This document shows, in pieces, positions 1-64,000 of a stretch of DNA of 64,000 nt (the first letter of the stretch is position 1; each line of letters starts with the position of its first letter). This DNA is from Sphagnum magellanicum (taxonomy: Eukaryota; Streptophyta; Sphagnopsida; Sphagnales; Sphagnaceae): the NCBI GenBank assembly GCA_021904315.1, contig CM038916.1, forward strand, positions 18,001,897 through 18,065,896, given 5' to 3'. The translations under genes were made by a program, and so were the position numbers. The notes beneath the pieces are model-generated. The model was not told the origin of the DNA, ran no database searches, and was given only the letters and a program-made list of their open reading frames with translations.

Positions 1-729
1 TGCGGAAGCTGCTTTCCAGGTGGAGCTGATGGAGCAACGCAGTACTTCAAGTGATGGGCAGTTTGATGGGACGACTGCAAGTCTGGCATTTTCCACCTGC
101 TCCAGCAATTTTGACTCTCATGCAAGTATTCACGACATGACTATGCATAGGTGTTCCTACTTTTGTCCTTGTGTCAGAGAGGGCAATAGTGTGTTGGTGG
201 TTCTACAATTTGCAACATGGAAAACTTGCAGATTTTCAATTGCACTCTTGGGTTGCTTAATAATCTATCTTTGTCTCTCTCTAATGACTGAATGTCTCAC
301 CAGAGCACAGCAAGATAGCAATGCATTAGTACTGAAGGATTTGAAAACATCATGTTCTTGATACTTGATTAAACTTGAAACAAGGATCCACCGAGGGTGT
401 AACTCCATGATCACTCAAGTAGTTGGTTGTTAATTGCAGAGATTTGACTGATTATAATGGCTTATTCATTTTAGAGGCTTTGGCAGACAGTTTGAGTTAC
501 TTTTCTGTACTGGTATAGTAAAGGACCTGATTTGAGGCAAAGATGAAACCTGCTTGATTTACTATGGGAATTACAATGAGTATCACATGTTTTAGCATTA
601 TATTATGCAAAGTTTTGCATGAGTGGTGGCTATTGCTTCATTGGTTTGCGAAGTATTGATGGCTGTATCTGCTTGCAGGGCCGTGGGGTGATGGCTGAAG
701 CTGTGGATAAGATGACACCAGATAACTGA
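1..729 (+). CDS. 3' end of an unidentified spliced gene (truncated by window start)
   Basis: Two exon pieces fit together in frame. Bases 2-19 read AEAAFQ and end at a CAG|GT donor. After an intron of about 660 bp, a TTGCAG acceptor at 673-678 opens bases 679-729, which read GRGVMAEAVDKMTPDN and a TGA stop at 727-729. Both borders are phase 0, giving the C-terminal end AEAAFQ-GRGVMAEAVDKMTPDN. The region is visibly richer in G and C than the DNA beyond 2.3 kb, as expected of a transcribed end. Alternatively the frame stays open through the donor to a stop near 361, giving a longer unspliced tail of low-quality composition; I favour the spliced form. Too little protein is visible to name a family. 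The rest of the gene lies to the left of the window. Confidence 0.4.
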
Positions 730-1459
730 CAGTGGAGCCTCTTGGACTTGGTGGGTGACTTTTGTTTGAAAATAGCCAGAGAGAGGTGCCTAAGTTGAAG
801 TGTCAATTTTCTATCTGGAAACTTGAGAGGTCTTCCAGTACTGTGTTGGAAGTTTGTCTTGCCAGGACATTTAATTCTGGAAATATCACTGAAGACATGT
901 TGTGGAGAAGTCTCAACTTGTCGCACGTTGGTTTTCAGAAAATTCTTGTATCAGAGGGTGTTAAAATGTCTGTGAACACTCAATGATAACTAGGGGGTCC
1001 ATTTGGTGTTGTAATTGAGAGTTTGCATTTGGGAAACTTTTACCTTTTATCCCACCACATTGAGTGATTGGAAAACTGCTCCTCATTTGCCAATTGAGGA
1101 TAAAGTGATAGTGCTTATTTGCTGGTTAGTGTGGCACTCTTGGGTCAAGGCTCATTCTTCTGTGTAGCAATTTTTTCTTTTTCACTGAGGCATGACATTA
1201 TATGGATGCTTTAGCAGGTGCAGGAAGCATGTCCATACAAATTGTGACTTGGGACCAAGTGCAAAATGCACAGTTTCTCACTCTTTTTGGGTGTCAGGAC
1301 TCAAAAAGCCTTAAATAGATCAGCAATTGTGATCATTTCCATTTTGTCATTGATTATATAAACTGAGCTTTCTAGTCTTGGGGTGTTCATATGCACTGCA
1401 GGTTTCCCATATTCAGGTTTTTCCAATGTCCTATTGTATTTTTCTTGGCTCATTTGGTT

Positions 1460-1830
1460 CCTTCTTACTTGCTCAATGCTGGAACCAGTTTTTGTGTCTT
1501 ATTCAGGTACATTTTTAGGGTTTTCCCCGGTTGAGACAGGTGGTCATCTGTGAGTTCCACTTGTGGTTCTGCCAGTTCCACTTTGTGTCTTTGCCATTTT
1601 CACTTGTGATTTGATTGAATGGAAGGGGATGTTGGTTACGCCCTGGATCAGGCCTGGTAGAACCCACGGCAGTGCTTAATAGGTCCCTTCTTACTTTCTC
1701 AACGCCTGAACCGGTTTTGGTTTGTGGATCTTATCCAGGTACTTTTTTGAGGTTTTTTCCCAGTGGGACAGGTTCCACTTCGGGATCTGCTAGTTCCAGT
1801 TGTGATGTGAATTAATGGTGGGGGAGGCCA
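1460..1830 (+). repeat. diverged tandem duplication, period about 226 bp
   Basis: The block starting CCTTCTTACTTGCTCAA at 1460 recurs from 1686 as CCTTCTTACTTTCTCAA. Matching segments follow in the same order: a 'CTGGAACCAGTTTT' / 'CTGAACCGGTTTT' pair, a 'TTATTCAGGTAC' / 'TTATCCAGGTAC' pair, and a repeated 'AGTTCCACTT'-like part. Copies are clearly diverged, so the duplication is old. Confidence 0.55.
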
Positions 1831-1959
1831 GTTACACTCCAGAACAGGCTGCGGTAAGAGCCCCTTACCACCTGATGGAACATTGTCTTGCTTGCCCTTC
1901 TGGTGTCTCAACTCATACCCATGAGGGATGGGCCCTTCTGGACCCTAGAACATGTCTTC

Positions 1960-2120
1960 TGTGTTCATTCTACATGGGAACAAGCCTTGTGTTCTGGGGG
2001 CATTCCACATGGAAATGAGTGATTCTGGTGTCTTAGAACATAACAGCCTTGTATTCTGGTTGTGTTCCACATGGAAACAAGCACTTCTGGTTGTCTTAGA
2101 ACGTAACAGCCTTGTCTGAA
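1960..2120 (+). repeat. short tandem repeat, period about 62-65 bp
   Basis: Roughly two and a half units built on TTCCACATGGAAA, followed by CTTCTGG/ATTCTGG and CTTAGAAC(A/G)TAACAGCCTTGT. Units begin near 1960, 2004 and 2066. Open frames across it on the minus strand are repeat translations. Confidence 0.55.
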
Positions 2121-2279
2121 GGTAGGAATGGACAATGGACCTATTTGGAGTGCTTCTTCTACATGAAGAAACCAAATAGTTACTTTTCTTTCTGGATTTT
2201 CTTCTCTGAATAGAGTAGTCTTACAACAGAGATTTAATGCCAAGCTCTTTTGCAAATCTTAGGTGTTGGGCAAGGACTG

Positions 2280-4024
2280 AAAAGTGGGCTGTTCAAATTA
2301 TACAAAAACTTTCAGTGATTTACAGTACAATTAATTACCACAATTAATCTGAATTTATTGTAAAATTACAATAATTGTACTAGTTATACATTAAGTGCAC
2401 TAAAAATATAATTTATAACTAAAGTTAGTGGTCATAATTTCCGATTTTTATTTTAAATTAGTATTAATAAAAAAATTTAGTAATTTTATGCTAACTCCAT
2501 TGTTTGATGTAATTAACTGTAATTAGACTAATTTAATTACACTAAGTTATTGTATTTGTTATTTATAATCACTTATTTAAAATGAAACTATAATTATATC
2601 ATAAGTTTTCACACTAATTATTAATATTCTCAGTACTCTCAAACCATTGTAATTATTTTAATTCCATGATTATGTTACAATAAATTAAATTATTAATTTA
2701 TATTTACAATATTCACAATAAAAATACTACAATTAGCGTATTGGAATTAAAGTTACTTCTTATGTAACCAAAAAAACTTATTTAAAAAAATCCCTTTGTT
2801 GGATTTGCCATCCCTTTTTCTTGTGGCCAGGTTGCAAAAATTTGCCCAAAAAAAAGTATTGGTTGTAACATAAAAACTAATTCTAAGATTTAATATTTTG
2901 AGTAATAAAAAATAAGTATTGTAATCAGAGAAATTATATATTAATTACATAATTTATAATTTAACTTGCTATTTATAATGTAAAACTTATAACTTTCATG
3001 TTTCAAAAAAAGTAATTGTAATATAATTACATAATTGATGTAATTATTGTATCCATTATTTATAATCACCTATTTATAATAAATAATTATTGTTACTACT
3101 AAAACCCCTTGACCAGGGAAAAAAAACTTTGGATTAATCAAAGGTTATTTAATGTCAATTCAAGAATTTCACAATTAAAAATCATGATTCCATTTGCATT
3201 TGATTTTCCTTTGATTTTCTAAACAATGAACTCTGTATTTGTATATGGTGTCATTCATAATGCATGATGCAAACATTTGTATCAAACAATTTTTTTTTCA
3301 AATTTTTTAATAATTGCAAAATTCAACTAGTACAATTATGGTGAATAAATTCATATTCACATAATATTTATTAATGATGATGCAATGAAGAAAGTTGGTG
3401 TATGTTGAAACTCAAAAGCTCAAAGTGTTTTTTCTATGTGAAGTGTGATGCTAAAGGGTAATTCTTGTAAGACTAACTTGTTGGTATTTGTGGGCCTCTC
3501 TCTGCTCAATACATAGATGATCACATAAGAGATTAGGAGCTTACAATGCATGTGTTGGAAGGTGGTCCTTGAATTCAATAAAGTCAATGTCAGGAGAGAC
3601 AAATGCTATCAACATGTGTAAAATTAGGAAAGTTGTAATAAAGGCATGCAATGAGTTCGAGCAGGTCAAGGCTACTTACCTTCTTTTTTTCCATTTCAAG
3701 CATCAAGTGATTTAGGTTTTCTAACAACATGTTCATTACATGTTCATGATGAACACAACTTCTACAACTTGATTTCTTTTGCGAATTTGTGTCGAGTTGT
3801 AGTCCTCATCTTACTTACTTACTTACTTACTTACAATTTAGCGTCATTAAGTGGGCCAAACAAACTCATCAACTTTGTCTTGTTTTAGGATCTTGTTAAA
3901 TTATCTTGTGCATAATTGTGTCCAATTGTTCTTTTTTACAAATGTTAGATTTCATATTTGACATGGAGTTTTGCTATCCCAATGAATTACTAGGAAAACT
4001 CACAAAGTGCATACGATTTATAGG
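2280..4024. other. AT-rich intergenic DNA, no gene seen
   Basis: Strongly AT-rich and dominated by permutations of TAATTATAA and ATTAATT. No coding signal. The only clear simple repeat is (ACTT)n at about 3808-3835. Confidence 0.6.
3808..3835 (+). repeat. (ACTT)n microsatellite
   Basis: About seven uninterrupted ACTT units. Confidence 0.9.
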
Positions 4025-4308
4025 ATGATTGTATGTTTTTCAAGACAAAGGAGGTTAAATATGAGCAATGGGATGGGCAAGCCAAAATTTTGAGCATAGT
4101 ATTTTGCATGTTGGGGGCACTCCTCATGTCTATATACAAGGGGCCCATCATATTTAAAGGTTTGGTATTAAAAGCAATTCCACCAAACTCTATGTTGCCA
4201 AGTAAACTTTTTTGGGAGATTTCAATATGGGGCTTGAAGGGTGGGGTATTGATAATGGACCTTTGGATGTCTTTTTTTAATCCTTCAATTTCTCACTATT
4301 GGCATTGA
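4025..4308 (+). pseudogene. WAT1-related (EamA/MtN21-like) transporter exon remnant
   Basis: A single open stretch after a TTTATAG acceptor-like site reads FFKTKEVKYEQW, then DGQAKILSIVFCMLGALLMS and IYKGP. This follows the WAT1-family pattern in which a short cytosolic stretch with 'GQAK(V/I)LG' leads into a membrane helix with 'GA' and ends in 'YKGP'. A second hydrophobic stretch follows (LKGGVLIMDLWMSFF), then a stop near 4306. Intact WAT1 proteins have about ten helices (350-400 residues) over several exons. Here only about 90 residues survive, and I found no matching exon on either side. The family normally exports or takes up auxin or amino acids at plasma membrane or tonoplast; this copy cannot. 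The short length makes the family call moderate. Confidence 0.5.
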
Positions 4309-5062
4309 GACTAACTTAAAGGTAAATGTTTTTTTTCATTGTGAGATGAAGAATTATCTACAGTTGGAAGGACTCCACTATTTTACAAGATTTGAATAAA
4401 GAAATTTAATGATTTTGAACAGAATTATGGTTTTAATTCAAATCAACAAGGGGACATGTGGTGATTTTTTGCACACTAAATTGGTCACGTTAGGTCCAAA
4501 GTTAGGACATGAATACTGATAATAAAATCATATAGTGTATAGTTATTTTTTAGCAAGAAAGGTGACGTCACATTTTTAGGCCAAATTGCATTAATCCAAC
4601 CTGAGTTTGTATATCATGTTTGCATCAAACGTGGGTGCATGGATACAAAATGAGTAGTACATCTACATTCCATGTACCCTAAAAAGCTCATAGAACCTTA
4701 CAAAAATTCATTTCACACTATAATTTGTAGAGGTAGTTCAAAAAGGGTAGATGATTTCACATGCTTTTGAACATTATCCAAATTGCAACTATTTCCCAAA
4801 TCTGAAGGCAAAGTCCAAGAATTATTAACATTTGATCCTACACAAGTGTTCAATGAATAATTTGAAAACAATGCATCCAACGAGAGACCTTTGTAATCAT
4901 AAAGGACTAGAAACACATAATAGTAAATGCACATAATCTTCTAATACATCTATTCTACTAATGTTTATTCACTATTGAGAATGGAAGAAAGGGAATTCCA
5001 TGTTTGTAAAACTCAAAATTGTAGTCAATTTGCTGCAAATGCATCTATAGCCTTAAAATAGT
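4309..5062. other. intergenic DNA, no gene seen
   Basis: AT-rich single-copy-looking sequence up to the first solo LTR. Possible downstream exons of the WAT1 remnant were looked for and not found. Confidence 0.5.
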
Positions 5063-5067
5063 CAACA

Positions 5068-5890
5068 TGTCGCAACCCCACTTTGAAGGAAATGTGAGGT
5101 TGCCACTCACACTCCCGAAAATGGGACTTGGGAGTCCTTCGAGACTCCCGAAAACTCAGAACGCGATTGCAGGGGTCAAAACACCTTGTTTCTAGGCGTT
5201 CTTTATATCGTTGGAAAGGTCTTGGAGTGTAGATGTCCAAAATGGCCTTGTATGAGCCATTTGGACATGTGCAGCACAAGTTATGGTCAAAAGAAGGGCC
5301 GGGAGTCAAACTGGCAATTTAACTCCTGACCACTAAAAGTCGGGAATCGATTCGATCCTGGTGTGTGCAGGTGAAGTGAAACACACCATTGGAAAGCTCT
5401 CGAGGAGAGCTACAACTTTGCTTTAGACCTCGTCTCAATCCGAGCTCAGGGCGAAAAATTATGAACGCCCAAAATCCCGAGAATCCAAACCGGGACAGTT
5501 TCGGGACTCCACTTTGGGAGTCCCGAGAAAAAGTGCCATTCGGATGCAAGTGCGATGGAAAGACGCAGAGAATACTATATGGGGGAAGGTGGTGGCTTCC
5601 CCCGAGTCCGGGCCGTGGTGAGTCAAGTGAGTCCAAGGTTGCCTATGGCTAGTCCCAACACCAAAAGTGTGTAGATTGAGTTCTAACCAACTTGTTGGTT
5701 GGATTTGGATGTAGGATCGAATAACTAAGTAGCTTGTCCCTTTTCCTAGTCTAATCTCGGAGCTTTCAGCACGCCCCTCTCACCCCCTTTAGTGCTGGAA
5801 ACTGGGAGCGTGCCCCGAGTCCTTCCTAGTTTCGCAACTTGAGCAAGTTAGTCCCAACTTGGGACTAACCAAGGACTAAGGAGCGCATCA
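5068..5890 (+). mobile_element. solo LTR, family member 1 (823 bp, TSD CAACA)
   Basis: Begins TGTCGCAACCCC and ends GGAGCGCATCA, that is TG...CA as expected of an LTR. The 5 bases just before (5063-5067, CAACA) recur just after (5891-5895, CAACA), a target site duplication of retrotransposon size. There is no second LTR, primer-binding site or polyprotein next to it, so it is a solo LTR left by LTR-LTR recombination. An internal block shared by family members, TACTATATGGGGGAAGG at about 5574-5590, may hold the LTR's TATA region. All open frames inside it belong to the repeat. Confidence 0.9.
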
Positions 5891-5895
5891 CAACA

Positions 5896-7355
5896 CCTAA
5901 CCTTCACTTAGTTATCAATGAAAAAGTTATATCTTGAAAGTCACAAAAGCAAAACCCATAATTAAACCTAAATTTGACACTAAAAACTATGCATGCATGA
6001 AACAGGATGCGGAGTTCACAAGCTTCTATTTCTACTCTTTCACTTCATATGTTGGATGCAATTGGGACTAAATAATTGTTAAGGTTATTTGTAACATTTT
6101 CAACTAAACAATTTCATTATACATGTCTAAGTGTTGCAATAGCCATAAAAAAATTGAATGAGAGTCACCATGGATAATTGGTCATGAAGCTGCAAACGAA
6201 ATGCAATTGTTTGATGCACATTACATTCTAATCACAATGTAAGTACCATGTAGCTCCAAAAAATGACAAATGCGTGTCATGAATAATCTTGGATAGTGGA
6301 TGTTAATGTTTACTAAATTTGAAAAGCCTAGAAATTATTCCACCTTTATATATGTTAATTGAAATGTTGTGATGATACAAGTGAAAATTTGTACCAAGCA
6401 TGCCTTCTCTTCATAGAAATCTATAATCTTAGTAATTTTTGCATTAACTTTATCATGTTTACCCCATGATCCCTTGTGCTCAAAGCACAATTTGGTCAAT
6501 TGTTTTTTTTCTTTCCATTCACAAAAAAAAAGATAGCATAGATCTAATACATTGGGGTACTAGGTACGTACATATACAAAATTATGGAAACACGTTTTGT
6601 GTTATAAGGCTTTTTAGATTGAAGAAAGTTTAACAAGAACATTTCTAAAAATTCATAATTTTTATGGTTGAAGGAGCTTGCTCTAATGTATTAAAGACAT
6701 TGATTACATCAAAGAATGAACAATTGATGAGCAGTGAGAGTAAAAACATATACAAAGAATGGATTGTGCCTCTATTTTAGTTGTGATGTCATCTTCATAA
6801 CCCCAAAGTAAATCATTAACCTCCTCAATACTTTGACCTTTTTTCCCTATTGACTATAGCTCTTTATCACAATCTTTGGATTGCACCCTAGCTCCAAATC
6901 CCCTTTAAAGTCAAAGGCAAAAGTCAAGGTGTACAAAGAGATGTTATTCACTTTTAGAGTACACAAAATCAACAAGAAATATAAATGACTAAAATCCTCC
7001 CACTTAGAATGTAAAGAAAATATTAATATTAACAAGTCATTAATGTCAAAAGGGAAGCATGGTGGGTTACTTATGTATCTAGGAAAATCTCTTGCATCTT
7101 TTCATTCTCAATCCTGAATATTGATTAATGTTTATGAACACCCAAACCCCATCTTCAAGGTGTTATGGCCCATCATCCAAGTTCTTATACATTTTTTGAT
7201 GTTGATTGATAACAAAAGATTTCACCAAAATGTGATGAAATTACCCAACTTCCCACTCTTGCTTTCAAATTGTGGCTATAGTGTGGACTCATAACTTAGG
7301 GAGGTTATTTGTTAATCAAACAAATGGATTTTTTCTGCTTCCAAAGCAACATAAT
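5896..7355. other. intergenic DNA, no gene seen
   Basis: AT-rich sequence between two solo LTRs. Nothing recognisable on either strand. Confidence 0.55.
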
Positions 7356-7360
7356 CACTT

Positions 7361-8239
7361 TAACACACCCCCAAGCTCCCTGATAGACTCAATTGCGAGT
7401 CCAAATGTGAAAACAACGAAAGGATAAGGAGTTGGGGTACACTCCTTGTTTCATAGCACTTCGGGGATAGAGGAGCATTCTAAAGCTTCAGGATGAGGAC
7501 TAGGACGAGTGACAAGTGAGTCAATTATTCACACGAACTTACACAAACCAAACAATAAGTTGGTTAGTGCATAGTTGGAGCACTTTTGGTGCACGGACGA
7601 ACCATGGGCAAACACAAACTTACAAGACTCATCATGGCCCGGATTAGGGGGAAGTCACCACCTTCTCCCTTATAGTATTCTCTGTGCCTGGCCACAAGGC
7701 TTGCACCCAAACATCATTTTGTCTCAAGACTCCCAAGTTGGGAGTCCCAAAATTCCCGAAATTGAGATTCCCGTGATTTTGGAGGCCCATAACTTCTTGT
7801 GCAAAGTTCCAGTTGAGATGAAGTCTGAAGCAAAGTTGTATCCCTCATCGAGATTTTTCCAACAATATACGGCACGTAATGGTCGGGAGTCAAATTGGCA
7901 CCTTGATTCTGGGCCCTTCTTTTGGCCATAACTTATGTTTTAAGTACCCAAATGAATCATGCAAGCCCATTTTAATCATCTATGTTCCAAGATCTTTTCA
8001 ATGACATAAGGAAGTTTTCAATCTAATGAATTTTGACCCCTGCAATTGCCTTCTAAACATTTGGAAGTCCATAAGGACTCCAACTCCCAAAATGGGAATT
8101 CATTTGGGAATGTGGGGTTCATTCCTTCACACTCTCCTACACTTTTGGGAGCATGAAATGTGACTCCCAGGTTTCATTCTTGACCCACACCTTTGCAAGC
8201 CCTTACTTTGGTCGTGAGCCCAAGGCTAAGGTTGTGACA
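7361..8239 (-). mobile_element. solo LTR, family member 2, inverted (879 bp, degenerate TSD)
   Basis: Reverse-oriented copy. Read on the minus strand it begins TGTCACAACCTTAGCC (from 8239) and runs to ...GGGGGTGTGTTA (7361), where the last bases match the GGGGGTGCGTCA end of the 33-kb copy apart from decay. Flanks are CACTT (7356-7360) and CACTC (8240-8244), a target duplication with one change. Divergence from member 1 and the decayed CA end point to an older insertion of the longer subtype (about 880 bp). A frame of about 118 codons on the + strand runs antisense through it and is not a gene. Confidence 0.8.
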
Positions 8240-8244
8240 CACTC

Positions 8245-9260
8245 CCCAATCGCATGTCCAATGCCAATGCTTACACTTTGGAATTTTCCCATTCCTCTTG
8301 ACATCAACAATACCCATTCACATTACCCTTCCAAATCAACGATTAAAAAGTGTTCAAATTTCAATAATTTTTTTAAAATTCCTTAATCATCATCCAAGTG
8401 CAACACTCACTCACATCTCCACATTCACAAAGATGCAATCAACTTTCCAAACACAAATGTGAAGCACAAAACATATAGCAGATGAAGCACTAAATTTCTT
8501 GATATTTTACAAATGCATTGTCCACGAATTTTCTTATCTACTTCCAATTGTTGGTGCATTGTAGAGTGTTTTTTTATGGCCTACATTGTTTTCCAAATTG
8601 AGTCTCATTATTAGTGTGCTTCTGTTTACAATGTTCATATATGGCATTTGATGCCTTCCAAGAATGGTATTTGAAATACTCAGATTTGAAATAGATTGTT
8701 TATGTACATAATAAGTCCACATGAATTTGTTAATGTTAATTGTGATACCCTTGGTCACCAAAACTTCACTTTGCTAAAGGTAGGACGATTGAAAAATAAA
8801 ACGCACACACAACCTTTTTTTCATATAGATAGATGTCTATATAATAGCCCTCAATTGACTCCTCTTCTTCTAATGTGGTAGAAAAATGCTTTAATGTTAA
8901 CCCTCTCAATTGCCATTTTACATGTACACATCGTACAATGAACTCTTACTAAATTTTTTTAAATGTTCAAGATTATGGAAGTCAAAACATGAATCTCACT
9001 TTGAATGAGGCCAATTGATTACTTGTTTTTTGTGAAAAAGACAATTAATACCCCTACCCAATGAAATGAAAATGGAGTATTAAGAACAAGGATTTAAATT
9101 ATTGTTCCATGCTTGTGGGCATGGATTTAGTCATTTGTTACTTTTTTTCCATTTCGAAAGAATTCAATTAGTATCCTACCTATTTGAAATGAGTAGAACG
9201 AAAAATGAAATGTTGGAGATTGTTGCATCCCCATGGCCATTAGTTTATCAATTGTCGACT
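8245..9260. other. intergenic DNA, no gene seen
   Basis: AT-rich sequence between solo LTRs. No coding or RNA feature recognised. Confidence 0.5.
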
Positions 9261-9958
9261 CTTAATGTCATGACCTTAACCTTGGGTTCGCAATCAAAGC
9301 AAGGGCATGGAAAGGTGTTGGCCGATAATGTGACCTTGGAGTCACATTCACACTCTTGGGAGTGCTAGAAAGTGTGAGGGAACAAACCCACGCACTCCTA
9401 AATGGATTCCCATTTTGGGAGTTAGAGTCTTGATGGATTTCCAAATTTTTAGAGAGTGGTTAAAAGGGTTAAACTCATTGGATTGAAAACTTCCTTATGC
9501 CATTGAAAAGATCTTAAGACGTAGATGTCTAAAATGGGCTTACATGATCATTTGACTATTTACAACACAAATTATGGTTGAAAGAAAGGTCAAAAATCAA
9601 AGTGTCAACTTGACTCCCAACCATTAAAAGTTGGGAATCGCCTGGAGTTATGTGTGTGTAGGAGGTGTGTCACATATCTTTGGAAAAATTTCGACGAAGG
9701 TTACAACTTTGCTTTAAACCTCACTTCAATCAGAACTTTTCACAAGAAGTTATGGACGTCCAAAGTGGTGGGAGTTTCAATTTCTAGAATTGTAGGATCC
9801 CTGACTTGGGACTCCTGAGGAAAATGTCATTTGGATGTAGCCTTCATGGCATGTCATAGAAAATATTATAAAGGGGAAGGTGGTGGCTTCCCCCAAATCT
9901 GGACCGTGGTGAGTTTTATGAATCCATATCTGCCCACGTCTCATATGTGCACCAAAAA

Positions 9959-10776
9959 TGTCGCAACCCCACTTTGACCAAGTGTGGGGGTGAAGCCCAA
10001 CACTTGGAAAAGTTGGAGGTTGCGAGTCTTCCGGGACTCCTGAATGTTCAAAGCTCGACAGAAAGGCCCAAAACACCTCGCATTGGGGTGTTCTTGATGT
10101 CATTAGAAAGGTCTTGAAACGTAGATATCGAAAATGCCCTCGCATTGACAATTCAGACATCTCCAGCTCAAGTTATGGGCAAAAGAAGGGCCGGAAGTCA
10201 AACTGGCAGTTTGACTCCCGACCACTAAAAGTTGGAAATCGACCTCTTCTTGACGTTCGATGACGTGCGACATGGCGTTGGAAAGATCTCGACAAGGGCT
10301 ACAACTTTGGTTCAGACCTCGTCGCGATCCAACTCTGCAGTCGGGAGTTATGGCGGTTCAAAGTTCCGGGAGTCTCGTTGGGACAATTTCGGGACTCCAT
10401 TTCGGGAGTCCCGGGAATTTGTGCCATTCGGATGTAGCCTTCGCAACTAGCCACAGAGAATACTATATGGGGGAAGGTGGTGGCTTCCCCCTAGTCCGGG
10501 CCGTGGTGAGTCTTGTGTGTCCAAATGCCCGTGGCAAGTCCCAACACCCAAAGGGGTCCCGGAATGTGAACTAACCACGTGGGTGGTTTGTTTTGGTGCA
10601 GATTCATGCTTGATCTACTAAACCTTCTTCCTAGTCTAATCCCGGGGCTCCCAATTCGACCCTCTACCCCTTTCTAGAGTTGGAAGCCGGGAGCGTGCTA
10701 CCAAGTTCAACTTTCCGCAACTTGACTTTGTGAAACCCTCAAGTGGGTTCCACCCCCGTGACTTGGGAGCGCGCCA
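9959..10776 (+). mobile_element. solo LTR nested in member 3 (family member 4, 818 bp, TSD AAAAA)
   Basis: Begins TGTCGCAACCCC and ends GGGAGCGCGCCA. AAAAA at 9954-9958 is repeated at 10777-10781. It sits inside the host LTR, whose sequence continues directly afterwards. It is closer to member 1 than to its host, so it belongs to the shorter subtype. No internal retrotransposon sequence. Confidence 0.88.
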
Positions 10777-10995
10777 AAAAATCCTTCAATTATGCATTAA
10801 CCAACTTGTTGTTTGGTTTTTACAAATTGATATGAATAATTGACACACTTGTCATTTGTCCTAATCCCCATCCTAGAGCTCCAACACACCCCTCTTACCC
10901 CAGAAGCGTTGCGAGTTACAGAGTGTGCCCTAACTCTTTCTTCTTCCATTGTTTTCACTTTGGGACTTGCATTTGAATTAAACAAGGAGTTTGGA

Positions 10996-11815
10996 TGTCA
11001 CAACCCTACTTTGAGGGAAATGTGAGGATGAAATTCACACTCCCAAAATTGGGACTTGGGAGTCCTCCGGGACTCCTGAAATTTTAGAGTTCGATTACAG
11101 GGGTCAAAACACCTTGCATTGGGGTGTTCTTTATATCATTGAAAAGCTAGCAAAGTGTAGATGTCGAAAATAGGCTTGCATGGGCCATTTGCACATCTGC
11201 AGCACAAGTTATAGCAAAAAGAAGGGCCGAAAGTCAATTTGGCAATTTGACTCCCAACCATTAAAAGTCAGGAATTGACCCGACCCCAGTGTGTGCAAGT
11301 GGAGTGTGACACATCGTTGGAAATTTCTCAAGGAGAACTACAAGTTTGCTTCAGATCTCATCCCAATCTGAGGTTTAAACAAAGAATTATGACTTCGCAA
11401 AATCTCGAGAGTCCAAACCGAGACAGTTTTGGGACTCTTCTTTGGGAGTCCCAGGACAAAAAGCCATTCGGATGTGGGTGCCGCGGAGAGGCACAAAATA
11501 TACTATATGGGGGAAGGTGGTGGCTTGCTTCAAGTCCGGGCCATGGTGAATAAAGTGAATCTATAGTTGCCCGTGGCTTGTCCTAGCACCAAGGGTGTTC
11601 CAAAAAGTGAACTAACCAACTTGTTGGTTGGTTTGATGCAGGTTCGAGGAAGTGAATAACTTGTCACTCTTCCTAGTCCCATCCCGGAGCTTCGGCACGC
11701 CCCTCTACCCCTTCTAGTGTTGAGAGCTGGGAGCGTGCCCCAAGTTCCTCCTAATTCCATTGTTTGAGTGACTTAGACCCGTCTTGGGTCTAACTAGGGA
11801 CTTGGGAGCGTGTCA
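10996..11815 (+). mobile_element. second solo LTR nested in member 3 (family member 5, 820 bp, TSD TTGGA)
   Basis: Begins TGTCACAACCCTACTTTG and ends GGGAGCGTGTCA. TTGGA at 10991-10995 is repeated exactly at 11816-11820, and the last nine bases of the host LTR follow. The insertion point is only nine bases from the host's 3' end. Same short subtype as members 1 and 4. Confidence 0.9.
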
Positions 11816-11829
11816 TTGGAGGTGCATCA

Positions 11830-13620
11830 CTTGGGTCTACATCCACCACAACCAAGTTCCAAACACCTTGTTACAACACCCAACATGGATTTTGAAACAA
11901 TTGTGAAATTTAAAACTTAACACCCAATACAAATCTTGAAACAAATTGTGAAAATGATAAGAAAAATTAGCAAAGCATATATGTGTTAGTAAATGGAAAA
12001 TTTTATAACCAAAAAGTGAATGCATATTTTTTTTGGTTCCTCAAAATTTTCGCCAATTTCAAATAGGAAGATGATTCATTATTACATGCAAGAAACAACA
12101 AAAATACCACATCGACTTACTTAATGTTATATCTTCCTCCATCAACTTATCAGCTTCCACTTTCCACCACTTTGCCACACAAAATGCATGGAGCCTTAAT
12201 TTGTCCAATAGAGCCTAGCCCTCTTTAGTGCTAGCCATCAAGTTGCCCCATTTAGTTTTCAGAGAGGGAATAACAATAATTTTAACAAAATCAATCATTA
12301 CCACTAGAGGTGCTACATTCATTTCAATCACAAAGAAAATCAAAAGAGAAGTCCAATGTATCAACATTGGACATAGTTTTTCAAAGCAAAATTCATTGGG
12401 CACTTGAAACCAACCATCACTACATTTTTCTTTCCAAAGATAGAGAACAAACTTTCTAGTTACCCAATAGTCAAAAAATCCAAAACCCTCCCCCATGAAA
12501 TTGCATAGAGATTTTCTAGAAATTTTTTTCATCGACCATCACAGTTAGCTAAAGCTTGGAGCTCACCAAGTAAAAAACAACAGTCATCATGTGGATGATC
12601 TTATGAATCTTTCTTTGCAAATCTTGCATTATTTGTTTCTCAACACACATTGAAGCATTCCAATTTCTTCTTAATTTTGTAGATCAGACTCTCTTATGTA
12701 TTATAGTAAGAAAAAGCTTTGAAAGTAAAGGAGTTGCTTGAATTGGTGATAAGAATTTTCTAAAAGAATGTCGAAGATTTGAATGGGATGAAAGGGGGAT
12801 TGATTCTTATTCATACAGGTTGTAGCATGAATGTTTCAAAACCATCCACATCGAACAAAAGGTTGCGATAAAACAAAATGCCTTGAACAATGATATTAAT
12901 CAATCAATTAGAACATCAAAAGGATTGATTGACATGAAATCCTCCAACTTCCACAATTGATTATTGTTGTACAAATGGAAAATGTTTTGTAAGGTTTCTT
13001 AACCTCTATATCTCTCCCCCACATAATTTTGTTTACAATTGACACAAATCCCTACTTGAACATGCAATTTAAAAATTCTTCTCAACAATCTTTTGTGCTA
13101 GTAATAATAAAGCAAGATCATGGGAAAGAGAAATCTTAGAGATTCATATGTATGTATGTATGTATTTGAGCATGCGTAAGGCATCATTCAGCAAGTTCAA
13201 TAGCAGGTGACAAAAAATGCCAAAGGGAATATCCACAAGCAGAAAAGTTCCTCTTATGATTGACCCATCTTTTTCAAATCTAATGTATACTAAATCATCT
13301 AAAGGGATCTCTTCATCACTCAAGGAAAAATAGACATGACCAAGGGGACTTTTGGGCCTATCCACTGCCTCTTTCAAAAATACCTTGTTTATTTATGCTT
13401 GTACTTATCTTTGTTGTCAAAGTTTGAAACTTTGCACCAATTTAAAATTTACCTCTCAAATTTTATTGTCAAAGAAAATGATGGGAAAACATTGTAAACA
13501 CAACAACCAAAGACATTTTAGAAAAAGAATTCAAACAATGTGTCTTTTTATATGTAATAATAAAAGATGCGTCTTGTCATATTAAAAAAATTAAGGCGCA
13601 CAAATATACATGGTTTGAAG
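11830..13620. other. intergenic DNA with two unrecognised minus-strand frames
   Basis: Minus-strand open frames of 105 codons (12215-12532) and 77 codons (13144-13377) have protein-like composition. The second contains GHVYFSLSDEEIPLDDLVYI. I recognise neither, and no exon chain or flanking gene supports them. They could be remnants of a transposon or a lost gene. An (ATGT)n run lies near 13147-13163. Confidence 0.3.
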
Positions 13621-14690
13621 CCATAAACTCTAGATAAATCTAGAAAACGTAGAATTTTACAATAACAATTAATAATTTTGCAAGAATAAAATTTAATTAA
13701 TGTAATTAATGTCTAATTTTATTGGAGAGTAATTGTAATTTTTTAAATTTATACATTAATTATAGTAGTTTCATGATTTACAATTGAACTTAATTATTTA
13801 AGATTTATAACTCACAAGTTTTAATTTTTAATCATAGTATTTAACTATAATCAAAGTAATTAATATAATTTTAAATATCTTTAGGTATTATTGTAAATTA
13901 AATTAAATTATTCATTTATTACAGTCACTCATGTACTACAAATAATAATAATACTATCATAAATATTTTGAGTAATTTTATTATTCTAAAAATTAATTTA
14001 ATTTTACTATAATTGAGATTTTTTTATAATTAATAATTATTCTAACTTTAGAAATGAGTTATCTAAATTATTGTAATAGTTAATAAGGAAATTAATCAAT
14101 TATCATAGGTAATTTCATAAATTAATATCAGTTTATATATATAATTATTCATACTAAATATTGAATATAATAGCTCAAAAATATCATAAAAATTGAAATA
14201 ATAATGTGAATAATAATAAAAAACAAGAATGATCTACAATCATAATTCAATAAATTTTATTATTATTATTATTATTAGTTATTCAATATTTTATTTTAGT
14301 ATTCCCTATATCATTCGATAAAACAATTGAAATAATTATAATAAAATAGATAGATACATCATTAATATTATTACTATATAAAATTATTTGCTATTTGCTA
14401 TTTGGTTTTTTTGTTATAATAGTTTGATAATTAAATTTTATATTATTATTTTAAATATTTCTGATTAATATTTAATACTTCTATATTGTTATGATTAGTA
14501 TTTTTATACATTGAATTGTCATTTTTATTTATCTAATAATATTTTGATTGATTGGGAGATTGATGTGTTATTATTATTATATTGTTATTTTATTAGTTAT
14601 TCAAATTATTCAATTATGTTATCTTTAATTAATTAATAGATTTTTCATTAGTTAATTAGTTAGTTGGTTAGTCAATTACATGCTTAAATA
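13621..14690. other. extremely AT-rich block
   Basis: Almost only A and T, with many TAATTA and ATTATT runs, including (ATT)n near 14258-14277. It resembles the AT-rich right half of the CACTA-like element at 38.7-40.0 kb and may be the matching part of the partial copy that follows. Confidence 0.45.
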
Positions 14691-15478
14691 TAATTTACAA
14701 AAGTAAAAATAATGATAAATGATATGAAATAAACTTTTTAGTTGTAAGTGGTTTGCAACTAAGGTTCAACTCCAAAATTTATCCCATAAGTTTTATCTTG
14801 CATTTCCATCTTGAATAGTATATAAAAAGGTTTTTTTATATTACATTTTCATATTCAAAAACATGCACCCTATGAGATGAGCCAATTAAATAAACTTAAC
14901 CCAAAAATAAAAATAATGTACCTATCCCTTTGCTACATTCCTCCTTAACCAACTTAGTTAGTTACACATATACCTACCTAAATAAATATATAGCTTAGAT
15001 AGGTAAGTGTTTAGTTTAAATAAATAGGTAGGTAGAGCTTTCCTACCTACCTCCCTAGTTCAACCCACTTACATACTATTTACTTAAATTGATTTTGTAG
15101 TATTTTGATTAATAAGCCATGCGGCACATTTTGATTGTGCCATGTGTCATAATATAAAACCATTGGACATCTTAAACTATTTTATAATTATATTTAAAAT
15201 ATTTAAAAGAAGGGACATTTGACAACACATCGTTTGTTCTCATTGTTCCACCAAAATAGTTGCATTATAATTGCAAGCAATAATATGTACATATGGCCAT
15301 TCAAAGGATGAAAGTGTATTTTTTTGACTTTTTCCTTTCATCTAAAGTTCAATTTCAATTGCTATTAATGTCATGTGCAACTTGTCCAATGCAACTAATG
15401 AGATTTTAGTTGTAATTATCACTTGCAACTAAAAATTAATTGCAAAGACCAATTGCAATTGCCACTTTTCTTTGAGTG
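14690..15478 (-). mobile_element. partial CACTA-like element copy, inverted relative to the 38-kb copy
   Basis: Shares the order of landmarks of the 37.9-40.1 kb element on the opposite strand. These are TTTAGTTG...TTTGCAACTA at 14738-14765, TTTATCCCATAAGTTTTATC and CATCTTGAATAGTATATAAA, GATGAGCCAATTAAA, paired TACC/GGTA tracts at 14970-15050, GTGCCATGTGTCA, TTGTTCCACCAAAA..TTGC, and ATCC-type sequence near TTCAAAGGATGAAAG. The outer end is CCACTTTTCTTTGAGTG at 15478, matching the CACTAGTAAAAAATGG end of the other copy after one change. The opposite end was not found. Confidence 0.6.
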
Positions 15479-16250
15479 CAACCATATCTTTCCTATATGG
15501 AATTGGATGAAAATTTACAATTTTGGGAGTTTGGATAATACTTGTAAAGCATGCATAAAAGTATAGGGATTTATGGGAAATATAAAGAAGTTTACAATTT
15601 TGTTAGTTGAAATATGTATTCATTGAAAGTATAGTTTTATTCTATGACTACATATTTGTACAGTATTCAAGATAAAAATTAGTACTTACCATTATCTTGC
15701 TTTTATATCATATATATATATTGTACATCCATGTTGTTTATCACTTGAAATTGAAAAACTTTTGTTTAAGACACATCCTCAAAATTCATAATTTTTGGGC
15801 CAATGAAGATGTTTGAACCAAAAGCATGAAAATGGGTTGTAAATGCAAGTCTCATCAAGTAATACTCATGTTAGTATATTAATTGTCAATGTTAAAATCT
15901 TCTCAAAATCATTGGTGCACATTTGATACATAACAAGGACATTTGAAAAAATAAATCCACATGCATATTTTGAGTGTTTCAAATATGCATAAAAAATTGA
16001 TCATTGAAACTTTGCAATTAATGGAGCCAATTTCTAAATCTTATGAAATGTCCCTCTTATGGAAATTTAAACATTGTTCACACCCTTTGATGGCTCCTTT
16101 TTATTGTGTTTACACCTAGTTAACTTTAAAATAATATCTACCATGTAACATAACATTTTGTTAATAATCAAAGCTTTCATAATTGTTACCTTTAAGTTCA
16201 ACAAGCTCCACCATCATTGATTCAATAATGAACATATGTGTGCCCCTATT
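15479..16250. other. intergenic DNA, no gene seen
   Basis: AT-rich spacer, probably downstream flank of the receptor-kinase pseudogene. Confidence 0.5.
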
Positions 16251-19200
16251 TCACTTTGGGTCCAAATTGGTTAATTCAATATCAATGTTGCAATTCCTTG
16301 ACATAGGATATGCTAGTAGGTGGCTACTCTCATTGATTGATATAGTTGCATAAACTGGAATGTTTCTTTGATCTATAGATGATGAACTTCTAGGTAGATC
16401 CATTTTTCCTTCTAGCATAACTAACACATGGGTCATCAACGGACGTTTTGTTGGTTCTATTTGTTCACATAAAAGTGCCACATTAATCACACGTTGCACT
16501 TCATCTGCCATGACATTGATGTTGTTTAATTTTTGGTCAACTAGATCATTCAACCTATTATCTTTTTGCAAATTTTGTGTTTGCAATCATTTTGCAACAT
16601 TTATAATTTTGAAAACATATTTTCTATGAGTCATCGTGATCAACATCATTTTGATTTATGGAGTTTGTAAAATTTCTTCTAAAAGGCGTATTAAGTGTAA
16701 AATTATGTTCTAGTTTTCTTTTTTGTGTGCAACAAATTATACCAAATATTTTAATTTCTTCCATATGAAAAATCTAGATTCTATCATGATTGCCATTCAT
16801 TTGAACATGAAAACATTTATTTATAATTAAAATACCCAATATGTGGCTTTTTTATGGACAAAAAAAATCATATATTCATCCTTTACAAAACATAATTGAA
16901 ATGAATTTTTTTAATAGAATAAATTATTCAAACACACTTACCCAATTAATGAGGCTGATTTTTTTTGTTGGTAAAGTGGGGTTTACATTCTTCCTTCCAC
17001 TAATAATTTCAAGCAAAAGAACCCTGAAACTGTACACATCAACCTTTGTACTTAATTCACCATGAATTGCATACTCTAGAGACATGTATCCCTATTAAAA
17101 CAAGGAAACCATAAATAAAATATGTTAACTCAACGACGAATGTAAACATTTAAATTTGACAAAAACATATGATACCCAAGTTAATTAAACTTTGCAATAA
17201 AATATTCATCAATAAGTAAATTCACAAATTGTAAAACCTACTCAAAGGTGAAGGTAATCAATCAAGCTTTTCATACTTACAATGTTCCAATTTTCACATT
17301 TGTAAATAAATGACTTTGATCATTAGAAAATAGTCTTGCCAACCCAAAGTCTACAATTTTTGCATTTAAGTTCCTATCAAGGAGAATATTGGGAGCTTTG
17401 ATGTTTTGATGTATAATACATGGGTCCAAATCTTCATGAAGGTAGGCTAACCCACGAGCAATTCCCACACATATTTTAATTTGTGTTGGCCAATCCAAGA
17501 ATAACTTCTTTTCTAATCCACAACTTATAAATATAAACTTGTTTATATGATGGATCATGGATCAAAATTCATGTTATATACTAGATCATATCGCATCTTG
17601 ATTACATATGTCCATGTTTAACATCTAGGGTTAAAATTTGGTGTTACCCCATAAAGCTTTAGCAAGACCTTCATTTTCCAAAAATTCATATGCAAGAAGG
17701 CGTTGTGTACGATGTACACAACACCCTTTCAAATTCACAAAGTTTTTATGTGTAACACCACTAATGGACACAACTTCATTAAAAAAATCATCAACAACTT
17801 GGTGCGAGTTGGTGGACAAAAGTTTCATTGCCAACTTTGTCCCATCCACCAAGGACCCCTACAATGCACAAGAAAGGTGCACCAAGTCAATTGTTAGTAA
17901 AATCAAAGGTAAAACTTGAAAAATTAATTACTTGCATTTTGAAAAAAAAAGAAAAAGATTGTTGGTAATAATGGGGTACTAGTATGTGTTGATAAATTAA
18001 CCTTGTAAACAACACCAGACCCCCTTTTTCCTAGCTTGTTGTCATGATGAAAATTTCTTGTGGCTGATTTTAAAACATTATATGAATACAATGTAGGTTG
18101 CACTTGTTGTTTAACAAATTCTACACAAAGATTTTTAAAAATTAGAATTCACATTTATAACCATTTGTTAAATTCATATTACTCATAATCTACTAACATT
18201 GAAACTTGAAAATTATTCAATTTATTTTAAGGTTTGGATAAATTATTCTACGTTAAACATGCATTGAATTATCCTTCTAAGTTATAATTATCAAAACCTT
18301 GGTGGAAATAGACACATGCATACATGATTTTAAACAATGTATAATACAACAATTAATGTGAATTGAACCATACTAGTTTGCGTTTCATGTATAATTGACA
18401 TACTTTTTTGATATTTTCGAAATATGATAACACAAATTATTCAACCAAAAATGAAAATAAAGGAAAATGTTGTGGAAAATATCCAAATTAGCTTGTCCTT
18501 TATCATTTGAAAATTGGGTTTAGCTATACATTGAAAATAATCCAAAACAACACATCGTGTTAAAATCATTAACATCAAACAAATGGCCTAATGATTCCAA
18601 GGTGTTAACACCGCTACAACATTTGAAGAGGCTATGTATGTGTACATCATGTTAATCCTCTTATTATCACATGATAACCTTTTTACAAAAGGGTCCTACT
18701 CCAAATAGATATTTAATGTTACCTCATCCCTAATTTACCAAGTCTTTGAATTTCATTTCAAAGCTCAAAATTAGTAGGACTTCAAGTTCTAAAAACTTGA
18801 AATTATATCATGGTAATTGGTTTTTTAATTGATCGGTTGTGCACTTATATACTACATTGTAAATTGAGTACTTGTGCCATTAAAAACCCTATTTGGTGAT
18901 CCAAGGCTTTGACCTATAAAATTTTGTTTCACCATTTAGTAATTACTTGTTTGATCATTTTTGTTTGTCTTATATGAATGAAAATGTTCCTTTCATCAAC
19001 TAATTCGTTAATAAATTCAAGACAAATGAAAAAAAATGTCATCTCAAGTTGCAATGGTGCCATTTTTAGAGTCTAGTGTGTACAATAAAATAAATAGTCG
19101 TAGGTATGATCCAAACCTATTATAATATTCGCCAAAGAATTATTGTAATGACAATTCCATTGTTGGTAATATGAATTTTGAAGGTTAAAGCCACAACTTT

Positions 19201-22200
19201 AAAGATTGTTGCAAATTGGGTTCCCCTCCAAGCTTGCAAAAATAGGTGCATCATCATCCAATACATAATAATGTCCAAATCACAATATAATGGAAACAAC
19301 ATTTATTGTCATGTTTTTAGGCAATAGGCTTTCCATTTCCTATCATCTTACACATTGATTTACAGTTAAATGCCCTTGAACTTGAAATTAAAACTTGGCA
19401 CATGATTCATTTCTATGTCTAATATAATCACAATTCCACATTCAACAACATTTTAGTTGGAAACTCAAAAGATCGAGGAATTAATTCCACTCTTATCATC
19501 CTAGCTTGGCTCCAATCTACTTATACTATTATTCACCATGGAAATGAATATTCCTTGCAACATATAGACTTTTTTTATCCCAAGTAAGCATATTTGTAGT
19601 CCCACTAAAATTGTTACAATCAAAATTTCTACATGGTACATTTAAAACAATGCTAGTCTAAATTGCAATATATTTAGCATGAGGTTTGAAATTTCAAACC
19701 ACATTGAATATTCGTGTTTGTCATTTTCTTAACATTAATTATTGCTAGAATTATTCTTTTGTACATGTTCATTAAATTGTTTGACTAAATTGTTTTATGA
19801 TACTTATTATTGTTACATATTTCCAAAAGTTCTTATGTAATTCTTCTTTAGAAATTCAAAATTAGTGAACTTGAGATTTTGATTTGATATGTATGTGTTC
19901 ACATTTCTTGCAAGGTTGTGTTTGAACAATATAGCAAATTCAATGGAAATGAACCATCAAAATTGTTTCCTTTCAAATTCCTACAATGAAAGTGCATAAA
20001 TGCATTTAAAATATAACATTAATTTGAAAGTTTTAAGAAATCCAATGTTCCCAATTTCATTTACTTGAAATATTTTCACATGCATGTATTTTCTCAAATC
20101 TAGTTAAATGCATGTATTGAATATCATTGGATAAATAATATTTCACATTCAAAATTTAAGGCTTCTAATTTTTATGGGTATTAATGTGAGTTGAGTAATT
20201 TACCATGCATTCACCCAATGTTTTAGCATTAATTATGCACTTACAAATGTGAACTTGTGATAAATGTCTAAGTTACCATGATTATTTTGTCTAGTTTAAA
20301 CTAAAATTTCTAACTAAAATTTGATCTATACTATAAATAATGTATGGTGAATGAGGATTAATAAGGAAATTGCAAATGATATGCTATAAATTCAATACAT
20401 ATGATTTAACAAGTTTGTAATTGTAAAAAGACATTTACAATATTTCCAAAGATGTTGGGTGTGGAGTCTTTGTATACGGTATGAGATTGCCAAATTAATC
20501 ATTTTTAGATATATCTAAAACTCGCAGATTAGAAATGGCCCAAATTGAAGGTGGAATTGATCCAATGAGTTGATTGTGACTAATATTTCTTAACATCACC
20601 AAATAAAAGTACCCATATACACATATTAAATTTAAATTTGTATTTTCACTATTGAATCACACACACACACATGCAACGTCTTGAAACATATAATTTAAAT
20701 TAATCATCTAAAGATCCATGCATAACAATAATCTTACATCCTATAATTGGTTGCACCTTACAACAATATTTCGAATCAAATGAAAATATCACATTAAATC
20801 GAATTCAAACACTTACAAATCTAAAACATTCTAATGCATTTTGTAAAATTTGAGAGAAAAATTATGTTTCAATGTACTTAAGGATTTTGAATTTTGCTAG
20901 TGAACTAGGAATCTATAAGAAAGTTAGTTTGCATGTTTTTTTTGTGAGCCTAACTTCAAGTTCATCCTCCTCAATTGTGCTTGAACTTTCAATCCTTAAT
21001 GAAATATGTAAAGTTGCAAAGTTGTCAACCTAGACAACCTGTGGTGATTATATATGGGTGAAAGCACAATATGATGGACCAAAATGGGTAGTTGGGAGTC
21101 CATATGAAAATTGAGATCTAGTGTATTTTAAGTCTCATAAAAACATTTAGATGATGTTGAAATTAACGTTTTTTTCCGTGTCCAAGTTTATACCACCCTA
21201 ATTAAAACCTTTTTAAACATATCTCCTAAATATTGATTAAAAAAATCAATTTAGATATTGAAATGAACTTTACAATATTTAGTGGTTATTGGGCTTTCAT
21301 TTTAACTCTTGAAAGAAAGTAAAAAAAATTTCTAACTTGGTTTTTATGATACTTCAATGTCTATTGGTCCAAAGTTATAGACATGTTATTCAACTCCGCT
21401 AGAAGCAAAGAATCCATAATCATGGTTATTTGGATTATGACCCTAGATGTACCCTACATTGTAAAGTTCACCTTGGACTAAATATTGATATTTTATAAAG
21501 TTAAGAGGATTAAAATATAATTTTCAAATTCTCATATCATTTGTGTTACATTCCTTAAATGTATTTTAATTATATACAACAATATTTGACTAATTCAAAA
21601 AAATTGAAATTGTGACTTTCAAAAAAGTTCATTATAATACGCTTTCACCCACACAAACAAACACACACACATATATACTCATAATTAAACAAAATATTTT
21701 ACATTCAAATAAATTCATGGCCTTCAAATAAAGATAGTGATGTCTTGAATATGATTGAATTTTTTTTACTAAATTTAACATGTTGGAATTGCATACATGG
21801 TGATGAGATTGGAAAGTTCAAGAAGTCTAGTAAAGGACCATTCAATTGATTACTATTCAAGACACTGCACATCACACCAAAAAATGACAAGGTCAAGAAT
21901 TAACCAAAATGTAGTTATGGTTTGTGTTAGATCATAATAAATGAAAAATTGGAAATAATACCTACAATTATTACATCATGCAAAATAGGAAGAATAAATG
22001 CAATAAACTATGTAGATTGTTAAAGATTTCACTAGATGAAGCGGAATTGAACAATGTTTTTTAAAAATTAATCTATTTCATAATATAAAATGCAATAGGT
22101 TGATAATGTTGCATACATGCTAGTGAGATTTATTAGCTTGCCAAAACTAGGAGATATGGGCCTAGTTAGATTATACCTTGATAGGTTCATGTCAACCATT

Positions 22201-23080
22201 ACAACACGAGTTCCCATTTTAAAATTTAATTACATGATAGAAAAACCTCGTATCCTTGAACAAATCATAAAAATTTAAAGATTAGGAAAAGTACAAAAAT
22301 GGATAATTGGTTTATTTATAATAATCCTTCAAAGGAAAATCACTCGCATAACTATAATGAAAGGATTGTATACAATGGTGTTGTTGGTGTCACGTGTGAT
22401 CCATGGATGGGGATATGGAAGACAAGGATCACCAATCCACTCAACTAGTTGTGAATAACTTGCGTTTAACCCCTTGATAGCAAGAGCTACACACCCCACA
22501 CAAGTTGCAACAATCGGTACTAGTTTTCACAACTTTAGATGCCACGATAGAAGCAACAATTTGATTTTAATAACAAGTAAGTCAATCTAGATTTTGTATC
22601 TAGGATAATATTTGCCAATTATCCAAACACTAAATACCATCATTTTGATAAATAATGTAATTTATATTTTATTTCTTTATTTTGAATCGTGGTATCAATT
22701 TCATGAACTTTTCATATCAATGGCATTATGCCATTAAAACATAGATGACAATAAGTAACAAGGAAGTTATTTCAATTCATTATCTTTTTAACCCAAAAGC
22801 AATTGAAAATTAACTTTTTTACTAGCACCAAATTCACAACTCACCATCTTGTTCATTTGTCAATAAGTTTCATAGGTTCTAAAGGAATTTTATAAGCCTT
22901 GATAGCATTCACCAAAAGGACCGTTTTGGGTAGAAGTGGTGTTGTTTTGAAAGAGAGTCATAAAAAATGGCACTTCACCTATGTACTCAAATACTTTATT
23001 ATTATTCATAACATTCGCAAATGGGATCATCAAGTTTGCATTGGTGGCCTTGTAGTTCATACAAAAGTCGAATTCCATTG
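16251..23080 (-). pseudogene. decayed malectin-like / LRR receptor-like kinase
   Basis: Read from right to left, fragments appear in receptor order. 22865-23080: end of a malectin-like domain, with VNAIKAYKIP reached only by a frame change near 22930. 22380-22530: domain junction with SYSQLVEWIGDPCLPYPHPW. 22105-22210, 21770-21880 and 20460-20600: leucine-rich repeats (NLTRPISPSFGKLINLTSMY; LNSNQLNGPLLDFLN; SHNQLIGSIPPSIW then LRVLDISKND and a TAA stop). 19110-19275: LRR cap with LEGNPICNNL and a TAA. 18003-18115: kinase glycine loop (NKLGKRGSGVVYK). 17648-17861: GTKLAMKLL with the ATP-binding Lys. 17277-17530: LDW..., HQNIKAPNILLD and DFGLA. 16930-17090: [20 protein letters not shown]. 16251-16580: C-lobe end VINVALLCEQIEPTKRP. 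The catalytic HRD is HQN, and stops and a frameshift break the ectodomain. Many small exons match the one-LRR-per-exon layout of such genes. No transmembrane exon was found. Confidence 0.8.
18116..19109. other. intron-like DNA inside the receptor-kinase pseudogene
   Basis: Should hold the transmembrane and juxtamembrane exon in an intact gene. I see no hydrophobic exon with usable splice sites on the minus strand. Confidence 0.4.
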
Positions 23081-26000
23081 TTAGGCATACTAGTAATTGT
23101 CCTTGGGATCATTAAGGTATTTGTACATACCAACAATCACCCAAAACATGGTTACAAAGATAATGAATTTCAATCATTTTTTTTATGGAGTTTAAATTGT
23201 TAAACCTACTTGGCCTTGTGCATCTAGGTTGACCCGAAGTAGTGATCGTCCAAAAGATAATTAAAACAAATATGGCTAATAACAAATGATGAAAGTTTCT
23301 TTTTAATTAAACATATTTTTATATTGTTTGCCACCCTACTAGAACTTAATAAAAAAAATATAGCAACTAAAAAATGAGATTTTATTTTATTTTACTAATC
23401 TCAACAAATTAATTTTTTTTTTTTGCCATTGTGGCAATGTATTGCCTAAAAGAAACCCCCTAATCTAGGGTTTCAAAAATATTTCAAAAAAAAATCATGT
23501 CACTTTTATTCACCTTAGTAATTTTCTAGGGCTTAGACCAAAAAAATCCCAATTTATTTAAGCCAGAATGAGCCAACACACCATGAATTTTTTGATATGT
23601 TTTTGTTATATTTACCCAAATTTCCATTTGTGTTGGAGGTGGCTAACTATAGATACACTCTAAATAATGGCCCTAATTTTTAAAAAATTTCCAAACCAAG
23701 GTTTTTTCCTTCAAATTCCTCAAGTAGGTTCGATGGTGAGGATCCTTGGCATTAATTAACATTAAATGTTGATTATCCTAGGTGGGCTATAACATTTTTA
23801 CAAATGTGCTATTAAATTAGCAACCTACAAAATGATTAGGTTTAAATGTGAATAATTTGAAGAATGGGAAAAAAAATTCTTCAACAATATTCACAAAAAA
23901 TTCATGTTTTTTTCAGTTTTTGAAAAAACGTTTCATTTGAGTGCAAGAATCCCCCCCCACCTCACCCCGCCAAATCTAGATTACTACCATAGGGTTCCAA
24001 TACGGAATCAAAATATAAAAGGATTATTATTTAAAAATTTTGTGGATTGGGTTTATAACCAAATTTGGCTAGATCTTCTTTAAATGATCATCAATTTGGT
24101 TACATCACAAGATTGAAAATAAAAACATGCATGAAATTACATGGATGGTCGTGGACCAATGTTGGACAATTTTTTTTATTTAAGAAAAAAACCACTAGTC
24201 TAAATATTTCAAAACATCAAAATAAAACATCGATTAATTTTGAATATTTGAAAAAAATTAGAATCAAAGAACTAGTCGATTCTAGGCACTAGGGCATGAT
24301 TACTAGCCCAAATTCCTTAGTGATTGAAATTTTTGGTCGCCATTTGATAGCCTAAACCAAACACTCTTTTGTGTTCTTGTCCCATTGTTTAATTACCCAC
24401 ATTGTTTAATTATGCACTAAGTAACCACTTACAATATGCGTGCATCTACGTACCTACGAGCCACCAACTTGCCTACTTACATAAACATCACTTACATTCC
24501 CTATTCATTTACCTATAGTGCATATCCAAGTACATGGGTAAGATAACTAGGTAGTGTGAAATTGAAATACGAACTTGATTTACAAAATAGGTTACAAAAT
24601 GGTGTCCAACCTTGGTAATTTATCATTTGAAGTTCATCCACAACTAACTTCCAATGGATTTCCAATGGATGGTGCATTGGTGAGTGTGGGATCACTTAAT
24701 CCATCTTCTATTAACTATTAGAGTTTTCCTTAAAGTAACCTTGTATTGGAGCCTTATTTTGTTCATCCCCAAATGTGCTTTGTTTTATCCCCAAATGAAT
24801 TAGGGTTTTGAGCTAGTTATATCTAATATCAAATGATTAGATTATAACTAATCCTACAATTCAAATGGTTTAAACTTATCCTACATGAATTATTGAATAA
24901 TTTTGTTAGAAAGAATTCAACAAAATCAAAATTCTACTTCTTTTTAAAGAAATTAGTTTGCACTCTTGGGTATTGTTGGAAAAGTCATTGTTGGAAAAGC
25001 CCTTAATGAGTGAGATTTCTCCAAGGTGATTTTCTAAGTTTTAGACCTACGGTGCATGCAACGAGTATTGAATTTCGAGTAATTTTTTTATCATTCAAAA
25101 TTCAACTAAATTACAAAATAACCAATTTTGAAAGGAGAAATTAGTTGGGTAATGACTTCACACTTGGGCCAACAAGACATGCCACAAGAGGAACATATGA
25201 AATTGAATTGAATGTCCAACAAATTTCCATGTTTACAATTCTACAAAATAAACTCTCAATTTCTTTTTAGCAAGGTTACATCTCTTGTTTAAACCTTAAG
25301 ATTGAACATGAAACCCATACCATCATAATAGGACCTTTTTTTTTCCTTTCTTTCTTTTTTTTATAAATGAAGATGTAGATTATGGCATCTTCCCTTGAAC
25401 TCACAGTTTCCAAATTTACATTAAACCTTCATCCTTGCTCACTTAATAACCAATTTCAGTGTCCTATTGAGGCACTATCACAACCTTTCTCCCAAGCAAG
25501 ATGAGCAGCTATATGTTGGCTCCACGTTTTTTTTCTGCTCGTCAATGTGAATTTGAATGAATCAATCACTCAGATACGCAACTGAAATTTGAATCATCAG
25601 CCTTAAAAACCAGCTACATCCTCAAACAGACCCTGGTAGAACCCCACTACTACCACCCAATGGTACAATGGCTCACCCTACCAAATTCTACACGGTTTAT
25701 TTGAAGCTTCCAAGCATGGGGTGCTTGTCCTCTTAATGATATGCTAACCCTGTGTTAATACCATGGTAACACCACATGCCTATACCACACTAATACCGAA
25801 GCAATTAGCCAAGGCATCAAGATTGTCACTTAATGTAATGACAAAATCATGGGCATCCGCTGAGCAATTGAAACTGATATCTTTGAGGTTTCCAAATGAG
25901 GGCAGGCATCTACATTGGATTGCATCATGTTTACAGGCTACAAAACCATACAAATTGAGCACGACCCAATCCTTCAGAATGTACATATCTCTGTTTGAGT

Positions 26001-26239
26001 TTCCTCACAGCAAGCTGGACCCATAATGAAATACTGAGAACCATCAGAAAGAGATGAACAGAAACATGTGAAGAAGGGGAAACAATCATCAAGGCTCTGT
26101 ACAAAAACTAGGCTTATTTAGTTAATCCTTGATGTTATATTGCAGAAAAAATTATAGATACATGAGATATACCTCCAGATGTCTCAGCTAAATCTGTATA
26201 GCTTATTGGACACTTCCAAAAAAAATTTACCCTACACTA
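23081..26239. other. intergenic DNA between the kinase pseudogene and the STELLO gene
   Basis: No gene recognised. The malectin-like N-terminus and signal peptide of the pseudogene would be expected in its left part but were not found. From about 25.4 kb the composition becomes more balanced; this part is probably the 3' UTR and flank of the STELLO-like gene. Short frames at 25763-26026 on both strands are unsupported. Confidence 0.45.
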
Positions 26240-29200
26240 CTAACTAGAATCTAGGATCTCAGACAGAGTTGGGTCACCTGCAGACATAGCTTTAATGATG
26301 TGGTAGAGCTCAAATTCACTGCTTGCCTTCCATGGATACATGATATGCCAGTTGGGTGTATAAATCAAAGCGGGGCCCTCATTCACTTCACTCTCAGAAA
26401 GGAAACGTGTATTATTGAAAGCATAAGTGTCAAAGTTTTCAGGATTCTCCATTGCCACAAAGAACAAAGGGAGCGCAAGGGCTCTGTTCAGCTTCTGCTT
26501 TCCAGCAAGTCCTGCAAGAGTGGAGAAGTCATCAATGTAGCGGCGGGGAACATAGTATACCTTTGAGGAGGACACCATGAAGTGATCATCATCCATTACA
26601 GTACGATAATTTGTGCGGTATTCCACTGGCAACCTGCTCACCAACTTCTTCACACCGTTCTTATGTCCTTTGCTGAGGTACCATGCTGAGGACTCGTCAT
26701 TGAAACTTGCTGTTTTCCAGGTTTCTTTTGCCTGCAAAAAAGTTGTCATCCATCTGAGATTGCATGGAACCAGCCTTATCTCATCAACTTTGGGGGTTTG
26801 GACTTTGGACCACAATGGAGGAGGGATTGCAATCACCTAAAATATTATCAAACCAGACAAGACCTTCATCCAAGGACTGGTGAACCCTTAGTAGGTGGCT
26901 ATGGTTCATGGATAAGCAATCCAATCAGTTCCAATAGATGGTTTTGAGTAAAATGATGACAGTTACAAGCACATAGAGGGGTTTGAACTCACAAATGTCT
27001 TGCAAGGTGCATATCAATAGGTTCTACTGCCTGGGATGCTCATTGCAACAATTAATTGTGCGATCATGGGTAGATGTTCATCAAGAAAAGGGTAAGTAAG
27101 AAAGCAAACCACATGGAGATTCCACAGCTTGGTTTTATCTGCTGATGTCAGATGCCAATAATTGAAAATGACTGCCTCATTCATTACCATAAAACCCTCT
27201 GCATTTGGGTACCTCTCAAATATCTTTGGCAGGACACTGCACACAAAGCAAGAAAGTACAGGTAAGGCCAGCCATGTGTGGAGTCCACTCCCAAGAACTC
27301 AAGCTCCTAAAATAGCCCTTAAGATCACTGGTTGTCTGGTTAATCCAGCTACAGTTGGCTTGGCTTGACTTGACTAACATGTACTTGGAGGGTTAGAATC
27401 AGTAACCACTTGCAAGGTGACCATGGACGTTTACCACTAGACTGTTTTTGGCTTGATGCTGCACAATCCACACCATTAGAAAGATGTCCAGAACCTTGCA
27501 GGAAGAGGAAGATTATGAGTCTTCAAGCCCAGGAAATGAAAACCCCACATTGAACTTTGTTGGTGACTTACTTGTAAGACATCCACATGTCAGTAGCCTC
27601 AACCCCAAGGGTTGCTTCCTTCTCTTGAGATAGCACTGCCACATGCTTGAAAAGACGACCATAAAGCAACCGCCATGCAAGCACTGTGTGGTTCAGTGGA
27701 TGTGAACACTCAAGAACAAGAACCATGTTCCCATAAAATCGCCTCAAATTCAGGAACTCAGTAAATTCACTCCCCATTGTTGTAGTATCTTCAATGCCCA
27801 AGTGTACTGATGGATATGCCTTAGGCATAAACTGTTTGTGTTCGTCAGGTGATGAGTAAACAGGGATTGTACCAAGCTCTACAGCCTGCAGTCGAGGTTG
27901 TCGCCAGCCAACTGACAGCAGATCCTTCAGCCAAGCTGCCACCAGCTCAACATCTTGAGCACCCCAGAAATGTTGTTCTGCCATCTCATGACTCAAATGA
28001 AGAATCTTCTCAAACAGGGTGCCCTTCTCAGATCTCCAGCTCACTAGGAACTTTATCAGCCGTGATGATTCTTGGTACAAGTCTGCTTCGTCCACAAAGG
28101 ATGAGGGCTCAGTGACATCAGCACGCTTGACTGTTGGAGGGTACACAACCATCATGCCCCCAATCTCCCACAAAATTCGCTGAGCCCAGTAACCTCTTAC
28201 AATGTCGGCAGCTTTTGGGGTCAAAGATACTGGAAGCAGCAATCCCCAAAAGCCTGCAGAATGAAAAAGGGTATTCAATGCATTGCATGGTGCCATTGTA
28301 CCATGAGGAAGAGCAACAGGGGGTGCAAGAGTATCAAACTCAATGTCAATAGCAACATCCTCTGCTCTCCGTGTGCTGTAAAAGATGGAGTCAACATCAG
28401 GTAGCCCATTTGCAAGTCCTTGCTGTATAATCTGGTGGCCTGGGAACACCTGAGTGTATGAAACATCAGGACTTATTTGCTGCACCATGTCCAGTGGAAG
28501 TCCCCGTGGCCAGACCGATCTTTGGCCAAAATGAACAAATGGATTTACCACACTCCTATTTTCCAGAGTGCGGTACTGCAGCAGCAAATCACGCCGGCTA
28601 TTTGGACCACGAAGCTCAATGTCAAAAACACGGCCAAGATCCCCACCCAGAATGGTTGCTTTCTCATCCGCATCATAAATTCTTGTTGCACCATGTTGGA
28701 TTGCAAACAAGTAGCCAACATTCTTCCGCAAGTAGGAATTGAATGGAAGGTATGCATTGATCCGGTACCCAAGCTCTGCTTGCTGATCAAAGGACAAAAA
28801 TAGTGCCCCCTCAACTTTCCAATCTGCTGAAGTCTCAGAGCCACCAACAGCCAGCAATTGCCAGCCCTCAATTTTTGCCAATGCTTGAAGCTCATGAGTT
28901 GGTGACCCCAATGCAGCAACAATGATCCATTTCTCCGTGTTGAATGCAGAGTAACGGCCCTTGTCCACCCGAGGACTAACACGATTCAGGTTCAAATCTG
29001 GGTACGGAATCCGCTTGAGCTGGTTGGCAACAGATTCCACACAAAGAATAGTATTTGTCCCACCTCTGTTTCTTGCAAGTATGAGCACCAATGCACCGAG
29101 GAAGATGAATGCAACAATCACCACTTTAGGCAGATTGTCCATCAAGTACCCACAAAATGAACCACCACCTGTGTTTGATGTGTACCTGTGTGATTTGCCT

Positions 29201-29730
29201 ACTGTTTTAGAGATGAGAAGAACAAGGCAAAGAATATGTAGAAGAAGAAGAATACCCATTTGCCTTTGTAGCACAACAATTGCATTTCCAAAGATAGACA
29301 GATGCTTGTTAAGACAACCAGAAGGGATGCTGCAAAGTGGTTCACGATTCTCCTTAAGGACTCTAAAGGCAGAATCTATTACGAAGCTGTTACGTTGCTG
29401 TGATAGATGTCACAGGTCAAGAGGAGAATCATCAGATCTGCTGGAAGAAATATTCTAAGCTAGTGTGAGAGGAGGGGGAAAAAAAAAGGCTCAGAGAGTA
29501 ATTTTGCAGTACCCCAAGGATTCAACACCAGAAGATCTGCCATCTGGGTACTGCTGCTGCCGCCGCCGCCGCTGCTGCTGGAGTGGGAAGAAGGTCTGGG
29601 ACTGTTGTTCCAACTCTTGTTGCTCCTCATCATCATTGGCCATAGCTGCTGCTTCCTCCTCCGCCTCCGAGACATTTCTGGAGCCGTTTCCCACCCATGC
29701 TGTTTTCCCGTTTGGTTGCTGGATCAGCAT
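26240..29730 (-). CDS. STELLO-type Golgi glycosyltransferase (DUF288 family), four exons
   Basis: Main exons on the minus strand are 29185 (or nearby)-27572, 27236-27110 and 26731 (or 26836)-26240. They carry family landmarks in order: FNTEKWIIVA, LGYRINAYLPF, VGYLFAIQHGATRIYDADEK, NPFVHFGQRSVWPRGLPLD, GLPDVDSIFY, GYWAQRILWEIGG, LIKFLVSWRSEK, WLKDLLSVGWRQPRL, LAWRLLYGRLFK, LPKIFERYPNAEGF, YYVPRRYIDDF and AGDPTL near the end. An upstream exon from ATG 29730 encodes MLIQQPNGKTAWVG, like the MLVQ start of Arabidopsis STELLO1, then acidic and Q/R-rich sequence. One membrane span follows at residues about 94-110 (VVIVAFIFLGALVLILA), giving a type II Golgi protein. The model is about 816 aa (851 with the alternative acceptor), against about 770 in Arabidopsis. 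STELLO proteins interact with cellulose synthase subunits and promote complex assembly in the Golgi. The exon 1/2 junction is uncertain: GG|GTACTG at 29513/29512 joined to CACACAG|G at 29185 keeps frame. Confidence 0.88.
29491..29730 (-). CDS. N-terminal exon region of the STELLO-like gene
   Basis: The 79-codon frame starts MLIQQPNGKTAW at an ATG (29730). It is rich in E, then Q and R (QQQRRRRQQQ, from CAG/CGG triplet runs at about 29551-29582), and ends in a stop at 29491. A donor inside it (CTTGGG|GTACTG at 29513, or TCTG|GTGTTG slightly earlier) would lead into the main exon. Family STELLO proteins start MLVQ and carry a short charged cytosolic tail before the membrane anchor, which fits. 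The first ATG of the main exon frame (29259, MGILLLL) encodes what looks like an intron polypyrimidine tract. Confidence 0.6.
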   Translation of the reverse strand: MLIQQPNGKTAWVGNGSRNVSEAEEEAAAMANDDEEQQELEQQSQTFFPLQQQRRRRQQQYPDGRSSGVESLGYCKITL

Positions 29731-30125
29731 TGTGGTTTACTTACCCCCACTGTACGTGTGCACTTTGGCAAAAATCAGCCACCCACCATCCAAAAGAGCT
29801 CCAAAAAGATGTGCTTGCTTTAGCCCTCTCCCTCACAAGCTCCAACTCCCAAGAACATGTCCATTCCACACACCCTGCAAAGAAGGCAACGCTTGTTAGC
29901 TACCCATACAAAAAGATCCATGACCCAGGAGGAGCTAAAGACATATAGAACCCATTGCACTCGAGATCTGTTGCTGTTTCAGCCGGAAGGGGAGGAGGAG
30001 GAGGAGAAGAAGAAGAAGAAGCAGAAGCACATCACTGCAGCTTCCAAACTGAAGTTCTCTTTGTTTGCTGGTCACTCACTGTTTCTTTTTTTTCTTTTTT
30101 TTCTTTGTTTTTCAAGAGCATAAAG
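29731..30125 (-). promoter_or_regulatory. 5' leader/promoter region of the STELLO-like gene with pyrimidine-rich repeats
   Basis: On the gene's sense strand the segment 29988-30026 is a (CTT)n(CTC)n tract, typical of plant 5' leaders and core promoters. Composition is more balanced than in flanking DNA. I could not fix a transcription start or a TATA box. Plus-strand frames here only translate the purine repeat (runs of E and K). Confidence 0.45.
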
Positions 30126-30203
30126 AATGTTTTTAAAGGACTTAAAATTGGTTTGTAGAAATTTTTTCAAAACAAATTTTTGGGGTGAAAATTACATTGT
30201 TTT

Positions 30204-30492
30204 GGGACTGTTATAGTGCATTTCATTATTTTAGGGTTTTTTTATATTATTTAATTTTATTATTTTCAAAATTTGTGTTCATGAATCCGACCTCACTAGG
30301 GTAAGGATTTTTCATTTGGATGTTACTTTTTGTAACATTTGAGAATAGGGACTGTTATAGTGCATTTCATTATTTTAGGGTTTTTTTTTTTTTTTTTTTA
30401 ATTTATTGTTTTCAAAATTTGTGTTCATGAATCCAACCTCACTAGGGTAAGGATTTTTCATTTGGATGTTACTTTTTGTTACATTTGAGAAT
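30204..30492 (+). repeat. tandem duplication, period 144 bp
   Basis: GGGACTGTTATAGTGCATTTC starts at 30204 and again at 30348. The following 140 bases match almost base for base (TCATGAATCC(G/A)ACCTCAC, GGTAAGGATTTTTCATTTGG, GTTACTTTTTGT), differing mainly in a poly-T run near 30381-30399. A recent duplication lying just upstream of the STELLO gene. Confidence 0.85.
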
Positions 30493-30743
30493 TTTTTAAC
30501 ATCTAAATTTAAAGTGTGTAATGTGCTTTCAAATTTAGATGGGGTATAATAAGATTCAATGTCTTTCCAATGTTTTTGGCCAGTGTGATAGAGATTAAGA
30601 GTTCTTTTGAACAATGGGTGATGGATTATCCAATTGTATCATGACAAAGTAATACAAAATGAGTTTTGAAATGAAATTTAAGTTTTTATTCTCACAAATG
30701 GAAATACAAATCAAAATTAATTGTCACGACTAGTTCCTTCTAA

Positions 30744-31700
30744 TCAATTGCCACTATTAGCACTTCCATTTGTGGTCTTTGACTTCAACACATCTGCAAA
30801 CAAAGCATCCAAATGCAATTGACCTTGTATCATTATTTGTTTTTCATTCTCTTCATTTTGCAACATTTGAGATCTAATGAATTTTGTCATTTCCATTTTT
30901 TTTAATTCAATCTCCTTCACCATGTGTGTGAAATTATTGCTAGCATTTGCGATTACCATCCATGGTTTTTGGTTTCAACACATTTGCAAACAAAGCATCC
31001 AACTACAATTGACCTTGTATCATCATTGTTTTCCATTATCTTCACTTTGCAACATTTGACATGTAATGATTTTTGTCATCTTCATTTTTTAAAATTCAAT
31101 CTCCTTCACCACATGTGTGAAATTAATAATGGCATTTACAATTGCAAATGAGCATGGAGACAACCGCCTCTTTTTCCTCTTTAGTTTTTTATTAGGCTCC
31201 CCTTGCACACTAGGTAAAGTGCATGCCCTAGTTCTAAAGTTATCGGAATTAATAGATGGGGTAGTTTCAACATTTGCATTATCATCCCCAAACACAAGAG
31301 TTTGTCTCTCAGGGCTATTAGGCATTAGAGGTGTTTGAACATCCTCTTCATCATTAACATTCACAATTTCAATATCAAAATTCATCACATGCACACCTTG
31401 ATCTATAACATTAGGTATGTCACTTATTTTGCCAATATTAGAAAAAATATTGTCAAAATGTTCAAACCATGGCTAGTTAGATGGAGGTGTACCAATTACT
31501 TTAATCTTCTTTTCTTTTGTTGTGTAAATATTTGTCATTTTGTTCTATTTGTTTCAAACTTGCTTCCAATTTCATTGCACATTATTCAAAAAACTTGCAT
31601 TCATAACACTTGTGAATGTTTTCCAATTATTATCTTCAAATGGCTTGCAATTGTATTCCCAATATACACAAGGTCTAACTATCATGGGCACGAAAACAAC
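30744..31700 (-). pseudogene. PIF/Harbinger-type ORF1 (MYB/trihelix-like) remnant
   Basis: Minus-strand pieces resemble the DNA-binding partner protein encoded by plant PIF/Harbinger elements. A 'GTPPS-stop-PWFEHFDNIF' stretch near 31480 recalls the conserved 'GTPPxWPYFEAxDxIL' motif, here with a stop in it. A middle part holds a lysine patch (PNKKLKRKKRRLS). A tail reads VVKEIEF and then, in a second copy, MVKEIELKKMEMTKFIR, ENEKQIMIQGQL and LFADVLK. The C-terminal part is duplicated (30744-30959 and about 30960-31140). No DDE transposase was found beside it. The family call rests on motif resemblance only. Confidence 0.42.
30765..31130 (+). repeat. tandem duplication inside the ORF1 remnant, period about 200 bp
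   Basis: TTCAACACATCTGCAAACAA (30784) recurs as TTCAACACATTTGCAAACAA (30973). Both are followed by AGCATCCAA, CAATTGACCTTGTATCAT, TTTGCAACATTTGA, and then TTCAATCTCCTTCACCA with a GTGTGTGAAATTA-like end. The copies are somewhat diverged. Confidence 0.75.
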
Positions 31701-33003
31701 CAAACTTACAAGATTTTTTAACCAAGACAAGAACAAGGGCAAGTTTAATTCCAAATTTTGATTGTGAAATAAGAAAAATAAGAATAAAAACACAACAAGT
31801 GCGAAACAAAATTTTATTACAAAGAAAAAACAAAACAAGGCTATGACAATAAAACATACCCAAAATTATTGTTGAACAAACTAAAGGTAATGGAAAACCC
31901 TACCTTTATTTATACCCATTGGGAATTTAGCTCAAGGAAGTTTTTTTTAAAACTTTCAATCTACATATGACCCATGTGTGCCCATGTGCACCCATGTGTG
32001 ACCCATGTCCATCCATAAGTGAATTATGAGTGAATTAAAACTCAATTGAAAATGAATTAAAATTCAACTAAAAATGAACTAAAAATTAATTATAGATGAA
32101 TAGAAAATAAACTAAGAGTTAATTAGAAGTGAATTAAGAATTAAATAAAAGTGAATTAGGACTTAATTAAGAATGAATTGAAAGTGAACTAAAAATTAAT
32201 TAAAAATGGATTAAAGTTAAGTATAAATCCATTACAAATCATAAATGAACATTCCTATGAATGAACGCCAACATTGGCACTTATGACACTAATAATCATA
32301 AAAACCTAACATTTGTCCATGATCTCTCAACATGTTTTTTTTTTCCTACCACATTTTTTTTGCAAAACCTTAATTTTAAAATCCTTGTCTCCTCCACATG
32401 TGATGCAAGATTATTTTTTCTTCCCCATCAAACAAATAACTAAAAAACTATCAAGTAGATGATCCCTCATATTCATAGGGGAGAAATGTGGAATTGTAAA
32501 AGACAAGCGAACTACTACAAGAATTATACATGTGGGTGAGCTTCTACAAGTACATTACAATGATAATTCATCATGTGAAATGTGCGAAGCATTGAACTCT
32601 TTGTGTTTTTTGGACTTTTTTAATAGTCTTTAGTCTCTTGAATGTATTTCGTTTTTCAGACTTTGTGGGCTTTCTATGGGTATTGATCCTACACCATTTT
32701 TCACAACCATCTTAAGTTTCATGTTTTTTTAGTCACAAGGTAAGAATTCTTTTTCCCTTATGCCATTCACCACATTCATAATTAAGTTAACGTGAAACTA
32801 TTGATAAGTTCGCTTCCTTGCAATTACCACACTAACAAGCTAACAATAGGCATATTAACTTGCATTGGCCCACTACTGGCCCTATTTTTGTTTCATGTGC
32901 GTGAGTTAATAAAAGAGATCACACAACATTGCATTGTAAAAAAAACCTAAAATAAACAAAATAACAATCATTTTATTTAGTTCTTAGACAAGCACATGTA
33001 GCA
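31701..33003. other. intergenic DNA with two degenerate short-period repeats
   Basis: No gene. 31966-32015 is a run of CCCATGTG(T/C)GC variants of about 10-13 bp. 32024-32225 is a degenerate array built on (A)AGTGAATTAAAAATTAATT, period about 20 bp. The remainder is AT-rich. Confidence 0.5.
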
Positions 33004-33008
33004 AATTA

Positions 33009-33891
33009 TGTCACGACCTTAGCCCTAGGCTCATGACCAAGGCAAGGGGCATGGAAAGGTGTGGGTTGAAATGCAACCCGGAAGTCACATTCTCACTCCT
33101 AAGAATGTGGGCGAATGTGAGGGAATTAACCCACACATTCCCAAATGGGCCCAAAAAACTTTTGAAATCGATTTGAGGGGTCAAGACTCATTGGATTGAA
33201 AAATTCCTTATACCATTGAAAAGATTTTAAAATGAAAATGTCCTAAATGAGCTTACATTATCCATTTGAATATTTACAACACAAATTATGGCCAAAAGAA
33301 GGGTCAGGAATCAAAGTGTCAATTCGATTTCTGACCATTAAAAGTAAAAAATTACCCCAAATTATGTGTGTGTAGGCATTGTGCCACATATCATTGAAAA
33401 ATCTTGATGAGAGTTACAACTTTGCTTTAGACCTCACCTCAATCAAAGGTCTGCACTAAAAGTTATGGGCCTCCAAAGTGGCGAGAGTTTTAATTTAAAT
33501 AATTTCAAAACTTCTAACTTGGAAGTCCCAGGAAAAATGACATTTGGATGTAGCCCTTGTGGCTAATCGTAGAAAATACTATAAGGGGGGGAGGTGGTGG
33601 GTTCTCCCAAGTTCGAACCATGGTGAACCTTATTAATCCATGTATGCTTGTGAATCATCCGTGCACCAAAAGTGCTTCAACTATGCACCAATCAACTTGT
33701 TGTTTGGTTTATGTGGGTCCATATGAATAATTGACCCACTTATCGTTCGTCTTAATCCACATTCCAAAGCTCCAACACACCCTTCTTACCCCTGAAGTGT
33801 TATGAACTAAATAACATACCCCAATTCCTTCTTCCGTTGTTTTCACTTTAAACTCACATTTGAATCTTTCAAGGAGTTTGGGGGTGCGTCA
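33009..33891 (+). mobile_element. solo LTR, family member 6 (883 bp, TSD AATTA)
   Basis: Begins TGTCACGACCTTAGCCC and ends GGGGGTGCGTCA. AATTA at 33004-33008 is repeated at 33892-33896. This is the best uninterrupted copy of the longer subtype and the reference for reading the nested host LTR at 9.3-11.8 kb. No internal coding region beside it. Confidence 0.88.
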
Positions 33892-34487
33892 AATTATGTA
33901 AGGTGTATGCATTCTTTTCTTTGTTATTATCGTAGTGCCCATAAACAAATGACCCACATGTCATTATGCCAATTACAAGGTGAAAGTAAACTTTCCACCC
34001 CATAATAACTTTGTAAAAAAATGAAAAAACTGTTATATCTTGCTACAACACCCCACAATCCAGAAAGTCCTAATAATAAAAACAATCCCCTCTCTAGAGA
34101 ACATAGACAATCTAAAGACTTTAGAAAGTAGATTCCAAAAAGCATAGAAAACACAAAGTCACCAAAAAATTTATTTTATTTTATTTATTTATATTATGGT
34201 TTAAAATAATAATAATAAGTTGGACATTGGAAATGGATGGGAGGTTGCCAAGTTCATTCATGGGCTATCTTTTGGGGGCACCAAGTTCTCCTTCTTCCCA
34301 AAGTTTAGGGTTAAATGTGAATGTGGGGCTAGGGGCATCTTAACTTCTTGAAAAACCTCAAGTTAACAAAAGGTTATGAAGACATGCCAAATTGGAGATG
34401 ATATTTGACTTTTGGGACGATAAACATTGATAATATTGTAAGCAACCCATGATTGCAAAGGATTGGGAAAAACTTGTAAACAAAATA

Positions 34488-34740
34488 TGTCGCAACCTTA
34501 ACCTTGGACTCACGACCAAGGCAAGGGCTTGTGAAGGTGCGAGCCAATTGTGAGCCCGAGAGTCACATTTCATGCTTTCGAGAGTGCAAGAAAATGTGAG
34601 GGAATGAACCTCCACACTCCCAAATGTGCTCCCACTTTGGGAATTGGAGTCCCGATGGACTTTCAAATCTTCAAAGGGAGATTGGAGGGGTCAAAATTCA
34701 TTGGATTAAGAAATACATTTCATGGACATGAAAAGATACA
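34488..34740 (+). mobile_element. truncated LTR, family member 7
   Basis: Begins TGTCGCAACCTTAACCTTGG like the longer subtype and matches the first 250 bases of the family (CATGAC/ACGACCAAGGCAAGGGC, GTGAGGGAATGAACC, TTCATTGGATTAAG). It then breaks off into unrelated sequence near 34740. No 3' end and no target duplication. Confidence 0.75.
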
Positions 34741-35779
34741 GGTTAATTTTTTTTTTCATATCCATGTTGGTGGATAGGGGAAAAGAGTGAGGTAGTTATA
34801 TAATGGAAGTAATAATTAGGAAAGGTGGGAGATAGTGATTAAAAAAGTTCATAGAAATAAAAAAGTTATTAAAAAATAAATAGTTTTTAATGAAGTAATT
34901 AGACTTGAAAATGAGGTAGATATTTTTGAAATTGTCTTTGGAATGGTCCATGGATAACCGTATGAAGGATTCCAAAAAATCCCCCATATACTAGTTTTGA
35001 TTATTTGTCACTAGAATTTATTGTTGCATGGAGTTAGGCTTGATATGATAAGATTATTCTATTTGGAAGATGATGATATTTTGTTAAGGGAAACCATAAT
35101 TGAATGTATGAACATTTGAGTTATAAATAATAAGGCCAACTTCTTCAAAAAAATGAAAAAGGTGGTGAAATTTTTGCATTATTTTTTACAAAGAGAAATG
35201 AAGCAACATGAAAACAATTCTACAACCAAATAGATTCATTGACAAAATGGTTTGCTCATGTTGGGTTGGACCGTCCTATTGGAAATGCATGAACAAACCC
35301 TTGCCTACCCAAAAAGATAAGAAAAACATATCAATGTCACTCATTTTGAAAAAAATTGTTCATCATGTGCATTCAACCAATCCGAAGTTTTCATGGTTGA
35401 AATATACATCACAATAACCACTAATACAAACCATTCCAATATTTAGAATTCAAATCTAGACTAAAGTATTGTGACAATTGTTCCATGTGTCATATATTTA
35501 ATTTTTTTGATTCTAATCTTAGTATGACCATGGTATTAAGCCATAACAATTCAATGACTTTCTTAGGATGTGGTTGGATCAATTGTTGCAAGTTGAACCT
35601 TGTAATTGAAAACCTTTCATGTGTGAAACATCTCACATGAAAGTTTTATTGACATTAGAAATTATACCTACACATACTTTAGTTGGTTTGTTTGATTTCA
35701 CATCCAACAAAAATACAAAACAAAGTCAATTTTAAGGAACCATCAACAAAAACTTGTGAGAATATCTATTAAATTATAT

Positions 35780-35811
<32 letters not shown>

Positions 35812-37918
35812 TGAACATTCCAAAGGTATCCACCTTTTGCATGTATCAATTGTAGCAAACTCAAAATAATTGGAAGACAAGATCTAATAGTAATCCTCAC
35901 GATTGAAGTTGCAACAATGCTTGAAAAAATAAAATTTAGTACATCTATGAGATGAATTTCTTTCAACCATGTGATAAAATGGCTAGCATTCAAAGAGACA
36001 AAATTAATTATAAAAAAATCAACAACAATCGACCTTATTCAAGTTATAAAAAAGAATGAAAGGGAAAGTTTCAATATTTATGCATCATGAATTTTTGTTA
36101 GTTCCATGATGTTGACCTTAACATTCAAGAAACAAACTAATCAACCAAAAAAATCAATAAAAATCCTTATTCAAGTTACAAATAAGTCAAAAAAGAAAAC
36201 TATTATGTACATTTACTTCTTGTTTGGGTGTGGATCCATCTTTTGCTTTGTTATATGGTTTTATTTTCTTTTGGAGATTGTGTTAATATATGCTTGTGGT
36301 TGATTATATGTGATTGTTGTGCATTTCAATTGTTGGGCATGTAACAAAAATTATGAAATGTTTAATGATTTTATTTTTTGATAATTTGTTCTTATGAAAG
36401 TCAATTGGTGATAATTATAACCAACCTCATAGCTCTCACGAGGTTACGATTGCCTTCATTGTTTTTGTTAACCTCGAAATGTTGTGGTGAAAATTTCTTT
36501 GCAAAGTCATGAATTTTTGTTGCATCCAAGTAGTCACAAGGGTGTGCCTTATGTTCAGAGAGCATAGAAAGCCTTAACCACTACCCTATGTGTGGGCCTC
36601 TTTATTCTTTAGATGATTTAGGCTTAGATGTTTGCTTGTTCGAAAACAAGCTACAATGAAATGTGTAGGATAATTTTTTTGCGTGGGGCATTTTGAAAAA
36701 AACACAAGATGTTAAATACGTGATAATGAGTATGTTCAACATGTTTTTGGGCTTGTCTTCTCATGGTAGATACAATTCAACACTGACTTGTGTTGCACTA
36801 TTTTTCATGTTTTGTAAAACGAACATCATTTAATTGTTATGTTATTCTAGGTCAAATTCAAACTTGGCAACTCTTTGTTGAGAGAGAAAATATTAAGTAA
36901 TTGACAACCTAAATTGCATCATGGAAAATAAACAAATTTTAAATTTGACATATATGCAAAGTCAAAACAATCAAACAATGTGGCAAAAATACGAAGCAAC
37001 TAAACATTGTCGACCACAAAGTGTGTTGGATACCATAGCCTAAGGTCAATTTCCACATTGAAAAAACAAATAGTTATTTTTCTTCAAAAAATGAATTCAT
37101 TTTTTAGTTTTGAAATTATATATATTTCCACTATTTATTATAATATTGTGATATGAGTAGTGAAATTATTTAGAGTGTAACCTATGATAATTATGATGAT
37201 TCTCAACATGTAAACTTCATATTTTCACAAATTTTCATTTCACTATTTTGAGGATTATTTAATGATGAAATTGACCTTACATTAAGGTAGTGTTCATTAA
37301 AAGGTGTTTAATGTCTTCCCCCAAAAAAAGAGTTTATGATAAGGCGATAATTGAGTCTAGCCCCACTTTAAACATTAGGCAACATTGATTTGACGATGCA
37401 AATTGTATCAATTGTAATATTATGCTAATAGTGAGTGTTGACATGGGGCTAACTCCTATGCGATGTCAGATGCCACATGAGCATTAGTACTCACTAAAAG
37501 TATGGTGTGGATTGATTATTTTCAAATCATGGCAAAACACTGCCATAACAAGTTGCGCTAGTTGTGGCCTAACCTTAAGACTACCACTAGGTGAGGCATG
37601 GCTTTAAGCCTACCACTAGGCATAGCCTATGCATTAGGTGTGCATTGGGCTTGAAGGTATATTTCCATGAAAGGGCCACCCACACACTATTTCAACCTTA
37701 TTTCATATAGTGAAATAAAGAGACTGAGAACCATGGTTACATAAAATAATCGAGTATTTCATTTTTACAACCACGATCATATATCAAAACAAAGGTATTT
37801 GATTTTTTGGGGATATAACCATGGTTATCAACTTTGATATTGTGTGAGAGTTTGGTGTAGCTATAACCAAAAAAGGAGAATGCTTAACTTAAACAAACAC
37901 CCTGCTGCCACTAGTAAA
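34741..37918. other. intergenic DNA, no gene seen
   Basis: AT-rich. One (CA)n microsatellite at about 35786-35811. Short frames on both strands show no family resemblance. Confidence 0.5.
35786..35811 (+). repeat. (CA)n microsatellite
   Basis: About thirteen CA units. Confidence 0.9.
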
Positions 37919-40117
37919 AAATGGCCATTTTACAACTGGTCCATGTGACTAAGTTTTAGTTGCAAGCGACATTTGCAACTAAAATTTTAATAGTCATGTT
38001 GGACAAGTCGCAAACGACACTAGTTGCAAACGACAATGAATTTTGGACGAAGGAAAAAGTCAACAAAATACGCCTTCATCCTTTGACTTGTCATATAGGT
38101 ATTGTCGTTTACAACTAAGATGCGACTTTTTTGGTGAACAATGGGAACAATTTATGTGTTGCCACGTGTCCCAACTTTTAATAATTATTATTTTTTTATT
38201 CTTTTGAAATAATCCAAGAAGTTTAATTTTTATGTTTATATGGTTTAAATTGTGACATGTGGAATATTAATTGAATTTGTCCAAATTCAATTTAAATCAA
38301 TATTTAAGTATGTAGGTTAAACTAGGTACCTACCTACCTACCCATATAGGCTAAACACCTATCTAAATAGGACCTATTTACCTACCTAGGCCAAATACCT
38401 ACTTAGGTAGGTATGTAGGTAGAAAAGTAGGTAGGTAAGTTAGGGAAGTATGTAGTTAAGTGTAAATACATGAATATTTATATTTTATTTTGGGTTAAGT
38501 CTTTTTCATTGGCTCATCCCATATGTCCATATTCTTAAATATGAAAATATAAAGACAAAACACCTTGTTTATATACTTTTCAAGATGAGGATGAAAGCCA
38601 AAACATACGGGATAAACATTTTAGTTGGAAGTCATTTGCGACTAAAAATGTTTAGTTGCAAATGATTTACAACTAAAAAGTTTATCCCATATGTTTTGGC
38701 TTTCATCCTCATCTTGAAAAGTATATAATTAAGTGGTAAGTGACAACTAATTAGCTAATTATTTAATGAATAAAAATAGAAAAATAAATTAATAAGCTAG
38801 TTAATTAATTATTTAACAACTAAATTAGATATTAATTAATTCACTTTATAAATTATCCAACTAACTAATTATTTATAATAATAATCATCAATATATTATG
38901 ATTATTGCATTAATTATTTAATTATTTAATACTAAATATTACTTAATTTATTAGCTATATAAACAATAATAATATTTAATTTTCATTATATATGAACTAT
39001 AATGATCTATCGACCAATTTCATTAACTAATAATTGGCTAATATTTAAATAATTAGCTAATTATTAATAATTAATAATTTATTATTTCATAACCAAATAA
39101 ATTAACATAATAACTGAAATATTCATTAATTAATAATTAATGATTATATAAATTAAGTAGTATTTTTTTAATCTAATAATATAATTAAAACCTAGCCTAG
39201 GCTAACTATTTTATTACAATTAATTGGCCAAAATGTAAATTTTCAGATTCAAATAACAATATTCAAATTGAAATGTCCATTTTTAGACTTAATTAATAAT
39301 TTTCAGACTAGAAATATTAATTTTGAAAATTCCAAATAATAATTTGGAATTGAAATTTCAGGTTCAAATCAAATGATTATTGAAAAGTTAAATGATTTTT
39401 TTTCGAAATTGAAATATAAATTTCCATATTCATATAAAAATATTCAAAATTAAAATGTCCAATTTTATAATCAATTAATAACCTTCTGAATTGAAATACT
39501 AATTTTTGGATTCGAAAACATGAATTTAGAATTCAAATATCAATTTTTAGATCAAAGAAGCCTTTTTGAATTTAAATTGAAAATATCATATTCAAATCAA
39601 AAAATTGAAATTCAAATAATCTTTTAAACAATTGAAATAACAATTTTCAGATTCAAATATCAAGTTTCAAATTCTAATATTGTTTTAAAAAACTAAAATA
39701 GTAGTTTTCATAATTGAAATATCAATTTTCAGATTTGAATTAAAAATCCAAAGTTCAAATATTAATTTTGAGATTCATTATATGAACAATATACATACGT
39801 ACGCATATATATATAATTTTAGTACATACATTAAAATACACCCGTAGGTCATTGTAGAATACCTTTAGGATGCAATTAATTTGGTGACTACTGCGACTAA
39901 TGGGACATATCAACCTATTAATGGATGAAAATGAATGTAAAATCGATCTAACCAATAGGATGAAAATTTTAATAATTGCATCATAGTTGTGAGAATGACC
40001 AAAATAGTTGAAATTTGGTTTTGTAGTTGCAAATATTCCCAAATCTAATTGCAAACGACTACAAATCGCATGTAGTCGTAAATGGAGTGGTTACATTTTG
40101 GCTGATTTCTACTAGTG
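37919..40117 (+). mobile_element. non-autonomous CACTA-like DNA element (about 2.2 kb)
   Basis: The left end is CACTAGTAAAAAATGGCC. The right end, read inward on the minus strand, is CACTAGTAGAAATCAGCC, so the termini are inverted repeats of CACTA type. Both subterminal regions are packed with copies of TAGTTGCAAACGAC-like words in both orientations (about 37960-38130 and 40030-40090), a hallmark of CACTA elements, which bind transposase there. The interior is AT-rich, has no transposase, and carries a hairpin (38569-38728) and a TACC/GGTA tract (38330-38450). Flanks (TGC before, CTA after) do not form the expected 3-bp target duplication, so a boundary may have decayed. A 99-codon frame near 39755-40054 is not a gene. 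Confidence 0.7.
38569..38728. repeat. nearly perfect inverted repeat (hairpin) inside the CACTA-like element
   Basis: Arms at 38569-38617 and 38680-38728 are each 49 bases and pair with one mismatch (ACATACGGG against ACATATGGG). The 62-base centre is itself an imperfect inverted repeat (TTTAGTTGGAAGTC...GACTAAAAATG, TTTAGTTGCAAATG...ACAACTAAAAA). If transcribed, the whole 160 nt would fold into one long stem. Confidence 0.9.
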
Positions 40118-43100
40118 CTACTGGATCTATACATGATTTGCAGTTCCTGGGGTTCTGACTACACTTCTGATCTTTCCTTCCTAGTCATGAGCATTCGCTT
40201 ACAAACACCCTGCAAACTTCTGCTCACACACACAGCTTGTGCTCATGGGCTTCCATGCTAACACATTCAATAGATCTCTGGCTTTGGATCTCACTCTATT
40301 CTTCTTTCAGACAATGCCACATGAAAACAAAATGCAATTCCTTGGCCGAGCTATTGGTGTAGCGAGAAAAAATCAGTAACCAGCTAAGAATGTTGGCAAC
40401 CAGCAGATCTCCTTTACTGCCTATGCATCTTCTAAGCTCCTCAACCACAGTCAGTGTTCCTCTCCTCTACTGGTTATTCTGCAGAAAAATTGAGGACCCC
40501 CTCCATAGCTCATCTCTTCAGCACCTCCAAACCGCCTTAGCTCATAATTGCAGCTCCATTCCTCACCATAATTCGGCGCCGCCTCTACCACGCGTGATCA
40601 CCCTCCATGCTCATTCAATAGTAGCTGCCATTCATTCCTTCCTGTACAACATCTCACACACACCCAGAGAGAGATTTCCCATGCATTTCCATGCAGTAGT
40701 AATGGAAAGACAGCCGCCACAAAAAAGAAATGGTTAATAAAGCAAACTTAACTTCCAAGATCAGGAAGTGTTCACACTGGCGTGGCGACTTAATTTCGTG
40801 TTACACAACTTTCTAATACCCGCCCACTCAGGTCTAAACACAAAATAGCCTATTAACAGCCTATTTTCACGTACCTATGAAGAGACCTTTGGGCCACCAC
40901 CTGTCAATTCTATGAGACATCTCAAAGTTTAGGGCTCCATAAGCCCCTTATTAGAATAAAGGGTTACATTAAAATCCCTCTAACGACGTATCAGAGATTT
41001 CCTTGTGTGTTAGGAGGACACCCTAAATTCATAAAGCACTGGGAGAAAATCTGTCGTGTATTTGGAGGGCACCTTATATTCATCAATTTCCAGCTTCTAT
41101 ACAAAATTGTATTATTTTCAGAAAATGTCGAAATTTTCAAAAAAAAAAAAGAAGCTTTTCTTAAAGAACAATTTTATTTTGATTTTTTACTTTTATTTTT
41201 CCTCAAAGAAATTTTATACCATTGTAGTAGTGGTATGATTTCATATTCAAAATTTTGAACATATTGCTTTGTCATGCCTTTTTGTGAGGGGTGAAAAAAA
41301 AAAAGGGTTCAACAATGAGTTACTATACTCCCTGATTGGATTTGATAACAAACTGCCAAGTAATTAATTAAAATTGAAAATTTAACTTCGACACTTGAAT
41401 TTTTAATTTTAAAATTTTCAATAGGTAATGGTTATATGAAATGATAAACACATTTATGTGATGTTTATCTTATAATAATTTAGTGATATTTGGCAGTAAT
41501 AATCATAATAATCATTTACAACTCAACATTGTACTAAATAATGAAATTGTTGTGCTTGATAGTTTCACTCAAATTTTGGCACGTTAGGCACCTATTTTTC
41601 AGAAAAATTTGAAATTTTCCAAAAATATTTAATTAGTGCCTAACTAGCTTAGGTACCAGGGTATCATACTCCTTGATCGGATTTGGCAATAAACTATCAA
41701 ATATTAATTAAATTCAAAATCTTAACTTCGGCAATTGGTTTTTTAATTCTGAAAATTTTGGCACATAATGGTTATAAAAAAAATAATGAACACATTCTTG
41801 TCATGTTTATGAGACTTGAGATTCTCAACCTTAAGATGTTAAGGTCTGCAGTTCAAAACCTAAAGTTGAAAATTTGCAGATCCATTATTTTATAAGAATT
41901 ATATATATATTTTGGCACAAGTAATAAGTAGAATGTCAAAAATTTGGCAAAAAGAAATTTAATTTAATTTGATTTATTCACCTCATATTAAATTATAATT
42001 AATTTTTTTGAATCTAATTTTAATATTTAATATTTATTTAAAATTTTAAATTCTAGTTAAACTTGGAGCTAGAAAAGAAATCAAGTTTGATTTTAAAAAA
42101 TGAATCACATGCGAAAATGAGTTGGGACATGCATATTTTTTATTAATCAAATTATAAGTTTTACTCAACAACTAATATATGGGACCTAATATTTTATTTG
42201 TGTATTTTATAAATCAAAGAGAAGTGTCTTTCTCCTAGAAAAAAACCTTTACAGCAAATAAAACTGGCCCAAAATTGCTAGATTAAAAAGAAAAACCTCT
42301 TACAAGTAGCTAGATTGTTATAACTGGTCTAGTAGTTAGTTGAAAACATAGAAAGATGCTTAAAATTTCTTACTTTCATATTTAATTTATAACCAAATTT
42401 AGCTAATCGAAAGAAATATAGATTTTTGACTTTTACATTTAATTTACAACCAAATTTGACTATTCAAAAAGATTTTTTTGGGGCTTTCAAATTTAATTTA
42501 TAGCCAAATTTGGCTAATCTTCGTAGCGATGATTGCCCACTTCCACTACTTATGTCACATTTTTTTTTAATTAAAAAAAAAAAAAAAAAGCAGACGTGTG
42601 TACACACACTAATCACCAATTACATTATGAAGGGATAAAGGCGTAGAAAATTAAGAGAATCTCTACCGCACAAGAATAAAGACCCCTTTTTAAGTTTACG
42701 GTCTTCTATTTTATTAGTGTATTACTAGGATGCAGGGCCCACAGATTTCCACTCATGGCTCTCAAGGGATGGAGGGGGGGGGGGGGAGGGCTCCAGCCAA
42801 TCACGAATTACCGAATCAAGCATGTGCGGACACCAATTATTTTATATAAGTAAAGTAGATGATGGAAAATTAAATATTATTTCCCAATTTAAAAACGAAT
42901 TTATTTTTTGAAAATTTAATAATTATTCGTTTTCTCAATGTGGGAAACTGACCCTAGGCTGCGGTAGTATGACACACCCCTTGTTTAAAAAATAAATTAT
43001 AAAATATAAAATATAAAATATTCTCGAAAACCCCCCCTGACCCACAACCACTCACTCACCCACCCTCCCCCTCAAACTCCCGCTCAATCTACCCTATCTG

Positions 43101-43200
43101 AGTTAAGGGAAAAAGAAGGGAAAAAACATGATTGGCTAATCGATGATAACGTGAAGAGATATTTGGCTCCAAAGAAAGAAACCCCTTTTAGTAGTGTAAA
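40118..43200. other. intergenic DNA, upstream of the phosphorylase gene
   Basis: 40137-40860 is more balanced in composition and includes an unsupported 115-codon + frame (40390-40737). It might be a fragment of an unknown gene. 41327-41470 and 41667-41815 are diverged copies of one segment (ACTCC(T)TGATTGGATTTG, TTAACTTCG(A/G)CA, TAATGGTTAT). A G-run lies at about 42775-42787. The rest is AT-rich without recognisable genes. Confidence 0.4.
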
Positions 43201-43204
43201 GGAT

Positions 43205-43640
43205 GCAATCAGTTAGTTAGTTGATTAGTCAGTCAGTCAGTCAGTAGTCAGTCAGTTAGTTGATTAGTTAGTGATGCTCTTCTCTTGAATCAGTTAGTTG
43301 AGGTAGTTGATTAGTTAGCTAGTTAGTGACCCTCTTCTTTTGAGTGTCAGTTAGTTATCTAGTGTTGCTCTTCTCTTGAGTTTAGTTAGTTAGGTAGTTG
43401 GTTAGTTAATAAATTAACTAGTTAGTGATGCTCTTCCCTTGAGTCTCAGTTAGTGATGCTCTTCTCTTGAGTGTCAGTTGATTAGTCAGTCAGTGACATT
43501 CTTCTCTTGAGTTGTCAGTCAGTTGAGTAGTTAGTTAGTTAGTTAGTTAGTGACGTTCTTCTCTTGAGTGTCTGCCAGTCAGTTAGTCAGTCAGTCAGTT
43601 GATTAGTTTGTTAGTTAGTGATGTTCTTCTCTTGAGTGTT
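43205..43640 (+). repeat. minisatellite upstream of the phosphorylase gene
   Basis: Eight copies of a core like GATGCTCTTCTCTTGAGTGT (near 43272, 43327, 43363, 43427, 43454, 43495, 43552 and 43619) are separated by variable (AGTT)n/(AGTC)n runs. Spacing is irregular, 27 to 67 bp. It ends about 110 bp before the first likely leader splice donor of the gene. Confidence 0.85.
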
Positions 43641-44589
43641 TTTCCCGAGCGGCAGCAAAACGCAGGCTCCATAGCGTTCTGTGTACGTGCGGCGTCTCGT
43701 CGGACCTTCTTCGTCGCAGAGCGCACGCCTGCCCGCCCGCACGCTCGCAAGGTACTGTTTCTCTTCTATTTCTCTTGTTGCTTTGAGCACGACAATAAAT
43801 AAGATGTAGTCACTGCTTTGCTTTCAGGAAAACAGTCAACTCCAATCGGAAGAGATCAGGGAAGTAGCAGCAGCAGCAGACTACAAGTAGTAGTATGCGA
43901 TTGGCGTTTTTTTTGGGCTTTCTTGTGTTTTTGTTCTTTTTTCGCTCCCCTGCAATTTCTCTTCTCTCTTTCTCCCTTGTCAGCTCTCTGCATTTGTAAA
44001 TGTTTACGTGAACAGATACAATGATGCTCTTTTATGCTTGAGGTTTGTCGTCAGAGAGTGTCTGGAAGAAGAGACGACAATAACAGGAAGGAACCAGGAC
44101 CTAGCATTTTGCTTCCTGTCGCATCGTTTCTTCTTCCATCGTAAGTTTTGGATATAGTCAGTATCTCTCTCTTTTTCTTTTTTTTGGTTTCTCGTTCTCT
44201 AGCTGGTGTTCTTGAAAGGGACGATTTGCTGTAAATGGTAGGGATGCTGCCTCGTTATGAAGCCATTTCTTCTTAGTATGGTCTTCCTTGCTCATCAGGA
44301 CAAATTAATAGCTTTGTTCTTCAGCTGTTTTTTTATCGAAGCGCAGTTGAGAACGCGAGTTTGCAATTTCCTTACCCGTTATATAAGAGAATTGATCTAT
44401 AAAATTCTAGATCGGTGGATTATTATCTTTCTTGAATTACGGACCCTATCGCTTTCCGGCTTCGTGGAAGTCCGGTCGTGAATTTCATGGAGAAGCGTCT
44501 TTAGCTCAGAAACAGAAGCTTTTTCAGTTCAAAATTCTCATTATCGTGATAAAGGTCTCATTGTACAGGAAGCGAGGAGGGTAGAAAAA
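43641..44589 (+). promoter_or_regulatory. promoter-proximal region and 5' leader with two likely introns
   Basis: A GC-rich patch (43650-43750) precedes a possible short intron 43752-43827 (G|GTACTG...TTTCAG). A longer one, 44141-44568, runs from ATC|GTAAGTTTT to TTGTACAG|GAAGCGAGG. The latter puts the start codon 21 bases into the following exon. Leader introns are common in plant housekeeping genes. Transcription start not determined. Confidence 0.5.
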
Positions 44590-47500
44590 ATGGCGCCTAA
44601 CTTACCGGCAAGCGTCAATGGAGGCACTATTGCAACGGAGTCGCAAGTGGAGCCTCTGCCGGAGACGACAACTCTTCCTCCAACAAGATCTGTACCTGCC
44701 ATCGCTCACCCGACCCCTGAAGATGCGTTTGGGGTTGCTGCCAACATCAAGTACCACGCTCAATACAGTCCACATTTCTCACCATTCAAGTTTGACCCAG
44801 AACAGGCCTTCTATTCTACAGCCGAGAGTGTCCGAGATGCTCTGATACAGGTACCCGTGTAGAGCCTTTGTAGTTTTCTCTTTGAAGCCTATCACCAATT
44901 TTCCGGAAGACCCATTTTCTGAAGCCCCATTTTCCTTCTTCTGTGAGGATTTCTCTTTTCTGGTTCTTATAGAAAATTGTTCCAGTTTCTCACTCCAGCA
45001 CACACAGACTGTTGTGAATGTTCTTATCCAATTCTGACATTATGATATATTGGTTTGGGAAACTTATCCAAATAGCACTATACTGAACAAGTGCCCATTT
45101 TTCTTGAGAAATGTTCATTTTGTTTTCTATGCTGACCTAGTGCCCTTTTTTTTCCCATTTCCTGTGTTTGCCTTCTGTGCATTTGAATCAGTTAACAATG
45201 GTGCAAAGGTCTGGCCCACAGGTTGGAATCATTGTTATTTACAGTTCATCAAGACCATGTGGACAACACTGTTTGAACACAGAGTTTTGTGAAAGAGTGC
45301 ACCATGCTAACATTGTACTCCTTGGCAATGGCAGAGATGGAATGATACTTATGCTCACTTCCACAAGATTGACCCAAAGCAAACCTACTACATCTCCATG
45401 GAGTACTTGCAAGGTCGGGCACTCACCAATGCCATTGGAAATCTCAACCTGACTGATGCTTATGCTGGTGCCCTTTCAAAACTTGGACATGACCTTGAAA
45501 TTATAGTGGAGCAGGTATAGGTTTTTCATCATGTACAACTCTTTTCCATGGTGAGCTTTTATTTGTGTAAGACTTCACTTGCAAGCTTGATGCAGGGTAT
45601 TCTGCATTCAAGAGTGTCATGAATTCTAGATACATGCCATGTGTCCAGATTCCGACTCACTTTCTTGCTAGTAATGTCAAGTAGTTGCTGTCTCCTGTTT
45701 GGTTACCCTTTTGACCCTCCATCTCCTTTCTTTCCACTTGCTCTCCAGTTATTCTCATGTCATGTGGCTGCCATGTGTTGGCAGAATTATAAAGCAGTTC
45801 TAGATGATAGTACCTCATCATCTATTTCTTTCTCCTTGCTTGATTTGTATCAGATTACTGTGTAACAGGAGCGGGATGCAGCATTAGGCAATGGAGGGCT
45901 GGGTCGGCTGGCTTCCTGCTTCCTGGACTCTATGGCAACACTCAACTTACCTGCATGGGGTTATGGCTTGCGATACAAGTATGGCCTCTTTGCACAGCGC
46001 ATAACCAAGAAGGGCCAGGAGGAATATGCTGAAGACTGGCTGGAGGTTTGTCATTTTGATTCGTATGACTGGTAGACATGACTATAGGTGTGGTATAATC
46101 TAGAGCGTCCTCTTGAGAGTTGCAATTATAATGAAATTATGGCTATCAGTTCCATTTTCAGTTTATGTCTTCCCTGCACCCTTCTCCATACTCCTGGGTG
46201 CCATGTTTAAAGGTAGCATCTAACAGACTGTCTTCCTTGTTTGCTGTTTCTTGATTTCATAGCTTTGTATGAATCCAATACTTTATTTTGTTACATTGGA
46301 GGATGAGGTTGGTCCTTTTACAATCTTGCTCATGTAACACTGTGCTACTTGTCAGCCTTATGCAATGCTTCTCTCTTAAGCTATTGTGTGGCTTGAAAAA
46401 TTTGCAGAAGTTTAGCCCTTGGGAGATTGTGCGACATGACATTGTTTATCCAATTCGATTCTTTGGCAAAGTTCAAGCTGAATCAGATGGCTCGTGAGTA
46501 AATCCTCTGCATCATATTCTGAGCATGCTTATTGTTATGAGTTTGCCTTGGTTGGTCCTGTAACTGTCATGCATGTCTGTGAACTAATCCTGAGGTAATG
46601 ATGTTCACCTATCAGGCGCAAATGGGTGGGAGGAGAGGTTATGCAGGCTCTGGCCTATGATGTCCCAATCCCAGGTTACATGACCAAGAACACCATCAGT
46701 CTTCGTATTTGGGAGGCAAAGGCACCACCACAGGACTTCGATTTGTATTCTTTCAATTCAGGGGAGCATGAAAAGGCAGCCATCTTGCAGTCCAAGGCTA
46801 ACCAGGTAAATCTCTTAGTGTGCTGTTGACTTTGAAGCATGAGAAGATTGAAACTCCACCAGCATAGACGTTGTAGCTGTTTTCCTGAGGACATGGTTCC
46901 ATGCATGTTTGCCTGCAAAAGATAGAAGTTTCTGCTGGACTAGAGAATCTCGAAACTAATTTGTAGCATATTGAACTTTCTTTTCTTTTTTCAAATAGTA
47001 CCTCATGGCATACCAAGTTTTGGTTAAGTGGTGGAACTTTTTAAGTGTGTCCTAAATTAGCTGACCATGTCTGACATGTTTATATAGTCATGATCAAACT
47101 ATACAAAGCTGTCATTCACAGATGTTGTGATTGGGGATGCAGATTTGTGCTGTTCTTTATCCAGGTGATGCCACTGAGGATGGAAAGCTTCTTCGTCTTA
47201 AGCAGCAGTATCTGCTCTGCAGTGCCTCACTACAGGTCTATTATTGGCCTTGAGTTCCTACCTTAATAGACCTCATTGTGTAGTAGCAAAGGTTGAAAAT
47301 TATGCACCAGGACCATAGGTGACCACCCTTAGGGAGATTGAAAATGTAGAGTCAAAATGTCAAGTTTCTGAGAATCAGTAACTTGAAAGTGAAGTTTCCA
47401 CACAGCCGAATTGTCAACCAATATCCAAATTTTGCCTCTGCCTTGATCTTGTTATAACCAAGATGGCTACACAACAGACGTGTAGAACAGAGAACATTAA

Positions 47501-50500
47501 AAGTAAGAACCCTTGAACCTTGGCAGCTTGCTGCATGCAAAAGATGTCATTGTAGGTTAAATGGTTGGAATTTTCCAAGGGTGTGGGTCTGAGAGCAAGG
47601 ATGTAAGTGATATTATTGTGGAGATGGAAGGAGGAGGTAACTTGAGTCAACCTGAGGTAGGAGTCAACCTCAAGTTACACAAGAGAGTCTCCTACCTCAA
47701 CTTGCAACATCTTGTGCTGAACTGAGAACATTTTATTACGGTTATTCAGGATATCATAGCAAGGTTCAAGGAACGGCGACCTAAGCATGCTATTAAGTGG
47801 ACTGACTTTCCAAGCAAAGTTGCAGTGCAAATGAATGACACACACCCTACACTTGCTATACCTGAGCTCATGCGCATACTCATGGATGAAGAGGGATTGG
47901 GCTGGGATGAAGCGTGGGCCATCACTGGCAGGTGTGCATCTTTCTTTCCCACAAATTTCTGATTTTACTGAGAGCAGTGGGTGCAGGAGACTGACAGAAC
48001 AGTCTGTTGCAAACCTACTGTGCCTAAGAAAGCTTTTGAGTTTGAATCATGGTACCCTGCTCCTTCATGTTTCCAGTTGTTGGAGCTCTGTAATCCATCT
48101 ATCCTGTAAGCTGAGGATACAGGAAAAATGTTTGTCCTCTAAGCTCTCTGCCTGAGGTATCTTAAGGTAGGATATATATTCTGTTTCTCTTGCTTGTGGC
48201 AAGATTCACAAGTCTGAAAAACACATTGGTTGTGACAGCACTGTGGCATACACAAATCATACAGTACTACCAGAGGCTCTGGAAAAATGGTCACAGGTTG
48301 TCATGGCCAAGCTGCTCCCAAGACACATGGAGATTATAGCAGAGATTGATAAGCAGGTGTGGTCTCCTAAATCTCTTGTCTATTTGCTTCTCTTGCTGCT
48401 GCTAGAGCAAAAGGTTTCAATAGCACATGTGTAGAAACTCCTTTACGGGGGTTTGCTCTCAGTGCTCAGACTCTTTACTAAACAACAACTTACTTGAGTG
48501 GTACTTCAGAGGACCCCAAAGTGAGTCATCCTCCTTTCAGATCACTTCATCTTACCACATGAACAATTATTTGTAGATTCAGTTACTTTGATCTCTGTTG
48601 ACATTGAAGTTACCAACTAGCATTGGGATCTTGTCTACATGAAGTTCAAGTTGGGTAATTTCCCTTACTACAATACTCATGGCATGATAACTCTTAAAAT
48701 GTCTGCAAAACTTCAATTTCACTTTGATACATTGCTCAAATGTTGTCTTTGTGTTGCAGTTTTGCCAAATGGTGAAGAGCAGTCGACCTGACCTAGTAAG
48801 CAAGCTTGAGCAAATGCGAGTTCTGGATTCTAATCCTCATAAGCCAGTTGTTCGCATGGCTCACTTGTGTGTTGTGTCCTCTCATACTGTAGGTTCTACT
48901 ACCCAGAGCTCTCCTTCACGATTTGCTTATTTTTCAGTTAACTGTGGCAGTATTCTTGACATTTTGTGTCATGTGATAGAACCCAGGTGTATCGAAATGT
49001 TTTATTGAGGCTATTTAAATGGGAGCCTATACTAAGCAAGAAGAATGTTCCTGTTGGGATGGTGTCATAGGTCAATGGTGTGGCGGAGCTGCACAGTGAC
49101 ATCTTGAAGAGGGAGCTGTTTTCAGATTTCTGCTCCTTGTGGCCCAATAAGTTCCAAAATAAGACAAATGGTGTGACTCCACGTCGGTGGCTGTGCTTCT
49201 GCAGCCCAGAACTAAGTGCAATCATCACGAAATGGCTTCAAACTGATAAATGGGTTACAAATCTTGATCTTCTAGCTGGCCTCCGTCAGGTATGCAAAGT
49301 TTCTAGATCTCTCTCCCCATGCCACCCACTTGCTAAACTTCTTCTCACTTAACTTTCGTGCCAATTTTGCAGTTTGCAGATGATGAACAGCTACATAAGG
49401 AATGGGAGGCAGCAAAGTTTGCAAACAAAGTTCGTCTAGCAGAATACCTGTTGAAGGTGACAGGTGTAAAAGTGGACCCAACATCTCTGTTTGATACACA
49501 GGTCAAACGAATCCATGAGTATAAGCGGCAGTTTTTGAACATACTGGGTGTAATTTACCGCTACAAGAAGATGAAGGTACTGCCAGAGCTCTCTGTTTCT
49601 CTATTCCATTAAAATCTAACTTGAGAGAGACATCATAGAAGATCTTGGACAGCAAAAGGTGGAAGACATCTCTGCCTCTCAATGAAGGCGTAAATTTTAT
49701 GGAGTAAGCCCACCTGCCAGTAAAATCATTTGATACATGACTGCAAGGACCACTAATGTGAGAGGTAGTTGTCAAAGTTGTAATTGTTTACAATACTCTC
49801 ACAATAATTTGGATAAGAATACATGACTCCATTTATAGGTCAGAGTTAATTTCCCTTGTTTACTAACCTCACAATGTGTTCTTTTATTCTAAATGGACCT
49901 TTGTTATTCCATCATCATGGTTATACACATTTGTATATGATGGAAAGGAGAAATATGCTACTCAAACTGGGAAAGCTGTTGCATGACAGGAGATGGGCCC
50001 TGAGGAGAGGAAGAGGGTGGTGCCTCGAGTTGTCATGTTTGGTGGTAAGGCATTTGCCACATATGCCCAGGCCAAGCGAATTGTGAAACTTGTGACAGAT
50101 GTTGGTTCTGTTGTCAACAATGATCCAGACATTGGCAACCTTCTCAAGGTTATCATTCCACAAGCCCTGAAACTGATAAGTCTGTCTTTGACCATTGACC
50201 CTCTCTCCCTATCCTGGTGTCAGCTTCCAATGTTCCCAATGGTTTGAGGAGCAGAGCCTTTCTAGATTGCCAGACTGGTGCGCATGTGGAAATCTCCTTC
50301 CATCCAATTGATTTTTGTTATCAGGAGTACTCCCTTCACCAATTGAAACTCCCACTCTTAAGTTCTGGAAGATCTGATTAGGGCACAGGTTTAGGACATT
50401 TACCCAAATGTCCATGGAGTACATATGTTTTGTTTTAACATCCTGCATCTTGTGTGTATTAGCAAACTACCTGACCATTCTTTTCTCTTTGCAGGTGGTG

Positions 50501-51503
50501 TTTGTCCCCAACTACAATGTAACAGCAGCAGAGCTCATAATTCCAGCCAGTGAATTGTCACAGCATATCAGTACTGCAGGCATGGAGGCCAGTGGCACAA
50601 GCAACATGAAGTTTGCACTCAATGGATGTCTGATCATTGGTACTCTTGATGGTGCAAATGTTGAGATCCGTGAGGAAATTGGCAATCAAAACTTCTTCCT
50701 GTTTGGGGTGCAAGCAGATGATGTGCCTCGCTGCCGAGAGGAGAGAATGGCTGGACATGTATGTTCTATCTCTTTTCTCCCTTCAGTTCAGAGATGGCAA
50801 GCGATGCTAGTTTTTGGAGCAGTGCTTGAGAAAAATTCTTGGACATGCTTTTTCACTCAGCTCGTATTGATCACAACTGTCCAAATTATAGTGTACCAAG
50901 TTCAGTCCAAAGCTTTCTGACAATATTTCTTTTGTGACCTGGAACCTTGTACATGAATTGGCAGTTTACTCCAGATCCTCGATTTGAGGAGGCCAAACAG
51001 ATGATCAGGAGCAAGACTTTTGGTGATTTTGACTATGAACCTTTGTTAGATTCACTGGAGGGTAACAGTGGGTATGGCCGTGGAGATTACTTCCTGGTTG
51101 GAGTAGACTTCCCTTCCTATATTGAAGCTCAAAAGGAGATTGATATTGCATATAAGTACATCTCTCACCCTTCATTTGGCTAGTGTTCCTAATGAAATAT
51201 GCCTTCGAAAACCCATGCATTCTCTTTATCTCAGTTTTCAGAAGACACTCTTACCCCAAAGTTTACAGAAACAGCTTAAATCTCCTCTCCGAATTGTGAC
51301 ACTTCTAAGTTGCACTTGGGACTCATCTGTTCTTGACAGAATTTCTTATGTGTCTTGTTTTGTTGTTTGTGAGCAGGGACAGGAGACGTTGGAACCACAG
51401 CAGCATTCTGAGCACCGCTGGTTCTGGGAAATTCAGCAGTGACCGCACTATTTCACAATATGCTACTGACATTTGGAACATCCAGGAATGCCGAGTGCCA
51501 TAA
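44590..51503 (+). CDS. alpha-glucan phosphorylase, cytosolic type, 15 coding exons
   Basis: Catalyses reversible phosphorolysis of alpha-1,4-glucan to glucose 1-phosphate, with pyridoxal phosphate (GT35 family). Exons: 44590-44850, 45335-45514, 45869-46045, 46408-46493, 46616-46805, 47143-47235, 47750-47931, 48239-48356, 48760-48888, 49071-49289, 49373-49576, 49990-50148, 50495-50758, 50965-51155 and 51377-51503. All are joined by GT..AG borders in compatible phase, giving 859 aa. Landmarks in order: [101 protein letters not shown], and the cofactor site [14 protein letters not shown] with Lys at residue about 705. The ~80-residue insertion of plastid isoforms, expected near residue 455, is absent. 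The N-terminus lacks an obvious transit peptide. Both facts point to the cytosolic enzyme acting on maltose-derived heteroglycan. Length fits the family (about 840). No disruption seen. Confidence 0.96.
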
Positions 51504-52160
51504 GCAGTGTGAATGTAAGGTCACCCACTCACATTTGAATCGTGCCTTTCAATAGACTTAGTTTTTGTGGCACTTGTTATTCCACTTGCATTTTGTCATT
51601 TTTTTTTCCGGAAACAGCTGAATCCAATTATCAGATCAATGTGCATCATACAGTCTGCAGTTAATATCCTCTCTCATGGCCCTGGCCCTTTTTAATTTAG
51701 TCATAACATGACCAATTTCAGCCTGACTAACTTTCCACAACATGGAGTCTAAGCTTTGAGTCAAGACAGAAATGCATTGGTTTCATCCACATGGTTCCAA
51801 ACCTTCCACAACTACATATTTGACAACCTTCGATGGAGCCTTGTACAACCTTGTCTACCTTTTTGTCTTCATTGAAGGCTTGCTTTTGTCTGTCAAGGCT
51901 TAGTTCATGGGTATTGTACATGAGGGAGATTTTAGTTTTGGTTTGAAGAGTGTGATCCACTGTGCTTGCAGGTCCTGCAGATGTCAGTGTAAGAGCTCAA
52001 CAACAGGACTTCTACAACCCTGTTGTGCACTTTTATCGAAAGCAATTACATACATGGCTGGGGAAGAACCTAAGACTGTATTTATGTGGGCACCAAGTGC
52101 AAACATGTGCTGGTGGCAGCAACAAGATCGTGCTGAGGGTATTGCCAATGTAACAAGGTA
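51504..52160 (+). other. probable 3' UTR with an intron
   Basis: Eleven bases after the stop, GAAT|GTAAGG (donor at 51515) pairs with CTTGCAG at 51965-51971, giving a 457-bp intron. A segment at 51972-52159 follows and itself ends ACAAG|GTAAAAC. The segment's 63-codon frame (51962-52153) resembles no phosphorylase sequence. An intron beyond the stop codon is possible, as is a short alternative last exon. Confidence 0.4.
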
Positions 52161-55100
52161 AAACCAAACTCCACATGCTTGTGTTCACAGATATATAGAG
52201 TTTCTCCTAGGCAAGGCAAGACTTTCCAAAATTTGTCATTGCATGTGAATTATTTATTATGTACATGACCAAATTGCAGAAAGAGAGGATTTTGGTGATC
52301 CTACTGAATTTCAATTGTACAAGCGGACTTTATAAAAAAGAATTGCATCATCTAATAAGTTTCATCCATCCATAAGAAGTTCCATCCATGATGAATGGAT
52401 GAAACTTGAGCCTTCCTGTCAACCTAAAACTTTACCAAGCTTGTTTTTATGAAATCCAAAGTTCTCTTTTTTTTTTTCTTTTTTTTTTTTTCTTTTCTGA
52501 ACTAATGGTTCAAACTCTTGAGTGCTTGGTAGCAGTTGCTTTTACCGTATGGAAATTTAAGTTGCAAATTTGTTCAATTTAGAAGTTTTACAAGTTAAAG
52601 AGTTCTTAATCCTTTTGAATTGTTTAATGGAATATCTATCACCTGAAACATATTCTTGGGGCTTGTGATTTCAAGGCTCAAGGAACTTGGCAAATGCAAT
52701 TTTTTCACTTCCATTTTATGAACCAAATATAAAAGAATATAAATAAATATATAGAAGAATTGACAAATTTCTATATTAGTTCCTAAGGGTCCAAAAACAA
52801 GTTAAAATTGCAAAATTAACTTCAAACCTGTTTTGTCTTGATGTACCATTTTGGAGAACCCAACTGGAAGGCCTTAAAACACACACCATGTGCAAGCCGG
52901 ACACAAATATTGAATGCAATTAAACAGTTAAAATTGAAAAAGATTGAATGTTGGCCAATGTATGTTCATAGTTAACTTACATGGACAAAGTTGAAAATCC
53001 CAACTTGGACCCAAATTCCATATCATATTAGTAGAGTAAAATTTGAAGTGATTATTAATTTGCTTGATATCACATTTACCTATTTCATGCAATAAAAAGT
53101 ACATTTTAAAGTGATAGCAATTAAAAGATCAAACATTGACATTGCAATATGGCAAAAGATGAGCTAGAAACCTAAGGGGACATTAAGTGTTAAATTTTTT
53201 ACATTGCGTATGTCAAACAAGGCACTTTTTGAAAATATTATGTGAAATTTTGTTTTTCAAAATTACCCTTACAAACTTTGGAACTACTTGATAACTAATA
53301 TATGAAACCTCATATTTTGACTCATGTATTTTGTAAATTCAAAAAAGAGTGTCATCCTCTATGCTAAAAACTAAGTGCATGAAAATGATTTGAGAACAAT
53401 TTACATAGAAACCAATGTGTGGATAAAAGGTGTTATGTGTTTTGAGATTGGCACCCAACATTATTGAAACTAACAAAATCACACATGAAAACATGCACAT
53501 GAATAGCAAATACTCATTTGCAAATTGCAAGATTTTGTTTTTGTTATGTGTTTTGGAATCCCAAAACACATAAGATGAGACTCCAAAATTATCACACCAT
53601 GAAATAAACCTTCCCAAACACGAAAAAAACTAAAACCTTGTTAACAATGAATTAGGTTCCAACAACAAATAGGGTCCTACAAAAAAAACTAATGTTATGT
53701 AATAAATACTTAACAAAAAAATCATTACATGTAGTTTAATTGTTTCTCCTCATTCCTTCCAAACTAAATGCCCAATTGACATGCTAGGTTACAATCTTCA
53801 CATCTTGTAATTTTTTCTTTGTAAGATAATACATGAAACCTTGTGACCTGAAAAGAAGTTGAGAAGAAGATGACACTTCATCATTTTTTGTAGTTAAAAC
53901 TCATGTAAGTCTAATTTTAACACACAAAATATGATTTATTTGAATTTTAGTTACAATTCAAAAATTTCTTGAAAATGTGGAAATTGGGTCAAATGAGAAA
54001 CAAGGAACATGAGGAGTTTGAGTTACTGTTATTGGGTTGTGTTGATAGCAAACGAGAATGGTGGAAGCTTTTTGGTTTTTTTCCTTTTTACATGTGTGTT
54101 GGTGAGCTTGTTATCTTGAGTTGGATTTTTGGATGTTTGGTTTTTACAATGTGTGGTTGCAAATTAACATGGCTTGGTGTGGATGCATGTGAAAAGTAGC
54201 ACAACATTGCAATAAGGGCATATCTTCCAAGAGTGTTTTTCAATAATGTAACATTTCTTTTGAAAGTTAGAATTGTAAAAGTTTGTTAGGTTGCAAATGT
54301 GGGAATCCAATATTCAAAGTTCAATTATTTTACTTGTGTATTTTATAAGACTAGATCATTCTAATAATAAACAAAAAGGCTATGGGAGATGATAATAAAA
54401 GTGAGGTATAACCAGGGTTTTGGTGAGATATTAAGAGTTTGTCCACTACAAATAACCTTGAGGGTTTGTAAGATTGTTCATGCAAAATTTGAAATCCTTT
54501 CATGTGGTTCAAATCTTGGTCAATTGAATGTGTTATTGTCGAAAGATGTTATTTGGAATAATGTATGTAAATTTGATAGTTTTGTCATGTATATGAGATT
54601 GTTCATTGTGAACAACCTTGAAGGTTGAATGCAAGTTTGTGCATGTGGGATATTGGGGCGTTTCAATTTTGGTGAAATGTTGGGTGATTGATGGTGTTTC
54701 TATTGAAATTTTTATATTAGTGGTTTTGTTTATCCAATTGATTTGGTTCAATTAAGAAAATTTGATACATGTTGGCAACAAGATTTTGGATTAAGAATTG
54801 TTGGGTTGTGATTATGGAGATGGCCATGACAACATTGATAGTAATTGCAATGTAGAAATATGGCTGGAAGAAGTTATGCTAAGGGTATTTGGTGTCTGAA
54901 AAATTTGTGAATTAATGGGAACTTTCTAGTTTGTGTGAAAAGAAATGCAAACGCTTGTTGCCTTGGAATGTTTGTTGAACAAAAGTTGTGATTGATTGTT
55001 ATGTTGGCATTAATCAACATTGCTGAATTGTTTGAATGACCATTGTTTTATTAATGGAAGTCAAAAGTTGTGAATTTGGATTACATAATCAAATTTGTGG

Positions 55101-57315
55101 CAATCTATTGTGTCAAATTGTGTTGAAAAGAGAGAAAAAGAGACCAAAGATTAATAGTACATGAATTGAGAGTCTAATCCTTAAAGAGCTTATTCCACTA
55201 ATAAGAGTTGACTATACCATTTCCCATTGGTGTTACGATTAGAGATATCATAGGTGACATAATTACATTTCAGAAAATGGATGATTGGTAGACGTTTGTA
55301 TAATTTCACTTGTTCTATTCTATTTTTTCTCATTTTTTTTACATTTCTTATGTAAATTTGTTTTAATTCAACAACAATAACATAATATAGTTCATATTCT
55401 AATTTTTTTTCTTATTCTGATTATGTTCTATGATGGAGTTATTTTATCTTCTTCTCAACATTGAACCATTTCTACTACAAAACATCAAATAATGCAAAAG
55501 CAAAAAAAATCACATGAAAAACTTCTAAATTGAGTTCTACAAAAATATTTAAATCTTTCTTCTCAATCATTTTCAATCAAGTTCTAATCAATCTCCAAAA
55601 TTATTTTTGTCCAGAATAATTCAAAACTTTTAAAAAATGAATCAATATGTGACCAATAATTGACTAGTATAATATAACAAATAACTAATTTGACTAAAAA
55701 AATTCCACATTTGAATTACACACATAAACAATCATTATTAAAAATATCAATTAACAATCTTGCTAGGGAAATCTATCTCAAGATGAACATGATTAAACAT
55801 GATAATGACCTATAAGGCTCTTACGAAATCATCCAAATCATCTTGAAAATCAAATTGATTGAACCTTTAATGGTTATTGCATTAAAGTGCAAACATCAAT
55901 TTTAATCACATTAAAATATTAAAGTATGGCCACACTTGATGTTAATTTCAATGTCAAGCAATGTTAAGGATGTTAAAACTAATCACTAATTCACAAATAA
56001 AATGTTAACTAACATTAAATCTTAGGTGGCATATGACATGGCATTGATATCAAAAATGGTGTTAGTACAATCATTGTTAAGTAACATTAAATCTTTGAAA
56101 AAAACGATTTCAAAGCTAAACCTTGATGATAATCGAAGTCTCAAAAATTGACAAATTAGCCCAATGTTTAGTATGCATCCTTGTCTCTCTTTTTTTTTTT
56201 TCTCTCTTTCAAACATCGAACAAATGGGGAAATATTATTTTTGTAGGTGTGGATTAAATTATAAAGTCCAAAAAGACACCTCAATGTTGATTATCAATTA
56301 ACATCATGTGTGAAAATGTTGAAATAATGTTTAGAGAATTGGTGGTAACTTGAAATGTTAACTTGTCATATTGTGGTTCATGGCACTAACATCAACAAAA
56401 GTACCATTGGTGGTGTTAGTTGCAAGCCCTCAAACACCAGATGTGATCATACCTTTAAATAAACAAAACAATTGCAGTTCTGTGAAAAATTGCCAAGGTT
56501 CATCACACTCAATGCTAAGACTCTTTCTTTTCAATTTGTTGTTGGGTACATTTCAATCAAGGTACCACAAAGGGAACAAGGAATAAGAGAAGCTGACTCA
56601 AATTTAATGTTCTTGAGTTGTATTTCAGGACACCTTTTGCAGTACCATAGATGGAGTAGGTCACCTCTTCAACTTTTCACCCATTGCACACCCCTCCACA
56701 CATTCTCGCTTGTGATGTATTTATTCCTTGATGCTAATTGATGACTTTTGTTCTTTAATATTTATTGCAAAGCAAAAGCTCAACCCACTTTTACAAACAA
56801 CCCACATTTATTCGCATTCTTGAGGATATATGCTTTTGCATGCTGCTTCAAGCAAGCGAACACCTTGTGATGAATCATCACATATTGCACCTAAATGTTT
56901 GCAATTTATCATACAAATTGCACCAATGATTATGTTCATTCATTCAGAGTCTAAGGAACTCTATGTGAAAATTGTAAAAATGTAACAATGGCTCACAAAT
57001 TAATTAATTAAAACTAGAGCCACAGTAGTCCTCCAACATGGTGGTGCTCACTGAGGACCATTGTTGCACCTATCATGAAAAACTCTTTTCATGAGAGTTT
57101 TGTTTAAAGTTTAGTTTGTTGCACTATCAAGAAGTTGATACCAGAAGCAAAACCCGAAAAAATAATTTATTTACCCAAAAGACAAAAGAAGAAGATAAGT
57201 CTGAGCATTCAGAGATCACCTTGAGAGACAAGGTATAATATTTGAGCATTGTTTGTTGTGTTTCGTGTTTTTGGAAGAATTAGTGCTGCTGCTGTGATTG
57301 CTGCTTTTTGCAAGC
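52161..57315. other. intergenic DNA, no gene seen
   Basis: AT-rich single-copy-looking DNA between phosphorylase and the CLE gene. A T-rich run lies near 52468-52493. Open frames up to 92 codons on both strands show no family resemblance. 56.4-56.75 kb has overlapping + frames (to 89 codons) that I cannot assign. Confidence 0.45.
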
Positions 57316-57796
57316 TCAAGGATACCAAACCTGTGTACTGTTGCTGTTATGAAAAGGGTTTGGTCCAGTAGGTACCAATCTATCTGTCTCAAACACTGTC
57401 ACTGACCTTCGAGGAGGCAACCGGTATTTCAGTAGACTTGAATCCTTTTGTCTGGTCCTGCTGCTGCTGCTGAGGTTTTCTAAGAGCAGCTTGGGGCTTG
57501 ATCTGTGATGTCTATCCTGCCTAGTAGTACTAACCACCTGTTGCTTATGCTGCTGCCGCCATTGCTCTGAACCTTGATCTACACTATTTGTTGTTTCACA
57601 AGTACTCACCTGCACTAGCAAACAAAAATAGCATCTGCGTCAATGATCAATCCATGAGCAACTGCATTGGTTGGGTATGAAAGATGACAAAAAAACATTT
57701 GCAACAGTTCAGATTCAGGACTGATATACATATATATATAACTCTGCGCCAGATCGATTCTCAACTTTTAGTTGCTGCAAAGATGCATTTTGATCT

Positions 57797-57828
<32 letters not shown>

Positions 57829-58258
57829 ATTTCAACTATTGATCGAACTGCAGATTTGTAAGTCGCTGAATTCATCACCTGATTAGCTGCAATGCTGCTG
57901 CTGCTGCTGGCAAGCAGCAGCTCCTGTTGGTAAAGTGGCAGCAGCTTTCGCACAACAGACGTAGTTGAAGCAGCGGATGCCAATTGATCTCTGCTGGGTC
58001 TGTGGTGATGGTGTCCTGAAAACAATGCAGTTATCACGAGCATCGAGATTTATCAGACAATTGAAGCAGCAGCTGGTCTTGAGTGTTCATGACTCATCAT
58101 TGCTAAGAAAGGAGGAACTGCACGAATGCAGTCAGGAGTCTCGTCAGTCTCGTACCTGGTCCTCGGAAAACGTCGGATTCTTCCCTGAATGCAACAAGAG
58201 CTACGAACGTCGTAAGTGCCATCAAAAGCGATGCAAAACTCCAACAAAAATTCGCCAT
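57316..58258 (-). CDS. CLE-family signalling peptide precursor, three exons
   Basis: Exons on the minus strand are 58258-58156 (34 codons plus 1 base), 58015-57879 and 57609-57316. Introns of 140 and 269 bp have clean borders (CCAG|GTACGA...TTTTCAG|GA; AATCAG|GTGATG...AGTGCAG|GTG) in matching phases 1 and 0. The product is 177 aa. Residues 1-24 (MANFCWSFASLLMALTTFVA, then LVAF) form a signal peptide. A variable, basic, S/Q-rich middle follows. RLVPTGPNPFHN at residues 157-168 is a 12-residue CLE motif, followed by nine residues to the stop. CLE peptides are cut out, often hydroxylated on proline, and sensed outside the cell by LRR receptor kinases such as CLV1. In mosses they orient stem-cell divisions. 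The VPTGPNP core is close to moss CLEs as I remember them; Phe replaces the usual Leu or Ile before His. ATG has G at +4. An intron holds a long (CTT)n run. Confidence 0.88.
57346..57381 (-). other. predicted mature CLE dodecapeptide
   Basis: Encodes RLVPTGPNPFHN. It matches the CLE consensus: basic first residue, P at 4 and 9, invariant G6, P7, and H11-N12. Position 10 is Phe, uncommon at a site usually L, I or Q. Prolines 4 and 7 are the usual hydroxylation sites in the family. Flanks are ETD before and SNST after. Confidence 0.88.
57798..57830 (-). repeat. (CTT)n microsatellite in the second CLE intron
   Basis: About ten AAG units on the + strand, CTT on the gene's sense strand, near the acceptor side of the intron. 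Confidence 0.85.
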
Positions 58259-59510
58259 GCCCACCACTACCACCACCACCCCGGAAGCCCAACAGCTTTC
58301 CCCCCGACGTCACAGTCTAGGTACTCTCGCGGTCAATGTCGTTCAAAGAATATGTATATATGTGTGCACCTTACTCGTCAAGCTCCGGGGCACGATTCCC
58401 AGCAATTAGCGCATGTACTACAGTGCATCATGTCACAGTTCAAGGTCTGCCTTCGACCGAAGAGATAGCAGAAAAATGCTGCAGTAAACATCATCTGCAA
58501 CTCGCGGGAGACCAGACCATCAGCTACTGAGGGCGCGTACTACATTGCACAGTCAGAATCCTCCTCACGCCAGCTGCTAGCTGCTGCTGCTGATTCTTTC
58601 TTTGCTAGGCTGCACTGGAATTGAGAGATCGCATCAGCATCGTAACTGCATAACATGCTGACAATCTATGGGATGCTAGCTCATGGTCCCGCGGGATTTC
58701 GTTCAGCAACAGCAGTTGCACATTCTAACCTAAAGCTTCTTCAGTTCTTATTTCCTCGAGGAATTGGGTCTGTGCAGGAATTGAATACGGAGCTAGTCGT
58801 ATAAGGACGAGCCTAATCTGCACTTGGGTCGGAGAATAATTTGGTTTGTTCACCATCAACATCGAGTCCATCAGCTCCACCGCGCTGCAACGTCGGCGAC
58901 AGGGTCGAAGTGCATGGGCTCCGATGATCATCAAGAGTAGCACTGGCTCGTGATCATACGATCACATACACTACCTTATACAACACTAGGAAATCAAGCA
59001 AGCATAAAATGTGGGTAGATCAACATGCATGCAAGAACTAGAGCTACATTGAGCTGAGAGAGTAGTCGACACAGGTCAGAGACAAGTTGCAGGCCGGCTC
59101 CTCCAACTCCCAAGACTTTGCAGCTCAACGATTACACCACGAAGCTATCTTTGGGCATTGACACTGCGAGTAGCTGTGCAATGAAAGAAGACGACGAAGA
59201 AGAAGAAATCTAGAAGGTGGGAAATAGCCAGGGGTGCAGGAAGGAGGCTTGCAAACGGTCAGGAAACTTATAGCTCACCGAGTGTTGAATTGAGATACAA
59301 CAAAATTAGCCCCTCTTTCGCCTGCATACAAGATCGTTTCTCAACTCCAATTCAGCGATCCGGAAATCTGTGGAAAGCGCAACCGTCTTCACAAAATCGT
59401 AAGCGCGCGCTCGATGGCGTGACAGACTCGAGCAGAAGACGAAGAGATGGCGATGCGGGACACGCAATGGAATGCGCAACGCTGCTAGCGAACAAAGGAG
59501 CTTTTGTGCG
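58259..59510 (-). promoter_or_regulatory. 5' leader and promoter region of the CLE gene (presumed)
   Basis: More balanced composition than the DNA on either side, with several CAG/CTG triplet runs and no convincing coding frame. Plus-strand frames (57965-58468, 59290-59538) are antisense or unsupported. Transcription start not determined. Confidence 0.35.
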
Positions 59511-60124
59511 GGTTCTGGACCTTTTCACACTGTACTAGAGATTTAAAAAACCCTTTTTCTTTTTCCCACCTGGAGCTTTTCGCACAAGTTTTGGGATGAA
59601 AACGTTTTTCACCTCGAGCTTTTCACACAAGTTTTAGGGTTTTAAAAAGTAAAAAGACGTACTTTTCACCTGGAGCTTTCCACACCTGTGGGGGGTAGTA
59701 AAACAACCGTTTTTCACCTGGGGCTTTTCACACTTGTGGGGGTAGTAAAAAACCATTTTTCACCTGAGCCTTTTCACACTTGTGGGGGTAGTAAAAAACC
59801 GTTTTCACCTGAGGGCTTTTCACACTTGTGGGGGTAATAAAACACCATTTTTCACTTGAGCCTTTTCACACTTGTGGGGGTAGTAAAAAACCGTTTTCAC
59901 CTGAGGGCTTTTCACACTTATGGCCGGGGGGGGGGGGGTAAAAACCCTTTTTTCACCTGGGACTTTTTCACACTTGTGGAGGTAAGAAATTGTTTTTTCA
60001 TCTGGAGCTTTTACTATTGTGGAGGTTGTTATAAAAGCCTTTTTTCACGTGGGGTTTTTCACACTTGTGTAGGTAAGATTCTTTTTTTTCACTTGGACCT
60101 TTTCACACTATTGTTGGGGGACTT
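59511..60124 (+). repeat. minisatellite array, unit about 46 bp, partly ordered as 92-bp dimers
   Basis: About twelve units on the pattern TTTTCACCTG(G)AGCTTTTC, ACACTTGTGGGGGTAGTAAA, AAACC. In the centre (59761-59920) two unit types alternate, CACCTGAGCC and CACCTGAGGGC, giving an exact 92-bp step (59761 to 59853). Outer units are more diverged (CACAAGTTTTGGG on the left, TTGTGTAGG on the right). Plus-strand frames across it (59856-60134) are repeat translations. Confidence 0.9.
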
Positions 60125-60800
60125 AGAAAAGTGACCTTAAAAGGCCACCCCCTCCCCTCCCCACCTCCTTTCATGTGTGTCATAGTACTCCAAGATCTTG
60201 TGGAATTAATGAACTTGGATTTTGTTAATTTCCAAAAGGAGAGAGTCTGTTTAACAATGGACCCACCAGAAATAATAAGTTCAAATAAGTTACTTAATTT
60301 TTTACCCTTTTGGGACGTAACAAATAAGCTTTTTTTTATTTTATTATTTTATTTTTTTCAAATTTTAGCAAAATTAGTTGTACTTACTTACACTAGGGGA
60401 AAATAAAAATCCATAAGTTTCCCAATTTTTTGTCCAAAAATTTCAACTAGCACTTTAAATGTTGTAAAACCAAGCAAGGGAATTAGGACTACCTTACTCA
60501 AAAAATTCCTAAACCCTAAAAACAAACACCTGAAATTGGGTCTTAATAATATTTTGTAGTAGAAGCAGTTCATGTCCAAATTTGGCAAAACCCACGCTCA
60601 GATTTTTTGGGGGTCTAACTCATTTGATTACATATCACTCTTTGGCTTCTCTTGTTTTAACCCCTTATTATGTAAGTCCACTTTACACTAGGAAAAAAAA
60701 TTCATTTTTCCAGCATTTTCTCAAAAAAAGATTGTCAAAATATTACAATTTTTTTTGTAAGTAATGACTAATAAAAATTGTGATTGGTGATTTTTTCCAA
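60125..60800. other. intergenic DNA between tandem arrays
   Basis: AT-rich. No gene recognised. Confidence 0.45.
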
Positions 60801-61532
60801 CAATTTTTTTTGTTATTTTTAATCCAAAAATTTGAGAAAATATTTTCTTTTAGTGCAAATTCAACTAAGTTTGCTCTTTTTTTTTGGGAAAACAAAAAAG
60901 CCAATATTTTTACATGAAAAAAATTGAACCCAGAAAAACCCTGATTGTGACCACTTCATTTTGAATTGAACAATTTTTTTTGTGTTTTTTAATCCAAAAA
61001 TTTGGGAAATCATTGGATTTTTTCTCTTTTAGTGCAAATTCAACTAAGTTTGTTCAATTTTTTGGGAAAGGAAAATAGCCAATTTGTTTTATATGACAAA
61101 ATTGAATTTAGAAAACCCTGATTGTGATTACGTCATTATGAATTCAATTTTGTCGTTTTTTCTAATCCAAAAAAATGGGAAACTATTCGATATTTTCTCT
61201 TTTAATGCAAAATTCAACTAATTTTGCTCTTTTTTTGGGGAGAAAAAAGAAACCAATTTTTTTTGTTATACGACAAAATTGAACCCAAAAAAACCCCGGT
61301 TGTGATCACTTCAATAGGTTTTTTTAACGGTCGAAATTCTTGGATTAAAAATTTCAACAAAATTTGTCATGTCGTTTAATCCAAAAAAATTGGGAAATTA
61401 TTGGAATTTGTCTTTTAGTGCAAATTCAAGTAAGGTTTGCTCATTGGGGGGGGGGGGGGGGGGGGGATCCAATTTTTTTAGTATGACAAAATTGGACCCC
61501 AAAAAACCCTGATTGTGATCACTTCATTTTGA
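60801..61532 (+). repeat. tandem array of four diverged units, about 170-204 bp
   Basis: Units start near 60801, 60971, 61145 and 61349. Each carries, in order, AATCCAAAAA(A)TT(G)GGGAAA, TTTTAGTGCAAATTCAA, TTTGCTC followed by a poly-T/G run, ACAAAATTGAACCC, AAAAACCCTGATTGTGA and CACTTCATTTTGAA. The last unit has its poly-T/G run expanded to a G tract at about 61446-61468. Confidence 0.88.
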
Positions 61533-61597
61533 AGAAAAAGAAAGAATTTGGGGGAAAAAGAAGATAGTTTGTACAACAGCCCACTTTGAAATGGCAG

Positions 61598-61640
61598 GTT
61601 TAGGGTTTAGTAGCAGGTGGGTTTAAACCCTAAACCCTGT
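61598..61640. repeat. facing telomere-like motifs (telo-boxes)
   Basis: GGTTTAGGGTTTAG and, 16 bases later, TTTAAACCCTAAACCCTG: short plant telomere-type motifs in opposite orientation. Such boxes occur in promoters of growth-related genes, but no gene is attached here with confidence. Confidence 0.6.
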
Positions 61641-61828
61641 GAACGAGGACCCTTCTCTTCTTCTTCGTCACGACTGCTCTGGTCGCCCGTCTTTGCACTA
61701 GAAGAGAAAATACCTTTCTTTGTTTCCTTCCAGGAGTGTAAATGGAATGAGAGCGCCGGAGGATTCCGGAGATGAGAGATGAGAGACCAGTCCTTACTGC
61801 TCAGTGCTTTGCTTTGCAAGGATCCCAC
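61607..61828 (-). other. unrecognised 73-codon frame, possible leader exon
   Basis: Starts MGSLQSKALSSKDWSLIS and turns acidic (RDEEEEKG) before the telo-box. Composition is protein-like and the DNA around it is GC-richer than its surroundings. A CACAG|G-type border follows, but no downstream exon is visible through the tandem arrays to its left. It could be a truncated first exon or chance. Confidence 0.2.
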
Positions 61829-62575
61829 GGTTTTCTCAAAGAATCAACAACAAGGCACGCGGGAATCCCAAGCTGGTCTTTGTTTTTTTTTAAATAAATT
61901 CTAAGACTACAACTGACTGGCTTTAGTACGTCGTGTTGCTCAGTCAAAAGTACATGGCCGGTGTCTGCGGGCAGTATTACTTACTGCACAACGATGTTCT
62001 GGGGACAAATGCAGGCGGCAGCAGCAGAGGGAAGGAAGGAAAGAAGGGGCGAGGAATAATAACTGAACCCATCTTGGGAATTGGGAGGATTAAGCGGTAG
62101 AGCCGCGGACTAGGGACGGAAGTTGCGTTGATGAATTGCGCTGTAGGAGGCGAGACGTAGCTGGGCTGTAGCAGCTAGTTAGTGTTGTAATAAATGAAAT
62201 ACGATCCTATGAAGAACTGACAGGCAGCCACCAGCAGCAGCAGCAGCATAATAATGGGCGCGTGTCCTCATGTCGACGGTTTTCATTGATGACGGATTCC
62301 CATTTCTTTATTGCCGACACGCTTCTTGTCCAGCCGCCATTTTGAGAAGGGCGCCCACTTCCTTCCTTCCTTCCTTCGTACTGCTGCTGCTGCTGCTGCT
62401 GCCGGCCTGCCCACGGCTCGTCCCCACTTGTGCCTCAGTAGTAGTGATCAGCTAGCGAGTTCTACAACATTACCGCTACATTACTCTTATTACAGGGCTG
62501 CTGCTTCCATGATGCTCTCCATCTATCCTCCATCAGCTCTCAAATTGGAAACCAGTTTAGCAATTTTGTGAGGTA
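61829..62575. other. GC-richer intergenic segment with microsatellites
   Basis: Contains (GGAA)n near 62030, (CAG)n near 62234-62250, (CTTC)n at about 62360-62377 and (CTG)n at about 62383-62402. Plus-strand frames there translate the triplet runs. No gene recognised. Confidence 0.4.
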
Positions 62576-62579
62576 GCTG

Positions 62580-62900
62580 AAGTGGTGATCATCCATCAGA
62601 TGATTTAGCCAGATTTGGCTGCAGTCTAGATATGAAAACTTACCAGTATTAGAAGAGAGCCTGGGTACCAATTGTTTTTTTTTTTCCACAATTTTTTTGA
62701 AGTGGCGACCATCCATCGGATGATTTAGCCAGATTTGGCTACATACTAGATATGAAACTCACCAGTCTTATTAGGTATACCACCTTTCAGAGCCTGGTAG
62801 CAATGGTTCTTTTTTTCAAAATTTTATTATTTGTTATAGTCAAAGTGGCGATCATCCATAGGAAGATTTAGCCAAATTTGGCTACAAGCTAAATATGAAA
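62580..62900 (+). repeat. three-unit tandem repeat, 120 and 143 bp spacing
   Basis: AAGTGG(T/C)GATCATCCAT at 62580, 62700 and 62843. Each is followed by GATGATTTAGCCAGATTTGG (or a close variant), CTAGATATGAAA and a poly-T/poly-A spacer. Confidence 0.88.
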
Positions 62901-64000
62901 GTTTTTTTTTTTTTAAATTTTTTTTTACAGCAACATTCTATATTTTTGGGTACTTACTTGAACCATGTATAGATATCCAACCATTTTTTTCTTAAGTTTT
63001 GGGATCAATAATGATCTGATATTATAACCTAATTGTTTGGTATTGAATCATCAAAAATCTTGATTATTACAAAAAAAATATTGATAACCTAATTAGAGCA
63101 TAAAAAAATCATTATTGATAAACCTAACCACCATACACAAAAAAATTATAAATAAACCAGAGCTATGCCCGGTATCAACACTGGAAGGACACTACGAGGC
63201 TGTGTTTTGGTTTTTGGTTTTGTGGTTTTGAAACTTTGAAGATTTTATTTATTTTTTTTGAAAAATAGCAGTAATTTTTTTATTCGAATTTAGGCGAAAA
63301 TAAAGACAATTTTCAAAGATGATATTATAATAGTAGCTTAAGGGATTTTGGCCCCTAAGTAATAAATAATAGGTCTATTTATTTTTATATGAGGGTTTTT
63401 GAAAGATGATATTTTGGCTCATGTTGAAACTTGAGATTAGTTATAATAGAGTTATGATACCTTGAAGGATTTTTTGTTCCTTTTTAGAGGATTTTTTTTC
63501 TAAAGATTAATTATTTTTACATGGTGAAATATTTGAATTTCCACCTAAACCCTAAACCCTAAACACTAACCACATTACCTAATGGGAACCTAACCAAAAT
63601 TTAATCAGACACTAATCAGAGTTCTCTGACCCACTAATCAGGAATTAAATCAAATTAGTTCTAGTGCAAACACCCAAATTCCAAAACTCCCCCATCAATC
63701 CAAAACCCACTCTTTATTTTTTAAGGGGCGAAATTTCACCAAATATCCAGATTTTTTAATATAAAAAAATTGTTTTTTGTAGACATCTTGGACGGTTTAA
63801 AATCAGTGTGTTGGGATAGATACCCATCGGTTATCAACCTGAGTATGTGTTGTTGATTCTTTCTTTCATGAAAATGTGTTGTTGATCCTTTGAGGTTTTT
63901 GAAATAACCATGACATATGGTTCTTTGATTTTATTTTATTTTACAAAAACCCCAAGGTTTGTGTTTGTGATATTTAAAGAACCGAAACCAACAAGCTCTT
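62901..64000. other. AT-rich intergenic DNA to window end
   Basis: No gene recognised. A short telomere-like run, about three CCCTAAA units, lies at 63544-63566. Confidence 0.5.

Follow-up and report, generated by a model that had tools for sequence, protein, structure and literature searches.

Among described CLE (CLV3/ESR-related) genes, PpCLE5 and PpCLE6 of Physcomitrium, with the peptide RLVPTGPNPLHN, are described as CLV3-like (PMC6089843, PMC12138186). The nine Physcomitrium CLE peptides given in PMC12138186 all have leucine at position 10 and none has phenylalanine. The Arabidopsis genes CLV3 and CLE40 contain two introns and three exons (PMC8594942, PMC10436580, PMC5570945), and the peptide TDIF has been reported as HEV-Hyp-SG-Hyp-NPISN (PMC8076897). 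According to one family survey, about 90% of CLE precursors are 50-150 residues long, a tail of 0-2 residues is present in about two thirds, CLE motifs very rarely contain aromatic residues such as phenylalanine, and 11 CLE genes were counted in Sphagnum fallax (PMC7552357).

We analysed a window of 64,000 nucleotides of Sphagnum magellanicum DNA, the whole stretch lying on contig C10 of the host assembly at 18.00-18.07 Mb. On its minus strand lies a gene, here called L006, with its ATG at 58258 and the end of its stop codon at 57316. Two introns are predicted for it from the DNA, as for its paralogs L007, L003 and L008, which in intron number, the only feature compared, resembles CLV3 and CLE40. 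The peptide sequences of CLV3 and CLE40 differ from that of L006. The predicted L006 peptide has R1 and H11, in contrast to the H1 and S11 of TDIF-type peptides (CLE41/44). In a comparison limited to the peptides, 11 of its 12 residues are the same as in PpCLE5/PpCLE6, with F instead of L at position 10 (PMC12138186); this agrees with an earlier sequence-only reading of the window, in which the core was said to resemble moss CLEs. A precursor of 177 residues with a nine-residue tail sets L006 apart from CLE precursors as generally described in the survey, and an ortholog is probably among the 11 genes counted (PMC7552357) in S. fallax, a member of the same genus. That L006 is an additional moss CLE gene, in a family whose biology is otherwise already known, is well supported.

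The sequence-only reading had given no strand; all parts of the gene were located on the minus strand:

58156..58258 (-): coding portion of exon 1, 103 nt; starts with the ATG, contains a putative hydrophobic signal sequence and finishes in phase 1
58016..58155 (-): intron 1, 140 nt; donor CAG/GTACGA, acceptor TTTTCAG/GACACC before 58015
57879..58015 (-): exon 2, 137 nt; variable spacer
57610..57878 (-): intron 2, 269 nt, phase 0; donor CAG/GTGATG, acceptor TGCAG/GTGAGT before 57609
57316..57609 (-): exon 3, 294 nt including the stop; spacer, YRLPPRR block, CLE motif and tail SNSTQVWYP
57346..57381 (-): CLE motif RLVPTGPNPFHN, found by pattern match; the L007 peptide is identical
57319..57345 (-): C-terminal tail; from the paralog alignment, an N-x-S/T sequon starts two residues past the CLE motif

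The CLE motif and its phenylalanine

The CLE pattern matched once in the six frames of the window, against no match in 100 first-order Markov shuffles. For the host assembly (438,994,042 bases, 31 contigs), a 24-residue motif query gave no match although the motif is present, and pattern searches were therefore used. The degenerate pattern P-x-G-P-[ND]-P-x-H-[NH], with position 5 limited by the allowed codons, matched nine loci, each of which encodes a CLE motif, while a reversed control pattern matched none. Since the survey counted 11 CLE genes in S. fallax (PMC7552357), the count of nine may miss some. The peptides are distributed over the loci as follows:

RLVPTGPNPFHN: L006 (window gene) and L007, tailed
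RLVPTGPNPLHN: L002, tailed
RMVPTGPNPLHN: L003, tailed
RTVPTGPNPLHN: L004, tailed
RMVPTGPNPVHN: L008, tailed, V at position 10
RLIPTGPDPLHN: L001, L005 and L009, without a C-terminal tail, ending at the motif

L001, L005 and L009, which carry D at position 8, make up another CLE class in Sphagnum. Judged by eye they are apparently intronless, because one long open frame also holds an upstream Met and a hydrophobic stretch. A genome pattern with S, T or A at position 7 gave no match, and one also allowing S or G at position 11 gave two, both in non-CLE proteins. These two of 11 pattern hits, L018 and L019 (PTGPNPFGN), were dropped as extra CLEs with phenylalanine at position 10 (F10) since they sit in NPF-repeat proteins, which we take to resemble clathrin adaptors. 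In viral contigs, 14 stretches fitted a pattern and none was confirmed.

F10 occurs at two of the nine Sphagnum loci, L006 and L007. As far as the comparison reaches, the phenylalanine that the sequence-only reading called unusual is so, being absent from the nine Physcomitrium peptides given in PMC12138186, yet it is common to paralog L007. Neither RLVPTGPNPFHN nor GPNPFH, GPNPFS or GPDPFH was found in the main texts of a collection of openly licensed papers. We consider it somewhat probable that F10 is functionally neutral, the peptide acting like the moss peptides with L10: V10 occurs at another Sphagnum locus, L008, and substitution at site 10 of TDIF is reported in the survey to have very little impact on activity (PMC7552357). 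On the other side, phenylalanine is scarce in CLE motifs, both L006 and L007 retain F10 despite their synonymous divergence, and the same source names site 10 of TDIF as important for specific binding to the receptor TDR/PXY, from which an effect of F10 on receptors appears possible (PMC7552357). That F10 matters for receptor choice, which the sequence-only reading offered as a possibility, is a guess.

Predicted splicing of the precursor

The exons of L006 lie in three different frames and are joined in phases 1 and 0. The joined product has 177 residues with RLVPTGPNPFHN at residues 157-168, placing the 12-residue motif near the C-terminus as in the CLE family, and the nine-residue tail follows. 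The sequence-only reading had proposed these same elements, namely three exons in separate frames (58258-58156, 58015-57879 and 57609-57316) joined in matching phase into a 177-residue precursor with the CLE motif nine residues from the end, and they were recovered in the joined sequence. Its further statement that no single frame reveals the gene stands for motif and putative signal sequence combined, which share no frame, but the motif alone is visible in a 107-aa ORF.

Models leading from the start codon to the CLE motif via positively scoring splice sites were ranked with approximate plant consensus weights. The two-intron model came first among the 14 obtained, with a score of 19.4 versus 15.5 for the runner-up. 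When everything except the CLE region and the first 72 nt was shuffled, none of 300 shuffles reached 19.4; 267 yielded no model at all, and phases 1/0 were on top in two of the 33 that did. For the putative signal peptide, which the sequence-only reading had placed at residues 1-24, the measure used was hydropathy: the best 15-residue mean is 2.29 at residues 10-24, and beyond residue 40 no mean exceeds 0.97. No basic residue is found in the stretch that precedes this hydrophobic core. In L007 several basic residues follow the core, and a membrane anchor would fit there too.

The six tailed genes were modelled singly, without alignment and with start codons chosen by hand. In four of them (L006, L007, L003 and L008) the top model had two introns in phases 1/0 and a second exon of 116-164 nt, with margins over the next model of 3.9, 4.5, 0.7 and 2.3, respectively; the margin of L003 is thin (15.7 vs 15.0), and its runner-up has the same phases. 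The homologous exons 1 and 2 of L007 measure 88 nt (phase 1) and 116 nt. For L004 the modelling gave a single intron, in phase 1 and scoring low, and this one-intron model was used. For L002 a homology-based model, in which intron 1 is apparently absent, differs from the automatic top splice model and was used for Ka/Ks, codon counts and trees. Y-x-L-P-x-R-x-V ahead of the CLE motif and the final P align in all six tailed paralogs, and the N-x-S/T sequon after the motif was seen by eye in five, all except L004.

Searches of Pfam with two single-frame ORFs gave no match, and the joined L006 and L007 precursors fell into no recognised Pfam family. A sub-threshold DUF2528 match (E 0.24, L006 only) was taken as chance. 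PDB sequences held no relative, with one chance match (E 1.1), and the window gave no Rfam hit at gathering thresholds.

L006 is very probably a genuine three-exon CLE precursor gene, and it is the comparison with its paralogs that decides this. It is rather unlikely that it is a CLE gene whose main transcript uses other junctions. One such model, with the acceptor at 57516, gives a 146-aa precursor with the same peptide and scores 15.5 vs 19.4. Another would use a decoy acceptor in intron 2, before 57794 (-), which has the highest score of all 86 acceptors (5.82) and, read by eye, runs into a stop ahead of the CLE motif, giving a truncated protein without it. Against these alternatives, the start of exon 3 is common to L006, L007 and L002 (VSTCETTNSV, AITSETNGSV and VITSETTNSV, respectively), and for this reason the 57609 acceptor is the homologous one. 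Unproductive splicing to a truncated product at the decoy is possible alongside the three-exon model. A CTT repeat in intron 2 (AAG on the plus strand, 57799-57829) adjoins the decoy acceptor.

Codon-level change and the leader

L006 and L007 were compared with codon counts guided by protein alignments, which favour synonymous change. Over the whole precursor Ka was 0.33 and Ks 0.67 (Ka/Ks 0.49), with pS 0.46 and pN 0.26 (Fisher p 3e-4). Over the last 37 residues the values were pS 0.42 and pN 0.05 (Fisher p 5e-5). Taken alone, exon 1 (p 0.35), exon 2 (p 0.054) and residues 81-140 (p 0.21) were not significant. The spacer diverges, with pN 0.41 in exon 2 and 0.37 in residues 81-140 versus 0.00 in the CLE motif, which is the combination of diverging spacer and conserved motif that marks the CLE family. 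The counts indicate that the C-terminal part of L006 evolves as coding sequence. Since L007 encodes the identical peptide with five synonymous and no nonsynonymous changes in the 12 CLE codons, L006 looks real and constrained. Between L006 and L002 the CLE motif shows six synonymous and two nonsynonymous changes; the exon-2 count for this pair was left out as unreliable, synonymous changes exceeding sites.

The C-terminal block groups L006 and L007 weakly as sisters (80/65), and the full precursor leaves the grouping open. Ks is lower between L007 and L002 (0.57) than between L006 and L007. On these sequences F10, present in two of the three members of the L006/L007/L002 subgroup, arose within that subgroup or was kept by it; a single gain in an L006/L007 ancestor is uncertain because of the weak tree support and the lower L007-L002 Ks.

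The leader of L006 contains one candidate element:

58378..58494 (-): possible upstream ORF, 38 aa (MMFTAAFFCYLFGRRQTLNC...), similar in its N-terminal portion to ORFs that precede L007 and L002

The resemblance covers the first 25 residues. A profile built from the three upstream ORFs recovers its own three by construction, and nothing else in the nine CLE regions rose above threshold (next best E 0.19). Gaps between L006 and L007 measure 3, 3 and 6 nt over the opening portion, after which one of 2 nt puts the end in another frame. Third positions are not enriched for changes, either between L006 and L007 (7, 12 and 11 of 31 at positions 1, 2 and 3) or, in a poor DNA alignment, between L007 and L002 (16, 19 and 20 of 33). 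Protein-guided counts show a synonymous excess, but this type of alignment favours that outcome. With these contrary results, the upstream ORF in the L006 leader is suggestive and no more than a lead. A tandem repeat array with 46/92-bp units lies at 59663-59923, some 1.4 kb upstream of the L006 ATG.

That L006 is a degenerating copy with a transcript or precursor that has ceased to function, as its several paralogs, its fast-evolving spacer and the loss of frame near the end of the possible upstream ORF relative to L007 might suggest, is extremely unlikely given that its open frame, all four splice borders and the amino acids of the CLE codons have been kept.

The window was also compared with the 9 kb surrounding every one of the eight other loci. 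Near L007, the gene itself matched and so did a stretch at 63330-63543, which looks repetitive because it was also matched near L004, L008 and L009. Elsewhere in the window, a STELLO-type glycosyltransferase ORF lies at 27568-29409 (-), and a 95% identical match to it, with two TGA codons read through, is found towards the opposite end of that contig (C10:547501-549324). An ORF with a carbohydrate phosphorylase exon lies at 50378-50920 (+). Contig C11, which carries L007, is absent from the contigs of the matches listed for the STELLO ORF (C10, C12, C9 and C6) and for the phosphorylase exon (C9 and C2).

Proposed function and its meaning

We regard it as highly probable that L006 is a functional peat-moss CLE gene whose product would be spliced, secreted, processed to RLVPTGPNPFHN and perceived by a receptor, tuning division. 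The gene structure in the DNA, the paralogs and the codon-level constraint at the C-terminus are observed; by analogy with known CLE systems, we infer that L006 would be transcribed and how its product would be secreted, processed, modified, perceived and put to use. The three exons would be spliced to give the 177-aa prepropeptide, whose N-terminus may direct the precursor into the secretory pathway. Its variable spacer would be discarded, and proteases cutting before Arg157 and after Asn168 would release RLVPTGPNPFHN as a 12-13-mer, probably proline-hydroxylated and arabinosylated. The peptide would act outside the cell on receptor kinases of the CLV1/BAM or RPK2 type, and its signalling may tune cell proliferation and the orientation of division.

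A bolder proposal has three parts: the two F10 genes would form a Sphagnum ligand subclass with its own receptor preference, a conserved upstream ORF peptide would gate translation, and the phase 1/0 three-exon structure would be an ancestral CLV3-type one predating the split of mosses and vascular plants. It is very unlikely that all three hold together.

For Sphagnum, a three-exon design in phases 1/0 is predicted for four CLE genes, and the exons of a moss CLE gene such as L006 could be missed by automated annotation. In L006, moreover, F naturally replaces L at a CLE position that is reported in the survey to affect specific receptor binding in TDIF (PMC7552357), which makes a peptide-swap test simple.
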